Source: a virus. From it: DNA of 64,000 nt. The DNA lies in IMG/VR virus record IMGVR_UViG_3300009124_000002, positions 1 to 64,000 of that record; one strand, 5' to 3'. Shown piece after piece: positions 1 to 64,000 of this stretch; positions within the stretch are counted from its first letter, which is position 1, and each line of letters begins with the position of its first letter. The notes under the pieces were generated by a model, which was given only the letters and a program-made list of their open reading frames with translations, searched no databases and was not told the origin of the DNA. A program made the translations under genes and the position numbers.

Positions 1-251
1 GTAATGGCAGTATAGGTTTGCGCGGGGAATGTGAAATACTCTTGACCTGTCTCTGATTCATCAGATGGAGTATTCTCCAGTTGATCAGGCGCTGATTGAA
101 TACCATCTTGAGGTATCGTTGAATGGGTTCTGATGCGCTGAAGGTAAGTTCCTTTGGCGTCAATCCGAGATTGTTGGGCGGCGGCAATTGCGTCCCAATA
201 GGAATCAATTGCGGCTTTTACGGTTGCGCGTGTTTCTTCAAGAGTTGGCAT
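1..251 (-). CDS. partial CDS, unknown protein, C-terminus cut by window edge
   Basis: An open frame starts with ATG at 251 and runs off the left edge without a stop. The visible 83 residues begin MPTLEETRATVKAAIDSYWD and are rich in Ala, Gln and Ser, with a helical start. I do not recognise it. An AATAAATA late promoter lies 5 bases upstream, so it is a late gene, and it follows the adhesion genes in the same direction. A fibre-related or virion role is likely from position only. Confidence 0.6.
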   Translation of the reverse strand, partial: MPTLEETRATVKAAIDSYWDAIAAAQQSRIDAKGTYLQRIRTHSTIPQDGIQSAPDQLENTPSDESETGQEYFTFPAQTYTAI

Positions 252-256
252 ATTAG

Positions 257-264
257 TATTTATT
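257..264 (-). promoter_or_regulatory. T4-like late promoter (AATAAATA)
   Basis: Reverse complement reads AATAAATA, matching the NATAAATA late promoter of T4-like marine phages. It ends 5 bases before the ATG at 251 and overlaps the stop codon of the LamG gene, so the mRNA would have almost no leader. Confidence 0.6.
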
Positions 265-1723
265 AAAACTGATCGTAGAAGGGATCGTCTTTGTTGGCTA
301 GGGCGGTGATTTCGGCGTCGGAGAGGACGCGGGACCATAGTCCAGCCGCTTCTATCAAGCCATCCATCTCAGTATACGCCCCACTTGTCCCCGGTGAACT
401 AAAAAACGCCCCGATGGTAAACGGAGCAGATGAAGAGGTATTTCTTGGCGAAGATGTGACGCTTGTGCTATCTGCGGTCCCCCCGTTGACTCTGATTGTT
501 ATCTCAGAATTGTTGCATGTTACGCATACATGATTCCAGACCCCAGCAGACACGGACCCGAAGTTGTCAGCTTGAACGAGATCATAGATACCCGAAGAAT
601 CGTAAAAAACATAAAAGTTGAACCGATCAAATCCGGATTCATAGTCTAACGTCCACTCTCTTGTAGTGCCGGAGTTGTAAACATCTTTTGAAGCGATGAT
701 AGATTGTGCCCTTTTGGACTCAAGTTTTACCCAACAGGAAAACGTGAAATTTGCCGGACGTAATCCAGCATTGTCAGCGACTGTCAGATACTCATCATTC
801 GTTACCTCAAAATCAGCCGCATTCGCATAGACCGTTCCGGTTCCCTGCCCCACGGTGTTATTGTCTGTCAGATCGTTAGAGCCAAAGGCGTCATACCTTA
901 TGCCGCTCGACTCGTCCAGCTTCCAGAAACTGACCAACGACTCTTTGGATACAACTGTGAATTGATCGTAGAACGGGTTGGAGGAATCAGCTAGTGCGGT
1001 GATCTCGGCGTCGGAGAGGCGACGATTAAAAAGCATCGCTGGTCCAAGAACACCATCCAATGAATATTGTGCCTCAGTTCCACCTGACACAAATCGATCA
1101 CCAATCCCAAAATTACCGGAACCCGTCTGAGGTGTATTTGTAAATGATGCAGTTGCCGCCGTGCCGCCGTCAATACTGATGCCGATTTCCTGTGCCGTTG
1201 TGTCATGATAAGCACAAAGAAAATACCAAACACCAGTCGTTAAAGTGGATGAATTTTCAGCTGTAACATTATCTGTTGACCCAGTCCCATACTGCCGCAA
1301 AAACCGAACCTTTGAGTATTGGACATAAAAAGTATATTCCCTGTCTGGAGACGATGTCGGATAACCTGTGTAATCATCCTTTGTGACTAGCATCGCTATA
1401 TTATACTGTGAGGCAAAAGACTCAAATTTAACCCAACAGCAAACTGTCATATCACCAGTCGGAGACAAAGATGAGTTGTGAGCGGAACTTAAATATTCAT
1501 TGTTTGAACCCTCAAAATCAGCCGCATTCGCATAGACCGTCCCCGTTCCCTGCCCCACCGTGTTGTTATCAGTAAGGTCGTTGGAACCAAAGAAGTCGTA
1601 ACGTATACCGGAACTCTCATCCAGTTTCCAGAAGGAGACTAGGTCCGTCGTGGAGACGGTGGAACCCCCACCGCCATGCCCGCTATGGTTCTTCCTTCTG
1701 TTATGGAAAAGAAACACTCCCAT
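263..1723 (-). CDS. tandem LamG-like adhesin, two near-identical modules
   Basis: A 486-residue virion-type adhesin. After a short N-terminus (MGVFLFHNRRKN, then a Gly-rich linker) it holds two concanavalin A/LamG-like jelly-roll modules of about 230 residues. Both open with the same stretch (SLVSFWKLDESSGIRYD in the second) and both end in LSDAEITALA..PFYDQF. Such domains bind glycans, so a role in host-surface recognition is likely. It starts one base after the stop of the large fibre gene and shares its direction. The first 45 or so residues of the modules are almost the same while the middles differ, which points to duplication followed by divergence of the binding faces. Confidence 0.75.
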   Translation of the reverse strand: MGVFLFHNRRKNHSGHGGGGSTVSTTDLVSFWKLDESSGIRYDFFGSNDLTDNNTVGQGTGTVYANAADFEGSNNEYLSSAHNSSLSPTGDMTVCCWVKFESFASQYNIAMLVTKDDYTGYPTSSPDREYTFYVQYSKVRFLRQYGTGSTDNVTAENSSTLTTGVWYFLCAYHDTTAQEIGISIDGGTAATASFTNTPQTGSGNFGIGDRFVSGGTEAQYSLDGVLGPAMLFNRRLSDAEITALADSSNPFYDQFTVVSKESLVSFWKLDESSGIRYDAFGSNDLTDNNTVGQGTGTVYANAADFEVTNDEYLTVADNAGLRPANFTFSCWVKLESKRAQSIIASKDVYNSGTTREWTLDYESGFDRFNFYVFYDSSGIYDLVQADNFGSVSAGVWNHVCVTCNNSEITIRVNGGTADSTSVTSSPRNTSSSAPFTIGAFFSSPGTSGAYTEMDGLIEAAGLWSRVLSDAEITALANKDDPFYDQF

Positions 1724-1724
1724 A

Positions 1725-4700
1725 TTACCATCCAGATGCAGAAGTTTTCGTGTATTCGATCATAACCCCAATAAGCTGGGCGTCAGCCGCGAGTGTGTCT
1801 ATGGCAACATCCCGAGTGATCTCAAAATAAACAGGCTCTCCCGCAACCGCGTTTGAGACGGTTAAAGCCTCAGTTGCTCCTGTGGTGTGCATATCATCCG
1901 CAAGAAGGAAGGTGTCAGTAATCCCAGCCACATCCTCCTGCGAATCAGACCCAACCCCTTGATCGATCTGGGAGTCGTTCTCCATTGTCTGTCCTGCAAT
2001 GTTCCAACTCACCGTCCCAGACCCACTTTGAGCGGTCCAGTAGAACTTAACCTTTACGGTGCCTTCATTCCATTTCTGACCAAAATTAGTCCAAAAAGCA
2101 CAACCTTCTTCTGTTGAGGCATCAAAGTCCAGCGTATCCTTCATGACCCCATTAACACTCCCTTGGGTGGTTCCCGCTGCTGCGCCATTGGTGGTATATG
2201 GAATCATTGCCGCAGCCCCAATCCACTGATAGTCTAGGTCATCCGGTCCAGAGCTAATCACCGCACCCCGGTAGGTTATGAAGATGCCAGAGGTTGTGCT
2301 AGTTGCAAGCAAAACCGGCTTTGTGACTTCGCCTGAAGTTGAGGGTTCCGTGGAAGTGAGACTTCCTGCTGTGGATGGGTCAAGGAAATACATAGTATTC
2401 GCGGATAGTCCGCTCAACCCATCAACACGACCGGAATATGTTATCGTGAAATCATCTGCTCCAGAGGTGGCAGAGACAATACCAACAACCTCGGAGTTTG
2501 CGGCAGAGTCAGCCTGAGCCTTTGCATAAGATCCACTGGCAAACTTCAGGAGATCGCCTACAGCGAAACCATGAGAAGCCTGAGTGATATCTTCTGTATT
2601 CGCAGAGGATGACCCACCACCACCAGAACCACTCTGGGCTTCCATCTCAAATCGATTGTTTGCCGCATTGTAGGCAATGACATCATTGTCTGTGGTTGAG
2701 AGACCAGAAGACAGGATGGCAGGAATCACAAACTCATTGGTTCCATCGTGATACTTCAGGAGAGCAGTATGATCTGTGGTTGATGTATCAAGAGCAATCT
2801 GACCAGCAACAGAAAGAGAAGGTGCAGCACCATTGGGAATCTCAAGGGTGGCTCCACCGAAATCATGAGTTCCAGTATAAGTGTCACCATCTGTCAGTGC
2901 AACATTTGAGGCAACAATGGAGGAATCAACTGCATCACCATCTGCATTCCATGAAACCAGATTACCGTTTGTTCCTGCTGTGCCAGTTACTAGAGTTGTG
3001 TCAGAGCCAGTCTTGGAACCTGAAGCAATATCAGCAGTCTCTACGTTAGAGAGAGAATTTCCAGTTCCATTGGCATCAAAGGTCTTATTAGTAAGAGTAT
3101 CTGTAGATGACGCCGTGATAGCACTAATACCAGCAGCAGTCGGTGGTGTATAGGTAAAGACACCAGTGGTATTATCGTAAGATATTGCACCATCACCAGA
3201 TGCAGAAGCTTCAGCACCAACACTCAGGTCAGTAAGGGCAATACCACCACCACCGCTGGCAGTTACCCAAGAAAGTGTTCCAGAACCATTGGTAGACAAA
3301 ACCTGACCACTAGAACCATCAGCATTAGGGAGAGTCCATGTAACATCAGACGCAATTGAGGATGGTGCAGTGAAGGCAACATAATTTGTCCCTGCTCCAG
3401 TTTCTACAAAGTAATTTGTGGTTTGATAAAAAGCCTTCCAACGATTGCTCGCAGTTCCCAAATTCTGAACACCATCTCCATCAGGTCGAACATCACCATA
3501 TGTTCCTCCTCCGACATCTGCCTCTGGTGCCAAAATGATGTCACCAGCACTACCACTTGATGAAACCGATCCAGTCCGAAGGGTAATCGACCCGGAGCCA
3601 GTAGCACTTCCTCCACTATTGATTTCAACTGAACCGGAATTCCCCGTGGTACTCGCTCCTGACACCAAGGTAACATTTCCAGTATTCCCACCCGCACTGT
3701 CCCCGGCATCGCCCGATCCCAGAGATAAAGCCCCACCAGTTGCTCCATCAGTGTTTCCCGAATCAACACCAGCCGAGGTGATGGTCAGGGCGGTCCCTGT
3801 TCCTACTCCAGTGATATCAGAGTAAAATAACTTCTTGTTAGTCTCACTGTAGATGAGTGACTCAAGGTTGATGTCCCCAGACCCCTTTGTCTGAAGGTTG
3901 AGATCCACGTTGGTATCTGTTCCGGTTGAACGGATAATAGGTCCACCACCAGTGGCTTGGTTTTCAATATTGATATGGTTTACAGCAGAACCATCTTCAG
4001 TAAAGGTAAGAAGCTCCCTTGTTCCATCACCAATAGCGTTACCATTGACATCCAACTGTCCACCTAATTGTGGTTCAGTATCTCCAAGAACATTCGAAAG
4101 AATACCGGCTTCTGCCAAGGTATTATTAATCCAAGCAGTTCCAGACCATTTTAGGATTTCACCAGAAGCAATTGATGTGATGGTTACATCTGCAAGGGAT
4201 GAAATGCTCTCCGCATCGATGTTAGTGAGGTATCCTTCCAAACTATGATCACCCCAACCAAAAGCAGTGTCCCAATCGGAGGAATTATCAGTGATTGCAG
4301 AGGTTGCTCCACCAGAGATTTTAATGAGACCTGAATATGCTCTTACATCTGCCTCCAGACCACCCTGTTCGTGAGTTGCGGTGCCACTGATATCAGAGAA
4401 AGATGCAGTCACCGCACCTGTTCTACCAAAGACACTTGATACACTCTCTGTATTGTCAACCTTATCCCATGTAGTTCCATTGGAGATAATCCAATCACCA
4501 ACCTTCCAGTCAGTCTCACCATCAATTGAAGTAGAACCAGCAACAGACACCTTGTAGTAATAACCCTTATTACTACTTGAAGCAGTAGGAATTGTAGGTG
4601 AGTTTGTAGAGGCATTCCATGTCCCCTGATAGTTCACTCCACCCACAAATGCAGAAACAGCATATCCAGAATCGACTGCATCACCATCTGCATTCCAAGT

Positions 4701-6170
4701 GACAACATTACCATTCGTACCAGCAGTTCCAGTGATTAGGGTTGTGTCAGAACCACTCTTAGAACCTGAAGCAATATCAGCAGTCTCTACATTTGATAGA
4801 CTGTTTCCAGTTCCATTGGCATCAAAAGTCTTGTTAGTAAGGGTATCTGTAGATGATGCAGTGATATAAGAACCAAGGTCACTGATTTGAGATTCAGTAA
4901 TACTTAATGCTGCTTGATGTTGTGTAACATTTGATTGGGCAATTCTAGCATCAGCAAAGGTCCCACTTGTAATATCACTTGTAGAATGTGTGTGACCTGT
5001 AGCAGCAATACCAGCTTCTACGGCAGTCTGATTAATCCAGTTACCTGAAGCAGAATCATATGCCAAAATCTCATTATCAGCAGGAGTTCCAGAAATCAGA
5101 ACGTCATGCAGTTCATTCAAATGATAACCATGCTCTGCACGAACAAAAAGAGTTAAGTTCGTCTCCGCAGCTACTTTGAGGACAATTGCAATTGGCATTC
5201 GACGGTTTGGAGCAGTTGGAATCACTGAGGTAAGTGTGCCAGCAATATTAGCTGAAGCATAAAGAATATCACCAACGCTCCATGACTCTGTGTCTGCATT
5301 ATCACGAATACCACCAGAGGCATATGTTGTTCCATCGACTCCACGAACCTTACCAAAGGTGGTTACAAATCCAATATCGTTTGTGGAAAGTGTTTCTGTG
5401 GCAATACCAAGAAAACGAAGTTCATCAATACCACTACCAGAATTAGCAGAGAATGGAGTTCCCTCAAGATTGTCAGAACCACCAGTGACACCAGAGACAT
5501 AGACTGCCATACCATTACGGATGGCAGTTGTCGCCTTGATTCTTGCCACTTGTTCTTGACCAATCTGAAGAGTGACATTTGTATCCAGACCAAGATCAAG
5601 TGTCAGGTCTTCACTGTTCCATGCAAGCTGACCAACAGCAGCAGTCTCAGCAGCAGTCAGGTCAAATTGAAGGGCATCAAGTGTAGGTGCATCTGTATTT
5701 ACAAAGGCTGAACCATTCCATCTCAGGATATCATTAGTGGCAGCAGATGTCAGAGTAACATCACTTAGGTCATCAATAGAACCATTGAGACCAGCAAGTG
5801 TTGGAGGAGTATAGGTAAAGACACCTGTAGAATTGTTATAGGAGATTGCTCCATCACCAGATGCAGTAGCTTCACTACCAACACTCAAGTGAGCCCGGAC
5901 CTCTGCGGCACTTGGTCCTGTATATGTGAATACACCAGTGGAGCTATCATAACTCAAGGATCCATCACCACCAGAATCTGTAACAGAGATGTCGGTCAGC
6001 TTGATGTAACCAGCAGTATCCAATCCAGATTTGATCTGAGTGAATGTCAGCTTCTTGTTACTTCCATCGCTTTTCTCTGAGGTATCAGATACATCTGTGA
6101 TCAGAAAAAGATCTCCATCTGCAAGGGCATCAGTCTGAGCGGCAACTTGAGTTAAATATTTCTCAGGCAT
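1725..6170 (-). CDS. large tail fibre protein
   Basis: A 1481-residue fibre protein of the type found in marine T4-like phages. The N-terminus (MPEKYLTQVAAQTDALADGD) resembles the virion-attachment end of such fibres. The middle consists of Gly/Ser/Thr/Asn/Asp-rich beta repeats with motifs such as GDGAISYNNSTGVFTYT (three copies) and DTLTNKTFDANGTGNSL (two copies inside a longer duplicated block). The C-terminal 150 residues are of different composition (WTAQSGSGTVSWNIAG) and may form the tip. No catalytic motif was seen. It sits between a small BppU-like gene and the LamG adhesin, all in one direction. The family assignment rests on repeat style, length and context. Confidence 0.8.
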   Translation of the reverse strand: MPEKYLTQVAAQTDALADGDLFLITDVSDTSEKSDGSNKKLTFTQIKSGLDTAGYIKLTDISVTDSGGDGSLSYDSSTGVFTYTGPSAAEVRAHLSVGSEATASGDGAISYNNSTGVFTYTPPTLAGLNGSIDDLSDVTLTSAATNDILRWNGSAFVNTDAPTLDALQFDLTAAETAAVGQLAWNSEDLTLDLGLDTNVTLQIGQEQVARIKATTAIRNGMAVYVSGVTGGSDNLEGTPFSANSGSGIDELRFLGIATETLSTNDIGFVTTFGKVRGVDGTTYASGGIRDNADTESWSVGDILYASANIAGTLTSVIPTAPNRRMPIAIVLKVAAETNLTLFVRAEHGYHLNELHDVLISGTPADNEILAYDSASGNWINQTAVEAGIAATGHTHSTSDITSGTFADARIAQSNVTQHQAALSITESQISDLGSYITASSTDTLTNKTFDANGTGNSLSNVETADIASGSKSGSDTTLITGTAGTNGNVVTWNADGDAVDSGYAVSAFVGGVNYQGTWNASTNSPTIPTASSSNKGYYYKVSVAGSTSIDGETDWKVGDWIISNGTTWDKVDNTESVSSVFGRTGAVTASFSDISGTATHEQGGLEADVRAYSGLIKISGGATSAITDNSSDWDTAFGWGDHSLEGYLTNIDAESISSLADVTITSIASGEILKWSGTAWINNTLAEAGILSNVLGDTEPQLGGQLDVNGNAIGDGTRELLTFTEDGSAVNHINIENQATGGGPIIRSTGTDTNVDLNLQTKGSGDINLESLIYSETNKKLFYSDITGVGTGTALTITSAGVDSGNTDGATGGALSLGSGDAGDSAGGNTGNVTLVSGASTTGNSGSVEINSGGSATGSGSITLRTGSVSSSGSAGDIILAPEADVGGGTYGDVRPDGDGVQNLGTASNRWKAFYQTTNYFVETGAGTNYVAFTAPSSIASDVTWTLPNADGSSGQVLSTNGSGTLSWVTASGGGGIALTDLSVGAEASASGDGAISYDNTTGVFTYTPPTAAGISAITASSTDTLTNKTFDANGTGNSLSNVETADIASGSKTGSDTTLVTGTAGTNGNLVSWNADGDAVDSSIVASNVALTDGDTYTGTHDFGGATLEIPNGAAPSLSVAGQIALDTSTTDHTALLKYHDGTNEFVIPAILSSGLSTTDNDVIAYNAANNRFEMEAQSGSGGGGSSSANTEDITQASHGFAVGDLLKFASGSYAKAQADSAANSEVVGIVSATSGADDFTITYSGRVDGLSGLSANTMYFLDPSTAGSLTSTEPSTSGEVTKPVLLATSTTSGIFITYRGAVISSGPDDLDYQWIGAAAMIPYTTNGAAAGTTQGSVNGVMKDTLDFDASTEEGCAFWTNFGQKWNEGTVKVKFYWTAQSGSGTVSWNIAGQTMENDSQIDQGVGSDSQEDVAGITDTFLLADDMHTTGATEALTVSNAVAGEPVYFEITRDVAIDTLAADAQLIGVMIEYTKTSASGW
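2929..3120 (-). repeat. intragenic repeat in tail fibre, copy B
   Basis: About 190 bp coding for a block ending in WNADGDAVDS that is nearly identical to the copy at 4672-4866. The two copies carry mostly synonymous or conservative changes. Confidence 0.7.
4672..4866 (-). repeat. intragenic repeat in tail fibre, copy A
   Basis: Partner of the block at 2929-3120. Both contain ASSTDTLTNKTFDANG and SGSK.GSDTTL.TGTAGTNG. Duplicated blocks like this let fibres lengthen or recombine. Confidence 0.7.
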
Positions 6171-6175
6171 AATTT

Positions 6176-6508
6176 TTAGCGAGTTACATTTGGTGAAACA
6201 ACAACATTACCCTGAACGATTCGATACGTGGTCCCATCAGAGTCAGTTGCTTCGATGTCATACACATATCTTCTTGAGGTCAATGCGGATGTCTGGGTAT
6301 TAGTAAGAGAAATCTCAAGGACATTTGAAAGTTGAGAATCAGTGTTAATATCAAAGGTGGCAGCAACAGTTGAATTACCTACTGTTTTACGAATCTGTCC
6401 GCTGAAGGTGTAGGTAGACAAGTCAAAGTCTACATTATCTTTCTTAACAGTGACTTCAGCAGTATAAACCGCACCCTGATCGATGTAAATGTCTTCGTGG
6501 CTTGCCAT
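6176..6508 (-). CDS. BppU-like N-terminal domain protein, fibre-associated
   Basis: A 110-residue protein starting MASHEDIYIDQGAVYTAEV. The pattern (short strand, DQG, then a beta sandwich with D-x-DLSTYTFSGQIRK and AxSDGTTYRIVQG-like ending) resembles small BppU/DUF2479-type domains that occur beside fibre genes in marine T4-like phages. It is probably a structural connector. It starts below a CATAAATA late promoter and precedes the large fibre by 5 bases. Function is inferred. Confidence 0.6.
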   Translation of the reverse strand: MASHEDIYIDQGAVYTAEVTVKKDNVDFDLSTYTFSGQIRKTVGNSTVAATFDINTDSQLSNVLEISLTNTQTSALTSRRYVYDIEATDSDGTTYRIVQGNVVVSPNVTR

Positions 6509-6509
6509 A

Positions 6510-7067
6510 TTACTTTAGGTTATTTATGATTCTGAATCCGACACTAATACGATGAGTCCTTGAATACACCGAATGCCAGAACAAATTGTCTTTCTCGTTA
6601 TTTATATGAAAGTGACGTATGTTCCAGCCGGGAAAGTCCATGTCCACAACAGTCTTCTTGGTCTCTTGGTCATAATACTTGAAGTATGAATCTCCATTTT
6701 GAGAATAGTTTAGGTAGCACCTGAGATATGGAGTATCTGCATTAGTGTGCCATCTCATACCTTCTCCCGGTGGATAGTAGAAGAAACCAGAACGAGATAT
6801 TGAGCATTTTGGAAATCGCCCCATCAACATTTTTGTAATGTAGATTTGATCCTTTATTAAATATGATTCCTCGATATCAAATGGTTGCCCTTTTCCAAAG
6901 TTTTGGTCAACATCAACTCCACTTTCCATTGCCAGTGAAAGTGAATCGTCTGAGGTATAGAATCCTTCTTCTTTCTTGGGGTAGTTAATATCAAGGTCTT
7001 TCCATTCATACAAGAGACGATTTGCCATCTCGTCTAGATATTCATCTTCAAATCTCTGATGAATCAT
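6510..7067 (-). CDS. 2OG-Fe(II) oxygenase-like protein
   Basis: A 185-residue protein with the double-stranded beta-helix pattern of 2-oxoglutarate/Fe(II) oxygenases. The segment GEGMRWHTNADTP (about 101-113) gives the first metal His (H107), then YLRCYLNYS strands, and LFWHSVYSRTHRISVGFRI (162-180) gives the distal His (H165) and the Arg that would hold 2OG (R173). The usual HxD is HTN here, so one metal ligand is altered or displaced to D111. The start has a perfect AAGGAGG site 4 bases upstream. It lies among fibre genes, so hydroxylation of a virion or host-surface protein is possible (inference). Confidence 0.55.
   Translation of the reverse strand: MIHQRFEDEYLDEMANRLLYEWKDLDINYPKKEEGFYTSDDSLSLAMESGVDVDQNFGKGQPFDIEESYLIKDQIYITKMLMGRFPKCSISRSGFFYYPPGEGMRWHTNADTPYLRCYLNYSQNGDSYFKYYDQETKKTVVDMDFPGWNIRHFHINNEKDNLFWHSVYSRTHRISVGFRIINNLK
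6521..6528 (-). promoter_or_regulatory. T4-like late promoter (CATAAATA)
   Basis: CATAAATA on the minus strand, 12 bases upstream of the ATG at 6508 and inside the last codons of the upstream gene. Confidence 0.55.
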
Positions 7068-7498
7068 AGAACCTCCTTATACATTGTTAATGCAGGAGGA
7101 TCGACATGACCAATGTCAACAGGAACTTTTACAGAAGTAAAATCTACGGTCTCTGGTAGGTCTCTAAGCTGCTGCTTGTATTTTTCGATATTATGAAGAC
7201 GTTCTTGATTTGTGATATACCTCAAGCAAGCTTTATCGAGTTCCTCCAGTGCCTCATTTCTTCTATACCTAAGAATATCAAGTGCTTCTTTCCGCACCTT
7301 TGATTCATCATATGATATCTCACCGTCCTCAATATTCATAAATTTCAATTCACCGGAGTCTGGGACATCTTTAGGGGAATCAAATGAAATAGCCTTGCCG
7401 CATCTAAGACAGTCCAAGGCTTGTTGAGATGGATTCTTGAGGTAAATTTCCAGTCTTACATCCTCACCAGATTGATATAGCACATAACCATTTTGCAT
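7064..7498 (-). CDS. phage tail assembly chaperone-like protein
   Basis: A 144-residue protein. The C-terminal half has the arrangement RYRRNEALEELDKA ... YKQQLRDLP seen in the tail assembly chaperone domain that accompanies many fibre genes (compare RxxRxxLLxxxD ... YRQALRDIP). The N-terminus is an unrelated beta-rich region with a CLRCGKAISF segment. It probably helps fold or trimerise a neighbouring fibre. Its stop overlaps the next start by four bases (ATGA). Confidence 0.55.
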   Translation of the reverse strand: MQNGYVLYQSGEDVRLEIYLKNPSQQALDCLRCGKAISFDSPKDVPDSGELKFMNIEDGEISYDESKVRKEALDILRYRRNEALEELDKACLRYITNQERLHNIEKYKQQLRDLPETVDFTSVKVPVDIGHVDPPALTMYKEVL

Positions 7499-7506
7499 AC
7501 TATGAT

Positions 7507-8955
7507 TTAGTAGACAACAATGCTTACTCTATTCCACGTATTGTCTGGATCAGCTAGAGCAAAAACACTTGTTCGACCACTCGTATACCAAGAGCGGTCC
7601 TTGTTGCCCTGAATTGAAGTAGTCTTCAGGCTTGATATTTCAAAACCACTTGTAGTGTAATTTTGTGTCCAGACTCCAGTCAGTTCATCTCGACAAAATA
7701 TTGTGCTATCTCCATACAGGTCCAATCCCGCATCATCAGAATGGTCTCTGCCAACAGTAAAAATGATGACATGATTATTGTGTTCTCGTTCATTTTCAAA
7801 GTTGATAGTAAGAGTCCCCTCAGAACCAAAGCTGGCAGAACTAATGTTTCTCTTTTTGCTTGGGTCAGCTAGGATAGTCCAGCTATAAGGAGACTCTTCT
7901 ATCCTCTCCATCGTGCAAAGAGCAAATGCAGCTTTTCTGTCAACAAGAAACTTTGTGATGCCATTTGTCTTTCTCCTCCATCTGTCAAAAGAATCTGCCA
8001 AAGTAACACCTGTCTCCTTGAAGTCATCATAAGGAATAAAGTCAGTAATATTTGATACTACCTGATCGGGTTCTGGTGCATTGAGGTTTGGGTCTTCAAC
8101 TTCATTTACAAGGTCTTCATCAATCTGGGGATTGGGGACAAAGAACTCAACCAAGTATCCATATCTTCCATCTCTGGTATTTGTCAGGTCACCATCATCA
8201 TCTGAGTATAGACCCGGTTGACTTCTCTCTGAACCAAGAATTACAGCAAAGTCTTCGCCTTGTCCAGAATTACTAGGTTCATTAAATGATTGTCCTGTTG
8301 AATGAAGGTCACTATTATCTGCCCAATAGATATTATTGACACCATTCTCAAGCGGACTTCCATCAATCCATTTCCATTCACCCTCTTCTTCGGTATCAGT
8401 CAACCCAACCCAGACTGTAGGGTAATCTGCGATGCCTTCTTCAACCTCAAGATAGTCTTGAACAAAATTGAGAGCTCTTCTGCCGGTGCGAAAAACAAAA
8501 GAGAAATTGAATAGTGCATCATATTCATCTTTAGATATCTCTACAACATCAGTTCCGGCATTACTCCAGAATGTATTAATATCGTTTAGTATTCTATTGC
8601 TGAACCTTCTCGATGCACCAATCCCAGCTATTTCCCTTTGGAGACCCTGAGAAGTGGTTGGGTTCAATGTTGCTGCTGCTTGAATAGCACCCGCCCATGC
8701 GTCTGGGAGAAGTGATCTATTGAACAATGCCACTGGAGATTGCAGATTCGATTGAGCTTCTCTATAAAAGAGATATCTGGTTGGTGTTTTAAATTCCTCA
8801 AGAGTAGCAATTGCGGTATTATATTTCTCCTGAGTATTCAGAACAGCAAGACGACCATTGATACCGTTGTGTGTCAAGAGTGCTGCTTCTGCTGAAGCTT
8901 GCTGATAAGTAAGCTTTTGCCCCGGTGTTTCTACTACTTGAAATCGTGCTCCCAT
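7507..8955 (-). CDS. C-type lectin-fold receptor-binding protein
   Basis: A 482-residue protein. Residues 14-45 (KLTYQQASAEAALL ... GRLAVLNTQEKY) look like the start of a C-type lectin domain and residues 178-272 (VWVGLTDTEEEGEWKWIDG, then EPSNSGQGEDFAVI, then YGYLVEFFV) like its end; about 110 residues are inserted between. The EPN calcium motif reads EPS and the domain has no disulphide cysteines. Residues from about 310 form a separate module ending TWNRVSIVVY that also appears in the next two genes. Lectin-fold proteins form receptor-binding tips in phages (Bordetella phage Mtd is the known case). No reverse transcriptase or template repeat was seen in this window. Confidence 0.65.
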   Translation of the reverse strand: MGARFQVVETPGQKLTYQQASAEAALLTHNGINGRLAVLNTQEKYNTAIATLEEFKTPTRYLFYREAQSNLQSPVALFNRSLLPDAWAGAIQAAATLNPTTSQGLQREIAGIGASRRFSNRILNDINTFWSNAGTDVVEISKDEYDALFNFSFVFRTGRRALNFVQDYLEVEEGIADYPTVWVGLTDTEEEGEWKWIDGSPLENGVNNIYWADNSDLHSTGQSFNEPSNSGQGEDFAVILGSERSQPGLYSDDDGDLTNTRDGRYGYLVEFFVPNPQIDEDLVNEVEDPNLNAPEPDQVVSNITDFIPYDDFKETGVTLADSFDRWRRKTNGITKFLVDRKAAFALCTMERIEESPYSWTILADPSKKRNISSASFGSEGTLTINFENEREHNNHVIIFTVGRDHSDDAGLDLYGDSTIFCRDELTGVWTQNYTTSGFEISSLKTTSIQGNKDRSWYTSGRTSVFALADPDNTWNRVSIVVY

Positions 8956-8959
8956 AATT

Positions 8960-9466
8960 TTAAAAGATTACAACTGAAAAATATTCAAATCCACCATCTG
9001 CACCAGAAATGCCGCTCATTGACTTCGCAGCATTGTATCTTGTATCATCACTGTTACCCCCACCACGGGGAAAACTGTTAGGGTCAGTCCAAGATACTAG
9101 AACGTCAATACCAGATGTGTCTGCGCCACGATACCCAGCAAAAAGAAGGTCTGACCTGACTGGAAATTCGCCTGCACCGTTTCTATACGCATTCACAAAC
9201 GGAATATAGTCTCTATCATATTCAGTCTCAAACGTCAAGGACCAGTAGCCAGCAGGATCGAGCGTAACAGTGCTAATGTTACTTGATTTGATTATTGAAC
9301 TATTGACATTATCATATAGAAGATATGTTGTGGCAAATGCTCTAGTAGTGCCATTGACTGCATTAATAATTCCATTCGTGCAAGCAGACCACTCCTGAAC
9401 ATCATAGTCTTTCGAAATCCCAACATTTCCAAAGCTAGTGATTGGTATTACATTTTCTGAAATCAT
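8960..9466 (-). CDS. fibre-tip module protein, paralogue 2
   Basis: A 168-residue protein starting MISENVIPITSF; this ATG is chosen because it overlaps the stop of the upstream gene as ATGA. It contains W-x-x-x-TNGIINAVNG-x-x-x-AFA and ends GGFEYFSVVIF. The same layout is found at the C-terminus of the C-type lectin gene and in the gene at 9463. It is probably a virion surface or receptor-tip protein. No known family is recognised. Confidence 0.6.
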   Translation of the reverse strand: MISENVIPITSFGNVGISKDYDVQEWSACTNGIINAVNGTTRAFATTYLLYDNVNSSIIKSSNISTVTLDPAGYWSLTFETEYDRDYIPFVNAYRNGAGEFPVRSDLLFAGYRGADTSGIDVLVSWTDPNSFPRGGGNSDDTRYNAAKSMSGISGADGGFEYFSVVIF

Positions 9467-9990
9467 AGTAATCCAAATATGATAAAGGATGCAGACCTCC
9501 ATCCACCATCGGTTATTGCATAGTTCTTAGAACCTGCTCGATAGAGAAACATATTGATTGAAGTTGTTGTTGGTGTGTGAAAAACAACTGTTCCAAAATC
9601 AGTCTTATTTCTTGTGTCTCTTCCTTCGGAAGTGCTACCCCATCCGCTTGGGCTTATCGTGGAATCTCTGGAACCCAGATTTCCATAAGGCATAAAGTTT
9701 GAATCCTTTGTGGGTTTATTAAAATTAATCTTGATTCCAGTTTCAGTATCGAAGCGTATCTCCTTGACATTGAATGAATTCTCAATAGAAAATGTAGGAG
9801 TGTTACCATTAAGCGTCCATGTCACTAGACCATACGCTACTGGTGCTACTGCAAAATTCTCAATCCGATTAATGATACCATTGGTCTTCTTACGAAAGTC
9901 CTCAAAGCTATCAGTCATCTCAACACCGGAGCCATTTGAGGCTCCCATAGTGTTGAATGTATTGAATGCATATGATGGTTCAATAGGCAT
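9463..9990 (-). CDS. fibre-tip module protein, paralogue 3
   Basis: A 175-residue protein. DSFEDFRKKTNGIINRIEN matches DSFDRWRRKTNGITKF of the lectin protein, and the C-terminus (GGWRSASFIIFGLL) matches the endings of its two neighbours. It lies directly after the gp8-like baseplate gene (2-base gap), where T4 carries gp9/gp10. Its role is inferred as a baseplate- or fibre-attached tip. Confidence 0.6.
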   Translation of the reverse strand: MPIEPSYAFNTFNTMGASNGSGVEMTDSFEDFRKKTNGIINRIENFAVAPVAYGLVTWTLNGNTPTFSIENSFNVKEIRFDTETGIKINFNKPTKDSNFMPYGNLGSRDSTISPSGWGSTSEGRDTRNKTDFGTVVFHTPTTTSINMFLYRAGSKNYAITDGGWRSASFIIFGLL

Positions 9991-9992
9991 CT

Positions 9993-11648
9993 TTAGAATT
10001 GAATGATCATTCTGACTTCTTCGATTTGGTCAGTGGCGCGAGTGACAGATGAACGGTTTTCAATAAACAGAACCTCACCGTTTAATCTGCCATACTTCTC
10101 TGTGCCACTAGATGTATTTGCATTTGTGAAGTCAACAATAGTAAACTCTGGATACTGTGGGTCGCCAGTATATGCAATTGTGTTGCTGCTAACTGCACCA
10201 GCACTCTTGTCATACCACTTCAACGTATCGCCACCAGTGTTAAGTTCCAAGAGATTTTGGCTATCATCATCATCAAAGTTTTGATGATAGTAAAGGCGAT
10301 TGTTAGTAGTATCAAGATGGTCGAAGATAGCAATTGGATCTTCATTTGTAATCGCATCTTGAACCGTGCTATTTGTGCCATTCCCAACAGCATCGAAAAG
10401 AATGTCCCCGGTTTCAAGGTCAGCAGGAAGTGAATCAGTGCATGCAACATAGCGCAATCCCTTAGCAGCATCACCAGCAGCATACGAAGATGTAGCACTA
10501 GGAGTATCACCACTGCCAAGTGAAGGATCTTTCAGCAGAGAAACCTGACGAAAAGGAATGATAAGACCATCACCACCAAGGTCGTCTTCGAAGTTGGCAC
10601 GAATACCACAATAGTAAGATGGAAGCAACTTGAGGTTATCTGTTCCAACACCCTCCAGAGGAAGAATCATTGGTTCTAGGATTGCACCAGATCCGGTTTG
10701 CGATTTTGCAGTATCATTCGAAACCGCATTTGCGTTTACAACACCTAGATTGGTTCTATCAATCTCAGTAGATGAAAGCTTAGTAACACATTGTGTGATT
10801 GTCCCGCTACCATCAACAGTGATGGTGCAAGTGATGGTAGCGTTGAACTGAACAAGGTCAGTATTATCACCACCAGTGCCATCAGTTCTCAGACCAGTGC
10901 AATCGACATCAAGGTCACCACCAGTATATCCAGAACCACCATCAATGACTTTGAATCCATAAATCAATCCACCAGAGGTTTCAGATGGATGGTCGCTCCC
11001 ACTATATGCAGTCAAAGCAGGATTGTCAACAGCACTAGAACCAGAGTTACCAATAGCAGCAAATTGTGTGGTAAAGAATCCACTATCACGATTCAGCGTG
11101 CAGACATATGCCCAACGAAAATCATCGTCAGCAGTTGTGATCAAACCTTTATTTTCACCTGTCTCAGTCGCACCAAAGATGCTATTCAAGGTAGCAGTCA
11201 TTGTAGGTTCATCATCACTGTTAGAAGTCGTAGTGCCATCATTCTTCAGGCAGATATAGACTTCAAGGTCGGTATTAATCACATAGCATGGCTCATACTC
11301 AACACCACCAACGGTCTCTGCAAAAAAGCAGTTTGCGTCGTTGGGGTCATAGACTTTATACCGCTTACCTACCTGAAAATACACACGCGGCATCACTCGG
11401 AAAGCACTATTGGTCCCAACCTTTGAAAGTGTCGCAAGGTTGTTAAGAACCTCAAGTTCTTCTGCGCGACTTGCTGCTGGGACAGGCAAAGAAAAAGAGC
11501 CATCGGTTTCTGCCAAGCCAGCACTATCGGGGTCATATGCATCTGATTTACCAATGCCCACGTAGTAATTGCTCCCACCGGTAGTGACATCACTTACAAG
11601 GAGTTGTGCCGCGTTTCTTCTAAAATCGTCTGTGATAATTGCTGCCAT
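9993..11648 (-). CDS. gp8: baseplate wedge subunit, gp8-like
   Basis: A 551-residue structural protein opening MAAIITDDFRRNAAQLLVSD, with YYVGIGKSDAYDPDSAG and, later, DDFRWAYVCTLN. This opening resembles the gp8-type wedge proteins of marine T4-like phages (known family, from memory). Position supports it: the order gp25, gp6, gp7-like, this gene is that of T4. A Gly/Asp-rich beta region (about 220-330) is likely surface exposed. A TATAAATA late promoter sits 23 bases upstream. T4 gp8 is shorter (334 residues), so the C-terminal part may be lineage specific. Confidence 0.6.
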   Translation of the reverse strand: MAAIITDDFRRNAAQLLVSDVTTGGSNYYVGIGKSDAYDPDSAGLAETDGSFSLPVPAASRAEELEVLNNLATLSKVGTNSAFRVMPRVYFQVGKRYKVYDPNDANCFFAETVGGVEYEPCYVINTDLEVYICLKNDGTTTSNSDDEPTMTATLNSIFGATETGENKGLITTADDDFRWAYVCTLNRDSGFFTTQFAAIGNSGSSAVDNPALTAYSGSDHPSETSGGLIYGFKVIDGGSGYTGGDLDVDCTGLRTDGTGGDNTDLVQFNATITCTITVDGSGTITQCVTKLSSTEIDRTNLGVVNANAVSNDTAKSQTGSGAILEPMILPLEGVGTDNLKLLPSYYCGIRANFEDDLGGDGLIIPFRQVSLLKDPSLGSGDTPSATSSYAAGDAAKGLRYVACTDSLPADLETGDILFDAVGNGTNSTVQDAITNEDPIAIFDHLDTTNNRLYYHQNFDDDDSQNLLELNTGGDTLKWYDKSAGAVSSNTIAYTGDPQYPEFTIVDFTNANTSSGTEKYGRLNGEVLFIENRSSVTRATDQIEEVRMIIQF

Positions 11649-11671
11649 AATAGTGTGTTAAGTATTTGCTT

Positions 11672-11679
11672 TATTTATA
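11672..11679 (-). promoter_or_regulatory. T4-like late promoter (TATAAATA)
   Basis: A perfect TATAAATA on the minus strand in the gap between the gp7-like and gp8-like genes, 23 bases before the ATG at 11648. Confidence 0.7.
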
Positions 11680-11683
11680 CGCT

Positions 11684-14600
11684 TCATTCTTCAATAAAGA
11701 TTGAATCTGTCAAAGTTCTATAGTCCAAAGATCTAACTGTAAGTCTTGATGTTTCTTCAGAATCAACGTCGTCTACAATATCTAGTCGTATTGTAGATGT
11801 GTTTCCATTCGTGAGTTGAGTGTTCTGGTAGTGCCATTCTAGTGGATATGAAGTCAGGTCTTGAAGACCATCAATAAACCAAGGGCGATATGTGGGTCCA
11901 TCTGTTGTGGTGATGTCTGCATCTGAGCCTGCTGTATTTTGAATGTAAGATGTCCACCTTACGTTGTGAAGGTTCAGCCCGCTATTTTGTGCTCTAGTTC
12001 CTAGTCTCCAACGGGATTGGTCATAATCAAAACCATCAGAGTGGCTAGGAGCAAGAGTCTTATATCCAGAACCCTTCGTAATCCATCCCCAAGAACCAAT
12101 GCCACCTTTACCAACAGTAGTATTTGTTGACTCATCAAAAGTCTGGACAACTGCCTTGGCAACCTTACCAATATGAAGCAATGTCGCAGTGTTATTTGTA
12201 GCACTCCCTGATGTGTGTGTTGGTGCAGTTGATGCATCAGTTGTTCCTGCAACAGTGACCTCATACAATTCATCTCCACTATAAAGATGGTCACCCACAA
12301 CATATGCAGAATTAGCACTCCATTCCATTCCAACCTTAATCAAATAATGAGGATCTGGTTGAGTCTTATCTGTCACATTGTCTTCCACATCAGCAATTGT
12401 GTGCGTGGTTGTAAATCCTGCTCCTTGGTCAACAATATTGATATCCAAAATGGAGCCATCACTGTTAATCGTTCCCCAACCCCAGACACCTTGCACGGTA
12501 GTATCAATGGGAGTAGCACCAGCTACAGATGGCTCTGCTGTAATTGTTAGTGGAACACCAACAGTTTGAGATGCTGTATTGGCTTGATAGACTTTGAGAT
12601 ATGCAGTAGTGCTTGTCCCTGCTGCATAGTATCCATTATTCAGAATTTCCTGATTATAGTCTTGATATCTTTCTGGGCGAACAATCAAGAATGCATCTCC
12701 CTGAGAATCATTGTAGTTATCAGAGTCATCATACAAAGTGTAATCGGCATCATCAAGATTGTCTTCGTTCTCAAGGTTAATATTGAATTTAAAATTATTA
12801 CCCGCTGAAGTGGCACTATTCAATTGAATGCGTAGACCATCACCGTCTTCGGATGCACGCTCATTGATATTTGCATCATCAGAATCGTTAACACCCTCAA
12901 GGAATTTAAGTGTATGAGGAATGACATCAACATCAGCCCCAAAGACAGAAAATGGTGAACGATTTACACTAAAGTCAAATTCCTTCTCAAGTTCATTGAA
13001 GTCTAGCTTTGCATATGAGCCAATAGATTCACCGGGGTCAAAGAATTTATCTTGTGCTTGATATTGAGTATGGGCAAAGGAATCTCTGGCATCCTCAAGG
13101 AAAGGAGACATGACAAACATGATATCAAGAACGCGAGATTCAATAATTTCTGCTGGCGGGTCACCATAGATTTCACCATCAGAATCATCACCATAAATGT
13201 TTGCTGCATAATCATCTCCGCTAATTCTGTCAATTGCACCAGACCTCCAGCGAAGACCAGCCTGTGCATTGACCAGAGTTTTCACCAAGACATCTACCGG
13301 AGGTTCATACTTGGAAAGAAAGTATGCAGTGAATGGGTCTAGGTCAAGAGCTTGATATGGATTTGCCGTGGAATTCGCTCCAGACCCATATAGAAATCGA
13401 GCGTTCAGGTCAGTGAGATTTGAATTATAGACTCGAAAATCTCGGAGATACCCTGATGTGTGGACAGTTCCCTCATTCCCCTGAGACTCATTAGGAACAT
13501 ACCCTCCCATGATTTGTGACAGATGGAAAGTGTGTTGTCGGGAAACACCATCATCCAAGAAAGACTCAAGGTTGATACTTGTGTCTGTGGCTTCCTTCAC
13601 ACCATCAACCCAGAGGGAACCTGAGCGGTTTCCATCATAGACATACGCCAAGTGGTGCCATTGACCGTCAGCGATTGAGGTGGTTGATGAAAGAATCACT
13701 GGAATACCATCTGATGCATCAGAGTCCCCACCTTCCTGAATGTAAATCACAGCAAACTTCTCATCAATCTTCCCAAGACCAACACCATTTGCATCACGGG
13801 AAGAAACCAGAATACTGTCTGCTGTCTGGCTTGTCTTCAGCCATAATGAAATTGTAAAGGCATCTTCCTCATCAAACTGGTATAGACCAACTCGATTTCC
13901 TTCAGAATCAGTGAAGTAGTCCCAACTGAGATCCCCTTCGTTCGAAGGGTCCAGACCATCCATTCTAAAATCTGTATTGGCATAAATTCTATCATCAACT
14001 CCATCAAACTCAAAAGCTTCCTCTGTGCTATTCCATGTGGGTCCTTCAGATGGGCTGATATAACCATTTCGACCCTCTATCGTGTTCGTAACCTCCTCGA
14101 CTACAAAACCTGATGCGCCCGAAATACTGGATTCCTTATCCAAGGCGTACCTCAAGATGGGTTCTGCAAAAGTCTCTATCTCCTTTCTGCGATTAGGAGG
14201 GAGGAGATCATAATGCCACTTATCATGTTCTGCCCAATAATCTTCATTCTGGGAGTCGCCATCGAACCAGTAATCAGGGTCCCATCCCGGTCTTACCTTG
14301 GACAAATCTCCACCACCAACAACACCAGCCTCAACCAAAGTTGCGACGTTAAATTTAAGACCAGCAGGATGAGCAAGCTTGCGGAATTTACTTCTCCATT
14401 CCTGACCACCAGCAGGAAGTTTTGATGTTCGAATACGATAGGTGTATGGTTTGTCTCCATACTCAATCTGAAGGTCATCTACATCATTGAAGAAGATGCG
14501 AAAGAAAGTATAAACTGATTCAATGGTCCCCTTGGAGCGATAGTAGTGGACAATTCTCTTATACAGAGTTACTCGATCCATGTAGTCTGAATTGGGAACA

Positions 14601-14842
14601 ATCGATGCAATTTCATCCTGAATCGAGTCAAGATACTTTGCAGATGTTTCATCAATATCATTCTCCACAACGATATGACGAAGTTCCTTGGAAGGAAGAC
14701 CATCCTGATTCAGATAGTCATAGTATTCCTTCAGGAAGTTGACAAGATTTTGTGAAGAACCTCTGAGTTGCTCTGGTAAAAGATCATTTACCCTTGCGGA
14801 CTCATGCGCTCTTGGTGTGGCATTGGCAACAGAATCGTGCAT
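11684..14842 (-). CDS. gp7: baseplate wedge protein, gp7-like, with LamG insertion
   Basis: A 1052-residue protein. The N-terminal 180 residues (LPEQLRGSSQNLVNFLKEYYDYLNQ, then YKRIVHYYRSKGTIESVYTFFRIFF) are of the baseplate type seen in marine T4-like phages. Length and place (after gp6) match T4 gp7 (1032 residues). Residues about 255-490 are a LamG/concanavalin A-like domain (FTISLWLKTS, DGQWHHLAYVYDGNRSGSLWVDG) inserted in the protein, absent from T4. Asp-rich beta domains follow. A carbohydrate-binding domain in the baseplate suggests host-surface contact at the wedge. Confidence 0.65.
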   Translation of the reverse strand: MHDSVANATPRAHESARVNDLLPEQLRGSSQNLVNFLKEYYDYLNQDGLPSKELRHIVVENDIDETSAKYLDSIQDEIASIVPNSDYMDRVTLYKRIVHYYRSKGTIESVYTFFRIFFNDVDDLQIEYGDKPYTYRIRTSKLPAGGQEWRSKFRKLAHPAGLKFNVATLVEAGVVGGGDLSKVRPGWDPDYWFDGDSQNEDYWAEHDKWHYDLLPPNRRKEIETFAEPILRYALDKESSISGASGFVVEEVTNTIEGRNGYISPSEGPTWNSTEEAFEFDGVDDRIYANTDFRMDGLDPSNEGDLSWDYFTDSEGNRVGLYQFDEEDAFTISLWLKTSQTADSILVSSRDANGVGLGKIDEKFAVIYIQEGGDSDASDGIPVILSSTTSIADGQWHHLAYVYDGNRSGSLWVDGVKEATDTSINLESFLDDGVSRQHTFHLSQIMGGYVPNESQGNEGTVHTSGYLRDFRVYNSNLTDLNARFLYGSGANSTANPYQALDLDPFTAYFLSKYEPPVDVLVKTLVNAQAGLRWRSGAIDRISGDDYAANIYGDDSDGEIYGDPPAEIIESRVLDIMFVMSPFLEDARDSFAHTQYQAQDKFFDPGESIGSYAKLDFNELEKEFDFSVNRSPFSVFGADVDVIPHTLKFLEGVNDSDDANINERASEDGDGLRIQLNSATSAGNNFKFNINLENEDNLDDADYTLYDDSDNYNDSQGDAFLIVRPERYQDYNQEILNNGYYAAGTSTTAYLKVYQANTASQTVGVPLTITAEPSVAGATPIDTTVQGVWGWGTINSDGSILDINIVDQGAGFTTTHTIADVEDNVTDKTQPDPHYLIKVGMEWSANSAYVVGDHLYSGDELYEVTVAGTTDASTAPTHTSGSATNNTATLLHIGKVAKAVVQTFDESTNTTVGKGGIGSWGWITKGSGYKTLAPSHSDGFDYDQSRWRLGTRAQNSGLNLHNVRWTSYIQNTAGSDADITTTDGPTYRPWFIDGLQDLTSYPLEWHYQNTQLTNGNTSTIRLDIVDDVDSEETSRLTVRSLDYRTLTDSIFIEE

Positions 14843-14844
14843 AA

Positions 14845-17229
14845 TTACGTGATATCTTTGTCTCTGTTATGTGTTACATAGTCCTTGATAGCTGAGTTGT
14901 TACCTCTAAGAGCAGCATCATCAATCTCTGCTGTTATTGATGTCAAGGTATCATCAATTTCAATAATCGTATTTCTCTTTGCTGCAATGTCATTTGATGC
15001 AGGGCGAGTGTATAGGTTGATTACTTTATTGTTCGCAGCATCATCAATTCTAGGCAGTGCCCGAATATCAATGTATTCTCTCACGAACTTATAGGTAATC
15101 TCACCGGAAACCAATCCCTCATCCTTGGAGTTGGAAGGAGTGGTTGTTCCACTGGTTGCAGTTGCATCATCATCCTCTCCATCAACAGCAGCAGTAACTT
15201 CATACACATAACTGTTGATATGAAAGATATCACCAACCCTATACTCCTTACTGGTTTTGAACGCTGCACCCCTTTTATTGGCGACACCCGCAAGTTCTGC
15301 TGCTGGTTTACCAAGATATACAACACCAGTTGAAACATTGACAAGACCATAAAATACTGAACCTGTCTCTGCTCCTCCATCAAGATGACTTCTTTTACCA
15401 TCTACTGTTTGATATATTGTGAGCGCAAGAATATGAGAAGGAAGATTGTCAAGTTTTTGTGTCCCAAAGCGATAAATCTGTCCCCCAATCTTAAAGTTAT
15501 CTGTAGCAGTTTCTTTACTATAGACAATATCAGTTTCCTCTTCATCAAGTGCAAAGGTGAAGTCAAATGATAGCAGTTTTTTCTCTTGGTCTGTCAAGGC
15601 TTTTTCAGAGAACAGACCCTCAAAACTATACTCAAGGGTTCCTGATGTTCCGTCTTCTGACAACTTTGGTGCATTTCTGCCAGTCTGACCACTTTTGGTG
15701 ACCCTGTAGACATTGTTACCAAAGAAAAACAGGTCATCTTCAGGAAAGAATCTGTTTGGTTTCCATTCCTGAACCGCGTTCCTGCCACTTAAATCAACTA
15801 CACTTACCGTGTCTGTATCCGTATCAAAAAGTTTTTGGTTCAACTCTAGTTTACGATATGCATAGAGTCTAGCAGCAGTGCTAAGAATAGCAGGGCTTGT
15901 GTTATCGATCTCCCGAAGAAACTTGGAGAATCTAAAAATTGAGTTGTATTCAATCAAGGCAGTGGAATCAAAATTACTTACCGTGGTGGTAATCTTTGCA
16001 CCCAGAGTATCAGAATTCAGTGTCGTCAAGTTGGGATTGAATTTGCTAAAGATATCAAAGTAGATATAGATGAATTTCGGATCAACAAATTCATGTCTCA
16101 GCGTCAAGACGCCTTTATCTCTTAAAAGTTTTCTAAGGTCTGACTTTTGAGAATCAGTAAGAACGGCATTGTCTGCTTGCTTGGCACTAATATAAACAGC
16201 ACCAAGGTCAACAGGATCATTATCCTCACCACCCCAGACGGAAACAGCAGTTGCATCAGAGGCATTGAGAATCTGAGCCTTATAGTCATCCACAGTAACA
16301 GCACGGTCCTGAGAGGTAAAACTTAGTGGAGCATTGAAACGAATCTCTTCAATGGATTCACGGTCACCACCACCAGAAGAAATAGTGGCACTAGAAACAA
16401 CAATATCTGTAAGAACTAATCCACCAGAGGATGAAAGATTGCTGCTCAGAGTAAACTCAGATGCGCCATTGGCTTCAGCCCCATCAGTGGAAAGATACTC
16501 AATAGAAATTACACTTCCGGCTGATGGTTTTTTACCAACAACATCGTTACCAAATTCAATTTCATAAAACCCACTTGGATTCTCAAAGACAAAATATGTA
16601 TCACTGGTTGAAGTCACATTAGACAACTCAGTAAACTTTGTATAGAGAGTGCTGCTTGAGGTATTACCATGAGGAAATGAAGTGACTCTGAGAGTAGAGA
16701 CATCAACCTTGGAATCAGGAATCTCATATCTCACATTGGTATCAGAAGCATCGAATGTATACTGGACTGTCTTGAGAGTTCCTTGCTTGACCTGAATCTC
16801 CTTTCCAGATGCCCCGAAGGTTCCAGTGAAGGCATTCAGTGTAATGAATTCGTATGAATTGCCGCCAACAGAGGTAGAGAAAACAGTGTTCTTGGGAACT
16901 GTTGTAAGGCTACCAACATCTGCACCAGTCAATTTGATGGTAGAAGTTGCAGCAGTGAATGAACGAGGTAGATATCCAAGAGTCTTGGCGCGAGCAACAA
17001 CATTCTTTCTTAGCTGGGCAGATCCAATGAAACCTTCATTGGCAGCAAGGTGAGCAAGAATCGCATTATAGTGTGTGTTGTATGCAAGGATATCCAGAAG
17101 ATGATTCAGACCAGAACCCTCAAAGTCCCAATCCTTATATGGTCCTCCATCTCGCTTATAGTAGTCCTTGATGTTCTGTTTGATTGCATCAAAGTCTAGT
17201 TCCGTTACATTGAGTTTTTTTCCTGCCAT
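14845..17229 (-). CDS. gp6: baseplate wedge subunit gp6
   Basis: A 794-residue protein with the gp6/baseplate J-like opening: LDFDAIKQNIKDYYKRDG, WDFEGSGLNHLLDILAYNTHYNA and LRKNVVARAKTLGYLPRS. gp6 forms the dimeric clamp of the wedge inner ring in T4. A central domain (about 290-420) has the J-like SLEEIRFNAP and TVDDYKA pattern (here ESIEEIRFNAPLSF, RAVTVDDYKAQI). It lies directly after gp25, as in other T4-like phages. T4 gp6 has 660 residues; extra beta domains lie in the C-terminal third. Confidence 0.88.
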   Translation of the reverse strand: MAGKKLNVTELDFDAIKQNIKDYYKRDGGPYKDWDFEGSGLNHLLDILAYNTHYNAILAHLAANEGFIGSAQLRKNVVARAKTLGYLPRSFTAATSTIKLTGADVGSLTTVPKNTVFSTSVGGNSYEFITLNAFTGTFGASGKEIQVKQGTLKTVQYTFDASDTNVRYEIPDSKVDVSTLRVTSFPHGNTSSSTLYTKFTELSNVTSTSDTYFVFENPSGFYEIEFGNDVVGKKPSAGSVISIEYLSTDGAEANGASEFTLSSNLSSSGGLVLTDIVVSSATISSGGGDRESIEEIRFNAPLSFTSQDRAVTVDDYKAQILNASDATAVSVWGGEDNDPVDLGAVYISAKQADNAVLTDSQKSDLRKLLRDKGVLTLRHEFVDPKFIYIYFDIFSKFNPNLTTLNSDTLGAKITTTVSNFDSTALIEYNSIFRFSKFLREIDNTSPAILSTAARLYAYRKLELNQKLFDTDTDTVSVVDLSGRNAVQEWKPNRFFPEDDLFFFGNNVYRVTKSGQTGRNAPKLSEDGTSGTLEYSFEGLFSEKALTDQEKKLLSFDFTFALDEEETDIVYSKETATDNFKIGGQIYRFGTQKLDNLPSHILALTIYQTVDGKRSHLDGGAETGSVFYGLVNVSTGVVYLGKPAAELAGVANKRGAAFKTSKEYRVGDIFHINSYVYEVTAAVDGEDDDATATSGTTTPSNSKDEGLVSGEITYKFVREYIDIRALPRIDDAANNKVINLYTRPASNDIAAKRNTIIEIDDTLTSITAEIDDAALRGNNSAIKDYVTHNRDKDIT

Positions 17230-17235
17230 GTTGGA

Positions 17236-17673
17236 TTACCTTATTCTTGTGAGATAAAAGTTTACTTCCTGCTCTATGCTAGAGTCAGTGATATTAAAAC
17301 CGATATTGACCTTGAATGCATTGCGATCAATGTCATCAAATACCTGAACCACGACATTATCGATTCTAGGTTCAAACCTACTTAATACTCTGTGAATCTC
17401 TGTTCTCATTGCATCAGCAGTAAAGAAATCAGCATTCTCAAAGAGAAGACCAGCTACATTGCCTCCAATTTCAGGATGAAAAGGTCTATCACCAAAGTTC
17501 GTCAAGACAAGATTCTTCACTGCTGAACGAACTGCATTCAGGTCAGTGATAGGTCGAATATCTTTGGTGTTTGGATGAAGATTAAAGCCAAGAGACAAGT
17601 CTGCAAACAAAGTTGGGACGACATCAATTGGTCTGACTCCATCTATGTTTTTATCTGAAGATGCTGTTGACAT
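17236..17673 (-). CDS. gp25: baseplate wedge/sheath initiator gp25
   Basis: A 145-residue gp25-like protein. DLSLGFNLHPNTKDIRPITD and VLTNFGDRPFHPEIGGNVAGLLFEN are the conserved core, with the FEPRIDNVVVQV strand following. gp25 seeds sheath polymerisation and joins gp6 and gp53. Its ATG lies 6 bases after an AATAAATA late promoter, so translation is probably leaderless. Confidence 0.93.
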   Translation of the reverse strand: MSTASSDKNIDGVRPIDVVPTLFADLSLGFNLHPNTKDIRPITDLNAVRSAVKNLVLTNFGDRPFHPEIGGNVAGLLFENADFFTADAMRTEIHRVLSRFEPRIDNVVVQVFDDIDRNAFKVNIGFNITDSSIEQEVNFYLTRIR

Positions 17674-17678
17674 ATGAA

Positions 17679-18332
17679 CTATTTATTCGGAAAGTTTCTA
17701 CCTGTCCCAATGACATATATCGCATAAAGTTCCGCACCACCCTCATCATCATAGATGCCCTTGACAGTGTTACGAATGCTATTCAACAACTCTATGTGTC
17801 GGTCATATTCTTCCTTCGTAAATCGTGTCCTTGTTACAGGATTCATGAATTTACCGGGAAGCATTACGATATCCTTGGCAATTTCCTTATTGGGTCGAAT
17901 GATATCGTCAAATGGAATACTTTGACTCAGACTCAGAAAGGCACCGGGATTTCTTTCGATCTTATTCTGAATCAACTTGACAAAATAGTGAAGATACTTC
18001 CTTGCCTGTTGAGTATACCATACAGCAATATCCTTATCTGTAAGCTCGACAAAGAGGTTTGTGAGATTACTTCCAATAATATTGTAGACAGATTGTCTAT
18101 AGATCAATTCACGATAATCCGATTTATTTTGACTGCCTTCCAGATCATTAAAGACATCCGTTATATCATATGCTGCGAATGCAGAAGAAACCTTTGTATC
18201 CCACTCTGTTTTTGCAGCAACTGCGGCTTCATAGGTGTATCCATACTCAGTTGCCAAGGGAGTTGCTTCAAGGCTCAGAGATTTGTCCAATGGGTCTGCT
18301 CCTGCTGCTGGTTTTGCTGATGGTAGTGCCAT
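17679..18332 (-). CDS. unknown baseplate-region protein
   Basis: A 217-residue mostly helical protein (MALPSAKPAAGADPLDKSLS). I do not recognise a family. It has no signal peptide or membrane segment. The ATG has an AGGAGG site 9 bases upstream. It sits between the PAAR tip and gp25, so a virion or baseplate-assembly role is likely. Marine T4-like phages often carry an unnamed gene here. Confidence 0.6.
   Translation of the reverse strand: MALPSAKPAAGADPLDKSLSLEATPLATEYGYTYEAAVAAKTEWDTKVSSAFAAYDITDVFNDLEGSQNKSDYRELIYRQSVYNIIGSNLTNLFVELTDKDIAVWYTQQARKYLHYFVKLIQNKIERNPGAFLSLSQSIPFDDIIRPNKEIAKDIVMLPGKFMNPVTRTRFTKEEYDRHIELLNSIRNTVKGIYDDEGGAELYAIYVIGTGRNFPNK
17680..17687 (-). promoter_or_regulatory. 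T4-like late promoter (AATAAATA)
   Basis: AATAAATA on the minus strand, overlapping the stop codon of the upstream gene and ending 6 bases before the gp25 ATG. Confidence 0.65.
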
Positions 18333-18335
18333 ATA

Positions 18336-18626
18336 TTATCCTCCTGCAAATACGTTAGGTGAACCACCAGCTACGATTGTGCAGCTAGTAATACCATCAC
18401 CAACTCGACCACATCCTTTGCCATTTACAAAGACCTTTGATGAACCAGTGGTAATAGGAGCAGCATGAGGTGGACAAGGTGATCCCGGCAACAAATGAAC
18501 ACTGTTCATATCACCCTGACGAGAGATTGCTCTTCCATTGCAAAAAACATTTGATGAACCCTGTGCTCTTATTGGAGTAGAGCAATGAATGACATCTTGG
18601 TCTCCTATTCTTGTGACTGCTGGCAT
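18336..18626 (-). CDS. PAAR-motif spike tip protein
   Basis: A 96-residue PAAR protein: MPAVTRIGDQDVIHCS at the start, internal NVFCNGRAISRQGDMNSVH and SSKVFVNGKGCGRVGD, ending SPNVFAGG. PAAR proteins fold into a metal-binding cone that caps the central spike (gp5 or VgrG) and pierces the outer membrane. The His and Cys residues fit metal binding at the apex. A GGAGG site lies upstream. The gp5-like spike is encoded two genes upstream. Confidence 0.88.
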   Translation of the reverse strand: MPAVTRIGDQDVIHCSTPIRAQGSSNVFCNGRAISRQGDMNSVHLLPGSPCPPHAAPITTGSSKVFVNGKGCGRVGDGITSCTIVAGGSPNVFAGG

Positions 18627-18630
18627 AATA

Positions 18631-19182
18631 CTACTGGTTCCTCCTTACATAACTCTCAACAAAACTTTGAATTGCATCACTGTCATTCAAGATTTCTTGA
18701 GTGATTGTGAACTCTTGCTCAATACCAACAAGAGCTGGGCTTGTCCTATCATATGTCACCACTGCTGTAAATGTTTTCTGATACGATGGAGTTCTATCCT
18801 GCTCTAATTTATAGAGACTCTTTCCTTCTGGAAAATTTGACATACCCTGTTGCACAATAGGTTCCATGTATATCTGCTTGTCATTTGTTAGACCCCTTGA
18901 AGCTTCCTTGTATGCTTCCTTTAGTTCCTCATCTTCAAAGGTGCTTTTGCCCTTATCTACAAGGTAAAAAAGGTCTCTGTATGGATCAAGATACTCACCA
19001 GAGAACGTGATTGTCTTTGCAGATACATCAATGGTAATCACCACACTCGGGTCATTCTGAATGGTGCATTGGATATTCGTAATGGTATCACCCGCAGCTT
19101 CCGTAAAAGTCACTGTCCCCACGGCAGTGAGATCAGGCTTATGAATGGCACTCAGTTGTGTCTTGTCAATTGTAATTGCCAT
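18631..19182 (-). CDS. unknown baseplate-region protein
   Basis: A 183-residue protein, beta-rich N-terminus (MAITIDKTQLSAIHKPD) and helical C-terminus (SDAIQSFVESYVRRNQ). No family recognised. Its first base overlaps the last base of the gp5-like gene and it precedes PAAR, so it is probably part of the spike or hub complex. Confidence 0.6.
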   Translation of the reverse strand: MAITIDKTQLSAIHKPDLTAVGTVTFTEAAGDTITNIQCTIQNDPSVVITIDVSAKTITFSGEYLDPYRDLFYLVDKGKSTFEDEELKEAYKEASRGLTNDKQIYMEPIVQQGMSNFPEGKSLYKLEQDRTPSYQKTFTAVVTYDRTSPALVGIEQEFTITQEILNDSDAIQSFVESYVRRNQ

Positions 19183-20024
19183 CAGTTCAAATCAATTCTT
19201 GCTGCTTGAATCTTGGTCTTTCCTGTATTGGTAAGGTTACTATCACCAACAACATCAGTCACTAGGTTTCCATTCACATGGGTATTCATGCTCCCCTTGA
19301 CATTTACATTGTAGTCACCCTCAACCTCCAGAGTATGATTTCCCTTTACAAGCATGGTTGAATCTCCAGAGATGGTCACATTACAGGTTCCGGCAATATA
19401 CACATTTTTATCTTTGATTACAACCTCATAATCATCTCCAGTAATCACAGTGACTCTATCACCCTTTGCTTGCATCTCTGTATAGGTTCCACTGGAATGA
19501 TACAGAGAAATTCTTTCATGACATGGAGTATCATCAATCTCCAGAGAGTGCCCATTCTTTGATACCTTTACCTCATTATTTGGATACACTGGTGCATTGG
19601 TGTCTGCAATCTGAGGCATATTCCATGCCCCACCACCTGCAATCGGAACATCTTCCTTGTGAGTTGCCTCCTTGGAGATATACGATGTGGAATTTTTATA
19701 GTCAATTCGTGCTTGTTTTCCAATATCAGGTAAAATATTTTTTGGAAGCGATTCATTGGGATCAAAGAATCCTTTATTCGGTTCCCAATGAGTGTTTGAT
19801 ACACCATTGACCTTACCAACAATCACATACTCATCAGCACTTACCTGTGTTGCCAGAACCCAATCGCTGACCTCAAGGAATACTCCATTGATAACTGGAG
19901 TCCACGGCAGAGAGTTCAATGGAAGGTCAGCAAGAACTTCGCTATGCTTGCCAACAAGTCGAACACGAACTCTTCCAAGTTCCTGTGGGTCATTCGTATC
20001 TTCAATTACTCCAATGCAATTCAT
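19182..20024 (-). CDS. gp5: baseplate hub/spike protein gp5-like, without lysozyme
   Basis: A 280-residue hub protein. Residues 1-75 form the OB-fold (MNCIGVIEDTNDPQELGRVRVRLVG), and the C-terminal third repeats short VxVxG strands (GNHTLEVEGDYNVNVKGSMNTHVNG) that make the triple-stranded beta helix of the spike. The lysozyme domain that T4 gp5 carries between them is missing, as in many VgrG-like spikes. It overlaps the gp27-like gene by four bases and is followed by PAAR, giving a hub-spike-tip order. Confidence 0.8.
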   Translation of the reverse strand: MNCIGVIEDTNDPQELGRVRVRLVGKHSEVLADLPLNSLPWTPVINGVFLEVSDWVLATQVSADEYVIVGKVNGVSNTHWEPNKGFFDPNESLPKNILPDIGKQARIDYKNSTSYISKEATHKEDVPIAGGGAWNMPQIADTNAPVYPNNEVKVSKNGHSLEIDDTPCHERISLYHSSGTYTEMQAKGDRVTVITGDDYEVVIKDKNVYIAGTCNVTISGDSTMLVKGNHTLEVEGDYNVNVKGSMNTHVNGNLVTDVVGDSNLTNTGKTKIQAARIDLN

Positions 20025-21343
20025 ATTACTCTGACAGAATCCGTGACAATCTTTGAGGTCGTGGTGTAGTTGCCAGTGTTAAGGTTTATTGTATGTATTG
20101 ATGTTGTGACCAAATACTTTCGAGAGAAAACAAGGTCATTCACCTCTGCATCATCACCAATATAATTCTTGAGTGCTTTTAGATCAGTTGCCTTTGGAAC
20201 CTCAAGTGCCACAATTTTACCGGGATTCAAAAAGAGATCTCCTGATACGGTAATCTCATGTGAGAGGGTATCCATGTTTGCAGTATAAGAGTCCAGAACA
20301 GGAGCAGAAAGTTTCTCAGCATCACCTGAATTCTTTAGACCACCAAAAGCAAGGCTATTACGATATGAAAAATTTCTTACAATATCAGGCGATTGAGAAA
20401 AAGATTTCTTGTTACCCAATGGAGAAAACTCAGGATAATAATTACTCTTCCCTGTCAGATACCTATCATTCGGAACTCGAAAGCAGTTAAACACATTGTC
20501 TGTATAGACTCTATTTGATAGATCAAAAGACAAATTGTGCGAAGCATACGCCCCAGCATTTGCTGCGGATACTCTATTCAGACCCAGAAACGAATTCATG
20601 TTCTGAATCGTCAGCATATTCTCTGCATCTGTGCTACGATTTCCCGGCACACCATCAGTAAAGAAGGTCTTCTCATAGTAGGTGTTGTAGAAGTTTCTTT
20701 CATCACCAATCATTGAATCATATGACCTTAACTGAATAAGGTCATGCACATTCTGCCAGAGGAAGAATGGTGAAAGATTATTATCGTAGAGTGTGTTGGT
20801 AAATTCAAGGGCTTGATCAAGAGGTTTTGTCCACTCAATTACACCAGCATATGCGGTAACTGGATCACCACGAACAACAATCTTTTGCTTTAGGTCATTT
20901 GTGATAATTTTCTCAATCTCCTTTGAGATTGCTCCATTGAAACCGCGAGAGATATTTTTGAGGGATGAAAGATAGGCAACCTCACTTACAGCATCAATGA
21001 CATAAAGCTGGTAATCACCAGAATTGCCTCTGGAATATTTCGGATACCCAGTGACTCGATAGATGAGTTCTGATTCATATTCATCCTCACCAAAGGGTTT
21101 CTGCCTGACATTCAGGATAATTTTCTCATTGCCATTTATCTCAAAGAACTCAAAGAAATTAGACTCATCCTTGATACCAAGTTTGAGTGTCACATATGGA
21201 TTATACAGAGATTCAGTGAGAGTTACTGTCTTGACCATCGTGATGATATCCTTCACATCACCACGATAATTCACCATGAAAATATTCTGAATATCACAAG
21301 AACCTGATGCCGTAGATAAATTTTTTGCTACCTTGTTGCTCAT
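20021..21343 (-). CDS. gp27: baseplate hub protein, gp27-like
   Basis: A 440-residue protein, likely the hub ring on which the spike sits. DVKDIITMVKTVTLTESLYNPYVTLKLGI and YQLYVIDAVSEVAYLSSLKN fit the tube-like domains of gp27/VgrG-type hubs. It is encoded between gp53 and gp5 and overlaps gp5 by ATGA. Assignment rests on size, context and fold-like pattern rather than on a catalytic motif. Confidence 0.6.
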   Translation of the reverse strand: MSNKVAKNLSTASGSCDIQNIFMVNYRGDVKDIITMVKTVTLTESLYNPYVTLKLGIKDESNFFEFFEINGNEKIILNVRQKPFGEDEYESELIYRVTGYPKYSRGNSGDYQLYVIDAVSEVAYLSSLKNISRGFNGAISKEIEKIITNDLKQKIVVRGDPVTAYAGVIEWTKPLDQALEFTNTLYDNNLSPFFLWQNVHDLIQLRSYDSMIGDERNFYNTYYEKTFFTDGVPGNRSTDAENMLTIQNMNSFLGLNRVSAANAGAYASHNLSFDLSNRVYTDNVFNCFRVPNDRYLTGKSNYYPEFSPLGNKKSFSQSPDIVRNFSYRNSLAFGGLKNSGDAEKLSAPVLDSYTANMDTLSHEITVSGDLFLNPGKIVALEVPKATDLKALKNYIGDDAEVNDLVFSRKYLVTTSIHTINLNTGNYTTTSKIVTDSVRVI

Positions 21344-22662
21344 TTATTCAGAAGAGATTTGTATTCACGCGCAAACTCACGAACACGATCAGGTCTAAGG
21401 ACACGAACCTCTCTGGCTTTATCATTCTCTTCTACCAGATGGTCATAGTATGAGGTGAAGTCACTGTATGTGCCATTGACACTGAGTGCATCATAAGCAC
21501 TGAGAACCTCCTTGGACAATTGACGAGAATACCAGACCTGAAAGAATCCAGCCGCGCCCCATTCAGATGTGTTAATCTTGAAGGTTAAAGCCTCTCCAGT
21601 GCCATCAAGAAATGAGACTTCCTCATTATCCTCGTTGTAAAATTTTGTTATGTTAAAGGGACCAACAATCTCGGGTTTTCCCTTGAGATAATATCTATGA
21701 CCAACAGTGGAAATAGGCAATGTTATTACTAAATATGTTCCATCACCAACAGTTGTCAATTGACCAGCCTGTGTCAATTCGTCTTCTTCAAAAGATATGG
21801 TTCCGGTATATCGGTAAGGTGCTCTCTCTGCATCTGTAAAGATTTGATAAGCATACACAGTGTTTTCTTCTTCACTGGTAGAGTATCCAAGGTCATCCAG
21901 TGCTGTCTGCCATGCATTCTGTTTTACTGCTGTGTAGTCGCTATCAAAGTCACTGCCAAGTTCATACTGTGAATCAAATTCACTGTCTGCATATCCAATC
22001 TTCTCTGGATTATCAAGATATCGAATATGAAATTCCTTATATCCACCAGAGAGTGTAAAAAATGTATTGAAATGACTATCAGTTTTTACAATTAAATCTG
22101 GACCTTCTGATGCACCACCCGGTTCTTCTGGTGTGTATTCATACATCTGTGTCTTGTCCACCCAGAGTTGATATCGAGACTGATCCCAATGAACAATCTT
22201 GACTGCTGCATAAGTCTCCTGAGATTCGTCAATATCAAAGAGAAGATACAACTGGTCCTTATAGTCAGGATTATTGATAGGCATACCATCAATCAAATTA
22301 TACTGACCAGCATCATTCGGATCATCCACGGGAGGAAAGACCAGAACTGCAAATCTTTCATGAGCATCCTTGATATAGGTATCAAGCTCTTGGTCTCCCT
22401 TTGCCCATGCATTGATGCCACCATCTTTTAGGAAGTCATTCAGAATAAAGAATGTCCAGTAAAACTCTGGTGTTCCATAGAGTTGATTTGAGAGTTGGTC
22501 AGGTCGAACCTCATTGGGAACACGAACTTTTTTGTATGCAAAGGAGTCGTCTGCAAACGAATCGATGATGTCTACGTATCTCCAGAAATCAGTGGAGATA
22601 TCAACCACTCCATCACGATTGATATCAACAGGTAGCTTTGGGAATTGCTTAAAGAATGACAT
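21340..22662 (-). CDS. gp53: baseplate wedge subunit gp53-like
   Basis: A 440-residue protein. The start is gp53-like: FPKLPVDINRDGVVDISTDFWRYVDIID, then PDQLSNQLYGTPEFYWTFFILND. gp53 joins wedges into the baseplate ring. The remainder (T4 gp53 has only 196 residues) contains Asp/Glu/Tyr-rich inserts, with the C-terminus RVLRPDRVREFAREYKSLL. Its stop overlaps the gp27-like start. Confidence 0.75.
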   Translation of the reverse strand: MSFFKQFPKLPVDINRDGVVDISTDFWRYVDIIDSFADDSFAYKKVRVPNEVRPDQLSNQLYGTPEFYWTFFILNDFLKDGGINAWAKGDQELDTYIKDAHERFAVLVFPPVDDPNDAGQYNLIDGMPINNPDYKDQLYLLFDIDESQETYAAVKIVHWDQSRYQLWVDKTQMYEYTPEEPGGASEGPDLIVKTDSHFNTFFTLSGGYKEFHIRYLDNPEKIGYADSEFDSQYELGSDFDSDYTAVKQNAWQTALDDLGYSTSEEENTVYAYQIFTDAERAPYRYTGTISFEEDELTQAGQLTTVGDGTYLVITLPISTVGHRYYLKGKPEIVGPFNITKFYNEDNEEVSFLDGTGEALTFKINTSEWGAAGFFQVWYSRQLSKEVLSAYDALSVNGTYSDFTSYYDHLVEENDKAREVRVLRPDRVREFAREYKSLLNK

Positions 22663-22663
22663 T

Positions 22664-23794
22664 TTATCTTGTTAGAAAATTATTAAAGCGGTCGCCAAAT
22701 TCAATCAGGTTATCAAACAGAGCATTACCAGTCCCAGCAGAACCAGTATTGGCAATATTCTCTCTTCCGAGATCGTTTAGTGCCTTGACTTCTTCTGTCG
22801 CCTTGTTCACCTTCTTATTTACCTCTTTACCGATACGATCAAAATTTCCTCTGGCACCCTTATTGCGGTCTGGTGAATCTTTACGAAGTTCTTCAATATC
22901 GTCGCGTGTCAGGACTCGTATCTCCTGAAAATTCAGAGAAAAATCTGCCTCTAGAGGTTCACCATTTGTTCTCCATGAGTTCACGCTGGAGTTGTATGTG
23001 CTTGACATCCCTGTGAGATAGGTCTTATGAATCTTTGGAATATTTGGATTCTCTTTACCCTTGAATAGAAAACGAACCTCAGTTGTGGGAGGAAAATGAA
23101 GGCTATTGATAGAACCTTTCACTGGTTGCGCGTAGATTGCTGCCTGAAAGAGTGTATGGATCGCATCAATTACTTGATACTCTTGAGCAGAGGAAGCAAT
23201 CAACTTAAAATTAAAGGAAAAGGTTCGCATAGAATTAGATTCAAACAAGGTATTCACCCTTGGATTCTGTACTCTCTTGGTTGCGAACTTTGCCACTCCT
23301 CCGACATCAACACCAGCAAAACTAGTTCCAGACGCAGCTTCCATTGCTTGCTCAATAATCAAATTCTTAACTCCACCAACAGAAGCCTTGTCTTTTATCT
23401 TAGTGGCAATCATTTCTCCTGCTTCTTTCAGGCTTCCAGCAGATGCAACATCAGCGATATCTCCTGCCAAAGCACCAAGGGCACCCAATTCCACTGTTCC
23501 GTAATTCCCTTGGTCATTAAATGCAATCCCTCCGGGGCACGGGAAGTAAATTGTGCTAGGTGGCTTGTCTCTTTCGAATTCAATTGTAAACGATATCATG
23601 GGACGAGATGCAGCAGTCTCACTCCTCATGGATAGTGGAAAAATAATTCTATTCCCAGCAGGATTATCGACAAAGAATCCATCACCAAGTTCTTCGATCT
23701 TCCTCGGGAAAATCGAATCCTTGAGTTCATTCAACTGAGAATTGAAATTATCCCCAACCTTTGTTGCCGTACTTCTGATGAGATTCGTGACCAT
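22664..23794 (-). CDS. gp48: tail tube cap/baseplate protein gp48-like
   Basis: A 376-residue protein with start MVTNLIRSTATKVGDNF at 23794, chosen because it lies at the edge of the palindromic late promoter; a longer frame upstream would run into gp4. NPRVNTLFESNSMRTFSFNFKLIASSAQE and NSWRTNGEPLEADFSLNFQEIRV are typical of gp48-type tube proteins. An Ala/Gly-rich middle (GALAGDIADVAS) is likely helical. gp48 and gp54 start the tail tube on the baseplate. Confidence 0.75.
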   Translation of the reverse strand: MVTNLIRSTATKVGDNFNSQLNELKDSIFPRKIEELGDGFFVDNPAGNRIIFPLSMRSETAASRPMISFTIEFERDKPPSTIYFPCPGGIAFNDQGNYGTVELGALGALAGDIADVASAGSLKEAGEMIATKIKDKASVGGVKNLIIEQAMEAASGTSFAGVDVGGVAKFATKRVQNPRVNTLFESNSMRTFSFNFKLIASSAQEYQVIDAIHTLFQAAIYAQPVKGSINSLHFPPTTEVRFLFKGKENPNIPKIHKTYLTGMSSTYNSSVNSWRTNGEPLEADFSLNFQEIRVLTRDDIEELRKDSPDRNKGARGNFDRIGKEVNKKVNKATEEVKALNDLGRENIANTGSAGTGNALFDNLIEFGDRFNNFLTR

Positions 23795-23812
23795 ATAAAT
23801 TGTATTTATATG
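23792..23812. promoter_or_regulatory. palindromic divergent late promoter pair
   Basis: A 21-bp inverted repeat: CATATAAAT, TGT, ATTTATATG. It includes the start codons of both divergent genes at its ends. The minus strand reads TATAAATA (23803-23810) toward gp48 and the plus strand TATAAATT (23794-23801) toward gp4. Each core is 8 bases from the ATG it serves, so both transcripts should start at or next to the ATG. Confidence 0.7.
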
Positions 23813-24253
23813 ACCTATCGTGGAAAGTTCCAGCCTCGAAATCTCGCAAAGTATCGTGGTGATGCCTCTGCTATTACTTATCGTTCTCTCTGGGAACGTC
23901 AAGCCTTTCGCTGGCTGGATGATAACCCTGATGTCTTGGAATGGAACAGTGAGGAGGTAGTCATTCCTTATCGATGCAAGACAGACGGTAGACCACATCG
24001 ATACTTCATGGATCTCTATATCAAGTTCAAGACTGGTCAGGTGTATCTCATTGAAATCAAACCAGAGAAACAGACTCAGCCACCTAAGCAACCCAAGAGG
24101 CAGTCAAAAAAGTATCTCAAGGAGGTCATGACCTATGCCAAGAATACCTCTAAGTGGGAAGCAGCAACCAGTTACTGTGAGAATCGTGGCTGGATATTTG
24201 AAATCTGGACAGAGAAGACTCTCAAGAAACTTGGTATTCGTTTGCTGACATAA
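23810..24253 (+). CDS. gp4: head completion protein gp4
   Basis: A 147-residue protein of the gp4 head-completion family: MTYRGKFQPRNLAKYRGD, YRSLWERQAFRWLDDNPDVLEWNSEEVVIPY and YFMDLYIKF..GQVYLIEIKPEKQT. The E..D..ExK arrangement resembles a restriction-endonuclease fold. gp4 acts after DNA packaging, before tail joining. It is the first gene of the plus-strand block and should be translated from a leaderless mRNA. Confidence 0.88.
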   Translation: MTYRGKFQPRNLAKYRGDASAITYRSLWERQAFRWLDDNPDVLEWNSEEVVIPYRCKTDGRPHRYFMDLYIKFKTGQVYLIEIKPEKQTQPPKQPKRQSKKYLKEVMTYAKNTSKWEAATSYCENRGWIFEIWTEKTLKKLGIRLLT

Positions 24254-24256
24254 ATA
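24249..24256 (+). promoter_or_regulatory. T4-like late promoter (CATAAATA)
   Basis: CATAAATA overlapping the gp4 stop codon and ending 8 bases before the ATG at 24265. Confidence 0.65.
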
Positions 24257-24264
24257 GAGTAGAC

Positions 24265-24858
24265 ATGGCATCTTACCTAGAGAAACTGGAAATCGAAGCA
24301 TTTCGTAAGGGGATTACTCCAAGAACCAAGCAGTCCTTGGATTGGTTTCGCAAGCGCGTTCAGAACATCAAGAATGTCAACCGCAGAGAACTACTGAAGG
24401 ATGATGCTCTGATTCAACGTCAGAAAACCGTGGTAGGAAAGATGTTTCTCTATAAGTATGATGCCAAGACCAAGGCAACCCTTCCATACTTTGACCAATA
24501 CCCACTGATATTCATGGTAGATCGTGCTCCAAAGGGTTTCTATGGCATCAATCTACACTACTTGCCACCAAATGTTCGTGCTGTTTTCTTTGATAAGATT
24601 ACTGATGTGGCAAATAATAATAAATTTGATGAGACAACAAAGCTAAGAATTTCATATGACATTCTCAAGGGTGTTACCAAGTATAAAGAATTTGCACCCT
24701 GCTTTAAACGCTATCTCACATCACAAATGAAGAGCAAACCCATCCTTGTTCCTGCAAGTGAATGGGAGGTTGTTCTCTTTTTACCATTCGACTCCTTCAG
24801 TGGAGCATCAAGAAACAAGGTCTGGTCAGACTCAAGAAAAATAATCAAAGGAAGATAA
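24265..24858 (+). CDS. conserved virion-type protein, unassigned
   Basis: A 197-residue protein. KMFLYKYDAKTKATLPYFDQYPL and GFYGINLHYLPPNVRAVFFDKI are patterns I associate with an unnamed conserved protein of marine T4-like phages lying next to gp4 and gp54. No enzyme motif is visible. Its stop overlaps the gp54 start (TAATG). It is probably a tail or head assembly protein; I cannot equate it with a T4 gene. Confidence 0.65.
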   Translation: MASYLEKLEIEAFRKGITPRTKQSLDWFRKRVQNIKNVNRRELLKDDALIQRQKTVVGKMFLYKYDAKTKATLPYFDQYPLIFMVDRAPKGFYGINLHYLPPNVRAVFFDKITDVANNNKFDETTKLRISYDILKGVTKYKEFAPCFKRYLTSQMKSKPILVPASEWEVVLFLPFDSFSGASRNKVWSDSRKIIKGR

Positions 24859-25550
24859 TGGGACTCCTCGATAGAATCACAAATACGGTAAATCCATCAA
24901 CGATTGATGACTTCAAGTCCACTGTTTCAAAACATGCTGGATTAGCCCAGAGTAATCGCTTTAATGTCATTATCACCCCACCCACACAAAGTCTTTTCAA
25001 TTTGGATTTGCAAAATATTGCATCTCAAGCACTGAGTGGAAACTTCGGATTTAATGACCTGATTAATGACCCGCGTGATGTGGCATTGCTATGTGAATCC
25101 TGCTCCTTTCCCGGTAGACGATTGAATACCACTGAGTATGCATCCAATCAAGACTGGTATACTAGAAATACCCCTACAGGATACAATACAGAACCTATAA
25201 CATTCTCCTTTATCCTGACCAATGATTACTACATGAAGAAATTCTTTGAGCGATGGATTGCATCTATCGTTGACCAGAATACGTATCTGGTTGCTCATGA
25301 TGATACATATAAGACAGATGTGATTATTCAAGCACTGGATCGTAACAATCGCCCCATCTATGGTGTAAAATTGATTGAAGCGTTTCCAACTGAGATTACT
25401 GCTGTTCAGCTAGATAATAATGCGACTGACCAGATTACAAAACTGTCAGTCACTATATCATACACTGATTTCAAACCAGAAGGTGCCATTGCAAGCCTGC
25501 TTGGTGGAATCAAAAACCAAGTTACCGGATCACTAAGAAGATTGATATAA
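24858..25550 (+). CDS. gp54: baseplate tail-tube initiator gp54-like
   Basis: A 230-residue protein. The ATG at 24858 is preferred to an upstream in-frame start because it has an AAGGA site and overlaps the previous stop. It has tube-protein character: QSNRFNVIITPP, CESCSFPGRRLNTTEYA and EPITFSFILTNDYYMKKFFERWI. gp54 with gp48 primes tube polymerisation. The Cys pair CESC is notable. The order gp4-X-gp54-gp26-tape measure supports it. Confidence 0.7.
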   Translation: MGLLDRITNTVNPSTIDDFKSTVSKHAGLAQSNRFNVIITPPTQSLFNLDLQNIASQALSGNFGFNDLINDPRDVALLCESCSFPGRRLNTTEYASNQDWYTRNTPTGYNTEPITFSFILTNDYYMKKFFERWIASIVDQNTYLVAHDDTYKTDVIIQALDRNNRPIYGVKLIEAFPTEITAVQLDNNATDQITKLSVTISYTDFKPEGAIASLLGGIKNQVTGSLRRLI

Positions 25551-25553
25551 GTT

Positions 25554-26246
25554 ATGCCACTACCTACACTTGAGACACCGAAATATACCCTCACACTACC
25601 ATCCACAAAACAGAAGATTGAATATCGCCCCTTCTTGGTGAAGGAGGAGAAAGTTTTGATGATTGCCCAGCAATCTGATGATTCAAACACAATGTTTCGT
25701 GCAATGATCGATATCGTTGATGCTTGCACATTCAATAAACTTCTGGTCGATAAGTTATCCAATGTGGACCTTGAATACATCTTTCTGAAACTCCGAGCCA
25801 AGTCTGTTGGAGAAACAGTAGAATTGAACATGATTTGTGATGAATGCAAACATGAGAATCCAGTCTCTATTGATATCGATGATATCAAGGTGAAATATTC
25901 TCGCAAGAAAGTAGAACCAACGATTCAACTCACAGATGACGTTGGTGTTGTCTGCACATATCCTACAGTGAAATCTGTGATGCGAGTCAAGAAGGATGAC
26001 CCTACTGAGATTATTTCTTGTGCCATTGAGTCAATCTTTGACAAAGAGAACACATACAATCTTGAGGAGGAGAGTCCAGAGGAGATTAACAAGTTCATTG
26101 AGACCCTGAACTTTCAGCAGTTGAAAAAGATTCAGGATTTTATCGATACTGCACCAAAGATTCAACATACAGTGAAATTCCAGTGTTCAAAGTGTAATAG
26201 CGAGAATAGCAAGTTGGTTCAGGGAGCAGAAAATTTTTTCGTCTAA
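25554..26246 (+). CDS. gp26: baseplate hub assembly protein gp26-like (zero-frame product)
   Basis: A 230-residue protein of the T4 gp26 family: YRPFLVKEEKVLMIAQQS near the start and two CxxC pairs (CDECKHENP at about 103 and CSKCNSENS near 214) that look like zinc-binding knuckles. It acts in hub assembly and, by position just before the tape measure gene, is the likely counterpart of the tail assembly chaperone of other phages. The last codons hold a slippery A AAT TTT site, and the -1 frame continues for 63 codons. Confidence 0.78.
   Translation: MPLPTLETPKYTLTLPSTKQKIEYRPFLVKEEKVLMIAQQSDDSNTMFRAMIDIVDACTFNKLLVDKLSNVDLEYIFLKLRAKSVGETVELNMICDECKHENPVSIDIDDIKVKYSRKKVEPTIQLTDDVGVVCTYPTVKSVMRVKKDDPTEIISCAIESIFDKENTYNLEEESPEEINKFIETLNFQQLKKIQDFIDTAPKIQHTVKFQCSKCNSENSKLVQGAENFFV
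26231..26237 (+). promoter_or_regulatory. -1 frameshift slippery heptamer A AAT TTT
   Basis: The heptamer fits X XXY YYZ in the gp26 frame, three codons before its stop. Fifteen bases downstream, CACACGAT (26253-26260) and ATCGTGTG (26277-26284) form a perfect 8-bp stem that could stimulate slipping. Confidence 0.65.
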
Positions 26247-26428
26247 GCCTAGCACACGATTCTCTCTCTAATTACTATCGTGTGAATTTTGGGCTGATGC
26301 AACATCATAAATACTCGTTGAGTGATCTTGAAAATATGCTTCCTTGGGAGAGGGAAGTCTACTGCGCTATGTTGATTAAACACATAGAAGAACAAGAAGA
26401 AAAGAACAAAAAAGACTATGGCACTTGA
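26237..26428 (+). CDS. gp26 frameshift extension (gp51/GT-like C-terminal part)
   Basis: The -1 frame after the slippery site runs 63 codons without a stop to 26428, eleven bases past the tape measure ATG. It reads FRLSLAHDSLSNYY, then HKYSLSDLENMLPWEREVY and ends in an acidic/basic helix (EEQEEKNKKDYGT). Sequence of this kind, WEREVY plus a charged helix, is typical of the T part of G-GT tail chaperones and of gp51-like proteins. There is no good independent start except an ATG at 26336. The fusion would be 291 residues. Programmed frameshifting before the tape measure gene is well known in long-tailed phages such as lambda. Confidence 0.65.
   Translation, partial: FRLSLAHDSLSNYYRVNFGLMQHHKYSLSDLENMLPWEREVYCAMLIKHIEEQEEKNKKDYGT
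26306..26313 (+). promoter_or_regulatory. T4-like late promoter (CATAAATA)
   Basis: CATAAATA inside the frameshift extension, about 105 bases before the tape measure ATG. It could give an extra transcript for the tape measure gene or for the ATG at 26336. Confidence 0.4.
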
Positions 26429-27845
26429 CGCTACAATATCCTTACTGGAAAAGCAGAATACCATTCTGGAAAGTATTAGCACCCAACTCCAGAATCAACA
26501 GAATGCTGTAAGGGCGTCTAAATTAGCAGACAAGGAGGACGCTGATAAGAATCGTGCATTGATGGAAAGGATTGCATCGTCTCTTGGTGGTGGTGGTGGT
26601 GGTAGAGGTGCTGCTCCAGCCGCTGATTCTGGTGGAGGTGAGACCAAGAAGGGTGGGATACTTGGTGGATTACTGGTTGGCGCGATTGGGGTTGTTGGTT
26701 CAATTGGAGCGATACTTGGAGCGAAAAGCCCTCTTGGTCTTGCGGTTACAAAATTCAAACAAAGCGGAGTTGCGAAAACATTTGTCAGTATCTTTAAAAG
26801 AATTAGTGGATTCTTTGGTAAGGAAGGTGGAGCCAAAAAGCTTCTAGGGAGAATCAAAAAAGCAAAGCCTGTTCTCAAGAAAGGACTCAAGTTTCTTGGA
26901 AGACTCTTTAGTAGAGTATTTGGTATCTTCACTGCGATCACTGCATTTTTTGATGCCAAGAAAGCTTTTGATGAGACGGAGGGGGGTTTCTCAGAGAAGT
27001 TGGGGGAAGCACTGAAGGAGTTTGGAGCAAGTGTTCTTGGTGCAATCTTTGGATGGATTCCAACACTTGCTGGTCATGTTCTGGAGTTCTTTGGTGCCCC
27101 TGAATGGCTTACAGACATGCTCAAAGAGTTTAATCTGAAGGAGGAAATCAAGCTTCTAGTTGATACGCTTTCGCTTATGCTTGAGGATGCCATCATGTTC
27201 TTCATGGATGGCTCCTTTACCAAGATGTTCACTGAGGATATCCCAAATGCAATTGGAGAATTCTTTGGCAAACTTAAGGACTGGTTTAATGAAAATGTCA
27301 TAGCACCAATAAGGGACTTCATTGACAACAACGAGGCAATTCAAACCGCAATTGTTGGATTCAAGGTATTGTGGAATGCAATCAAGGCAGTTCCAACTTT
27401 CATTGAGAACTTCATCTTCAATATTGTAAATGCAGTGAAAGGGGTTCTTGCAAATATCGTATCATGGCTGGATGGGATAGTAATTGGAGGTAAGAGAAGT
27501 ATTGCTGGCAAAGTCCTCAGTAAAGTTGGAGTGGACTTACCGGAGTTTTCTATGGGGGATATTATTCCCGAATCGATTAGGACTTTTGTCAAGGCACCTG
27601 ATTTGAAGACAAAAGAGATAGACCTAATGGAAGGAGTCGATATGACAAAACTCCAGAACATTCGGGCAGCAAATGCAGCAAATACGGTATCTGGTGTAGC
27701 AACACAACCAGTGGTCATCAATCAGATTTCAAACGATAATAGAAGCACTATCTCTGCACCAACTTCAAATACAAGTATTGCTGCCCAGACTGAGGCAGCG
27801 GAGAGGCAACCGAGACAAAGACGCAGTGGTGTTGGCAGCAGATAA
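26418..27845 (+). CDS. gp29: tail tape measure protein (gp29 position)
   Basis: A 475-residue protein. The N-terminus is a coiled coil (ISLLEKQNTILESISTQLQNQ), followed by a Gly-rich linker, hydrophobic Gly/Ala segments (GGLLVGAIGVVGSIGAILGA; FGASVLGAIFGWIPTLAG) and long amphipathic helices rich in Phe, Lys and Asp. This is the composition of tape measure proteins, which set tail length and pass into the host membrane. It follows gp26 and its frameshift product, as expected. T4 gp29 is 590 residues, so the tail may be shorter. Confidence 0.75.
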   Translation: MALDATISLLEKQNTILESISTQLQNQQNAVRASKLADKEDADKNRALMERIASSLGGGGGGRGAAPAADSGGGETKKGGILGGLLVGAIGVVGSIGAILGAKSPLGLAVTKFKQSGVAKTFVSIFKRISGFFGKEGGAKKLLGRIKKAKPVLKKGLKFLGRLFSRVFGIFTAITAFFDAKKAFDETEGGFSEKLGEALKEFGASVLGAIFGWIPTLAGHVLEFFGAPEWLTDMLKEFNLKEEIKLLVDTLSLMLEDAIMFFMDGSFTKMFTEDIPNAIGEFFGKLKDWFNENVIAPIRDFIDNNEAIQTAIVGFKVLWNAIKAVPTFIENFIFNIVNAVKGVLANIVSWLDGIVIGGKRSIAGKVLSKVGVDLPEFSMGDIIPESIRTFVKAPDLKTKEIDLMEGVDMTKLQNIRAANAANTVSGVATQPVVINQISNDNRSTISAPTSNTSIAAQTEAAERQPRQRRSGVGSR

Positions 27846-27876
27846 AAAAACCCCACCCCGATTTCTCAGGGCAGGG
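27844..27876 (-). terminator. Rho-independent terminator after gp32
   Basis: On the minus strand an 8-bp stem (CCCTGCCC with GGGTGGGG, two G-U pairs) and a 10-base loop are followed directly by seven T. It lies downstream of the gp32 stop. Facing genes converge here; the plus-strand copy lacks a T tract. Confidence 0.7.
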
Positions 27877-27900
27877 CATTGTAATGAGAGGTTACAACTA

Positions 27901-28800
27901 CTACGACTGCGCGAGCTTGGCGAAATAACTCAGAGTCTCCTCTTCATCATCACCAGAAGAAGATGATGCAGCAGGAGCATTCGCCATCGGATCAGGAGCA
28001 GACTTAGGAGCAGGAGCATAGTCCATAGGGACATCATCATTCTCATAATCACGCTCCACTTCAGCATCACCAAGAACTTCATTCAGGCGAGCCTTGAGTT
28101 CATTGTATGACTTGTAGTTGGAAGGATCGAGAAACTCGTTGAGAGAATAGAGCTTCTCACAGAGATCTTTGATCTTTTGGTCATCGCCACCAAAGATAGC
28201 ACTCGATCCACCAAACTCAGAACGATCGTAGTTCCGATATCCAGCGACCTGAGCGATCTTGATTTTGAAGTCTGCGCCATTCCATGGGCAAAATGGATCG
28301 AAAGGAGTCTCATCTTGATACTTGGGGTTGGCAGCATCCATGATCTTGTCCTTGATCTTGGCACCATAGCGATACAAGAAAACCTTGCCTTCGTTCTCTG
28401 GATTAGCTGGATCACTCACCACATAGATGTTAGAGATGTGATTCACCTTGCGCTTCCGAGCACGGACAACTTCCTTGTCCTCTTCACGACCGCTGTTCCA
28501 GAGACGAGTGTTCATTTCGCTCACAGGATCAGGTTGATTGTTTAGCGAGGTCCGAGACTTCTCGATATACCACTTACCAGTTGGACCTTGGAACCCATGG
28601 TCATAGTAGGTGACGAATGGCTTGCCTTCGGGATCCGGCAGGAACCGAATAATAGCAAAGCCGTTTCCTGCCTTATCCACATTAGGATACCACATACGCT
28701 CATCGACGTATTTGTTCTTGTCACTTTTGGGTCCAGCAGCATCAATGAGTTTCTGCAAGGACGAGGCACGATTTTGTTTTAGTTTTTCGAATACTGACAT
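27901..28800 (-). CDS. gp32: single-stranded DNA-binding protein gp32
   Basis: A 299-residue gp32. The N-terminal basic LAST-like motif is KLKQNRASSLQKL, needed for cooperative binding. The core has the zinc/OB region (SDPANPENEGKVFLYRYG, FDPFCPWNGADFKIKI), and the C-terminus is acidic with a Ser/Ala/Pro linker and GDDEEETLSYFAKLAQS. It covers ssDNA in replication and recombination and recruits gp59. It has its own sigma70-like promoter, a 5' hairpin and an A-rich leader suited to autoregulation, and a strong terminator. Confidence 0.93.
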   Translation of the reverse strand: MSVFEKLKQNRASSLQKLIDAAGPKSDKNKYVDERMWYPNVDKAGNGFAIIRFLPDPEGKPFVTYYDHGFQGPTGKWYIEKSRTSLNNQPDPVSEMNTRLWNSGREEDKEVVRARKRKVNHISNIYVVSDPANPENEGKVFLYRYGAKIKDKIMDAANPKYQDETPFDPFCPWNGADFKIKIAQVAGYRNYDRSEFGGSSAIFGGDDQKIKDLCEKLYSLNEFLDPSNYKSYNELKARLNEVLGDAEVERDYENDDVPMDYAPAPKSAPDPMANAPAASSSSGDDEEETLSYFAKLAQS

Positions 28801-28861
28801 ATGTCTTAGTTTTTTCTGATGTTTTAGGTTTGTTTTACTCTACATCCCCCAAAAGGGATGT
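28801..28861 (-). promoter_or_regulatory. gp32 mRNA leader: 5' hairpin and A-rich operator-like tract
   Basis: The leader starts with a hairpin (ACATCCC with GGGATGT, 28842-28861) and continues with about 40 bases that are A-rich and nearly free of G up to the ATG. T4 gp32 represses its own translation by binding a structured 5' element followed by an unstructured A/U-rich leader. The same arrangement is present here (function inferred). Confidence 0.5.
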
Positions 28862-28865
28862 AAAA

Positions 28866-28894
28866 ATTATATCGCATTCCAATTCAGCAAGCAA
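28866..28894 (-). promoter_or_regulatory. sigma70-like promoter of gp32
   Basis: TTGCTT, 17 bases, TATAAT on the minus strand. Transcription would begin just before the leader hairpin. It overlaps the 3' end of gp59. Confidence 0.65.
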
Positions 28895-29441
28895 GGGCTT
28901 TTTGTATCCCCTGTTTCACTCGACCCAGATCAATCCATGAGAGGAGAAACGGTTGATAGTTCTCAATCAGGTCAAAACGAGTCGAGTGGATTGCTAGAGG
29001 ATCCGATAAGCGTTTCCGAAGACGTTGAGTGAAGTTCAACAGAGCATTGAGCACTACCTGAACCTCAATCTCAGCCTTCATAATCATGGGGTCATCCCCC
29101 TCGAACATCTCATCGAAACTCAGAGGGAATCCCTTGATCCGATTCGTAATACGATACGTAAATGTATCTAGGCGAGAGTTCAGAGTGTCTAAATGATCTA
29201 CTGTCATGTCACCTATCCAGGTTGTTGTTCCTTGGTAGACGAAGTTGGCAACATAGTATCTGACCAAATCATCTTGCCTCTGAAACTTGCTGGCAATCTT
29301 CTCATAGAAGTATCTGTCTCTCCTTGCTTCATAGGTGCTCTGCTTGACTCTGGTCTTGAAGCCATACTTAATGGCATCATAACTCCCTGAAAAGTGTAGC
29401 TTGATTGCTTGGTATAATGAATATGCATTGAATCCGTTCAC
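28884..29441 (-). CDS. gp59: helicase loader gp59
   Basis: A 185-residue protein matching the gp59 family. NAYSLYQAIKLHFSGSYDAIKYGFK and YEARRDRYFYEKIASKF correspond to the conserved LYxxIKxHxxGxYDxIKY and YxxRRDxYFxxK of T4 gp59. It loads the gp41 helicase on gp32-covered DNA. The start is GTG at 29441, overlapping the stop of the small upstream ORF. The order gp32-gp59 is as in T4. Confidence 0.88.
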   Translation of the reverse strand: MNGFNAYSLYQAIKLHFSGSYDAIKYGFKTRVKQSTYEARRDRYFYEKIASKFQRQDDLVRYYVANFVYQGTTTWIGDMTVDHLDTLNSRLDTFTYRITNRIKGFPLSFDEMFEGDDPMIMKAEIEVQVVLNALLNFTQRLRKRLSDPLAIHSTRFDLIENYQPFLLSWIDLGRVKQGIQKALAC

Positions 29442-29593
29442 AGTGATTCTGTTGGCAATATCTTCTTACTTCTAAGAAATGCGATCAGATCATCCTCCTG
29501 TTTCCGTTCAGTCGAAGTCATCTTCGATCTGCGTTTCGCGATTTGCTTTTTCGTCAATCGCACTGCTCTTGGGTCATTTGGTCCTAGTATCAT
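29438..29593 (-). CDS. small basic ORF upstream of gp59
   Basis: A 51-residue ORF (MILGPNDPRAVRLTKKQIAK ... ILPTESL) whose stop overlaps the GTG start of gp59. It is rich in Lys/Arg and then has an acidic helix (QEDDLIAFLRSKK). It sits exactly where T4 carries gp33, but a better coactivator candidate is at 30351. It may be a small regulator; no family is recognised. Confidence 0.55.
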   Translation of the reverse strand: MILGPNDPRAVRLTKKQIAKRRSKMTSTERKQEDDLIAFLRSKKILPTESL

Positions 29594-29611
29594 TATTCCG
29601 TAGGATTCAGT

Positions 29612-30349
29612 TCATTTCTCTTCAGCAACCCAAGTGACCTTTTGGGTGTATGTGATGCCACTGATAGTGATGCTAGTCACTTCTTCGGGAAGGCTCAAAA
29701 GGATTTCTGGGTTGTCGTTGGGTTTCGATTTTTCATCCCCATAGACCTGTGCATTATCAGAGACCACTGCATCCCCAGAGACCTTTGCATACCCAGAGAC
29801 CTTTGCATACCCAGAGACTTCTGCATCGCCATAGACCACTGCGTTCCAAGAGACCACTGCATTATGAGAGACCACTGCGTCCTCATAGACCTTTGCATCC
29901 CCAGAGACTTCTGCATTACCATAGACCTGAGCATTATGAAAGACCACTGCATTACCAGATACCCTTGCATTGCCACAAATCTCTGCATTATCAGAGACCC
30001 ATGCATACCCAGAGACCACTGCATCCCCATAGACCTTTGCATCCCCAGAGACCACTGCGTTCCAAGAGACCACTGCATTATGAGAGACCACTGCGTCCTC
30101 ATAGACCTTTGCATCCCCAGAGACCACCGCGTTCCCAGAGACCACTGCATCCCCAGAGACCACTGCATTTCTAAAGACCTTTGCATTCCCAGAGAGCCAG
30201 CAATTGCCTTCCTGATCCAAGTTCTTCTCGGACTCAATGAATCCACCAAGCTCACCCCTCTTGACGTTACTGAAATCCTTCAGGGCACGAATGCGCTTCA
30301 GATTCTTGTTATTCGGGTGAGTTTCGTTTGTGATTTCGTATTTTCTCAT
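29612..30349 (-). CDS. YdcK-like left-handed beta-helix repeat protein 1
   Basis: A 245-residue protein; start MRKYEITNETHPNNKNL at 30349 matches the start of its paralogue at 46387. The N-terminus carries the YdcK-like cap (RIRALKDFSNVKRGELGGFIES..NL), followed by about 150 residues of six-residue steps of the type GNAxVSGDAxVY that form a left-handed beta helix. The C-terminus is a small beta domain (ITISGITYTQKV). Such proteins occur in bacteria and phages; their function is unknown. No acyltransferase active site is evident. Internal DNA repeats are present. Confidence 0.75.
   Translation of the reverse strand: MRKYEITNETHPNNKNLKRIRALKDFSNVKRGELGGFIESEKNLDQEGNCWLSGNAKVFRNAVVSGDAVVSGNAVVSGDAKVYEDAVVSHNAVVSWNAVVSGDAKVYGDAVVSGYAWVSDNAEICGNARVSGNAVVFHNAQVYGNAEVSGDAKVYEDAVVSHNAVVSWNAVVYGDAEVSGYAKVSGYAKVSGDAVVSDNAQVYGDEKSKPNDNPEILLSLPEEVTSITISGITYTQKVTWVAEEK
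29837..30125 (-). repeat. internal repeats in beta-helix gene 1
   Basis: A block of about 75 bp starting near 29837 recurs near 30053, both coding VSGDAK VYEDAVVSHNAVVSWNAVV. The spacing keeps the 18-base hexapeptide period. Confidence 0.6.
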
Positions 30350-30350
30350 A

Positions 30351-30620
30351 TCAGTAAAGTGTATTGACTGGAGACTCATCCTTGATGCAGTTAAGCTGAA
30401 CAGACTCAGCACGAAGTCGATCCTTGAGATTACCGGAGACGAGCTTGGCTAGATCTTCTGGTTCAATCTCATGATCGTCGCAGACCTGCATCAGTGCCTC
30501 CATGTAAGTCAACTTATCTCTCTGGACATGCAGCAGCACTTCACCGATTAGCCTATTTTGATTGATACCGATTTCCATTTCAATATCCAGCTTCGTTTGA
30601 ATTTCTTGTAGATTACGCAT
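30351..30620 (-). CDS. gp33: late-transcription coactivator (gp33-type)
   Basis: An 89-residue protein. KLTYMEALMQVCDDHEIEPEDLAKLVSGNLKDRLRAES closely follows the pattern of the phage late-transcription coactivator family (TYLEAV..YCEENxIExExVAKLI...LKxKIxAEA). This protein bridges RNA polymerase carrying the late sigma (gp55) and the sliding clamp in T4. A C-terminal hydrophobic end (SPVNTLY) could be the clamp contact. It explains how the NATAAATA promoters in this window are read. Confidence 0.7.
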   Translation of the reverse strand: MRNLQEIQTKLDIEMEIGINQNRLIGEVLLHVQRDKLTYMEALMQVCDDHEIEPEDLAKLVSGNLKDRLRAESVQLNCIKDESPVNTLY

Positions 30621-31771
30621 TACAGTTTACGGGTTGCCACGACACGGTGCAGGATACAATGTCCATTGATCCGTCCATTGGCTTTCTTTTTCTTTGTGGT
30701 TAGTTTTTCAATGATCTTTTCGATTTGTTTTGGTGTCTTGGTGTTAACCGCAGTAAGGATCTCCTCTGGCTTTCTTAGAGTGATAGTGTAGCTCAAGGCT
30801 TCATCATAGTTCTTCATCGAGGAACCCTTGATAGCGAATCCTTCAGGTGAAGCTGAGTGATAGACGCTCAGTGCCTTGTATCGGGCATTGAAGACGTATA
30901 GGTGTTGTGAGCCAGGGATGGTCACAGGGTTGATTGAACTCAACTTGAAGTGCTTATCCTCCGCTGCGTAAGACAGAGCCTTCACCTGACGATCTGCGCT
31001 CTGAACACGCTTCTTCCGAGGCTTGCGTGCCTTAGTGGGTTTCGCCCATGAATTGACCTGCCTGAACATCCCCTGAAGAGCCTTGATGCGATTCTTGAGT
31101 GCTGACTTTGAGAGATACGAGAATCCCTCTACCAGTTGCTCATCAGACTTGTCATAGGCTTGCCAATACTCATCGTGATACTTCTTGATCCATTCTTGAA
31201 GCGGTCGATGATACTCCTTCTCGACATTGATTTCATTCAATGCCGCAGTGATATCAAATTCACGAATCTTACCAGTAGTCTTCACTGTCCATGAGTCAAT
31301 AAGTGCCTCAAGGTCAGTGATAAGAGACTGGACCTTCTCCCTTGAGCGTTGAGGGATTCTTGCCTTTGCAATCTCGATAGGAGAAGGTCCAGTCTTCTTT
31401 GGTGATGCAGCAACAGGACGAACTTTTCTCAGGAGAAGGTCAATCAACTTCCTGACCTTTTCCTGAACAGGCGCACCTTGTGTTGCCATTCGTGCAAGTC
31501 CCCCAACATGAGAATAAACTTCATCTTGAGGATAGTTGCTAGTCAGGAGAGATGCCTTTTCTGAACCATACTGGGAATCTGAAACCATGTATTCATGAAG
31601 CACATAAAGAAAGTCCGGTTTCTCAAGATAGTAATTGTAGAAACTGAATGCCTTGGCGAGATACAATTCAAGGTCAGTTGTATTGGAGTCCCATACTGGT
31701 TCTTCACCAGTGAATGCGGAATCGATTGCCTTGATTCGACCGTTGCGAAGGAATGCTTTTGTGCGTTTCAT
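30620..31771 (-). CDS. unknown early-region protein
   Basis: A 383-residue protein with helical N-terminus (LELYLAKAFSFYNYYLEKPD), a central basic stretch (KARKPRKKRVQSADRQVKAL) and a C-terminal beta domain (HLYVFNARYKALSVYHS). The pattern resembles an unnamed conserved protein of T4-like marine phages. No catalytic motif was found. It overlaps the coactivator gene by one base, so they are co-transcribed. Confidence 0.6.
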   Translation of the reverse strand: MKRTKAFLRNGRIKAIDSAFTGEEPVWDSNTTDLELYLAKAFSFYNYYLEKPDFLYVLHEYMVSDSQYGSEKASLLTSNYPQDEVYSHVGGLARMATQGAPVQEKVRKLIDLLLRKVRPVAASPKKTGPSPIEIAKARIPQRSREKVQSLITDLEALIDSWTVKTTGKIREFDITAALNEINVEKEYHRPLQEWIKKYHDEYWQAYDKSDEQLVEGFSYLSKSALKNRIKALQGMFRQVNSWAKPTKARKPRKKRVQSADRQVKALSYAAEDKHFKLSSINPVTIPGSQHLYVFNARYKALSVYHSASPEGFAIKGSSMKNYDEALSYTITLRKPEEILTAVNTKTPKQIEKIIEKLTTKKKKANGRINGHCILHRVVATRKL

Positions 31772-31796
31772 AATATAGATGGTATTCTGTTATCTC

Positions 31797-32174
31797 TTAC
31801 CGGGAGGCAGGGAAGAACCAAGATCCCCGTTGCTGGTGACCGCCAGCCTCACGACAGGCATGGTTGACGACCGATTTAGAAACCTTGAAGTTGGTCCCGG
31901 ATCGCCGAAGTTCTTGTTGCACGTTATCTACAGTCGCCGTGGGATCATGAGCGATGATTTTGACGATCGCCGCATCGCGAGCATTCCGATCTGCACCAGT
32001 GAGTCGCGGGACGCCAGCGTTCCTTTTGCGACCATGGGAGATGTGTTTGTTTTTGCTCTTGTGACATGTTGAGCGGTCCGAAGATGTTTCAGGAGCTCGG
32101 TTGGTGGCGAATAGCAAGTCTCGAAGAGTTTTGCGGTCGCCTTCGATTTCCATTCCGTTTACTTTGATCTTCAT
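31797..32174 (-). CDS. small HTH-like protein
   Basis: A 125-residue protein. The C-terminal 50 residues (RDAAIVKIIAHDPTATVDNVQQEL ... VSKSVVNHACREAG) look like a helix-turn-helix; the middle has a basic His/Lys-rich segment (CHKSKNKHISHGRKRN). It may bind DNA and regulate early genes (inference). Confidence 0.5.
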   Translation of the reverse strand: MKIKVNGMEIEGDRKTLRDLLFATNRAPETSSDRSTCHKSKNKHISHGRKRNAGVPRLTGADRNARDAAIVKIIAHDPTATVDNVQQELRRSGTNFKVSKSVVNHACREAGGHQQRGSWFFPASR

Positions 32175-32200
32175 TTGTTGCTGTGTTTGGTTTGGTTAGA

Positions 32201-32593
32201 TTACAGAGTGGTCCCCATGAGGCTCAGTTCATCAGCGATGTCCGCGTCAGTCGCATAGAAAGTCCCCTCAATAACAGGGTCATTGGTCGTCACAACCTCA
32301 GTTTTCTTGGCTGGTGCCTTCTTGCTCTTGGTCTTCTTGACAACAGGGGCTGCGGCTTTCCGACCACGTTTGCCCGAACCCAGATCGTTCTCAACAGCAG
32401 CGAGCATGACAGCGACATCATACGTCTTGATGCCGACCTTGGCACCAGCAACCTTGAAGACTCGCATGTAGTCTTTCTTGTCGACTCCAGCTGCAGCAGC
32501 TTGCTTCTTGAATTCGATGGGTGGGCAGATCGTAGGAGTATTGAAGGACTTCAGGATCTTGGCGAGTTTTGTATTGGCTTCAGTCAGTTTCAT
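32201..32593 (-). CDS. small Lys/Ala-rich protein, unknown
   Basis: A 130-residue protein. The first 70 residues are helical (MKLTEANTKLAKILKSF); a middle Lys/Ala/Pro tract (KRGRKAAAPVVKKTKSKKAP) resembles DNA-binding tails of histone-like proteins; the C-terminus is acidic. It is the first gene after a sigma70-like promoter with the shared early leader, so it is an early gene. Confidence 0.55.
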   Translation of the reverse strand: MKLTEANTKLAKILKSFNTPTICPPIEFKKQAAAAGVDKKDYMRVFKVAGAKVGIKTYDVAVMLAAVENDLGSGKRGRKAAAPVVKKTKSKKAPAKKTEVVTTNDPVIEGTFYATDADIADELSLMGTTL

Positions 32594-32632
32594 AGTATTT
32601 GTTTTGTTTGTGTGTTTCTATTTACGAGAGAG

Positions 32633-32660
32633 ATTCTAAGGCAGAGTGGAAAAAAGACAA
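32633..32660 (-). promoter_or_regulatory. early sigma70-like promoter
   Basis: TTGTCT, 16 bases, TAGAAT, followed by CTCTCTCGTAAATAGAAACAC. The -35 and leader resemble those at 33349, 47294 and 47589. Confidence 0.5.
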
Positions 32661-32678
32661 GGCTTTTTTTGATAAAAA

Positions 32679-33110
32679 TTACAGCTTGAAAAAACGGTGA
32701 TTTCCGATGATTTTCACCGCCTTTTTGCCCTTGCTCCAGTATGGTTTCACTGAGTGGGTGTGATAGTGATTGGCGTATCCCACATAGGAACGGTCAAGGT
32801 TCATGATGTTCTCGGCGAGCATCTTGGCATACTTTGCTTGGGGGAGATTCAAGAGGCGACCAAGCTTTCCCTTCTGGGGATCATTGGGATTCCAGCAGGA
32901 GAACTGCCACTTCTGTGTGCAAACCTTAGCGGCACTGATCTTTCGCTCAATCGCTCTTTGAGAGATAACACAAGCGACGGCATACATACCGGATTCACCC
33001 TCTCCACGCGCTTCAGCAAGAATGGTGATTGCCACCGTCTCTTCAGGAGTGAAGGCATGAGATTGAAAAGCGGGAAACAACAGGACGAGGGCGAGGAGGT
33101 GTTTTTTCAT
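32679..33110 (-). CDS. SleB-type cell wall hydrolase, putative endolysin
   Basis: A 143-residue protein with a signal peptide (MKKHLLALVLLFPAFQSHA). The mature part is a Hydrolase_2/SleB domain: TVAITILAEARGEGESGMYAVACVISQRA with the catalytic Glu in AEARGE, later SYVGYANHYHTHSVKPYWS. These enzymes cleave peptidoglycan glycan strands. Sec export would free lysis from strict holin control. An alternative start nine bases upstream adds MLN. It is the likely lysis enzyme with the holin and spanin candidates near 35 kb. Confidence 0.8.
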   Translation of the reverse strand: MKKHLLALVLLFPAFQSHAFTPEETVAITILAEARGEGESGMYAVACVISQRAIERKISAAKVCTQKWQFSCWNPNDPQKGKLGRLLNLPQAKYAKMLAENIMNLDRSYVGYANHYHTHSVKPYWSKGKKAVKIIGNHRFFKL

Positions 33111-33153
33111 GTTTAGCATTACAGTAAAAGAGTAATCTACTTTTGTATTCCTG

Positions 33154-33342
33154 TCAAGACTCAATCGCTTCATAGCGATGAAAGATTTCGCGAGCAGCAG
33201 CCCACGCTTCGTCGTAGGTAGGGAACGTGGCGGACAGAAGTCCGGTGACGAGATTGAAGACGAGGAACGAGTCGCCGTCCTGCTCGATCTCCGCATAGGG
33301 AGAAATTGAAGTATTGAAGTAAGTTATCGTATGCTTAACCAT
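33154..33342 (-). CDS. small early protein, unknown
   Basis: A 62-residue protein (MVKHTITYFNTSISPYAEIE ... AWAAAREIFHRYEAIES) with a beta-strand start and helical end. It begins only about six bases after a -10 element, so it would be nearly leaderless. Unknown function. Confidence 0.6.
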   Translation of the reverse strand: MVKHTITYFNTSISPYAEIEQDGDSFLVFNLVTGLLSATFPTYDEAWAAAREIFHRYEAIES

Positions 33343-33348
33343 GAGAAC

Positions 33349-33377
33349 ATATTAGTTCAAAGTCCCGTATCCGACAA
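33349..33377 (-). promoter_or_regulatory. early sigma70-like promoter with conserved upstream repeat
   Basis: TTGTCG, 17 bases, TAATAT on the minus strand. The -35 lies in a 29-bp sequence (33369-33397) repeated exactly at 47609-47637. Confidence 0.55.
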
Positions 33378-33397
33378 CCCCTAAAAGCACTTTTTTT
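33369..33397. repeat. 29-bp exact direct repeat, copy 1 (early promoter upstream region)
   Basis: Identical to 47609-47637. On the minus strand it is an A-tract, GTGCTTTTAGGGG, then the TTGTCG -35. The A-tract could serve as an UP element. Confidence 0.75.
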
Positions 33398-33411
33398 GAA
33401 CTTTTTTTACC

Positions 33412-34185
33412 CTAAAAACTACCGTTTTTAACGATAAAGTGGACGGATTTCAGGATTTCTTCAAATTTATCCAAAAAAATCATGTTTGGACCGTCTGAAG
33501 GAGCCTCATTGGGGGCTGGGTGAACCTCGAAAAAGAAGTCAGTCACCCCAACTGCTGCTGCTGCCCTTGCCATTCCCGGTGCATACTCGCGATTCCCTGA
33601 ACTAGTGGTTCCATTGCCACCCGGTTTCTGAACACTGTGAGTTGCATCAAAGACGATTGGACAATCGTAGTTCTGAAGCATGTATTGAATGCCAGCGTAA
33701 TCCACCACCAGATTGTTGTATCCAAACGAAGAGCCTCTTTCAGTAATCCAAACCTCCTTTGCAATCTTTGTCTTGGTGAGGATACCGCGAACATCTTGTG
33801 GTGAGAGAAATTGTCCCTTCTTGATGTTCACGATCTTCTGACTCCATGATGCCTCAACAATCAAGTCAGTCTGTCGGCAAAGGAAAGCAGGAATCTGAAT
33901 TACATCTACCACAGAACTCGCTACCAGACGAGACTCTTCAATACTATGAACATCAGTGAGTATCTTGACGCCAAGTTCTTTTTTGATTTCACCAAAGTCA
34001 CTCAGAGTCTTTTTGATGCCAACTCCCCTTGGTGAATCAAGACTGGTTCTGTTTGCCTTGTCATAGCTTGCCTTGAAGAAGTAATCGCAATCAAACTTTT
34101 CGCATATGCGTTTGCACTCCTCTGCAATCTCAAGACTCATCTCCAGAGTCTCGTGCTGACATGGTCCGGCAATGACTCGCATCAA
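33412..34185 (-). CDS. kdsA: 3-deoxy-8-phosphooctulonate synthase (KDO-8-P synthase)
   Basis: A 257-residue enzyme that condenses phosphoenolpyruvate and arabinose-5-phosphate to Kdo-8-phosphate, the precursor of Kdo in LPS and capsules. All signature blocks are present: IAGPC, KASYDKANRTS, IQIPAFLCRQTDL, NIKKGQFLSPQD, TERGSSFGYNNLVVD, FDATHSVQKPGG, FEVHPAPNEAPSDGPN. The Cys in IAGPC marks the metal-dependent class (as in Aquifex). It overlaps the next gene by ATGA. With the glycan cluster at 51-59 kb it suggests virus-directed surface polysaccharide synthesis. Confidence 0.93.
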   Translation of the reverse strand: MMRVIAGPCQHETLEMSLEIAEECKRICEKFDCDYFFKASYDKANRTSLDSPRGVGIKKTLSDFGEIKKELGVKILTDVHSIEESRLVASSVVDVIQIPAFLCRQTDLIVEASWSQKIVNIKKGQFLSPQDVRGILTKTKIAKEVWITERGSSFGYNNLVVDYAGIQYMLQNYDCPIVFDATHSVQKPGGNGTTSSGNREYAPGMARAAAAVGVTDFFFEVHPAPNEAPSDGPNMIFLDKFEEILKSVHFIVKNGSF

Positions 34186-34433
34186 GATACAATTCCCTGA
34201 AGGTGCTTACGAAACTGCTGAATCTTCTCCTTGCGATCTGCCCAATAGATGTAAGGCTTCGTGGGATTCTTTTCAAGATTCGCCAAGAGTGGCAGTATTG
34301 CCTTATGGAGTTTCTCAAGTTTCTCTTTAGTCTCTTGAAGTTCATCAGCAGTCTGGGATGCGCTTTGGACTATATCCAATTCATCCTCATCCATTGCCGT
34401 GAAACCGAAATCAAAAAAGTCTTTGTCTGACAT
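34182..34433 (-). CDS. conserved small phage protein, unknown
   Basis: An 83-residue acidic protein (MSDKDFFDFGFTAMDEDELD) with a coiled coil (TADELQETKEKLEKLHKAILPLL) and a PYIYWADRKEKIQQFRKHL end. This pattern recurs in T4-like marine phages; function unknown. It overlaps kdsA by ATGA. Confidence 0.65.
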   Translation of the reverse strand: MSDKDFFDFGFTAMDEDELDIVQSASQTADELQETKEKLEKLHKAILPLLANLEKNPTKPYIYWADRKEKIQQFRKHLQGIVS

Positions 34434-34434
34434 A

Positions 34435-34989
34435 TTACGCTACCTTTTCTACTTTAATATCATCATGGTGAAGGAAGATCGACTTCCCTTTGGATTTGAA
34501 TTTATGAGTTATCTTGGCAAACGTATGAACCCAACTTTTCAACATCTTCTGCCTTGGGTTCGAACCATCAATCTTACCCTTTGAATCTGATTCAACTGTC
34601 CCGTGAGTCAGAGAATCAAAACCCCAAAGGTGAAGTTCAGTGTAATTCTCTTCAGCATGTCCTAGAAGGTAGATGATTCCATCGTGCCCAGAGTTTCTTG
34701 TTCGAACCGAATCAGGAATCCATCGTAAGGTCGATTTATCAATCAATCCTTTTATCACCAAAGGTTTCACCATTGCTTCATATTTGATTCTTGCAATGAG
34801 AGGATCTTGAAGTTTGGTGTTATGATTCTGCATGTGCCTAAGAGGTCTCTTGTCATGTATGAATACACCCTTGTGCTTTATACCCTCTGTCCCAAAGTTG
34901 CAACCATACACATCACCAACAGGCTCATTCCGAAAGAACTTCTTGGAAGGACCATTACCAATCAAATGTGCGATTCTTTTTTCTGGCAT
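34435..34989 (-). CDS. glycosyltransferase-like GNGPS protein
   Basis: A 184-residue protein. LIGNGPSKKFF and VYGCNFG at the start, IHDKRPLRHM next, and HLWGFDSLTHGT later resemble the nucleotide-binding half of DUF115/sialyltransferase-like proteins (GNGPS and GCN motifs). It probably handles a sugar nucleotide and may belong to surface glycan modification with KdsA. It is only distantly assignable. An AATAAATA late promoter lies 11 bases upstream. Confidence 0.5.
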   Translation of the reverse strand: MPEKRIAHLIGNGPSKKFFRNEPVGDVYGCNFGTEGIKHKGVFIHDKRPLRHMQNHNTKLQDPLIARIKYEAMVKPLVIKGLIDKSTLRWIPDSVRTRNSGHDGIIYLLGHAEENYTELHLWGFDSLTHGTVESDSKGKIDGSNPRQKMLKSWVHTFAKITHKFKSKGKSIFLHHDDIKVEKVA

Positions 34990-34994
34990 AAATA
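34987..34994 (+). promoter_or_regulatory. T4-like late promoter (CATAAATA), plus strand
   Basis: CATAAATA overlapping the start codon of the minus-strand gene at 34989 and pointing to the holin-like gene, 68 bases downstream. With 35001-35008 it forms a second divergent late-promoter pair. Confidence 0.45.
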
Positions 34995-35000
34995 AAGAAG

Positions 35001-35008
35001 TATTTATT
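35001..35008 (-). promoter_or_regulatory. T4-like late promoter (AATAAATA)
   Basis: AATAAATA on the minus strand, 11 bases upstream of the ATG at 34989. Confidence 0.6.
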
Positions 35009-35062
35009 ATGTATATAGTGATGTCATGACTACACTAACAATACAAACGAAAGCAAAGTAAT

Positions 35063-35296
35063 ATGGAAACTGTAATTCAATTCTTGACTGAAAAGGGGTG
35101 GTTTGAATATGTCACCGCTGCCGTCACGATTGCTTCCGTTATCGCCAGTGTCACACCTACACCAAAGGAAGGCACTATCTGGGCAAAGGTCTACAAGGGT
35201 ATTGACTGGTTGGCGATTAACGTAGGTAAAGCCAAGGAAACCGGAGTAAAGCCCGTTGAGGCTCCTGCTCCAAAGGAAAAGAAGAAGAAGGGTTGA
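35063..35296 (+). CDS. small membrane protein, holin candidate
   Basis: A 77-residue protein: METVIQFLTEKGWFEYVTAAVTIASVIASVTP, one hydrophobic segment (about 14-30), an amphipathic helix (WAKVYKGIDWLAINVGKA) and a Lys-rich tail (KEKKKKG). Size, membrane segment and basic tail fit a small holin. It lies alone on the plus strand beside spanin-like genes and 2 kb from the endolysin. It is followed by a clear terminator. Functional call is by context. Confidence 0.45.
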   Translation: METVIQFLTEKGWFEYVTAAVTIASVIASVTPTPKEGTIWAKVYKGIDWLAINVGKAKETGVKPVEAPAPKEKKKKG

Positions 35297-35632
35297 TTAC
35301 TTCTTCTTCTTAGGGGATAATTCCGCACTGCTTTTAGTGGTGCGGAATTTTTCATATTCTTGCTGATACACCGGAAACAGTAGATTCTCCAATGCTCTGA
35401 CGATTGCCTCTTCTTTCTGATCGTCATCAATCATGTATGCAATACCACTCATATCAAAAGCAGCATGAATACATTCATGCATCAGAGTATCAAATGCTTG
35501 TTCATCAGTCAGAGTATTGCGAATCTTGATTACCTTGTCTTCCAACTCATACAAACCATACTCACTTATCTTGCAGTATTTGATTTGAAAATCGACACCA
35601 GCAACAGATATTGATGATGGTCGGTATTTCAC
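35297..35632 (-). CDS. HExxH zinc metalloprotease-like protein
   Basis: A 111-residue protein with LMHECIHAAFDMSGI (about 50-64), an HExxH zinc-protease motif, preceded by a beta start (VAGVDFQIKYCKIS) and followed by DDDQKEEAIVRALENLL, whose Glu could be the third ligand. It resembles small SprT/ImmA-type phage peptidases. It ends with KKKK, and its stop abuts the stop of the convergent gene at 35296. It overlaps the spanin-like ORF by four bases (ATGA). Confidence 0.6.
   Translation of the reverse strand: MKYRPSSISVAGVDFQIKYCKISEYGLYELEDKVIKIRNTLTDEQAFDTLMHECIHAAFDMSGIAYMIDDDQKEEAIVRALENLLFPVYQQEYEKFRTTKSSAELSPKKKK
35319..35352 (+). terminator. Rho-independent terminator inside opposite-strand gene
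   Basis: AATTCCGCAC and GTGCGGAATT pair (10 bp) around an 11-base loop, then a run of T. It terminates the plus-strand holin-like gene, yet lies inside the last codons of the convergent metalloprotease gene. Confidence 0.7.
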
Positions 35633-35868
35633 TTGTTGTAAACCTTCCGCTCAAGTTGGCGAAAGCGTTTATCAGAATGCCAGATTTCATCGGTCTGTGC
35701 TTGGTAGATTCCCTCCACTGTCTGAACCTTTGTCCCCGCCTTGAGATGCAACGTAGGTGGCTGCCAAAGATTCAAATTGTTCACGTTCGGTGAGGAGTTG
35801 GTCGCGCAGGAGGTCAGCACGAAGGGCATCATTGCTGTTGCCAGAAGAACGGTATTTTTCAATTTCAT
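35629..35868 (-). CDS. outer-membrane lipoprotein, o-spanin candidate
   Basis: A 79-residue protein; the start MKLKNTVLLATAMMPFVLTSC is preferred because it gives a normal lipoprotein signal with LTSC lipobox. The mature part is Asn/Pro rich (PNVNNLNLWQPPTLHLKAG) with a C-terminal helix. It begins inside the coding region of the 35687 ORF in another frame, the layout of Rz/Rz1 spanins. Spanins fuse inner and outer membranes at lysis. Confidence 0.55.
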   Translation of the reverse strand: MKLKNTVLLATAMMPFVLTSCATNSSPNVNNLNLWQPPTLHLKAGTKVQTVEGIYQAQTDEIWHSDKRFRQLERKVYNK

Positions 35869-35989
35869 TAATGAGTCCTTTCTCTCTTTCACGGTGGTCG
35901 TCGATTAAATCCCGATAGAAAGCCTTGTTCTTGAACGCAAGGTAGAGTTCAAGTGATTTCAAGACTGATTTGATAAGTCCGAATATCAT
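35687..35989 (-). CDS. i-spanin-like protein overlapping the lipoprotein gene
   Basis: A 100-residue protein with a short hydrophobic N-terminus (MIFGLIKSVLKSLELYLAF), a coiled coil (DDHREREKGLINEIEKYR and LRDQLLTEREQFES) and a Gly/Ser tail. The lipoprotein ORF starts within it in a different frame. The membrane segment is weak for an Rz-type protein, so this is tentative. Confidence 0.45.
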   Translation of the reverse strand: MIFGLIKSVLKSLELYLAFKNKAFYRDLIDDHREREKGLINEIEKYRSSGNSNDALRADLLRDQLLTEREQFESLAATYVASQGGDKGSDSGGNLPSTDR

Positions 35990-35995
35990 ATGGTT

Positions 35996-36346
35996 TTATT
36001 TAGTTAGACCCCAAGCGTAAACCCTGTTGTCGTGAATCTCTACTCTTTCTGCCCCGGTAACTGGAGTCTTGTCTGATAAGACAAAAGAGTCATACTTGTA
36101 TGGGTCGTAGAATACTCTTCTGCCCAGATAGCGAAGGCATTCCATATCGATGTCTTCTTTCAATTCACCACGAACATATGCATGGACATTCTTACGCTTC
36201 TCCTGAAGAACCCTTTCCCTGCCTCTTTGTGAGACAATGAATTTTGCTCCTTCGATTATCACTGAATCGCAATGACGAATCACCTTTCCCTTATGCCTCA
36301 CTGAGAGACATTTCTTGTGGAGGTTATAGTAGACATCGACCTTCAT
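35996..36346 (-). CDS. conserved phage protein, unknown
   Basis: A 116-residue protein (MKVDVYYNLHKKCLSVRHKG ... VSQRGRERVLQEKRKNVHAYVRGEL). I recognise the pattern as a widely shared unnamed protein of T4-like marine phages. It is rich in basic residues and may bind nucleic acid. A GATAAATA late promoter lies 10 bases upstream. Confidence 0.65.
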   Translation of the reverse strand: MKVDVYYNLHKKCLSVRHKGKVIRHCDSVIIEGAKFIVSQRGRERVLQEKRKNVHAYVRGELKEDIDMECLRYLGRRVFYDPYKYDSFVLSDKTPVTGAERVEIHDNRVYAWGLTK

Positions 36347-36912
36347 CGTATGGTTTTATTTATCCTATCCACGGCTCCACCTATAGCATAAAGAACACTA
36401 TCGAATCCACCTGACCCAAGCCCACCAAGAGTAGCTTGATTCCAAGGTTGCGGAAAGTTAACACCAATCCCACCATGTTCATAGAACTTTTCAATCTTAG
36501 CATCTGTATCATCAATCAGAATGGTCTGAGGATTGGCACAAAAATACTTTTCCTTTGTGAAGATTCGTTTCACCTTGGGAAAGTAACGGTCAAGCCACAT
36601 ACTCTTTCCAACAATGCAAAGGGGATTTCTTGATGGTGCAGTGCAGAATGCCATGTTCTCAATACCCACAAGATTCTCACAGTGCTCAATGAGTTCATCT
36701 GCCCATTCAAACTTATCGAGTCCATCCCAGAACTCTACGTTATCAGTGACCTTCCAGAATTCATCTGGAGTAATGTTCCATGCCTCTTCAATCTGGTATC
36801 CAGTGAATCCCTTCTCATAGGGATTCTCTCTATTGTGTGCCTTGCAGATTCCACCAACGAAATCAGCAACCACACCATCCATGTCAATGAGTATTTTCGC
36901 TTTGTTTTTCAT
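36343..36912 (-). CDS. HAD-type 5'(3')-deoxyribonucleotidase-like phosphatase
   Basis: A 189-residue HAD protein. ILIDMDGVVADF holds the nucleophile Asp and acid/base Asp; FCTAPSRNPLC has the motif II region; KEKYFCANPQTILIDDTDAKIEKF gives the Lys and the Asp pair of motif IV. It resembles NT5C-type deoxyribonucleotidases of phages, which dephosphorylate dNMP or regulate nucleotide pools. It overlaps the next gene by ATGA. Confidence 0.75.
   Translation of the reverse strand: MKNKAKILIDMDGVVADFVGGICKAHNRENPYEKGFTGYQIEEAWNITPDEFWKVTDNVEFWDGLDKFEWADELIEHCENLVGIENMAFCTAPSRNPLCIVGKSMWLDRYFPKVKRIFTKEKYFCANPQTILIDDTDAKIEKFYEHGGIGVNFPQPWNQATLGGLGSGGFDSVLYAIGGAVDRINKTIR
36357..36364 (-). promoter_or_regulatory. 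T4-like late promoter (GATAAATA)
   Basis: GATAAATA followed by AAACCATACG and the ATG. A near copy (CTAAATAAAACCATATG) stands before the gene at 35687, suggesting duplication of promoter and leader. Confidence 0.55.
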
Positions 36913-36914
36913 AA

Positions 36915-37496
36915 TCAGTTAAACATAAAGTGTTCCCATTCATCTCGGCAATCAATGCCAAGTCTTTGTAGTCTAAAGTTCAAATCCACTAGTGTTCTGG
37001 CACGAACCTCTTTACCCAGAGCATTCATGAAGGGATACTTGTGCCCCTTGTCCCGATTGCATCGTTTACATGCCAGAACCAAATTAAAGTCATCATTTGA
37101 ACCACCCTTGCACTTTGGATATGCATGGTCCTTTGTTGCCTGATCAAAGGGAATCTTCTTCAGGCAATACTGACAGACTGCATCATACAAGACATAGAGT
37201 TGCTTTCTTGTCGGCTGAGTGTTCTTCTTGAACTGAGGCATCTTGCTGTATGAAGGTATCAGAAGAATTGTGGGGACATACCAATTGTGCCGTACGGAAC
37301 TCATGTAGGGTTGGTCATCATGCATATTCAGAGAATGATTCCAGTCATCCCACTGGAGTGCATTGAAATCTTTATCCATACCTTTGCCACTAAACTTCAT
37401 CATATGCCGTATCACATTTCGTGCTGTAAAGAATCCTATTGGTGCATAGGTTGAATTCAGAACAAGGGTTGTCTTTCGATGTGGTTCAACTTTCAC
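36915..37496 (-). CDS. HNH endonuclease
   Basis: A 193-residue protein. The C-terminal half has CQYC..KIPFDQATKDHAYPKCKGGSNDD then NLVLACKRCNRDKGHKYP: two CxxC pairs and the D-H/N/H core of HNH nucleases. The N-terminus (TTLVLNSTYAPIGFFTARNVIRHM) is typical of phage HNH proteins of this type. It may be a free-standing homing nuclease or a DNA-processing enzyme. GTG start at 37496 overlaps the upstream stop. Confidence 0.8.
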   Translation of the reverse strand: MKVEPHRKTTLVLNSTYAPIGFFTARNVIRHMMKFSGKGMDKDFNALQWDDWNHSLNMHDDQPYMSSVRHNWYVPTILLIPSYSKMPQFKKNTQPTRKQLYVLYDAVCQYCLKKIPFDQATKDHAYPKCKGGSNDDFNLVLACKRCNRDKGHKYPFMNALGKEVRARTLVDLNFRLQRLGIDCRDEWEHFMFN

Positions 37497-37594
37497 AAAT
37501 TATATATGAAAGATGCGAACAGAAAAAGGATAAAGACAATACCAAGAATGTCATCAATGTCTCTCGTTTCTTCTTGTGTGTGCTTGTTTTTCAT
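37493..37594 (-). CDS. 33-residue membrane peptide
   Basis: Starts MKNKHTQEETRDIDD and continues with one hydrophobic span (ILGIVFILFLFASFIY). Its ATG overlaps the stop of the 54-residue membrane ORF, and its stop overlaps the HNH GTG start. Tight coupling supports expression. Unknown function; small lysis or superinfection-related peptides are possible. Confidence 0.5.
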   Translation of the reverse strand: MKNKHTQEETRDIDDILGIVFILFLFASFIYNL

Positions 37595-37755
37595 TTTTTG
37601 ATTGATGCAAGAACCAATCCAATGTTTGCCATGGCATAAGACATCCAGACTATAGACCAAGGATAGTTCTTCTTTATGAGATAATATATTCCTGTTAATG
37701 CATACACAACAGCGACCGATCCGGGGAGGTAAATTGTAAACAGTTTATCAGTCAT
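37591..37755 (-). CDS. 54-residue two-span membrane protein
   Basis: Starts MTDKLFTIYLPGSVAVVYAL; has two hydrophobic spans (YLPGSVAVVYALTGIYYLI and WSIVWMSYAMANIGLVLA) separated by a KKNYP turn. It lies nine bases downstream of tRNA-Arg and overlaps the next ORF by ATGA. Unknown function. Confidence 0.5.
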   Translation of the reverse strand: MTDKLFTIYLPGSVAVVYALTGIYYLIKKNYPWSIVWMSYAMANIGLVLASIKK

Positions 37756-37763
37756 AAAGTATA

Positions 37764-37840
<77 letters not shown>

Positions 37841-37877
37841 TTTGTTTATTCTATTATAGTGGATTTAATTTTTGAAA

Positions 37878-39140
37878 TCAAGAGATGATTTCCTTGAGAA
37901 CCCTACCATCCTTAATGATTTCAATTGGACGGTTACCAGAGGTCATGAGCCGCTTCTCGGGATTGATACCCATAAGGTGATACAGAGTTGCTCCGTAATC
38001 AGCAGGGGTAACTAGATCTTCCTCTGGTTCGCTGCCAGTCATATCAGGTTTGCCATAGACAAATCCTCTCTTGACTCCACCACCAGCAAGTGCAATTCCA
38101 AAAAGCTTTGCCCAATGGTCACGACCAGCAGTTCGATTAATCTTTGGGGTGCGACCAAATTCAGAAGTCACGACCACCAGAGTTTCATCAAGCATACCCC
38201 GTTCATCAAGGTCGCGAATCAGTGCAGCATATGCTTTATCGAATTCAGGTTGCCATCTTGTGATTCCAGCCTCAATGCCATCGTGCATATCCCAACTCCC
38301 AAAGGTAACAGTGACATACCTTACTCCAGCTTCGACCAGACGACGAGAAAGAAGGAAACGAGAACCAGCAGCACCAGTTCCATAATTCTCTCGGGTCTTT
38401 GAATTCTCTGTCTTGAGGTCGAATGCTGCTCTTGCAGTTTCACTTGAAATCAGGTCATATGCCTGAGAGTAGAACTTGTCAACACCACTCATGACATCTG
38501 CCTTTTCTAGATTTGAAAAGTGATTGTCCACAATCGAGCGCATTGACCTGCGCTTGGCAAATCGATTGGTATCTACACCAGATGGTAGCCCAAGGTCTCT
38601 TACCTGAAAGTCACCAGATTCTGGATTTGAACCAAGCCCAAAGGGACCAAATGCAGTTGAGAGATAACCAGATCCACCATAATCATTTGCCTTGTTCGGA
38701 ATTGCCACATATGGTGGAATGTTGTTTCTTCCACCCAATTCATGTGCAACCACTGAACCAATACTAGGATATATGAGTGCTGGAGATGGGCGATATCCAG
38801 TCATCATGTTGTGCGTTCCTCTTTCATGTGCTGCTTCACCATGAGACATTGATTGAATCACGGTAATCTTGTCAGCAATCTTTGCAGTCTCACTTAGATT
38901 CTGTGAGAGTCTCAATCCAGCGACATTGGTATTCACTACACCCAAGGGACCACGATATTCAAGTGGAGCATCAGGAATTGGAATCCAGCTTTCCTGATGT
39001 GCCATGCCACCAGGAAGGAATATCTGAATCACACTCTTGGCACGAACCTTGAGATTTGACTCTGCTTGTGCCTTGAGAATAGATCCCATTGAGAGACCCA
39101 TCACGGAACCATTAAAAAGAAACGATCTTCTATTCATCAT
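37878..39140 (-). CDS. DUF1501 protein 2, Tat-type signal
   Basis: A 420-residue DUF1501 protein, a family of exported alkaline-phosphatase-superfamily-like proteins abundant in Planctomycetes and Verrucomicrobia. The start MMNRRSFLFNGSVMG gives a twin-arginine signal (RRSFLF). Family blocks: PGGMAHQESWIP, QSMSHGEAAHERGTHNMMTGYRP, FGSWDMHDG, VVVTSEFGRTPKI, GRDHWAKLFGIALAGGGVKRGFVYG. It lies 4 bases after the first DUF1501 gene and ends the operon. The role of DUF1501 is unsettled even in bacteria; a periplasmic hydrolase or partner of the cytochrome-domain protein is likely. Codon style and late promoter match the phage. Confidence 0.9.
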   Translation of the reverse strand: MMNRRSFLFNGSVMGLSMGSILKAQAESNLKVRAKSVIQIFLPGGMAHQESWIPIPDAPLEYRGPLGVVNTNVAGLRLSQNLSETAKIADKITVIQSMSHGEAAHERGTHNMMTGYRPSPALIYPSIGSVVAHELGGRNNIPPYVAIPNKANDYGGSGYLSTAFGPFGLGSNPESGDFQVRDLGLPSGVDTNRFAKRRSMRSIVDNHFSNLEKADVMSGVDKFYSQAYDLISSETARAAFDLKTENSKTRENYGTGAAGSRFLLSRRLVEAGVRYVTVTFGSWDMHDGIEAGITRWQPEFDKAYAALIRDLDERGMLDETLVVVTSEFGRTPKINRTAGRDHWAKLFGIALAGGGVKRGFVYGKPDMTGSEPEEDLVTPADYGATLYHLMGINPEKRLMTSGNRPIEIIKDGRVLKEIIS

Positions 39141-39144
39141 AGTA

Positions 39145-40494
39145 TTAGGCGATAATGCCTTTCTGGACTTCTCCATGAACATCAGTCAGACGAAAGTCTC
39201 GACCATTGTAGCGATAAGTGAATTCCTTGAAGTCAAACCCAAGAAGTGTAAGGACTGTGGCATGAAGGTCGTGGACATGGCATGGATTTTCAACTGCCTT
39301 GTATCCAAGTTCATCAGTTGCTCCATATGCAGTCCCACCCTTGACACCACCACCGATCAGGGCAGTGGAGAATCCAGTGTGTTGATGAGCACGACCAAAA
39401 TAACCATTACGACCAGCACCATCACGATGAGGTGTTCTTCCAAATTCACCACCAAGAATGATAAGAGTATCATGGAGCATTCCACGTTGCTTGAGGTCAT
39501 CAATCAATGCAGTCAAGGGACCATCGATACCCTTCGCTCTTACTGTCAATGAAGTAAAGAGATTGTCATGCATATCCCAACCTCCGTTCCATGCCTGTAC
39601 AAAACGAACACCACGTTCAAGAAGTCTCCGGGCGATAAGAAACTGCTTGCCTGTATCTGTGTTTCCATAAGTATCCCTTACTTTCTTTTCTTCCTTACTT
39701 ACATCAAATGCCTCTGTTGCTTCAATTTGCATATTGTATGCAATCTCGTATGACTTGATTCTGTTCTCCAATTCAATATCTTTACCATTCAACTGCGAGT
39801 GCATGGTATTCATCTTAGCAAGGAGATCAAGTTTTCTTCTCTGCTCTTGAAGTGTTCCGCTTGTCTTGATGTTGGCAATCATTTGATTCACATCACGCAA
39901 ACGAGTATCGATTGGAGTTCCCTGATAGAGACCGGGAAGAAAGGCAGACTGCATACTCTCTGTGTATCTCTGAGCACCACCGGGAGCAAGAGAAACAAAA
40001 CCGGGGAGATTATCATTTGCCAAACCAAGACCATAGGATACCCATGAACCAAAGGAAGGGCGAGGTAATGAAATCTGTCCAGTATTGAACATACGAACAC
40101 CAACATCATGGGCAGGAACATCTGTCATCATTGAACGAACTACACAGATATCATCAGCGTGTTTTTGCAATTGAGGAAAGCAAGAAGACATCAAGAGACC
40201 AGACTGACCACAAGGAGTAAACTCAAAATCAGTGGCATGACCAAGACGATTGCCGTTGATCTTTTTGCCATCAAACTTTTCGAGTTCTGGTTTGTAATCC
40301 CACATATCCAGATGTGTTGATGCACCTTGTAGGAAGATGTGTAGAATTCTCTTTGCTTTTCCTTGAGGTGCAACTGCCTGTGCGTTCTCATTGAACATTG
40401 TGCTTGCAGCGATCGCACCAAGACCCATACCTGTTGAACGCAGAAATTCTCTACGGGAGGATGGAAGTGGTTTGATATTAGAGCATGTATTCAT
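39145..40494 (-). CDS. DUF1501 protein 1, Tat-type signal
   Basis: A 449-residue DUF1501 protein with a Tat signal (SSRREFLRSTGMGLGAIAAS). Conserved blocks include FLQGASTHLDMWDYKPEL, CVVRSMMTDVPAHD, NGGWDMHDNL, ILGGEFGRTPHRDGAGRNG and HTGFSTALIGGGVKGGTAYG, then HVHDLHATVLTLLGFD and YRYNGRDFRLTDVHGEV. This C-terminus is the form that in PVC bacteria is paired with PSCyt/PSD1 proteins. The two DUF1501 copies differ strongly, so they are not a recent duplication. It starts one base after the upstream stop. Confidence 0.92.
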   Translation of the reverse strand: MNTCSNIKPLPSSRREFLRSTGMGLGAIAASTMFNENAQAVAPQGKAKRILHIFLQGASTHLDMWDYKPELEKFDGKKINGNRLGHATDFEFTPCGQSGLLMSSCFPQLQKHADDICVVRSMMTDVPAHDVGVRMFNTGQISLPRPSFGSWVSYGLGLANDNLPGFVSLAPGGAQRYTESMQSAFLPGLYQGTPIDTRLRDVNQMIANIKTSGTLQEQRRKLDLLAKMNTMHSQLNGKDIELENRIKSYEIAYNMQIEATEAFDVSKEEKKVRDTYGNTDTGKQFLIARRLLERGVRFVQAWNGGWDMHDNLFTSLTVRAKGIDGPLTALIDDLKQRGMLHDTLIILGGEFGRTPHRDGAGRNGYFGRAHQHTGFSTALIGGGVKGGTAYGATDELGYKAVENPCHVHDLHATVLTLLGFDFKEFTYRYNGRDFRLTDVHGEVQKGIIA

Positions 40495-40495
40495 A

Positions 40496-43120
40496 TTAGT
40501 TAATATACATCGTCTCGTTTGACATCACCATGACATGAATGAATTGTTCAAATGGAGAGTATGTATCTTGTGGGGTTGATTGAATGAACTTGATTGCAAG
40601 CTTGGTTTCCATATCGGTTGGATTCCTTTGCAGGAGCAATTGATAGATTGCTTGTATCTTTCCCGGTTCATCGATTACCTTATCGAATCTGCTTGCGATT
40701 TCTTTTACTTTCACCATCATCATTGAATTATTTAACATGAACAAAGACTGTTGTGGAACGGATGACCGAAATCTCTTTCCTGTTGGGAGGTTTGGATCAG
40801 CCATATCGAAATTGGATAGAATCTCTGGAAGACGACGACGATCAATCTCACCAAAGATAGAACGAGCATTGGGGTATGGTGAATTAAACAGTTTGACTGG
40901 TCCTCCATGTGCCTTTTCAAAATTACCACCATTGGCAAAGAAGAAGAGAGAATCACGAATACCTTCAAACTCAAGGCGTCGAATATTCTGACGGTGCAAG
41001 AAGATGTTACCGGGGTCTTTGAGTTCCATCTTTCCATCTGCCTTACTTGATTGACGATATGTGCGACTTGTGACAATCAGACGATGCAACCTCTTGATGC
41101 TCCAGTTATTCTCCCTCAGATAATTTGAAAGAAATTCTAGTAGTTCTGGATGACTTGGGTCTTCTGCCTGAATCCCAAAGTCATCTGGTGTATCCACAAA
41201 ACCACGACCAAAGTGGTGCATCCAAATTCGATTTACAAAGGAACGTGTGGAGAGTGGATGTTCAATAATTGAATTTGCAAGTTCAAGTCTACCTGAAGTC
41301 TTGTCAGGATACTTTCCTCCATCTGGATCAAGGTATTCAATGAAAGAACGTGGGGCAGAATCACCAAGTTTTCTTGCATTTCCCAAAAGGAAGATACGAG
41401 AAGTCACTGGTCGATTCTCTGTAATCACCATACTACGTGGAGGCGTCACACTGCTTGCCCACTCATGGTCAATGAGTTTGGCGGTAACACGTTGAAGACC
41501 TCTTTGATATTGAGTCCTCTCGCGGTTGTTTAGAATCCTCCAGAAATTCTCAATATCACCAAGGTCACACGGACCTTTATCCTTGAATAGAATCTTATCA
41601 GCCTTCTTTTGAAGAGACGATAATGGCTTCTTATTGATCTTCTTTTCATAAGTTTCGTAGAAGAGTCTACCATACCATGCTGCAACCTGAACAGGAGTCT
41701 CTGCCTTTGCAAGACGAAGACCTCTCAGGATAATCTCATTAACCTTACGAATCTCTTCTTCTGATTTCTTTACTGATTTGCTTACTTTTACTAGTTGGTA
41801 AACTTTCCAGAAATCATCTTTGCTGTTCATTTCACGATTCCAGTTAGACATCATCCTACCAACAAGACCAGTCACCTTATCAACCTTATTAGTTCTGGAA
41901 TACTGCCCCTTGGCTTCATTCGGTACCTCATTGTAATAGTTGTGTGTATGGACGATATACTGAATAGAACCTTTGCGGAAATGGTCATACCATCTTGAAT
42001 ACTCCTTGCGTTTATACACTTGGATATCAGAAGCCAACTTTTTCTTCTTGGTGATATACTCATTAAATCCATTTGAACCAGTTGTGTCTTCTGTCATTGG
42101 AAGCTCAAATTCATTCGGTTCACGCACTGAACGAAAGATTCCATGTAGTGCATAGTAATCCTTCTGACTGATTGGATCGAACTTATGATCATGACACCTC
42201 GCACAAGTAACAGTCAATGAAAGGAATCCCTTGGTGATGACATCGATGCGATCATCAATCACATCATTTGCATTATTGTCACGACGACCAATAGTGATGA
42301 ACCCAAGCCCTCCTGTATCTGGTTTTGGAAGAAGGTCACCAGCAATCTGTTCCTGAATGAATCGATTGTAAGGCTTGTCTTCATGAAAGGAATCAATCAC
42401 ATAATCACGATATGACCATGCATAAACATAACGAGGATCATCACGACGATTATTGGCACCACCCTTGTAATCACTATAGCGAGCAACATCCAGCCAGTGT
42501 CTTGCCCATCTCTCTGCATATGCTCTGGATGAGAGAATCTCGTCTACGATTTTGTAATAGTTCTTTCCACCATTTTCAAATTCAGAAACCTGAAGTGGAG
42601 TAGGTGGTAATCCAGTCATATCAAAGTAGAGACGACGAATCAACTCTCTCTTTGTTGCTTCAGGCGAAAAGAGCGCACCTTGTTTCTTGAGACCATCGGC
42701 AATGAAGTTGTCAATAGGATTCTCCTGTTTGAAATCTGGAACTGTTGGAGTATATGCCTTCTTGAATGCCCAATGTGATTCCACCTCTTTACCCCAACGG
42801 GAACCTGATGCAGTGAAATTGGTGGGAAGCTTGGCACCATTCTTGATCCATGAAGCAAGGATGTTTCGATTTACTTCTCCAAGGTCTCTCTTTGGTGGCA
42901 TATCACCAGAGACAATGGCATTAAGCAGGACGTTGTCTTTGAGTGCTTTCTGAATGCCTTCCTTGGAGTCCAGTAATGTATCACCTTTGACTCTCTTTGC
43001 CTTGGATGAATGACACTCATAGCAGTTATTTGCGATAAGTGGACGAATTGCATTCTCAAAATCATCTGCACCAAAGACGAAACAAGCGGACAAGAATAGT
43101 ATTGATAATACAAGTTTCAT
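40496..43120 (-). CDS. PSCyt1-DUF1549-DUF1553 (PSD1) exported cytochrome-domain protein
   Basis: An 874-residue protein with an N-terminal signal (MKLVLSILFLSACFVFG; LSAC could be a short lipobox). Domains in order: PSCyt1 with heme motif CYECH (33-37) and MPPK; DUF1549/PSCyt2 (about 130-340) with FDMTGLPPTP, RHWLDVARYSDYKG and a second CARCHDHKFDPI (306-317); DUF1553/PSD1 (about 600-860) with RSFVNRIWMHHFGRGFVDTPDDFG and RTYRQSS. This is the standard architecture of Planctomycete/Verrucomicrobia proteins encoded next to DUF1501. Heme loading would need host cytochrome c maturation. The ATG lies 6 bases after a perfect TATAAATA late promoter, so the gene is late and leaderless. Confidence 0.93.
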   Translation of the reverse strand: MKLVLSILFLSACFVFGADDFENAIRPLIANNCYECHSSKAKRVKGDTLLDSKEGIQKALKDNVLLNAIVSGDMPPKRDLGEVNRNILASWIKNGAKLPTNFTASGSRWGKEVESHWAFKKAYTPTVPDFKQENPIDNFIADGLKKQGALFSPEATKRELIRRLYFDMTGLPPTPLQVSEFENGGKNYYKIVDEILSSRAYAERWARHWLDVARYSDYKGGANNRRDDPRYVYAWSYRDYVIDSFHEDKPYNRFIQEQIAGDLLPKPDTGGLGFITIGRRDNNANDVIDDRIDVITKGFLSLTVTCARCHDHKFDPISQKDYYALHGIFRSVREPNEFELPMTEDTTGSNGFNEYITKKKKLASDIQVYKRKEYSRWYDHFRKGSIQYIVHTHNYYNEVPNEAKGQYSRTNKVDKVTGLVGRMMSNWNREMNSKDDFWKVYQLVKVSKSVKKSEEEIRKVNEIILRGLRLAKAETPVQVAAWYGRLFYETYEKKINKKPLSSLQKKADKILFKDKGPCDLGDIENFWRILNNRERTQYQRGLQRVTAKLIDHEWASSVTPPRSMVITENRPVTSRIFLLGNARKLGDSAPRSFIEYLDPDGGKYPDKTSGRLELANSIIEHPLSTRSFVNRIWMHHFGRGFVDTPDDFGIQAEDPSHPELLEFLSNYLRENNWSIKRLHRLIVTSRTYRQSSKADGKMELKDPGNIFLHRQNIRRLEFEGIRDSLFFFANGGNFEKAHGGPVKLFNSPYPNARSIFGEIDRRRLPEILSNFDMADPNLPTGKRFRSSVPQQSLFMLNNSMMMVKVKEIASRFDKVIDEPGKIQAIYQLLLQRNPTDMETKLAIKFIQSTPQDTYSPFEQFIHVMVMSNETMYIN

Positions 43121-43126
43121 ATACTA

Positions 43127-43134
43127 TATTTATA
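43127..43134 (-). promoter_or_regulatory. T4-like late promoter of the DUF1501/PSD1 operon (TATAAATA)
   Basis: A perfect TATAAATA in the 19-base gap between the signal peptidase and PSD1 genes, 6 bases before the PSD1 ATG. Confidence 0.7.
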
Positions 43135-43139
43135 AAAGC

Positions 43140-43604
43140 TTATTCTGTGAGTATTCGTCCTATGATTTGTTCTTTGTTGATGAAATAGTAATCGCTTATC
43201 TTACTGTTATCACCAAAGATAAGGTATTGATCGGGTTTCATCTCAAAGGTGAAATTTGTATTCAAGGGGGTGGGATAGTATAAGATATCTATGACTTCTT
43301 TACCATCTACTAGAATTACTGAATTTGAAATTGAAATTGTGGCAGGGTATCGGGCAATGACTCTCTTGATGACACGAACCATATCGCCATCCTCCACTAT
43401 ATCAGCAACAACAATATCACCAACATAGTAGTTGGGGCAATCCTTGCGAATCCATATGGTTTCCCATGACTTCAATGTTGGTTCCATACTCTTCCCAGAT
43501 ACCACAATGAAAGCAAAAAAGTGCTGGGAGAGATACCCCAGCACTGTTGTGATACCCAAGAGGGCAATGAGAAACCAGAATCTTACTCCATGCTTTCTCG
43601 ACAT
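43140..43604 (-). CDS. signal peptidase I (S26) homologue
   Basis: A 154-residue signal peptidase I. One membrane span (FWFLIALLGITTVLGYLS), catalytic Ser in SGKSMEPT (S39), catalytic Lys in MVRVIKRVIA (K80) and the GDNS box (131-134). It would remove Sec/Tat signal peptides at the outer face of the inner membrane. It is encoded directly upstream of three genes that carry signal peptides, which suggests a dedicated or boosted export step. Phage-encoded S26 peptidases are uncommon; shorter than most LepB proteins. Confidence 0.85.
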   Translation of the reverse strand: MSRKHGVRFWFLIALLGITTVLGYLSQHFFAFIVVSGKSMEPTLKSWETIWIRKDCPNYYVGDIVVADIVEDGDMVRVIKRVIARYPATISISNSVILVDGKEVIDILYYPTPLNTNFTFEMKPDQYLIFGDNSKISDYYFINKEQIIGRILTE

Positions 43605-43717
43605 TTTCTTTTGTCCAGTTGACGCCTTGCTTTTTTCGTATTCTTCTTGTATGCCTTCTCCTGACTGCGAGAAGTTGAAAAGGGAAGACCCTTTGATTTT
43701 GCTACTTCATCTTTCAT
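43583..43717 (-). CDS. 44-residue basic protein
   Basis: Starts MKDEVAKSKGLPFSTSRSQE and is Lys/Arg rich (KKNTKKARRQLDKRKC). The ATG is placed 5 bases after an AATAAATA late promoter, which supports this start over an upstream TTG. Its end overlaps the signal peptidase start by 22 bases. Possibly a nucleic-acid-binding peptide. Confidence 0.5.
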   Translation of the reverse strand: MKDEVAKSKGLPFSTSRSQEKAYKKNTKKARRQLDKRKCRESME

Positions 43718-43721
43718 TGTT

Positions 43722-43729
43722 CTATTTAT
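43722..43729 (-). promoter_or_regulatory. T4-like late promoter (AATAAATA)
   Basis: AATAAATA in the context GAATAAATAG, the same as before gp25, 5 bases before the small ORF start and overlapping the ExbB-like gene end. Confidence 0.5.
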
Positions 43730-44042
43730 TCTTTCGTATTGTAATGACGATGGTGCCCACGATGGCAATTGAAATTCCCATCTGAGTAGTGATGAGTGCT
43801 TTTGAAATCCCCTTTGCTAGATTATCGATAGATGATGTCCCTCCAACTGAAAGTGCTTGAAATGTCTGCATCATACCCAAGACAGTTCCCAGAAGACCAA
43901 CAAGAGGGACAGAATTGACAACGATATTTGCCATCCAGTGATCACTAGAAAATGCAAGAGCATATGCCCAACATCCCAATAAGGCGATGACGATCATTGT
44001 CCAACCACCCGAGATCCAGTAATCGATTATTGTTTGTATCAT
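43722..44042 (-). CDS. MotA/TolQ/ExbB-like proton channel fragment
   Basis: A 106-residue protein (start MIQTIIDYWISGGWTM). Two or three membrane spans; the C-terminal half carries the family core VPLVGLLGTVLGMMQTFQAL and AKGISKALITTQMGISIAIVG, which holds the pore helices of ExbB/TolQ/MotA. Full ExbB is about 240 residues, so this is a minimal version without the cytoplasmic domain. No ExbD/TolR partner is seen here. It may disturb the host Tol or Ton motor or act as a pore (inference). Confidence 0.75.
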   Translation of the reverse strand: MIQTIIDYWISGGWTMIVIALLGCWAYALAFSSDHWMANIVVNSVPLVGLLGTVLGMMQTFQALSVGGTSSIDNLAKGISKALITTQMGISIAIVGTIVITIRKNK

Positions 44043-44143
44043 TAAGATGAACAACCGGAGCCAAGAGGACAAACATAAACCGAAGAACCAACGTTCTTCA
44101 ACTCTTTGCCACAGCGATCACATTTTCGTTTTTGTTTTTTCAT
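44042..44143 (-). CDS. 33-residue zinc-ribbon protein
   Basis: MKKQKRKCDRCGKELKNVG with a second knuckle CPLGSGC near the end (CxxC and Cx5C). It begins four bases after the tmRNA 3' end and its stop overlaps the ExbB-like start (TAATG). The Cys spacing fits a small zinc ribbon. Confidence 0.5.
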   Translation of the reverse strand: MKKQKRKCDRCGKELKNVGSSVYVCPLGSGCSS

Positions 44144-44146
44144 AAA

Positions 44147-44563
44147 TGGTGGAGGCGGCGGGAGTCGAACCCGCGTCCAATACTACCTAGTATGCTCTTC
44201 TACACGTTTAGCTCGACTCTCTATACTCCTGATGCATCATCGAGCATCCTCATCAGGAGGTTGAACCAAGTGTCTTAGGTGATGGTGTCTGGTTCCATCC
44301 AGTCATCACAGCAGCCTCTGCTTTAGTAACCGCGAACTCAACGAGGCATTAAGTCCACGATCTGGTTATGCAACCACTTCAGCGACTTCGGCTCCAGCCA
44401 GAACAGCATCAGCATTGTTCATGATGGCAGCAGCTTCGTCAAGAAGACCGGCAATGTTATCTTCGCCATTTAGTTTTTTTAGTCGATTTTTAATGAGACC
44501 ATTCGACCAACTCATACGTGCTTCTTCATTCATCAGCAATACTGTCGAAACCAGTACGCCCCC
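44147..44563 (-). ncRNA. ssrA: tmRNA, single-chain, with encoded CCA and long tag
   Basis: A 417-nt tmRNA. The 5' end GGGGGCG pairs with CGCCTCC before ACCA at the 3' end. The T arm GCGGGTTCGACTCCCGC is perfect, and the 5' D-like segment is TGGTTTCGACAG. The resume codon, aligned on the TAAAT/TAGTC element upstream, is GGC at 44467. tmRNA frees stalled ribosomes and tags their products for proteolysis. It heads the tRNA cluster, and a phage ClpP gene lies 3 kb away. Confidence 0.93.
44366..44467 (-). other. tmRNA tag reading frame, 33 codons
   Basis: GGC to TAA within the tmRNA codes GEDNIAGLLDEAAAI, then MNNADAVLAGAEVAEVVA. Tags in bacteria are usually about 8-27 residues, commonly ending LAA; this one is longer and ends VVA. 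The central part can form an Ala-rich amphipathic helix. Confidence 0.65.
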
Positions 44564-44568
44564 GAAAT

Positions 44569-44658
44569 TGGCGGTGAGAGAGGGATTTGAACCCCCGGTT
44601 GCTTTTACACAACTCCTGTTTTCAAGACAGGTGCATTAAACCGCTCTGCCATCTCACC
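44569..44658 (-). tRNA. tRNA-Ser (TGA), CCA encoded
   Basis: Acceptor GGTGAGA/TCTCACC, long variable arm, anticodon loop CTTGAAA, discriminator G, CCA encoded. Confidence 0.94.
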
Positions 44659-44662
44659 AAAG

Positions 44663-44739
44663 TGGTCGGAAAGACAGGATTTGAACCTGCGACATCCTGC
44701 TCCCAAAGCAGGTGCTCTACCAAACTGAGCTACTCTCCG
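44663..44739 (-). tRNA. tRNA-Pro (TGG), CCA encoded
   Basis: Acceptor CGGAGAG/CTTTCCG with one G-T pair, anticodon loop TTTGGGA, CCA encoded. Confidence 0.94.
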
Positions 44740-44743
44740 AAAA

Positions 44744-44818
44744 TGGCATCCCGTACCAGAATCGAACTGGTGTTCTCGCCGTGAAAGGGCGATGTCCTAA
44801 CCGCTAGACGAACGGGAC
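44744..44818 (-). tRNA. tRNA-Glu (TTC), CCA encoded
   Basis: Acceptor GTCCCGT/ACGGGAT, anticodon loop CTTTCAC, discriminator G, CCA encoded. Confidence 0.94.
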
Positions 44819-44829
44819 TTAATGTTAAA

Positions 44830-44919
44830 TGGCGGCTGGAAAGAGATTCGAACTCTTGGTACCCTTTCGAGTACGACAGTTTAGCAAACTGTTGCTTTAG
44901 ACCACTCAGCCATCCAACC
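44830..44919 (-). tRNA. tRNA-Ser (GCT), CCA encoded
   Basis: Acceptor GGTTGGA/TCCAGCC, long variable arm, anticodon loop TTGCTAA, CCA encoded. Confidence 0.94.
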
Positions 44920-44925
44920 TGAAAT

Positions 44926-45002
44926 TGGTTGGCGCAGTAGGATTTGAACCTACGACCTTTCGATTATCAATCGAATGCTCTAACCAACTGAGCTATGCGC
45001 CA
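44926..45002 (-). tRNA. tRNA-Ile (GAT), CCA encoded
   Basis: Acceptor TGGCGCA/TGCGCCA, anticodon loop TTGATAA, CCA encoded. Confidence 0.94.
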
Positions 45003-45009
45003 ATGAAAA

Positions 45010-45085
45010 TGGAGCCAGATGTCAGATTCGAACTGACGACCGACGGTTTACAAAACCGTTGCTCTACCAACTGAGCTAATCTGGC
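45010..45085 (-). tRNA. tRNA-Thr (TGT), CCA encoded
   Basis: Acceptor GCCAGAT/ATCTGGC, anticodon loop TTTGTAA, CCA encoded. Confidence 0.94.
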
Positions 45086-45087
45086 AT

Positions 45088-45164
45088 TGGTGGACCCTAT
45101 AGGGGTTGAACCTATGACCTACCGATTATGAGTCGGGTGCTCTGACCAACTGAGCTAAGGGTCC
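45088..45164 (-). tRNA. tRNA-Met (CAT), CCA encoded
   Basis: Acceptor GGACCCT/AGGGTCC, anticodon loop CTCATAA. A lysidine-modified Ile reading ATA cannot be excluded. Confidence 0.9.
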
Positions 45165-45173
45165 ATTAGAAAT

Positions 45174-45249
45174 TGGTGCCCCCACTAGGACTCGAACCTA
45201 GAACCACCTGATTAAAAGTCAGATACTCTACCAATTGAGCTATAAGGGC
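45174..45249 (-). tRNA. tRNA-Lys (TTT), CCA encoded
   Basis: Acceptor GCCCTTA/TGGGGGC with two G-T pairs, anticodon loop CTTTTAA, CCA encoded. Confidence 0.94.
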
Positions 45250-45254
45250 GGAAG

Positions 45255-45330
45255 TGGTAGCAGGAGTGGGATTTGAACCCACGGTCTTCTGGATATGAGC
45301 CAGACGAGATAACCACTTCTCCATCCTGCA
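45255..45330 (-). tRNA. tRNA with CAT anticodon, second copy (Met-type or Ile2)
   Basis: Anticodon loop CTCATAT, T arm GTGGG/CCCAC, CCA encoded. The acceptor TGCAGGA/TCCTGCT leaves position 1-72 unpaired (T-T), a trait of initiator tRNAs, but the anticodon stem lacks the three G-C pairs of initiators. Ile2 (lysidine) is the main alternative. Confidence 0.85.
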
Positions 45331-45334
45331 TTAA

Positions 45335-45407
45335 AATTGAGGGCGGGACTCGAACCCGCAACCTCTTCCGTGACAGGGAAGTACTCTACACTTTGAGTTA
45401 CGTCACT
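45335..45407 (-). pseudogene. degenerate tRNA-Asp (GTC)
   Basis: D stem ACTC/GAGT, anticodon stem CTTCC/GGAAG with loop CTGTCAC, and T arm GCGGG/CCCGC are intact. The acceptor AGTGACG/CCTCAAT has two mismatches (2-71 and 6-67) and no CCA is encoded, unlike every other tRNA here. It is decaying or needs editing and CCA addition. Confidence 0.7.
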
Positions 45408-45413
45408 AGAAAT

Positions 45414-45455
45414 TGGAGCTGGGTTAACCTATATTGTTTAACGTCGCACCCAGCT
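45414..45455 (-). ncRNA. 42-nt tRNA-like hairpin with CCA end
   Basis: AGCTGGGT and ACCCAGCT pair perfectly (8 bp) around a 23-base loop, followed by CCA. The GAAATTGG spacer that precedes other members of the cluster is also present here. It looks like a tRNA reduced to its acceptor stem and part of the T arm. It may be a deletion remnant or a small stable RNA. Confidence 0.45.
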
Positions 45456-45468
45456 AGGTTCGACGAGC

Positions 45469-45744
45469 ATGATGCGTCTTCTTTTCGGCAGACGTCTCCA
45501 CCTACACATAGGACACATTGGTGCACCGCTTGCCGAGCAGTATGACTCTTTCGAGTTTCATCCTTTAGGAATCATCAGATACGCTGTGGCAAAGAAAGTC
45601 GATCCATTTACAACCCCCGTTATTGTTTTGGTTGAAGGTGGACCAGACCTGATCGTTGGGTTATCGTGTAACGCCAACAAAGATTCGGCTTTTTATTTTG
45701 CCCTGTTGACATGGGGTCTCCTCTCTCTAGGGACTTACTGCTGA
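45469..45744 (+). CDS. uncertain plus-strand ORF beside the tRNA cluster
   Basis: A 91-residue frame (MMRLLFGRRLHLHIGHIGAP ... VIVLVEGGPDLIVGLS ... WGLLSLGTYC). It is the only content of a 446-base stretch (45456-45902) without another gene, runs opposite to its neighbours, and has no clear Shine-Dalgarno site or promoter. The composition is protein-like but no family is recognised. The stretch after it (45745-45880) holds short inverted repeats such as CCAC..GTGG and GGAG..CTCC. It could instead be an unrecognised RNA on the minus strand. Confidence 0.3.
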   Translation: MMRLLFGRRLHLHIGHIGAPLAEQYDSFEFHPLGIIRYAVAKKVDPFTTPVIVLVEGGPDLIVGLSCNANKDSAFYFALLTWGLLSLGTYC

Positions 45745-45902
45745 GCCGTAACAGCTTAAAGTTGGATATCATCACCATTGCCCTTTTGGGTCACCCACGG
45801 ATTCTCGGTGGTCTTCAATACCTTATCGGAGTATCTCCCGGAGAGTAGAACCTCTCTCAATTTTTATATTCTACATGAAGCCTTTGCTTCAGTCAACTAT
45901 TC

Positions 45903-46166
45903 TTATTCTCCAAACACTAAAATTTCATCAGTGAAAAGCATCAAGAAGTCATGTAGGTCTCTATATTGTTCTCCTGCATAAACATACTCTTCAATCTTCT
46001 CCTGAAAGCCCAACTCATCATCAAAGACCTTTTTCAAATCATCACGGTCATGTAGTTTCTGCCAGAGTCGATTCATGATTACTGCACGACCATTATTGTC
46101 ATGGATTGGAAGGTCTTCCTTCGTGCGTTCAACCCATCTCTCATTGTGGTTGCTAATGTAAATCAT
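45903..46166 (-). CDS. unknown small protein
   Basis: An 87-residue acidic protein (MIYISNHNERWVERTKEDLP ... DFLMLFTDEILVFGE), mostly helical. No family recognised. It is the first protein gene downstream of 46187 in a run of small genes. Confidence 0.55.
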   Translation of the reverse strand: MIYISNHNERWVERTKEDLPIHDNNGRAVIMNRLWQKLHDRDDLKKVFDDELGFQEKIEEYVYAGEQYRDLHDFLMLFTDEILVFGE

Positions 46167-46186
46167 AAAGTATCTATAAATTCAGT

Positions 46187-46384
46187 TTATGCCCGACGAA
46201 AAACAATATCTGAGGCTTCCCATAATGGTTGTCGGAGTTCCTCAAACATTTCATGTCGGTCAGCATCATCATGATGGAATCGATCAGCTTGATCTGCCGC
46301 ATAATCAGCAAGTGCAGTGAAGAAGTTTTCAAGGGCTTGACCATTCATCTCGTCCAGCATTTTGTATATTTCAATCTTACTCAT
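46187..46384 (-). CDS. unknown small protein
   Basis: A 65-residue helical protein (MSKIEIYKMLDEMNGQALEN) with a His/Asp-rich centre (ADRFHHDDADRHEMF). It lies three bases after the beta-helix gene 2 and is probably co-transcribed from the promoter at 47294. Confidence 0.55.
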   Translation of the reverse strand: MSKIEIYKMLDEMNGQALENFFTALADYAADQADRFHHDDADRHEMFEELRQPLWEASDIVFRRA

Positions 46385-46386
46385 AA

Positions 46387-47268
46387 TTATGCTTTCTTTA
46401 CGTAAACCACACCATCGATTGTTATTTCATTTGGGAATTGAGACACAGGCTCTTCTGTATCCCCAGAGACCACTGTATCCCCAGAGACCACTGTATCCCC
46501 AGAGACCACTGTATCCCCAGAGACCACTGCGTTCCAAGAGAGCACTGCACCCCCATAGACCTTTGCGTTCCCATAGACCCATGCGTCCCCAGAGACCTTT
46601 GCGAACCCAAAGACCAATGCGTTCCCATAGACCTCAGCGTCCTCATAGACCTCGGCACTTCCAAAGACCTCGGCACTTCCAAAGACCTCGGCGCCCCCAG
46701 AGACCTTTGCGTCCTCATAGACGCATGCAACGCCATAGACCTCAGCGTCCTCATAGACCTCGGCACTTCCAAAGACCTCGGCACTTCCAAAGACCTCGGC
46801 GCCCCCAGAGACCTTTGCGTCCTCATAGACGCATGCAACGCCATAGACCTCAGCGTCCTCATAGACCTCGGCACTTCCAAAGACCTCGGCACTTCCAAAG
46901 ACCTCGGCGCCCCCAGAGACCTTTGCGTCCTCATAGACGCATGCAACGCCATAGACCTCAGCGTTCCCATAGACCTTTGCGTTCCCATAGACCTCAGCGT
47001 CCTCATAGACCTCGGCACTTCCAAAGACCTCGGCGCCCCCAGAGACCTTTGCGTCCTCATAGACCAATGCATCGCCATAGACCTTTGCGTTCCCATAGAC
47101 CCATGCGTTCCCATAGACCCATGCATCACCATCATGACTCAGATTCTCCTCGGACTCGATGTATCCCCCAAGGTCACCTTTCTTTACGTCGCCAAAGTCC
47201 CGCAGGGCTTTGATGCGTCGGAGGTTTGGGTTGTCTGGATGGGCTTCGTTCGTGATTTCGTATTTCAT
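46387..47268 (-). CDS. YdcK-like left-handed beta-helix repeat protein 2
   Basis: A 293-residue paralogue of the protein at 29612. The start MKYEITNEAHPDNPNLRRIK is chosen by alignment to that protein and by the 25-base shared early leader. After the cap (ALRDFGDVKKGDLGGYIESEENL) come about 35 six-residue steps of type GNAxVYGDAxVS, ending in a short beta domain (ITIDGVVYVKKA). Three perfect 108-bp repeats add two 18-residue coils each. Function unknown; the protein is probably an elongated trimer or spacer. Confidence 0.75.
   Translation of the reverse strand: MKYEITNEAHPDNPNLRRIKALRDFGDVKKGDLGGYIESEENLSHDGDAWVYGNAWVYGNAKVYGDALVYEDAKVSGGAEVFGSAEVYEDAEVYGNAKVYGNAEVYGVACVYEDAKVSGGAEVFGSAEVFGSAEVYEDAEVYGVACVYEDAKVSGGAEVFGSAEVFGSAEVYEDAEVYGVACVYEDAKVSGGAEVFGSAEVFGSAEVYEDAEVYGNALVFGFAKVSGDAWVYGNAKVYGGAVLSWNAVVSGDTVVSGDTVVSGDTVVSGDTEEPVSQFPNEITIDGVVYVKKA
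46633..46956 (-). repeat. three perfect 108-bp tandem repeats in beta-helix gene 2
   Basis: Units begin at 46633, 46741 and 46849 with ctcagcgtcctc and appear identical over 108 bp; a diverged, shorter copy follows near 47000-47060. 108 bp is 36 residues, exactly two coils of a left-handed beta helix, so gain or loss of units keeps frame and fold. Confidence 0.85.
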
Positions 47269-47293
47269 AGTGTTGTTTCTCATTACGTAGATC

Positions 47294-47322
47294 ATACTAG
47301 ACCATTTCTGGATTCCCGTCAA
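47294..47322 (-). promoter_or_regulatory. early sigma70-like promoter of beta-helix gene 2
   Basis: TTGACG, 17 bases, TAGTAT, then CGTAATGAGAAACAAC before the ATG at 47268. The leader is shared with the small gene at 47417. Confidence 0.6.
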
Positions 47323-47416
47323 CCCCTCTCATTTGTTAAAGGGACCATCCAGTTGGTGCCTGTTAACTAACTGACTAAATTGTTAAAGCAACACTCTACC
47401 AGAGAACGCAGAAATG

Positions 47417-47563
47417 TCAATCTCTTTCTATACCGAAATCCTTATTCCAACAGAACCCGCAAATACGGAACCCAAAAACCCAAACAGCGATTCTGAAGTA
47501 TCCCGGCATACTATTAGTGAATAGTCCAGTCTTGATTCTGCGAAAAGATATATTGATGTTCAT
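47417..47563 (-). CDS. possible 48-residue protein
   Basis: MNINISFRRIKTGLFTNSMP, then a hydrophobic/aromatic stretch (YFRIAVWVFGFRICGFCW) and a charged end. It follows an early promoter and the shared CGTAATGAGAAACAAC leader, which favours a real gene. The 95 bases between its stop and the next promoter hold nothing clear. Confidence 0.4.
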   Translation of the reverse strand: MNINISFRRIKTGLFTNSMPGYFRIAVWVFGFRICGFCWNKDFGIERD

Positions 47564-47588
47564 GTCGTTGTTTCTCATTACGAGAGAC

Positions 47589-47617
47589 ATTCTGCCTGAA
47601 GATCGCGGATCCGACAA
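47589..47617 (-). promoter_or_regulatory. early sigma70-like promoter
   Basis: TTGTCG, 17 bases, CAGAAT. It overlaps the 29-bp repeat also found at 33369. Confidence 0.5.
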
Positions 47618-47637
47618 CCCCTAAAAGCACTTTTTTT
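47609..47637. repeat. 29-bp exact direct repeat, copy 2
   Basis: Identical to 33369-33397; contains the -35 and A-tract of the promoter at 47589. Confidence 0.75.
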
Positions 47638-47670
47638 ACGTTACCGTTAAAGGTGTTGGTAATCAACGAC

Positions 47671-48342
47671 TTACGAAGATTTTTGTGCGGCTTTTCTGGT
47701 TCTCCTCGCAGGTTTTTTGGATTTTTCGGCTGCTTTCAACTCAGCTTCCTTGAGGAGAGCTTGGAGGTTTTCAAGATGGGCTTGCCTCTTTTCAAGACGT
47801 TCAAGAACCTCTTTGGTCCCCATCCAGAGATCCTTATTATCCAGCACGGACTTGATTTCATCCTGAGTCAAGAAACCATCGTATGCATCATGAAGAAGAT
47901 TCTCGCTCCACTTACGCTCATGAACAATGTTGTCATACATCTCTCCACCCTTACCAAGAGAACCACCAGAGTAATTGTGAATCATGAACATCGCATGAGG
48001 AGAGACTTCATATTCATGACCCATCAGGAAGAGCAGAGTTGCAGCAGACATGCACGCACCTTCAACGGCAATTTGAATTGTTGCCTCTGTCTCAGCAAGG
48101 ACATGAACAAATTGAATTGCAGTCCAGAGGTCACCACCGGGAGAGTTGATGTGAAGCTTTACTACATCAGTTGCATTTGCATTTCGAATCGTATGAAACC
48201 ACTCAGTATATTGGTCAGCAGATTCAATTGCTCCAGTAACGTAGAACTCATGAACATGACCATAGGTGTAACTAAAGTTGTTACTCTGACGCTTATTAAT
48301 GAGGTCCGCAACTGGATTAGATATATCAGAATTATTCATCAT
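47671..48342 (-). CDS. clpP: ClpP-like serine protease
   Basis: A 223-residue ClpP-family protease. LHINSPGGDLWTAIQFVHVL is the oxyanion region, EGACMSAATLLFLMG holds the catalytic Ser (S99), MFMIHNYSGG the His (H122) and DLWMGTKE the likely Asp (D171). ClpP forms barrels that degrade unfolded or tagged proteins delivered by ClpX/ClpA; no Clp ATPase is in the window, so it would use a host one. Alternatively it works in head maturation. A basic Lys/Arg tail (KPARRTRKAAQKSS) is unusual. Confidence 0.88.
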   Translation of the reverse strand: MMNNSDISNPVADLINKRQSNNFSYTYGHVHEFYVTGAIESADQYTEWFHTIRNANATDVVKLHINSPGGDLWTAIQFVHVLAETEATIQIAVEGACMSAATLLFLMGHEYEVSPHAMFMIHNYSGGSLGKGGEMYDNIVHERKWSENLLHDAYDGFLTQDEIKSVLDNKDLWMGTKEVLERLEKRQAHLENLQALLKEAELKAAEKSKKPARRTRKAAQKSS

Positions 48343-48463
48343 TTGAATTACGGGACTGTTTCTTATCTAGCCGTCTTTGGCGATCAAATTTGTCATATGA
48401 ATCGTCTCGGCGTGTCTTATCGCGCTTTTTGTTCTTCCATTTATTGTATCGTTGATTACTCAT
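48332..48463 (-). CDS. 43-residue basic protein
   Basis: MSNQRYNKWKNKKRDKTRRD..., nearly half charged. Its ATG overlaps the PhoH stop and its end overlaps the ClpP start, a coupled arrangement that supports expression. Possibly nucleic acid binding. Confidence 0.5.
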   Translation of the reverse strand: MSNQRYNKWKNKKRDKTRRDDSYDKFDRQRRLDKKQSRNSNDE

Positions 48464-49199
48464 TGATCAATGTCATAGGTTGTGTGTTCTTCTCTTCAAG
48501 TTCTTTGGTCATGATATAGTCTCTGACTATCCCACTACGACAGATATCTTCCCATCCAAAGCGAATGTGCTTGAAGTAATTCATCTTCTCAAGGATACTC
48601 AGAAATTTATTGATGCCTTCACGTTCATTATTACGAGTGAAGTCAGACTGGTAGTAGTCGCCAGCAAAGATGATTCGCGAACCTTCACCAATACGAGTGA
48701 TGACGGAATCCAATTCATGAAAGTTGCAGTTTTGCATTTCATCCACAATTACAATTGAATTTCGCAGAGTGATTCCACGAATGTAACTTGTTGTCATGAA
48801 GCGAATCACATCGCGTTCAGTCAGCATATGCCAAGCTTTGCCGTCTGCATAAAGTTCATTCACCACGTTCTCGTAAGGTGTGGTATATGCCGCTTCCTTT
48901 TCCTTTTGTGAACCGGGAAGGAATCCCATATCACGGGTGGGAACGACAGAACGAACAATGATGACCTTCTTTCGATACTGTGACTCCTTGGATTCAGACA
49001 GTGCTTGGTGAAGGGCAATGAATGTCTTACCGCAACCAGCAGCACCAGAAAGAATCATATTGTAACCTTTCTCGTAGTAACGAAAGAAGTCCTCCTGACC
49101 CTGAGAGAAAGGAGAGATATCAATCAACCTCTTTCTCCAAGAACCAGTGGATGCTCTCCCACTACTCTTAGTATCCTCCGACTGTTTTTTTGGTGCCAT
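48456..49199 (-). CDS. phoH: PhoH-like P-loop ATPase
   Basis: A 247-residue PhoH-like protein. Walker A is GAAGCGKT (52-59), Walker B IVIVDEMQN, followed by RIGEGSRIIFAGDYYQSDF. PhoH genes are frequent in marine phages; the protein is a predicted RNA-related ATPase/helicase. The N-terminus (KKQSEDTKSSGRASTG) is a flexible basic tail. Confidence 0.92.
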   Translation of the reverse strand: MAPKKQSEDTKSSGRASTGSWRKRLIDISPFSQGQEDFFRYYEKGYNMILSGAAGCGKTFIALHQALSESKESQYRKKVIIVRSVVPTRDMGFLPGSQKEKEAAYTTPYENVVNELYADGKAWHMLTERDVIRFMTTSYIRGITLRNSIVIVDEMQNCNFHELDSVITRIGEGSRIIFAGDYYQSDFTRNNEREGINKFLSILEKMNYFKHIRFGWEDICRSGIVRDYIMTKELEEKNTQPMTLINE

Positions 49200-49452
49200 C
49201 TTTTAGTTTGTTTGGGTGTGCTCTCTGGATTTGCTCCATGCGATTTATGAAGTCGCTTCCTGCTCCCTGTCTTGCTCTTTGCTGAATAGTCTTTGCTCCA
49301 GCATAGGACATATAAGGGGCAGCAATACCACGCTTCACTGAATGTGCTGCACACTGAGGGCAGGGTCTTTCGGTTGGAATGTCACGGTTAATAATCTGAT
49401 TGTTTTCTTCAAATTCATAACCGCATTTTTCACAGTGATAGTCGTATATCAT
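49168..49452 (-). CDS. FmdB-like zinc ribbon protein
   Basis: A 94-residue protein starting MIYDYHCEKCGYEFEE, with a second pair CPQCAAHSVKRG: the FmdB-type zinc ribbon (CxxC..CxxC). The tail FINRMEQIQRAHPNKLKDGTK is typical of the phage version. It overlaps the PhoH start and the upstream stop (ATGA). Possibly regulatory. Confidence 0.75.
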   Translation of the reverse strand: MIYDYHCEKCGYEFEENNQIINRDIPTERPCPQCAAHSVKRGIAAPYMSYAGAKTIQQRARQGAGSDFINRMEQIQRAHPNKLKDGTKKTVGGY

Positions 49453-49616
49453 TTCGAAATCATGCTTTCAAGTTTACAAACGACATCAGTGAGTCGTTTG
49501 AGTTTTGCGTGGTAGAAGGGTATGTTTTCATGATCATCATCTTTCTCAAGGCGACGAATATAGTGTTGAGTTTTCTCCAAATCCTCTTTGAGACGTTTTA
49601 GTTGGGATAGAATCAT
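49449..49616 (-). CDS. 55-residue coiled-coil protein
   Basis: MILSQLKRLKEDLEKTQHYI ... LTDVVCKLESMISK, two heptad-rich helices. The stop overlaps the FmdB-like start (ATGA). An AATAAATA element lies about 29 bases upstream. Confidence 0.55.
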   Translation of the reverse strand: MILSQLKRLKEDLEKTQHYIRRLEKDDDHENIPFYHAKLKRLTDVVCKLESMISK

Positions 49617-49645
49617 AATAACCAGAGCCTTTGCTACACTGGCAT

Positions 49646-49653
49646 TATTTATT
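49646..49653 (-). promoter_or_regulatory. possible late promoter (AATAAATA)
   Basis: AATAAATA overlapping the stop of the 49649 gene, 29 bases before the ATG at 49616. Confidence 0.4.
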
Positions 49654-50098
49654 GCTTCTCCTGAATCAGAGTAGGGAAGGCACGACTCACCAAGGCAGGA
49701 GTCAATGCTGAATACAACTTGTTCAGCTTCTTATCCTTAATGGCAATAATAATGTCAGCATCCTTGTGATGCATTGCCTCTAGCATCTGAATGAATTTAA
49801 TTTCTTTTCTTGCTCTTGGGAGTTTGGATTGCTTGACCAAATGCTTGAGTTCCTTGATAAGTTTATCAATACGACCAGCACTGAACTCAGGAGGATTCTT
49901 ATCCTTCTTGTAAGGCGCATCTCCTTCAGGAAGGTCAAACTCAATCCAATCATTGAAGTTAACCTGAAGGATAGTCTTGAGAGTAAACGATTCATTTTCC
50001 TTGAGAACCGCGATACGGTCGCTCATGGCACGAACTGCCTGAACCTTCTCAAAGATTTCGTGGGGGAACAGCTTTAGTGGGTTTACTTTTTTATTCAT
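49649..50098 (-). CDS. conserved phage protein, unknown
   Basis: A 149-residue helical protein (MNKKVNPLKLFPHEIFEKVQ ... GRIDKLIKELKHLVKQSK ... HKDADIIIAIKDKKLNKLY). It is of a type shared by T4-like marine phages and lies beside RNase H. Function unknown. Confidence 0.65.
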   Translation of the reverse strand: MNKKVNPLKLFPHEIFEKVQAVRAMSDRIAVLKENESFTLKTILQVNFNDWIEFDLPEGDAPYKKDKNPPEFSAGRIDKLIKELKHLVKQSKLPRARKEIKFIQMLEAMHHKDADIIIAIKDKKLNKLYSALTPALVSRAFPTLIQEKQ

Positions 50099-50100
50099 TA

Positions 50101-50967
50101 TTAATTTGTGTAGAAATCTTGGACGCTTTCAATCAGCATATTGCATCGCTTCTCGACAAGGTAACCAAAGATCTTTGCATTATTCTTATTTGCTTCGGAA
50201 TTATATAGTTTATGAATATCATCACGTATCTCATTCGGAGTGTGCTCAAGCTCAATGAGTTGCTTGTTGCGATAGAAGTTGCGATACTCCTCCTTGGAGA
50301 TTTCATTCTCCAGCATACCACGATTGAATGCCTCATACATCTCTTCAATCTTCTTGGCACGAAGTGGACGCTGCCGCTTGTTCTCCACAAAGGTATCATC
50401 AGGACTCAGCATATTAGGAACACCATCGCCGGTGTCGCCTTTGCAGATATGCTCAAAGAGATAGTAGTGAGGATCCTCAACAGTAATAAAGTCGCGCTTC
50501 ATGGGAGAGAACTGCTTGACATTATTGAAACGATGAAGCTGGAGGAAGTCCTTGTCGCTTGATACGATCAAGACAGGTTCGTTCTGACCAAACTCCTGAG
50601 TCTTCTTGACTAACTCACCGATGACATCGTCTGCCTCTGCTCCATTTACATGCAATACTCGATATGGAAAGGATTCCCGCAACTCATCACGGACCATACC
50701 AATTAGGTTGAAGAACTTGCTCCAGTCTAGAGGTGATTGGTCTCGCGTTTTCTTTCGCGCTGCTTTGTATTGAGGAAACCTTTCCTTGCGCCAAGAAAAT
50801 GAATCGCAGGCAATAACCATCTCACCATACTCTTCGCGAAATTGCACATTGTAACGCCGAATGCTATTCAGTATCATGTGACGAATCAAACCTTCTTCAA
50901 TTTCTTCAGGACGATCTTGAGAGAAGATCGACGCCACGGCAATACCACTGTAGTCTAGGATTATCAT
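50101..50967 (-). CDS. rnh: RNase H / 5' flap exonuclease (T4 rnh type)
   Basis: A 288-residue nuclease. Start MIILDYSGIAVASIF at 50967 is chosen because it gives the conserved N-terminal Asp; a longer frame overlaps the GIY-YIG gene. Metal-binding acidic clusters: LDYSG, ACDSFSWRKERFPQYKAARKK, GAEADDVIGEL, SSDKDFLQL and KGDTGDGVPN. It removes RNA primers and 5' flaps on the lagging strand, working with gp32. Confidence 0.9.
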   Translation of the reverse strand: MIILDYSGIAVASIFSQDRPEEIEEGLIRHMILNSIRRYNVQFREEYGEMVIACDSFSWRKERFPQYKAARKKTRDQSPLDWSKFFNLIGMVRDELRESFPYRVLHVNGAEADDVIGELVKKTQEFGQNEPVLIVSSDKDFLQLHRFNNVKQFSPMKRDFITVEDPHYYLFEHICKGDTGDGVPNMLSPDDTFVENKRQRPLRAKKIEEMYEAFNRGMLENEISKEEYRNFYRNKQLIELEHTPNEIRDDIHKLYNSEANKNNAKIFGYLVEKRCNMLIESVQDFYTN

Positions 50968-50977
50968 AGTGCGTCTA

Positions 50978-51424
50978 TTATACAGTGTTCTTTTCGGCAA
51001 GTAAAGCGACTTTTTCTGAATACTTAAAAAGGTGCTTTTTTGTAACCTTGAGGGATATCCATGAATTGTAGTAATTCTTGTCAAGCAAAACTCCACGGTC
51101 GATCTGCTCCTTAGCCTCTAGATAAGCGCACTCAGATTTGCTGGAACACAAGTGAAGAATCTCTCGAGAAAAGTTATGCTCACCAGCAATCTGGATATCT
51201 TTCTGCAATTCATCATTAGAACCCCAATACTCTTGCCAATTCGACTCATACAGCTTTCGGGTCGTCTTGCCATTGACTTTGCGGCTCTTCATTGCCCAGA
51301 AGAACTTCTTCCCAACATACTGCCTACCATCAATCAGATTGGTGATGAGATACACAAACCCATACAGCTCCTTTCTATCAGGAGTTGCCGAGTAAACTTC
51401 ATTCTTATAAGTCCATTCCACCAT
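50978..51424 (-). CDS. GIY-YIG endonuclease
   Basis: A 148-residue protein: YGFVYLITNLIDGRQYVGKKFF is the GIY-YIG motif in its FVYLI..YVG form, with Arg and Glu residues in WQEYWGSNDEL..DI and SKSECAYLEAKEQIDRG. It may be a homing nuclease of the Seg type. An intact catalytic core is visible. Confidence 0.75.
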   Translation of the reverse strand: MVEWTYKNEVYSATPDRKELYGFVYLITNLIDGRQYVGKKFFWAMKSRKVNGKTTRKLYESNWQEYWGSNDELQKDIQIAGEHNFSREILHLCSSKSECAYLEAKEQIDRGVLLDKNYYNSWISLKVTKKHLFKYSEKVALLAEKNTV

Positions 51425-51481
51425 TGTCTTGCCTTGACTTTTAATGTATAATCGATTCGTGAGCCAAAGGAACTCTAAGGT

Positions 51482-52132
51482 TCAAGTTGATTGAAGATTA
51501 ATACGTTCCCTTATGTGTCTCTTTCCAATAGGTCCAGTCCAGTGAATGATCTTTGCATCATGGTTGAAACCACGTTTTTTGATATCAAGTCTCAACCATT
51601 GGTATTTTGCTGGCATTTCATTGACATATTCTTTTGTATTTTTGATCAAGGCATAAAGTGCCTCTTGATCCCCTCTGTCAATTCCCAAAAGAGACCTTTT
51701 GGTCCACCTTTCTAGAATTTTGGGTTTATCTTTAAATACAACAACACCACTCTGCCAATATGCCCAATTATGTGCATATGAGTATGGATCTGGTGTTAAT
51801 GCTAATTTTTCATCTTTGGCATATTGAAAGATTTCACTAAATGGTTTTAATACCTCACAGTCGATGTCCAACCAACAGGTATACTTATATGGGCTAGAGA
51901 GCATGGCTTTAGGTTTCATAAACCATGTTTTCTTATCAGCTATCTTACTGACTGATATGAATTCTACATCATCTTTGAAGCGTTCTTTCATTTCAGGTGT
52001 CAGACCAAAATCAGCAACAACAATTGGAGTCTTTGGCATATGCCGTTTGACATTCATAAACCACCAAGGCAATAACCAGAATTGATGTGCATCACATCCA
52101 GTCAGAATACATCTATCGGATAAAGAGGACAT
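51482..52132 (-). CDS. glycosyltransferase (GT-A, GT8-like)
   Basis: A 216-residue protein with a DxD site (CWLDIDCEVLKP), QSGVVVFKDKPKILERW and GDQEALYALI, then KIIHWTGP near the end: the pattern of GT8-type nucleotide-sugar transferases that bind Mn through DxD and His. It ends the glycan operon and overlaps the FkbM gene. Confidence 0.75.
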   Translation of the reverse strand: MSSLSDRCILTGCDAHQFWLLPWWFMNVKRHMPKTPIVVADFGLTPEMKERFKDDVEFISVSKIADKKTWFMKPKAMLSSPYKYTCWLDIDCEVLKPFSEIFQYAKDEKLALTPDPYSYAHNWAYWQSGVVVFKDKPKILERWTKRSLLGIDRGDQEALYALIKNTKEYVNEMPAKYQWLRLDIKKRGFNHDAKIIHWTGPIGKRHIRERINLQST

Positions 52133-52832
52133 CTTTGTTCTTTCTTGCTATCTGCTTATACCCATATGACTTCATCAGAGAAAGACACTCTTTATTCTTT
52201 TGAATATCTTCTTTTGAAAGTCGATTTCTGAACGTGGAGTTGAAAATCTCAAGAACTATCGCTGGTCTCTCCCTGTCAATGGTTTCCTTTGCCCCCTCAA
52301 GGAATTCAAGTTCATGACCTTCAATGTCCACCTTAATGAAGCTGATGTTTTTGATGTTTAGGTCATCCAGTTTTACAAATTCAACGATTGCAAACCCATG
52401 ATCGTCTTTGTTTATCTTATTAAACTGCCCTTGTCCCCTTACGGCTTCAAGATGAGAATCAGATGATGGAAAGTTGATTGCCATTTCCCCAGCCGAATTC
52501 GACAACGCAAGTTTCTTCAATTCAACATTGTTAAGATCGTTTACACGAACCAACTCTTTGAGAATTTCTTGATTGATTGCAACAGGTTCAAAACCAATAA
52601 CATGGACCTTACCTCCATGTAATCTTGAGAATGGGAGAATCTTTGATCCAATATTTGCACCAACATCGAGAATGACTGTGTTTGGTTTGCTATACTGTTC
52701 TGCCCACTTATCAATCCACGGTTGATACTCACCAAGATTCTCTAGGGCTTTGATGATGTCTTTATCAGAAGACCTATCATAAATCTCTTGTGGAACAACG
52801 TATAGACCTGATGGTGTTGAAATCTGTTTCAT
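52113..52832 (-). CDS. FkbM-family methyltransferase
   Basis: A 239-residue SAM methyltransferase. VILDVGANIGSKILPFSRL is motif I, VIGFEPVAINQEIL motif II, and FIKVDIEGHELEFLEGA the FkbM signature. These enzymes O-methylate sugars or glycolipids. It overlaps its neighbours on both sides by short stretches. Confidence 0.88.
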   Translation of the reverse strand: MKQISTPSGLYVVPQEIYDRSSDKDIIKALENLGEYQPWIDKWAEQYSKPNTVILDVGANIGSKILPFSRLHGGKVHVIGFEPVAINQEILKELVRVNDLNNVELKKLALSNSAGEMAINFPSSDSHLEAVRGQGQFNKINKDDHGFAIVEFVKLDDLNIKNISFIKVDIEGHELEFLEGAKETIDRERPAIVLEIFNSTFRNRLSKEDIQKNKECLSLMKSYGYKQIARKNKDVLFIR

Positions 52833-53632
52833 AGTAATGCTCTGATTTGGGCATAAAGTTCGTCAATTGATATACAGACTTTACTTATACCTCTCAACCA
52901 GTCTCGCATCAAATCTTCCTTCGGCATCTTGACATTTTCAATATCAGAAATTGTAGACGAACAAACAGGAGAAGCAACGCAAGAACGCAAAGTGATTGTT
53001 GGAATACCACAAAGTATTGATTCAAGACCTGCCACGCTTCCCCAACTGACAGTGCAATGAATATCACCCACCTCTAACCTTTTCCAAAATTGATTCTTAA
53101 TGAATCTCTCTCTTGCTCCCTTTGTGGGGAATCCTCGAAACTCAATTTCCCGGTCTGTATATTTGCGGATCTCCTGAGTTATCTCTTCTGAAAGGGCATT
53201 GATATCAATATTGTGATAGGTGCAAGCAACATGACCCGGTAGAGCAACAAGTATCTTATTGCCCCTTTTGAATTTAACTGGAGAAACACCTAGATTTCTA
53301 AGACGATCATCACTGTTGTATCGTATGAATTCGCAATGCTGAATGTCATTAGGAACAAGGCGAAACCACTTCTTGTATTTTGCATAACCAGATGTTTGAA
53401 ATGGTGCATTGACATTGCCGAGATATGCTGAGTCTAGTGTGTAGAAGGGTCTTCCGACTCTCCAGCACTCTTTGATTACTTCCATTTTTTGAGGGCAAGC
53501 ACCAAACATCACGATAGGATCATTTGATTCATGCACACGTTCTGGCGGGAAGTCGTCCTGTTTCGTTAAAGGATGACTCAGATGAGTGGCAATCTTGTGT
53601 ATCCGAGAACCTTTGTTGCCAAGTAATATCAT
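52829..53632 (-). CDS. GT-B/capsule-type glycosyltransferase-like protein 1
   Basis: A 267-residue protein; start MILLGNKGSRIHKIATHLSH overlaps the upstream stop (ATGA). The C-terminal segment VSWGSVAGLESILCGIPTITLRS is the nucleotide-sugar site pattern of KpsC/KpsS-type transferases. MFGACPQKMEVIKECWRVG suggests a Rossmann-like N-terminal half. Three paralogues lie in this cluster. Confidence 0.55.
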   Translation of the reverse strand: MILLGNKGSRIHKIATHLSHPLTKQDDFPPERVHESNDPIVMFGACPQKMEVIKECWRVGRPFYTLDSAYLGNVNAPFQTSGYAKYKKWFRLVPNDIQHCEFIRYNSDDRLRNLGVSPVKFKRGNKILVALPGHVACTYHNIDINALSEEITQEIRKYTDREIEFRGFPTKGARERFIKNQFWKRLEVGDIHCTVSWGSVAGLESILCGIPTITLRSCVASPVCSSTISDIENVKMPKEDLMRDWLRGISKVCISIDELYAQIRALL

Positions 53633-54579
53633 AGGTAATTCTTCACTCCCTCTTTTATGTAGTCCCAATACAGACCCGATTCAACTTCCTCGATTGTGAA
53701 GTGTGTCTTTTTGTATTTGCGTAAAAGACCTTCTGCATCATTCGTTGTCTCTTCTTCGTATGATTTTGGGGAGAAGTTATATGCAAATGCAGATGGATGT
53801 GACACAACGGTTCTCTTTCCCATGACAATAGACTCACAAGATGCTGATGAGCTACTGAAGATATGAGTTGCTTTATTTGAAGATAGCGACTCCATAAACG
53901 TCCCCTTTTGTGGAAGCAGAAAGTTTACTTTTGGAAACTCGTTCTTGATCTTATCGTAGTAAATGTGGTCAACTTCTCGGGTAAAACTCCTGAAAGTCCT
54001 TCTTGCCTTTGCTGATGTGTTGCCGGGGTGAACTCGTATGGTGATATGAGTTGCTTTTAGATCACGAATCAATTCATATGCCCACTTAAATTGGTCTACG
54101 CCACAACGACCATAACCCCCCAGACGATTCAAATTGATGACGACCAAACCATCTTTAGTCTTCTGTGGTTTACTAATTTTCAAATTTGAAAAAGCATTGT
54201 TTCTTTCTTCGGGTATATTCTCTAGGAAATACTCAGCTTCATGGTCATATACTGAACGAAACGGAAAACGAGCGACATACATTTCGCCATTCAAATCTTT
54301 GAGAACATCATTCTCAAAGAAGAATAGGTTCTTGTTTCCATTCATGAATATGTTCTTTCTATATTGCATGTATGGAATAAGGTCATCTTCTGGTGCGTGT
54401 AAGTCAACAAAGGAGAACATTAGACCAATGTCCGATTTAACATAGTCAATATCATTTGATTCTACAACAGAAACGCCATGTTTTTTTGCGCCAGCAATGA
54501 ATGCATTTATCCCACCAACCTTATGTTTATGATATAAAGCTTTATTGGGTATTGTTCTTTTGTAGACTACAAGTTTCAA
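53629..54579 (-). CDS. GT-B/capsule-type glycosyltransferase-like protein 2
   Basis: A 316-residue protein. GLVVINLNRLGGYGRCG and ITIRVHPGNTSAKARR in the middle and IFSSSSASCESIVMGKRTVVSHPS near the end repeat the SxxxxES..G..xVxxP pattern of its neighbours. Likely a sugar transferase. One base separates it from the next gene upstream. Confidence 0.55.
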   Translation of the reverse strand: MKLVVYKRTIPNKALYHKHKVGGINAFIAGAKKHGVSVVESNDIDYVKSDIGLMFSFVDLHAPEDDLIPYMQYRKNIFMNGNKNLFFFENDVLKDLNGEMYVARFPFRSVYDHEAEYFLENIPEERNNAFSNLKISKPQKTKDGLVVINLNRLGGYGRCGVDQFKWAYELIRDLKATHITIRVHPGNTSAKARRTFRSFTREVDHIYYDKIKNEFPKVNFLLPQKGTFMESLSSNKATHIFSSSSASCESIVMGKRTVVSHPSAFAYNFSPKSYEEETTNDAEGLLRKYKKTHFTIEEVESGLYWDYIKEGVKNYL

Positions 54580-54580
54580 A

Positions 54581-55432
54581 TCAATGGAGAGACATATGTT
54601 GCAGTTTCATGATCTTGGGTAAGAGATTCTTAAATTCATTCATACTGAATTCATTTGATGCTAATGAACCAACCCATCGATTAAAGCGGTCATCATCTGG
54701 GTAGTATATATCATCAAGTGACTCATACACTTTATCTATGCACCCAGATACTGGATTCGATAAGCTAAACGAATCTGATATGACGGGAACGCCATGTTTT
54801 AATGAGTCTAGTCCAGTTAGTGATTGTGACGTAACAGTGAGACAGGCATTGTCCAACATAGATTCAAACGGGATACTTTTTTTTGCTCTATCCTGATAGG
54901 TTCTTACTACAAAAGGTTTACCTAAAGGCTCAAGGTTTCGCTTCACCTTTTCAAGCCAGTCTGAAATTTTAAAGCCATGACTAACCGCAATATATTCGGA
55001 TGGAACCACTACAAGTATGTAATCCCCACCCGGTTTTCTATGCACATATTCAACTCCAGTATCTCCAACAATTTGTTTGGTGATGCAACTTAAACGGGTA
55101 TTGTTTATAGTAAACGAGTATTTGGCAGACTGTTTGTTAATACCACGTTTATGGCGAGAGTATAGATATCCATTATCCACATAAATGAAATTGATTTGTT
55201 GTTGTAGCAACTTATTAATGATAGGGCAAACTCCAAAATGCCCAAACATAAAGTATATTGCGTCTTTTTTATAGTCTAAGTTTGGATGCGCATTCCAAGT
55301 CGCGCCTTTTACAAGTGGAGTATTGGGGGTTATTAGTTTGGTCTCCTTAGCACCACTGAGGCGTAGAAAACAGTTTACTAGTTTTAATTTTCTGCTTCTT
55401 TGATTTGAATTTGCTAAAGCGATTAGTTTCAC
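54581..55432 (-). CDS. GT-B/capsule-type glycosyltransferase-like protein 3
   Basis: A 283-residue protein. IYFMFGHFGVCPIINKLLQQ, then VVRTYQDRAKKSIPFES and LTVTSQSLTGLDSLKHGVPVISDS, the last equal in layout to the other capsule-type proteins here. It overlaps the GT8-like gene upstream by ATGA. Confidence 0.55.
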   Translation of the reverse strand: MKLIALANSNQRSRKLKLVNCFLRLSGAKETKLITPNTPLVKGATWNAHPNLDYKKDAIYFMFGHFGVCPIINKLLQQQINFIYVDNGYLYSRHKRGINKQSAKYSFTINNTRLSCITKQIVGDTGVEYVHRKPGGDYILVVVPSEYIAVSHGFKISDWLEKVKRNLEPLGKPFVVRTYQDRAKKSIPFESMLDNACLTVTSQSLTGLDSLKHGVPVISDSFSLSNPVSGCIDKVYESLDDIYYPDDDRFNRWVGSLASNEFSMNEFKNLLPKIMKLQHMSLH

Positions 55433-56094
55433 TCAGGCAACATCTCCTTATAGTATTCATACCACTCTTCTGAGTAGTCAGTATCGCGAAACTCCTTAAA
55501 CCAAGGTCCACCCTCAGTGTAGTGGATGTTATGAACATCAGATTTGGTTTCATACTCACCAGCAAGCCAGTTCCATTCCAGAGGAATGTCCCCGATTAGT
55601 TTCTCTGATTCCAACCATTTGAATTGATGTAGTTGTAATCCGGTAGCAGTGTTCACATACTCAGGAGTCAGGTTCCAACACTTCTCGCAGTTCATGAGCA
55701 TGAAGGATGACCAGTTCTTCTTCTCATACTTGGTCTGAACCTGTCCGAGAAACTTCTTCTCTGACTTGGGAGTATAATCATGCTTACAGACTTGAATTGC
55801 ATACTTGTCATCACGCAAGTCCCATAGTTTTGAAATGTCTGAAACCGTGAGCATATCACAATCCATAAACAGTGCCCACCCCTTGTAGTTCATCAGGTGG
55901 GGGACCATGAATCGACTGAATGAAAACTCAGTAGATGAGAGTGCATTGCGCTCCCGTGTGAAGACATCATGAAGGTTGTTCAGTGCAATGGGAGTTATCG
56001 CAAGAGGCTTGGTGCTGTTCTTAATCAGACTCCATGAAAGAGTGTTGTAAGCAGCACGTTCCTTGCTATCAAATCCAATGAATATGTTGATCAT
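55429..56094 (-). CDS. glycosyltransferase (GT-A, DxD)
   Basis: A 221-residue protein: MINIFIGFDSKERAAYNTLS at the start, ALFMDCDMLTVSDISKLWDL with the DxD, SSFMLMNCEKCW, and IHYTEGGPWFKEF near the end. This is a common phage and bacterial GT-A transferase form. It is translationally coupled to both neighbours. Confidence 0.75.
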   Translation of the reverse strand: MINIFIGFDSKERAAYNTLSWSLIKNSTKPLAITPIALNNLHDVFTRERNALSSTEFSFSRFMVPHLMNYKGWALFMDCDMLTVSDISKLWDLRDDKYAIQVCKHDYTPKSEKKFLGQVQTKYEKKNWSSFMLMNCEKCWNLTPEYVNTATGLQLHQFKWLESEKLIGDIPLEWNWLAGEYETKSDVHNIHYTEGGPWFKEFRDTDYSEEWYEYYKEMLPE

Positions 56095-56705
56095 ATCTTT
56101 TTATTTACAAAGACCATGCCAGTATCGACCATGAAGGAGATACCTTTCTTCCTCATTGACTTTACAATTGGCATGGTGGAGTTGCTTCTAAGTGATTCTG
56201 TTAAGACCTTTGATTGGTAAAGATGATACTCTTTAAATTTATCTATCCAATAAGATGCTTCTTGACAGTTGACATGGTGATACCCCTTTTTACCCGGCAA
56301 AGCATGAGTCATAACAACATATTTGCATCTTTTCATGATGTCTACGTAGTTTGGTATATATTGCTGATCTACGTGTTCTACAAACTCAACACACCAACAA
56401 ACATCATACAAGTTAAGCGGAAGTTCCTTCACGGTCCCTTTGGTGAAATCATGAATAATGAATTTTGATTCATCAAATCTTTTGATGGTGAAGTCGCCAT
56501 CAATACCAACAACATGATTAAATCCAACTTTTAATGCCTCTTCGACCATTCCACCGGGACCACATCCAAGGTCACAAAATGACTGGCATTCTAATTCATT
56601 ATGCAACCAAGTTAAAGCCCCTCGGTCAATATGAGTTAGATTAGAATGACCGCCGAGATGTTTTCCTAATTTAGAACCATCCATATCTTTTCTTGACTTC
56701 TTCAT
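56091..56705 (-). CDS. class I SAM methyltransferase
   Basis: A 204-residue protein with SFCDLGCGPGGMVEEALKVG (motif I), VVGIDGDFT (motif II) and VCWCVEFVEHVDQQYIPNYV (motif IV region). The start overlaps the upstream gene by 35 bases; an internal ATG at 56684 shortens this. It probably methylates a sugar or small metabolite in the glycan pathway. Confidence 0.75.
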   Translation of the reverse strand: MKKSRKDMDGSKLGKHLGGHSNLTHIDRGALTWLHNELECQSFCDLGCGPGGMVEEALKVGFNHVVGIDGDFTIKRFDESKFIIHDFTKGTVKELPLNLYDVCWCVEFVEHVDQQYIPNYVDIMKRCKYVVMTHALPGKKGYHHVNCQEASYWIDKFKEYHLYQSKVLTESLRSNSTMPIVKSMRKKGISFMVDTGMVFVNKKI

Positions 56706-57612
56706 AGCACTTCATTAGATGATTTATAGGTTTAAATGAAAGAATTTCTTTTTTGTTCCACTGCGTATAAGCAAGGTTATGCAGCCATTGTGCCCTATCA
56801 AATTCAACAATATCATTTTCAATGCTTGAGAGGTCATGATTAGAAACCTCCCAAGCCATACAAGATGGACAAGTAGACCAAGTTGGGATTCCTTCGCAAA
56901 CACTTTCTGTCAGTGTGTTTGATGACATTCCGACCACGGCGAAGGCTCCAGCAAAATCTTCATACAATCCTCTTCCTCCCCATCCTTGTTTAGTGTGGAC
57001 CCCATCATAATTAGAACTTATCTCCAGACCATCAATTTCAAGTCTATTGATAAGATCAAGTTGCCGCTGAATAAAACAGGATGCAATAGGATGAAGTCTT
57101 ATTCGTATCTTTCTGTCAGTGTGTCTTCGTATCTCCCTCAAGACTGAATCCAAATATCTAAAGTATTTCTCTGAACTATATTGCCCACCCTCCCATGCTA
57201 TCTTCATTAAGGCACTATCTTCTGGCTTTTGGAGAATGAATAGAATATACCCATCATCTGGACGACACCAATCCTTGATGTCGATATTGAGATCCTCCTT
57301 AATTTTATTCCATCTATCCGGTGGGCAGTCTTTGTTATTATATTCTCCATCATCTCTGGTATATGAATTCCATGAAAATCTATAATAATACTCTTTACCT
57401 AATCCAATTTGCCTAAATGCCGGACTTTCAAAAACAATGACTGGCTTTCTTGATTCTCTTATGGTATCAATGCTGACTTGCTCTTCATAATTCTTTCCCT
57501 TTATGTTATGCTGTAACCAAACATCAACATCGTCTGCCGCCGTCGCCTGTTTAATATCTGGTGGGAGAATTCTTTGGATTCTTTTCTTTAAATGTAAGTA
57601 ACCAAACCTCAT
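56671..57612 (-). CDS. GT-B/capsule-type glycosyltransferase-like protein 4
   Basis: A 313-residue protein. KPVIVFESPAFRQIGLGKEYYYRF, then ILQKPEDSALM, IRIRLHPIASCFIQ and VGMSSNTLTESVCEGIPTWSTCPS. The ES..EGIP segment matches the other three cluster members. The RLHP segment resembles nucleotide-sugar-binding loops. Confidence 0.55.
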   Translation of the reverse strand: MRFGYLHLKKRIQRILPPDIKQATAADDVDVWLQHNIKGKNYEEQVSIDTIRESRKPVIVFESPAFRQIGLGKEYYYRFSWNSYTRDDGEYNNKDCPPDRWNKIKEDLNIDIKDWCRPDDGYILFILQKPEDSALMKIAWEGGQYSSEKYFRYLDSVLREIRRHTDRKIRIRLHPIASCFIQRQLDLINRLEIDGLEISSNYDGVHTKQGWGGRGLYEDFAGAFAVVGMSSNTLTESVCEGIPTWSTCPSCMAWEVSNHDLSSIENDIVEFDRAQWLHNLAYTQWNKKEILSFKPINHLMKCYEEVKKRYGWF

Positions 57613-58343
57613 GTTACGAGATACTTATTTTCTGGACTCCTGAGATTGTCTTTTCTCTTGCCTTTGCAATGGTCATAGATTGAACCAAGGACACTCCATG
57701 CTTGAACATGACCAGTCCCTTTCCCTTTGAAGTTTTTCTTAGTGAATCCAATATTGTGATTTTTCACACCATGCTTTTTTTCAAATTCAATCCTCACTTG
57801 GTCAACAACATAACTATCATGCCACTCACGAAGTTGGTATATTTCATCGTTTGAATACATGTCCTGTAATCTCCTCGCCCATGATTTGGTTTGCTCATGA
57901 TTCGTATTGAAGTAAAGGAATCCGCATTCCGAATACTTTCTAATCCTACCAAGATATGCCATCATGCATTCGTCTTTATGGATATTTGAACTAACCCACT
58001 CATGGTCTATTGGTTTATAGAACACACTATCGGCATCAATGTAGATAACTCCATCATAGTCAGTTCTATTCAAGATCAGGTCAGTGTAACCATACACTTT
58101 GTAGCAAAATCTAACCCCATCGTAAAGAAATGACTCTACAGGCTTATCCTTGTTTCTCTCGACAAACTCTTTACATTCTGGAACATCTTTGAATAGGTTT
58201 ACCGTCTTCCCCTTTGGGGCAATCCAATCTGCATCCTCCGTATATGTAAACAGATCAAAATCCCAATTGTATGTTTCATAGAACTTATGACCATAGTAGT
58301 CATAGAGTTTCTTATTCAGTGATGTTACAACTGCAATCTTCAT
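57609..58343 (-). CDS. glycosyltransferase (GT-A, DxD)
   Basis: A 244-residue protein: MKIAVVTSLNKKLYDYYGHK, DGVIYIDADSVFYKPI with DxD, and HDSYVVDQVRIEFE near the C-terminus. The layout is that of a nucleotide-sugar transferase. It overlaps both neighbours by four bases. Confidence 0.7.
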   Translation of the reverse strand: MKIAVVTSLNKKLYDYYGHKFYETYNWDFDLFTYTEDADWIAPKGKTVNLFKDVPECKEFVERNKDKPVESFLYDGVRFCYKVYGYTDLILNRTDYDGVIYIDADSVFYKPIDHEWVSSNIHKDECMMAYLGRIRKYSECGFLYFNTNHEQTKSWARRLQDMYSNDEIYQLREWHDSYVVDQVRIEFEKKHGVKNHNIGFTKKNFKGKGTGHVQAWSVLGSIYDHCKGKRKDNLRSPENKYLVT

Positions 58344-58927
58344 TTCAGAATATCTTGAATCTTGGAAAAGGTATCATCGTCTTCTGTCCAGATAGCTAGA
58401 CAAACATCCATCACCTTTCCACATGGCTCTGTGATTAATACATTCTTCATGTCTTTTACAATGGAATAGCATCCAAAGTTTTCCCTGTCAAATCCACCAT
58501 GAATATCGTTGATGTAGTAATCATCAAACACAACAACCTTGCTTCCACTAACAGATTTGAAATCTCCAATAATAGATTCTACTCTATGGTCACCATCAAT
58601 GAATACCAAGTCAGCACTCTTTGGATTTTTCCAGAGAGTTTCTTGCGTTACGCCCTTGATCAACTCAACACGGGAAGCGTGTTCCTTTAATCTTTGCTTT
58701 ACTTGAGAAACAGTGTGAACTCTCTTACCGTTTCCAACCATCTTGTGAAATTCTTGGTCAGAGAAATCGAACACATCATATCCTGTATATGTCGTATCCT
58801 TTGGTGCAGTGTCCAGCATCCATTTTGCCGTCTTGCCTTTCGCTACACCAATTTCAATGATTGATTTTGGTTTCAATTCTTCAATCAGTCTGAAGATATA
58901 TCCATATCTTGATTTTATCTCATTCAT
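58340..58927 (-). CDS. class I SAM methyltransferase (Methyltransf_24 type)
   Basis: A 195-residue protein: SIIEIGVAKGKTAKWMLDTA (motif I), GYDVFDFSD, then DLVFIDGDHRVESIIGDFKSV and KVVVFDDYYIND. The IDGDH and FDDY elements mark the Methyltransf_24/cephalosporin-hydroxylase-like group that modifies sugars. ATGA overlap with the next gene. Confidence 0.8.
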   Translation of the reverse strand: MNEIKSRYGYIFRLIEELKPKSIIEIGVAKGKTAKWMLDTAPKDTTYTGYDVFDFSDQEFHKMVGNGKRVHTVSQVKQRLKEHASRVELIKGVTQETLWKNPKSADLVFIDGDHRVESIIGDFKSVSGSKVVVFDDYYINDIHGGFDRENFGCYSIVKDMKNVLITEPCGKVMDVCLAIWTEDDDTFSKIQDILK

Positions 58928-59349
58928 CTTCGCTTTGGTATCTTGTCGTGTGGTATGTGAGTGTATCTCTTAATCATCTGACGTTCTGCTGTTGAGGTTA
59001 TCATGTATCCCTCAATTGCCTTATATCCGTTCTCCAATGCCCACTTGACTCTTTTGTGACCAACATGAACATATAGACCGGGAATAATCTTACCATCCTT
59101 ATCTACGTTGGTTCTCTCTGGGTTATTTGGTTCTATTTCAATTCTTCTTTTAACCCACTTATGATCGTGTGTAGATACCGCAATTGGATACATCATACCT
59201 GCCTTCTGAAAGCTTTCATTGTATCCAAATTTCTCCATACGAGCATTGAGCCAAGCATCAGAGGGGAGAAAGCGAATGTCCTTTACATCAAACAGTCGAA
59301 CGCAAAGTTTGATTTCTTTTGGATGGAAGTTTGCTTGTAGTATTTTCAC
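58924..59349 (-). CDS. ParB-like domain protein
   Basis: A 141-residue protein. PGLYVHVGHKRVKWALENGYKAIEGYMI resembles the ParB/Srx nuclease-like motif (GxxRxxAaxxxGxxxIxxxI). Upstream residues (SDAWLNARMEKFGYN, MYPIAVSTHDHKWV) fit the same fold. In a glycan cluster it may be a small regulatory or kinase-like ParB-fold protein. Confidence 0.5.
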   Translation of the reverse strand: MKILQANFHPKEIKLCVRLFDVKDIRFLPSDAWLNARMEKFGYNESFQKAGMMYPIAVSTHDHKWVKRRIEIEPNNPERTNVDKDGKIIPGLYVHVGHKRVKWALENGYKAIEGYMITSTAERQMIKRYTHIPHDKIPKRR

Positions 59350-59687
59350 TTAGTCACACCACCACTATTGAGCCTCTCAATGTCATCATGAGAAAACTCT
59401 GCCCAATACAACTCAAAAGCAATACCATCTTCAAGCCCAATGAATTGATGAAAGACTCCCGGCTTCACCTTTGTGAAATCACCGGCACCAAGAATTGTTT
59501 CATCAATAAGGTCACCGTTCCAGCAACGGACCATCATCTTACCAGACTCAACAAAGAAACCATTGCTCTTTGTCTGATGTCGATGTTCGCTACATTGATA
59601 TCCTGCCTTGAATTCAATTCTATGAAATTCAAGACAATGATTCTTGAAGACTTCTTCTGTCTTACCCCATACCTTTCCAGCAATCAT
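59346..59687 (-). CDS. cupin protein
   Basis: A 113-residue single-cupin protein: AGYQCSEHRHQTKSNGFFVESGKM gives the HxH..E-type metal site, and GAGDFTKVKPGVFHQFIGLED the second motif with His. It is similar to phosphomannose isomerase-type or sugar-epimerase-type cupins and probably acts on a sugar nucleotide in this cluster. Confidence 0.75.
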   Translation of the reverse strand: MIAGKVWGKTEEVFKNHCLEFHRIEFKAGYQCSEHRHQTKSNGFFVESGKMMVRCWNGDLIDETILGAGDFTKVKPGVFHQFIGLEDGIAFELYWAEFSHDDIERLNSGGVTK

Positions 59688-59875
59688 AGTTCGTAATCTT
59701 CATCTTCGTCATGCCCATCTATTCTTTCCATACAAAATGGACATATTGTAGGTTCATTTTCTTCGTATTCGTCATCCTCTAAATCATTCTCTACATCATA
59801 GGTCGAGTGGTTGAAATCGTGCCACTCAATAGAATATGTAGTCCGGCAGGACGGGCATGTAGTTTGAAAAAACAT
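59684..59875 (-). CDS. acidic zinc-knuckle protein
   Basis: A 63-residue protein; the ATG at 59875 overlaps the nrdJ stop as TAATG. Two CxxC pairs (TTCPSCRTTY and ICPFCMERID) separated by a very acidic segment (ENDLEDDEYEENEP). Probably a zinc ribbon. Overlaps the cupin by four bases. Confidence 0.6.
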   Translation of the reverse strand: MFFQTTCPSCRTTYSIEWHDFNHSTYDVENDLEDDEYEENEPTICPFCMERIDGHDEDEDYEL

Positions 59876-61836
59876 TATCTTATGGGGCAAACCCCGCCCT
59901 CACATTCAATACCCTCAATCATTTCATTTGAGGTCTGAATCGGCGATATGGGTTTAACTTTCTTTACCATCTTCTCATATTGATCTGCATCAATTTCTTC
60001 GTATGGTGCTTGGGTGAATCCATGATCAGAGTGAAGAAGGAACGAGACACTCTTGATATGATTTTTGAAATTCTTTGCCAACCAATCTTGAATCTCTGGA
60101 AGCTCTTCCTTGCGATAGTAGACAGTGCAGGATACCGCATTATCTGCCCACTGAGATTGAAGAGTCTTGATGAGTTCAAGTTGGTCAATGGCACTCATGT
60201 CCTTGGCGACAGTTGCATTCTCATCGAACTGACAGGGAAACTCAACAACCACGGTATCGTGATTCTCTGTTCCATCGAAGTTCTTGGCAAACTCGGTATG
60301 ATAACCAAGGTCACGACAAACATCGATAAGTGAATCGGTTGCTGCCATGCGAATACGACGAATGAAGTAATGAGAGAATGCCGGATGGACACCGGGAGTA
60401 GAACCAGCAAGGATGCTTAATGTGCCACTAGGTTTAACGGTAGTCAACTTAATGGAGGGATTATGACCATTCTTCTCGGAGTATTTCTGGTCAAACTCAC
60501 GAAGTTTCTGATAGGTATAATCCAACCAATCCATCTTATGTTGACTCTGACAGATACCAGTCACACCAAGACCAATACGCATGTTCTTGTGAACGATCTT
60601 ATTGGTATCTTCATGGATGAATGGTAGCGCACATATTGCCTTCTGAGTCTTATACAGAAGCTTTGCACATTCATACATCTCTTCCTTGGATTCGATATTG
60701 TTGAGATACAGTTCACTTAGGTTACAACACTCATAGTTGCCCAGAGAGATTTCACCGCATGGATTGGTCCCCACGACGTTATCCTTATTGGTGGGATACA
60801 GTTCAGAACTGCGAAGGTTTCCGTCAGAAATACGACCATACTTTTCTGACAAGGGAAGGTTGAAAAGACCGTAAGGTTCACCATTGCCAGCATAACCTTC
60901 CCAGAGAGCATCAGATGTATGGTCATAAGAGTCACAGTAAATCGTGTTATTGGACATGGCACGGTAGTTTGGAATACCGCCCAAGTCCCAACGCTTTGCC
61001 CGAAGAAAGAGAAAGTCATCAGGATCACCAATTGCAATCTCTGCGCTTCTACGAACATTACCAGCAACAACAATGGAACCAATGATGTTATTGATATCCA
61101 GAACATCCAGTGAGCGAAGTTTCTTACCCTCTCGACTCTTGAATACCTCACAGATTTTTGTGATACCATCAATCAGAATAGAGGGACCAGAGGCAGTGCC
61201 ACCGAAACCACGAATCTTTTCACCAGCACCACGAATCAGAATGGTTGAATAGGTAAATCCTTTACCAGTCTCAAAGAATGAATCCAAGACCTTGCGAAGA
61301 AGATATACCCAACCCTCACGGGAATCAGGAACAATGAAGTCGGCATCATTGGTTGCCTTTCCATCAAGTTCATCATGAGTAATCTCAACATCAGGTTTGA
61401 TTCGAGGGAGTTCATGGACATCCTCACGGCGAACAGAAAACCCAACACCACCACCAAGCATGAGGTTCTCGAAAAGGAATGTGAATGCCTTTGGTTCATT
61501 CATCTGAGTGAACCAGCAGTTCAGGAGAGAGTTGGCACCAAACCGTTCGACGGTAGGGGTGCCAAGTTGCCAGAGCATACGTCCAGCGAAGTTACATTTC
61601 AGATTGAAGACATGATCAAAGAGCTTCTCTGCTTCCTTTTGTGCGTAATTGGCACCAAGGCTTTGCGCTCCATTGATGCATCTCTGAACGGTCTCATGCC
61701 ATTCTTCTGTTGTGCCATCGTCCTTTAAGCGAGCATAGGTGCGCTTGTAAACGATGTAACCAAGACCATTGAATCCCCATTTCGGGGTTTTGTTTGCGTA
61801 TGTTGATGCGAATTCGTCAGAGATGATATTTTCCAT
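59875..61836 (-). CDS. nrdJ: class II (B12-dependent) ribonucleotide reductase
   Basis: A 653-residue reductase that makes deoxyribonucleotides with adenosylcobalamin. SLLNCWFTQM has the first redox Cys, GTNPCGEISLGNYECCNLSEL the N-C-E radical site, VKPSGTLSILAGSTPGVHP the phosphate loop, and the C-terminal CEGGVC pair is the reducing Cys couple of the monomeric type. T4 and most T4-like cyanophages use class I NrdAB, so this phage depends on cobalamin supply but not on oxygen or iron. It is driven by a sigma70-like promoter and has a leader hairpin. Confidence 0.9.
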   Translation of the reverse strand: MENIISDEFASTYANKTPKWGFNGLGYIVYKRTYARLKDDGTTEEWHETVQRCINGAQSLGANYAQKEAEKLFDHVFNLKCNFAGRMLWQLGTPTVERFGANSLLNCWFTQMNEPKAFTFLFENLMLGGGVGFSVRREDVHELPRIKPDVEITHDELDGKATNDADFIVPDSREGWVYLLRKVLDSFFETGKGFTYSTILIRGAGEKIRGFGGTASGPSILIDGITKICEVFKSREGKKLRSLDVLDINNIIGSIVVAGNVRRSAEIAIGDPDDFLFLRAKRWDLGGIPNYRAMSNNTIYCDSYDHTSDALWEGYAGNGEPYGLFNLPLSEKYGRISDGNLRSSELYPTNKDNVVGTNPCGEISLGNYECCNLSELYLNNIESKEEMYECAKLLYKTQKAICALPFIHEDTNKIVHKNMRIGLGVTGICQSQHKMDWLDYTYQKLREFDQKYSEKNGHNPSIKLTTVKPSGTLSILAGSTPGVHPAFSHYFIRRIRMAATDSLIDVCRDLGYHTEFAKNFDGTENHDTVVVEFPCQFDENATVAKDMSAIDQLELIKTLQSQWADNAVSCTVYYRKEELPEIQDWLAKNFKNHIKSVSFLLHSDHGFTQAPYEEIDADQYEKMVKKVKPISPIQTSNEMIEGIECEGGVCPIR

Positions 61837-61893
61837 AATTGTTCTATTTCACGTTCACTGTGAAATTATATAGTATCACAAAACTCAGTTGAA
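61837..61893 (-). promoter_or_regulatory. nrdJ promoter and leader hairpin
   Basis: TTCAAC, 17 bases, TATAAT (61865-61893), then TTTCAC, AGTGAAC, GTGAAA as a 6-bp hairpin near the 5' end and AT-rich sequence to the ATG. I saw no cobalamin riboswitch. Confidence 0.5.
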
Positions 61894-61894
61894 A

Positions 61895-62278
61895 TCAATC
61901 AAGTTCTTGGCTATCACTTAATTTCATTTTCCAATTTGATATTTCAAGTTTTCCTAGTGGCTTTTCGATGTCCATGTCGGCAAGTCTTTCATTCTGGATA
62001 ACCAATTTTGTGCCGCCGTATATAACGCCATCTCTTATCTCATACAGAAAGAAAGTGCTCTTTGTGATACCAACACGGACAAGCCTTCCGGGTCTTCCAT
62101 TGACGATCACAATGTCGTCTTCGTTGTAATCGTTTCCCAGAAAGACGAATATCCCAGCAACAAGTTTCTCAAGAGTTGACTTGAAAATAAGTGTTAATAG
62201 ACCAGCAAAAAGTAACCAAGAATTATCCTTTATGAAATGCTCAACCGCGTTCTTCAGAACCGTTGTTTCGTTTTCCAT
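61895..62278 (-). CDS. mini MscS-like membrane protein
   Basis: A 127-residue protein. One membrane span (SWLLFAGLLTLIFKSTLEKL) is followed by a small beta domain like the MscS middle domain: DYNEDDIVIVNGRPGRLVRVGITKSTFFLYEI and GGTKLVIQNERL. MscS channels also have pore helices and a large vestibule, absent here. It could modify host mechanosensitive channels or act alone. Overlaps the upstream gene by 38 bases. Confidence 0.55.
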   Translation of the reverse strand: MENETTVLKNAVEHFIKDNSWLLFAGLLTLIFKSTLEKLVAGIFVFLGNDYNEDDIVIVNGRPGRLVRVGITKSTFFLYEIRDGVIYGGTKLVIQNERLADMDIEKPLGKLEISNWKMKLSDSQELD

Positions 62279-62957
62279 TTGTTTCCTTTTGGATCATAGT
62301 TGACTCTTCATCACTATCCATATCCAATTCAGAACGGAATGGCATTGGCTTGGTTGCAATGGAACCCGCCACAGTAGTTTCCTCCACATCACTTTCAGTC
62401 ACGTAGATTTTTTGTAAAGTGTTACGATGCTCGACTTCAAAAACCGAGACATCAAAAATGGTCCCCACGGGTTGTGGTCTGTGAACCTCAACAAGTGTTC
62501 CCTTGAAGGCAAGCAACTCGCCAGTCATTGGCAGTGCAATATCATGCTTCAATTGATACATACCTTCGGGGAGGTAACCACCATCATCGACCAAGAGCCA
62601 ACTCTCGCTCAGGTCCAGTTTCGTGGGGTCGATACCATAGGCTTCTTGTAGAATTCCCTTGATATCATCGTCCTCTAAATCTGTATTTTCCTTGATCAAC
62701 CAGAAGGCAGCAAGGTAACGGGCAATGGTTGATTTGCCCAATGGGATTTTTGCAAGCAGACGACGAATATTGAATACCAGACGATGAAAGATTGTGTATG
62801 CTTCCTTCTCTTCCTTTGTCTCTGGTTTCTTGAGACGTTCTCCGTTCATGTCCACAACACCAGCCTTGAAGGCTGCGGTCTTCTCCCAAGGCATTGTCAG
62901 GAGTCGAAGAAACCTCAATGCATAAACCGTATCTGCGCCTCTAAGTAGTAGTCCCAT
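62241..62957 (-). CDS. conserved phage protein, unknown
   Basis: A 238-residue protein (RGADTVYALRFLRLLTMPWEKT, then KEAYTIFHRLVFNIRRLLAKIP, later MTGELLAFKGTLVEVHRPQP). The N-terminal half is helical and the C-terminal half beta. It is of a type I associate with T4-like marine phages, function unknown. The C-terminal tail is acidic and polar. Confidence 0.65.
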   Translation of the reverse strand: MGLLLRGADTVYALRFLRLLTMPWEKTAAFKAGVVDMNGERLKKPETKEEKEAYTIFHRLVFNIRRLLAKIPLGKSTIARYLAAFWLIKENTDLEDDDIKGILQEAYGIDPTKLDLSESWLLVDDGGYLPEGMYQLKHDIALPMTGELLAFKGTLVEVHRPQPVGTIFDVSVFEVEHRNTLQKIYVTESDVEETTVAGSIATKPMPFRSELDMDSDEESTMIQKETNGKRNNGSEERG

Positions 62958-62958
62958 T

Positions 62959-63327
62959 TTAAATTTCCTGTAGTTCTTTTGCGATTTGTAAATCGAGCTT
63001 TGTGTTTCCCTGTTGGCTCTCTGGCAGATAGTTCAGGAAGATTAAGAATGTCTTGAGCACTGAGTGCAAGTCATCATCAATCTTAAAGAACATCATTTTG
63101 TTTGCAGCAGAGATGTCATACACATTGTAGATGGTGATGATATGATTCAGCACCAGCCTTGTATTTATCTCATTCGTATCTTTGTATTTTCTTAGCAATC
63201 GAAGGACATAACTAAACCGACTCATGTCCTCATAAAAGTCTTTTATGTCTAGACACTGATTATTTCGATAGTGCCTTGCAGCATATAGTTCAAAGTTTTT
63301 AGATGTAAGCTCATCAAATAATCTCAC
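62959..63327 (-). CDS. conserved phage protein, unknown
   Basis: A 122-residue helical protein (MRLFDELTSKNFELYAARHY). The first residues and FSYVLRLLRKYKDTNEINTRLVLNHIITIYNV are shared by T4-like marine phages. It starts with GTG at 63327, 5 bases after a CATAAATA late promoter. Function unknown. Confidence 0.65.
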   Translation of the reverse strand: MRLFDELTSKNFELYAARHYRNNQCLDIKDFYEDMSRFSYVLRLLRKYKDTNEINTRLVLNHIITIYNVYDISAANKMMFFKIDDDLHSVLKTFLIFLNYLPESQQGNTKLDLQIAKELQEI

Positions 63328-63331
63328 GAAT

Positions 63332-63604
63332 CTATTTATGAAACAAATTAAACCATGCAGTCACAAATGCCCCGGCAATCGCGACAAAGAAAGCAACCAC
63401 GGTATTAAAGAATCCCTTTTGAAACCTGAGATTCTCTTTCTGCTCAACCTCAAGTTTATTGATTCGATACTCATTGGTCTGGTTCTTCTCGATCATTCTT
63501 CTGGTATGTTTCTCAAGGTTGCTGACCTTCTCTTCGGTCCTCACACTTGTAACCAGTAACGATTCAATCTTCTCTTCCAGTTTGTTAAAACGATCTTCAG
63601 TCAT
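63332..63604 (-). CDS. coiled-coil protein with C-terminal membrane anchor (XhlA-like)
   Basis: A 90-residue protein: a coiled coil (FNKLEEKIESLLVTSVRTEE, INKLEVEQKENL) followed by one C-terminal span (FFNTVVAFFVAIAGAFVTAWF). The layout resembles XhlA/haemolysin-type phage membrane proteins that assist holins. Its place among conserved structural-region genes leaves other roles open. Confidence 0.55.
   Translation of the reverse strand: MTEDRFNKLEEKIESLLVTSVRTEEKVSNLEKHTRRMIEKNQTNEYRINKLEVEQKENLRFQKGFFNTVVAFFVAIAGAFVTAWFNLFHK
63333..63340 (-). promoter_or_regulatory. T4-like late promoter (CATAAATA)
   Basis: CATAAATA on the minus strand, overlapping the stop of the 63332 gene and ending 5 bases before a GTG start codon. 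Confidence 0.55.
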
Positions 63605-63872
63605 TATTTTCAGTGATTTGTATTTTCAGTTCCGTTGCATTTTCACCCTTCATCAATCGATGATATAAGTCCCTCTCAATGCTATAGGTTTTTCCGACAA
63701 CCAACTCAATCGGCATTTGATTGTCGAACTGAAGAAACCAATCAGTCCCATTCAGTATCGTGACCTCTCTGTTCCTTCTGTCTCTATGCCATACCAGTTC
63801 ATCACTATTTACATCAGCACAAAAGCATCTTTCAATGCTCTGGTCTTCGCGAATCGTATCAGTATAGGGCAT
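63597..63872 (-). CDS. conserved small phage protein, unknown
   Basis: A 91-residue beta-rich protein (DELVWHRDRRNREVTILNGTDWFLQFDN, then VVGKTYSIERDLYHRLMKG). The WHRDRRxREV segment and the YHRLxKG segment suggest a small cupin-like barrel. It recurs in T4-like marine phages. Overlaps the next gene by eight bases. Confidence 0.6.
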   Translation of the reverse strand: MPYTDTIREDQSIERCFCADVNSDELVWHRDRRNREVTILNGTDWFLQFDNQMPIELVVGKTYSIERDLYHRLMKGENATELKIQITENND

Positions 63873-63874
63873 TA

Positions 63875-64000
63875 TTACCAGAAGAACTTACCGCCGCCCT
63901 CAAGACCCAATGCCTTGGCGAACCACGGCAAACGACAAGACCAATAACTTGGTTTTGTCTTATCATTTCTTGTCTCACACTTATGTCTTGCTGCGAAATT
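63875..64000 (-). CDS. partial CDS, C-terminus of conserved phage protein
   Basis: The frame enters from the right edge and ends with TAA at 63875. The last 41 residues read ...KTKPSYWSCRLPWFAKALGL then a Gly-rich end KFFW. The pattern SYWSCRLPWFAKALGL is common at the end of an unnamed phage protein. Confidence 0.6.
   Translation of the reverse strand, partial: NFAARHKCETRNDKTKPSYWSCRLPWFAKALGLEGGGKFFW

Follow-up and report, generated by a model that had tools for sequence, protein, structure and literature searches.

Evidence for a programmed -1 ribosomal frameshift joining a gp26-like gene to a gp51-like extension upstream of the tape measure gene of an uncultivated marine phage

Background

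In phage lambda two proteins, G and GT, are produced from one gene through a -1 frameshift near its 3' end; this gene lies immediately before that of the tape measure protein. A 2016 review lists T4 as the exception to this G-T frameshifting (PMC5009743). The tail-assembly chaperones of T4-like phages, named TAC-N and TAC-NC, were identified by Vladimirov, Gautam and Davidson (Virology 2022, 566:9-15; as cited in PMC12846349 and PMC10885494). Later papers that refer to this work credit it with poly-T -1 frameshift signals in the TAC-N genes of T4-like phages (PMC12846349) and cite it for the presence of separate short and fused genes in some of these phages (PMC10885494).

Here we analyse a 64,000-nucleotide stretch of DNA (positions 1 to 64,000 of the IMG/VR record IMGVR_UViG_3300009124_000002), which in its full length is referred to as the window. 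In the window a gp26-like gene ends shortly before the tape measure gene and the space between them is occupied by an open -1 frame. The question raised by this locus is how the -1 frame is expressed, i.e. as a continuation of gp26 or as a gene of its own. An earlier note on the same DNA had proposed that a programmed -1 frameshift joins gp26 to a gp51/GT-like extension before the tape measure gene, and this is the reading best supported by the data presented below.

Results

The gp26-like gene and its neighbours

The locus comprising the gp26-like gene and the extension is situated between the tail tube gene and the tape measure gene (Table 1); the latter is identified with moderate confidence from its phrog_58 match. 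For the gp26-like protein the PF12322 profile match covers residues 8-229 with 200 bits (cut-off 24.5), and T4-type gp26 aligned with the gp26-like family at 99.8% (hhalign). Its predicted structure (pLDDT 91) matched T4-like baseplate hub proteins in a viral library, including gp26 of Aeromonas phage 25, while the predicted fold gave no match in the PDB at E<=0.001 and a sequence search of solved structures returned nothing significant, with weak matches to unrelated proteins only. One gp26 match was found in the 119-kb record, which is possibly incomplete. The 3' end of the open reading frame reads ...GCA GAA AAT TTT TTC GTC TAA.

Table 1 Features at the gp26-like locus (positions in the window)
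Feature	Position	Strand	Support
Tail tube family gene, directly upstream of the gp26-like gene	24858..25550	+	phrog_45 tail tube E=1e-37; PF06841 E=8e-10
gp26-like gene, zero frame; putative short tail-assembly chaperone (TAC-N), 230 aa	25554..26246	+	PF12322 T4_baseplate E=4e-59; phrog_150 baseplate hub E=3e-63
A AAU UUU, overlapping U UUU UUC; in frame, not the conserved site	26231..26237	+	Sequence; cluster comparison
Slippery heptamer U UUU UUC (zero frame TTT TTC; -1 frame TTT TTT)	26234..26240	+	xxT TTT TTN in 60/64 gp26 clusters
Extension in the -1 frame (TAC-C, gp51-like), 62 codons CGT..ACT + TGA	26240..26428	+	phrog_634 E=7e-28; dN/dS 0.05; 58% mean column identity
Zero-frame stop TAA, one codon past TTC	26244..26246	+	Same one-codon spacing from the slippery codons in 55/60 clusters
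Predicted stimulatory hairpin	26246..26295	+	MFE -19.1 kcal/mol, z -3.1
Tape measure protein gene (probable)	26418..27845	+	phrog_58 tail length tape measure protein E=4e-7

A conserved slippery heptamer at the end of gp26

Relatives were collected in six scans of viral contigs; with annotated phages added, they provided 190 usable loci, which were grouped into 64 gp26 clusters at 75% amino acid identity. In 60 of these clusters the gp26 gene ends in xxT TTT TTN, and the taxa represented include Kyanoviridae, several Straboviridae, Pootjesviridae, Emdodecavirus, Menderavirus and Chakrabartyvirus. The four clusters that do not have the T6 site are two Ackermannviridae-type clusters and two of T4-type gp51, in which the extension is already in frame. 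Among the 60, the heptamer is TTTTTTC in 46, TTTTTTT in 12 and TTTTTTA and TTTTTTG in one cluster each. The codon preceding TTT is AGT, TCT or GAT (16 clusters each), AAT (8) or GCT (4), i.e. the amino acid varies (S, D, N, A) and the third base is T in every case. Under the codon usage of the genes themselves, a third-base T followed by TTT in all clusters has log10 P ~ -29, a value that is overstated since the clusters are treated as independent. Elsewhere in the same genes xxT TTT TTN is present in frame 6 times in 13,566 codon positions. With 24 occurrences in 119 kb, TTTTTTC as such is no rarity and its count is uninformative; the evidence for the heptamer therefore lies in its place and its conservation. 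A search of Rfam for a known frameshift element gave no match.

The earlier note had correctly located an in-frame A AAT TTT near the end of gp26, and had taken it to be the slippery site. This latter part does not hold: the AAT before TTT that A AAT TTT needs is present in only eight of the 60 clusters, and since relatives keep T TTT TTN behind varied codons we discarded A AAU UUU as the site that functions here. What the relatives conserve is U UUU UUC, which has the X XXY YYZ form near the 3' end of TAC-N. The comparison with relatives that had been suggested as a check upheld the -1 relation, which is kept wherever the two parts are in different frames, and replaced the heptamer.

Given that the conserved element is a homopolymer of T6-T7, it could also be used for slippage by RNA polymerase, in which case some mRNAs with an altered U-run would join both parts in one frame and be read by ribosomes in the normal way. 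In bacteria, transcriptional slippage is usually efficient only on longer runs, of some 8-9 A or T, whereas most of the sites (46/60) are T6 followed by C. Moreover, the phase of xxT TTT TTN is that of tandem-tRNA slippage, although this phase is inherited, and structured RNA shortly downstream (see below) fits ribosomal frameshifting. Taken together we regard transcriptional slippage as very unlikely.

The -1 frame encodes a conserved protein domain

A stop 34 nt before that of gp26 bounds the -1 frame on its upstream side, and from there the frame remains open up to the TGA at 26426-26428. Counted from 26237 it has 63 sense codons, which is the number originally given, and it does end just past the tape measure ATG (26418), which overlaps the extension by 11 bases as read from the sequence. 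The predicted fusion product is ~291 aa. Within the 119-kb record the extension is present in the -1 frame only, and a T4-type fused in-frame gene is not found there.

The protein-like content ascribed to this frame is borne out by profile matches and by the pattern of substitution. The extension matches positions 55-115 of phrog_634 (baseplate hub assembly catalyst, i.e. gp51) and aligns with the C-terminus of T4-type gp51 at 97.0% (hhalign). For relatives 3-22% apart, 2195, 703 and 5789 substitutions fall on first, second and third codon positions, respectively, when the -1 frame is read, that is 5789 of 8687 are at third positions, and the naive dN/dS of the region (Table 1) compares with 1.36 and 3.7 for the remaining two frames. 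The extension is under strong purifying selection as a protein. Its mean column identity exceeds that of gp26 (46%) and its conservation reaches the slippery Phe-Phe. The structural model is helical with moderate confidence (pLDDT 76) and has one significant viral match, an unnamed 182-aa protein. In every relative where the extension is in another frame than gp26 the relation is -1, in most with U UUU UUN and in Ackermannviridae with a shorter T run; in the T4 type there is one open reading frame.

These data bear on two other explanations. According to one, the -1 frame is open by accident or because an assembly error has split one gene, which is a general risk in metagenomic contigs; nothing beyond that general risk speaks for it at this locus. 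The same junction is present in near-identical contigs from several other samples, on which ground we rejected an assembly error, and it is kept in 60 clusters from many families with the -1 frame under the selection described above. We consider the probability of this explanation to be negligible.

According to the other, gp51 is a separate small gene with its own start (GTG 26282 in the window; an ATG at or after the gp26 stop in relatives), translated by re-initiation or translational coupling. It is annotated as such in many records, and the phages nt-1, EniLVp02, phiM9 and Yut2 have TAATG or TGATG, in which a possible start codon shares bases with the gp26 stop; in phages of this kind translational coupling may add free extension. 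However, 33 of the 60 clusters lack ATG, GTG or TTG within the first 12 extension codons, and a start codon with a Shine-Dalgarno-like sequence is present there in only three. The earliest candidate in the window, the GTG, is positioned inside the conserved domain and has no ribosome site. Conservation up to the slippery Phe-Phe also argues against a separate start, which would leave the conserved xxT TTT without an explanation. On the start-codon and conservation evidence we rejected a separate gp51 with its own start for the window, where it is highly improbable. Relatives with two separate genes, each with its own ribosome site, and no slippery site, which the earlier note had named as the finding that would count against a frameshift, were not encountered.

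RNA structure downstream of the heptamer

A perfect 8-bp stem had been described 15 bases downstream of the presumed site. This stem exists (26253-26260 with 26277-26284), but it constitutes the upper part of a larger hairpin of 15 bp with a 16-nt loop, in which 26246-26260 is the 5' strand and its partners are 26277-26284 and, beyond a bulge of 4 nt, 26289-26295, and the base of which lies 5 nt past U UUU UUC. Its folding energy was equalled in 1 of 200 shuffles. Among the relatives, the 60 nt downstream of the site are more structured than controls taken from elsewhere in these genes, with a mean z of -1.66 compared with -0.27 (Wilcoxon p = 9e-6, n = 59). In the P-SSM2 clade a stem of ~11 bp is near-invariant. 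The stem of the S-PM2 clade (10-11 bp) includes one compensatory change, and 93% of its pairs are kept vs 30-56% when the partner strand is slid. A universal downstream hairpin is unsupported; the structures are clade-specific and two loci (L013 and L029) have no notable structure. The hairpin in the window is common only to near-identical contigs, and in L008 one pair of the lower helix is broken. It is absent from a 69%-identical relative (L011), and its role as a frameshift stimulator is therefore putative.

T4 genes 26 and 51

In T4-type phages gene 26 and gene 51 are in divergent orientation. Profile comparison indicated that T4-type gp26 corresponds to the short domain alone, with no match to the extension. 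T4-type gp51, on the other hand, aligned with the gp26 family at 98.7% (hhalign, profile positions 8-201) and with the extension at 97.0% (positions 199-253). As judged from these alignments, T4-type gp51 is a natural in-frame fusion of a gp26-type domain and the extension. T6 is not present in any of 13 T4-type gene 26 sequences, and a Phe-Phe retained there is encoded by TTC TTT; the slippery site is missing in these genes, where the shift is not needed. Hence, the T4 hub assembly chaperones gp26 and gp51 are homologous to the short form and to the short form plus extension, respectively, and differ from the window in being encoded by two separate divergent genes with no slippery site.

Variants in Ackermannviridae and related phages

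Ackermannviridae and Vibrio D506-type phages have no T6 at the gp26 end (L097:2226-2426, L098:2190-2387, L205, L206, L208 and L209). These are 2050H1, Kamild, KP6, BX-1, phiA8-29 and an unclassified Vibrio D506, all of which have NTT TTY (ATT TTC, GTT TTC, CTT TTC or GTT TTT) near the zero-frame end and the extension still in -1. NTT TTY is a shorter and possibly different shift site, and it resembles the GTTTTT site reported for Vandenendeviridae (PMC12846349).

Discussion

We conclude that the gp26-like gene in the window very probably gives rise to a short and a long tail-assembly chaperone through a programmed -1 ribosomal frameshift. What the sequences show is the slippery site and its conservation, the -1 relation, the purifying selection on the extension, the fusion in T4 gp51 and, for most relatives, that the extension has no usable start of its own. 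Most ribosomes would read gp26 to the TAA and produce the short form, the equivalent of lambda gpG. In a minority of ribosomes, tRNA-Phe on UUU and UUC of U UUU UUC would slip back one base to UUU UUU, an event that may be aided by the hairpin starting 5 nt downstream; these ribosomes would resume at CGU (26240) and translate the 62 codons of the extension, giving the long form equivalent to gpGT. By analogy with lambda, many short and few long forms would coat the tape measure protein encoded next door, the extension would recruit the tail tube protein, and neither chaperone form would stay in the virion. Slippage on the ribosome, its efficiency and the role of the hairpin are likewise predictions from the sequence.

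The chaperone function is suggested by the position, the two-form architecture and T4 genetics, because similarity to lambda G or T is not detectable in either part (hhalign probability 0.2% and 0.1%, respectively, using single lambda sequences). The two systems share their arrangement, including an overlap of the extension with the tape measure start (8 nt in lambda and 11 nt in the window). They differ in slippery site, which is G GGA AAG in the former and U UUU UUC in the latter, and in tail type, which is flexible for lambda and contractile for the phage in the window. A GTTTTT frameshift site has also been reported in the TAC genes of Vandenendeviridae and Andersonviridae (PMC12846349); these resemble the window in having a poly-T -1 site at the TAC-N end, followed by a -1 frame that is uninterrupted ahead of the tape measure gene, and their T run is shorter.

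The locus is a further example of a mechanism already described for T4-like phages and not a new mechanism. The abstract of the 2022 study reportedly states that frameshifting is kept in several T4-like groups and that T4 uses genes 26 and 51. The suggestion in the earlier note that the mechanism would here be extended to a T4-like gp26 is thus out of date, given the T4-like chaperones identified in 2022 as that study is represented in later papers. As far as the account is relayed there, the window agrees with it in every tested respect: gene family, position and arrangement are the same, and the window phage is uncultivated and marine and probably outside those that the 2022 study examined. 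The present analysis works out an explicit rule for the heptamer, tests at the level of codons and of selection, the hairpins specific to single clades and the variant in Ackermannviridae; the 2022 paper may already contain some of these.

With respect to T4, profile comparison shows gp26 (long known as a hub subunit) and gp51 (as the hub assembly catalyst) to be the likely counterparts of the short and the long tail-assembly chaperone. This correspondence agrees with the 2022 paper, as cited by others, and the window offers a site and a hairpin that can be tested in a marine group of high abundance. We are evenly divided about a wider scenario, in which the U UUU UUN shift is ancestral for the chaperone pair, hairpins were rebuilt clade by clade inside the extension coding sequence, the site was shortened to NUU UUY in Ackermannviridae, and in the T4 group the shift was replaced by duplication and fusion, such that T4 genes 26 and 51 would represent the short and the long product of a single ancestral gene with a frameshift.

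Most annotations of public T4-like genomes lack the long chaperone, because the extension is either entered as a gene 51 in its own right or left out. As a rule for annotation, xxT TTT TTN just before the gp26 stop with the extension in -1 can be used. The extension is unannotated in KJ019110 (L083), HQ634177 (L090) and OP380604 (L091), and the phages whose records omit it include ACG-2014b and S-CAM1; other cyanophage records begin the extension at a chance ATG, as a separate gp51. Both kinds of record can be attributed to the absence of a separate start.

Additional open reading frames near the locus

An extra open reading frame of 110-140 aa separates the extension from the large gene that follows (tape measure) in Pelagibacter phage HTVC008M (L210:1703-2035), and one in the same place in the Sinorhizobium phages phiN3 and phiM9 (L085:2394-2813 and L100:2368-2790). 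The structural region of the window also includes a repeat-rich open reading frame (29612-30412, - strand) with many V-V-S-x-[ND]-A units, which lies near a probable single-strand DNA binding protein gene and looks like a hexapeptide-repeat (left-handed beta-helix) protein.
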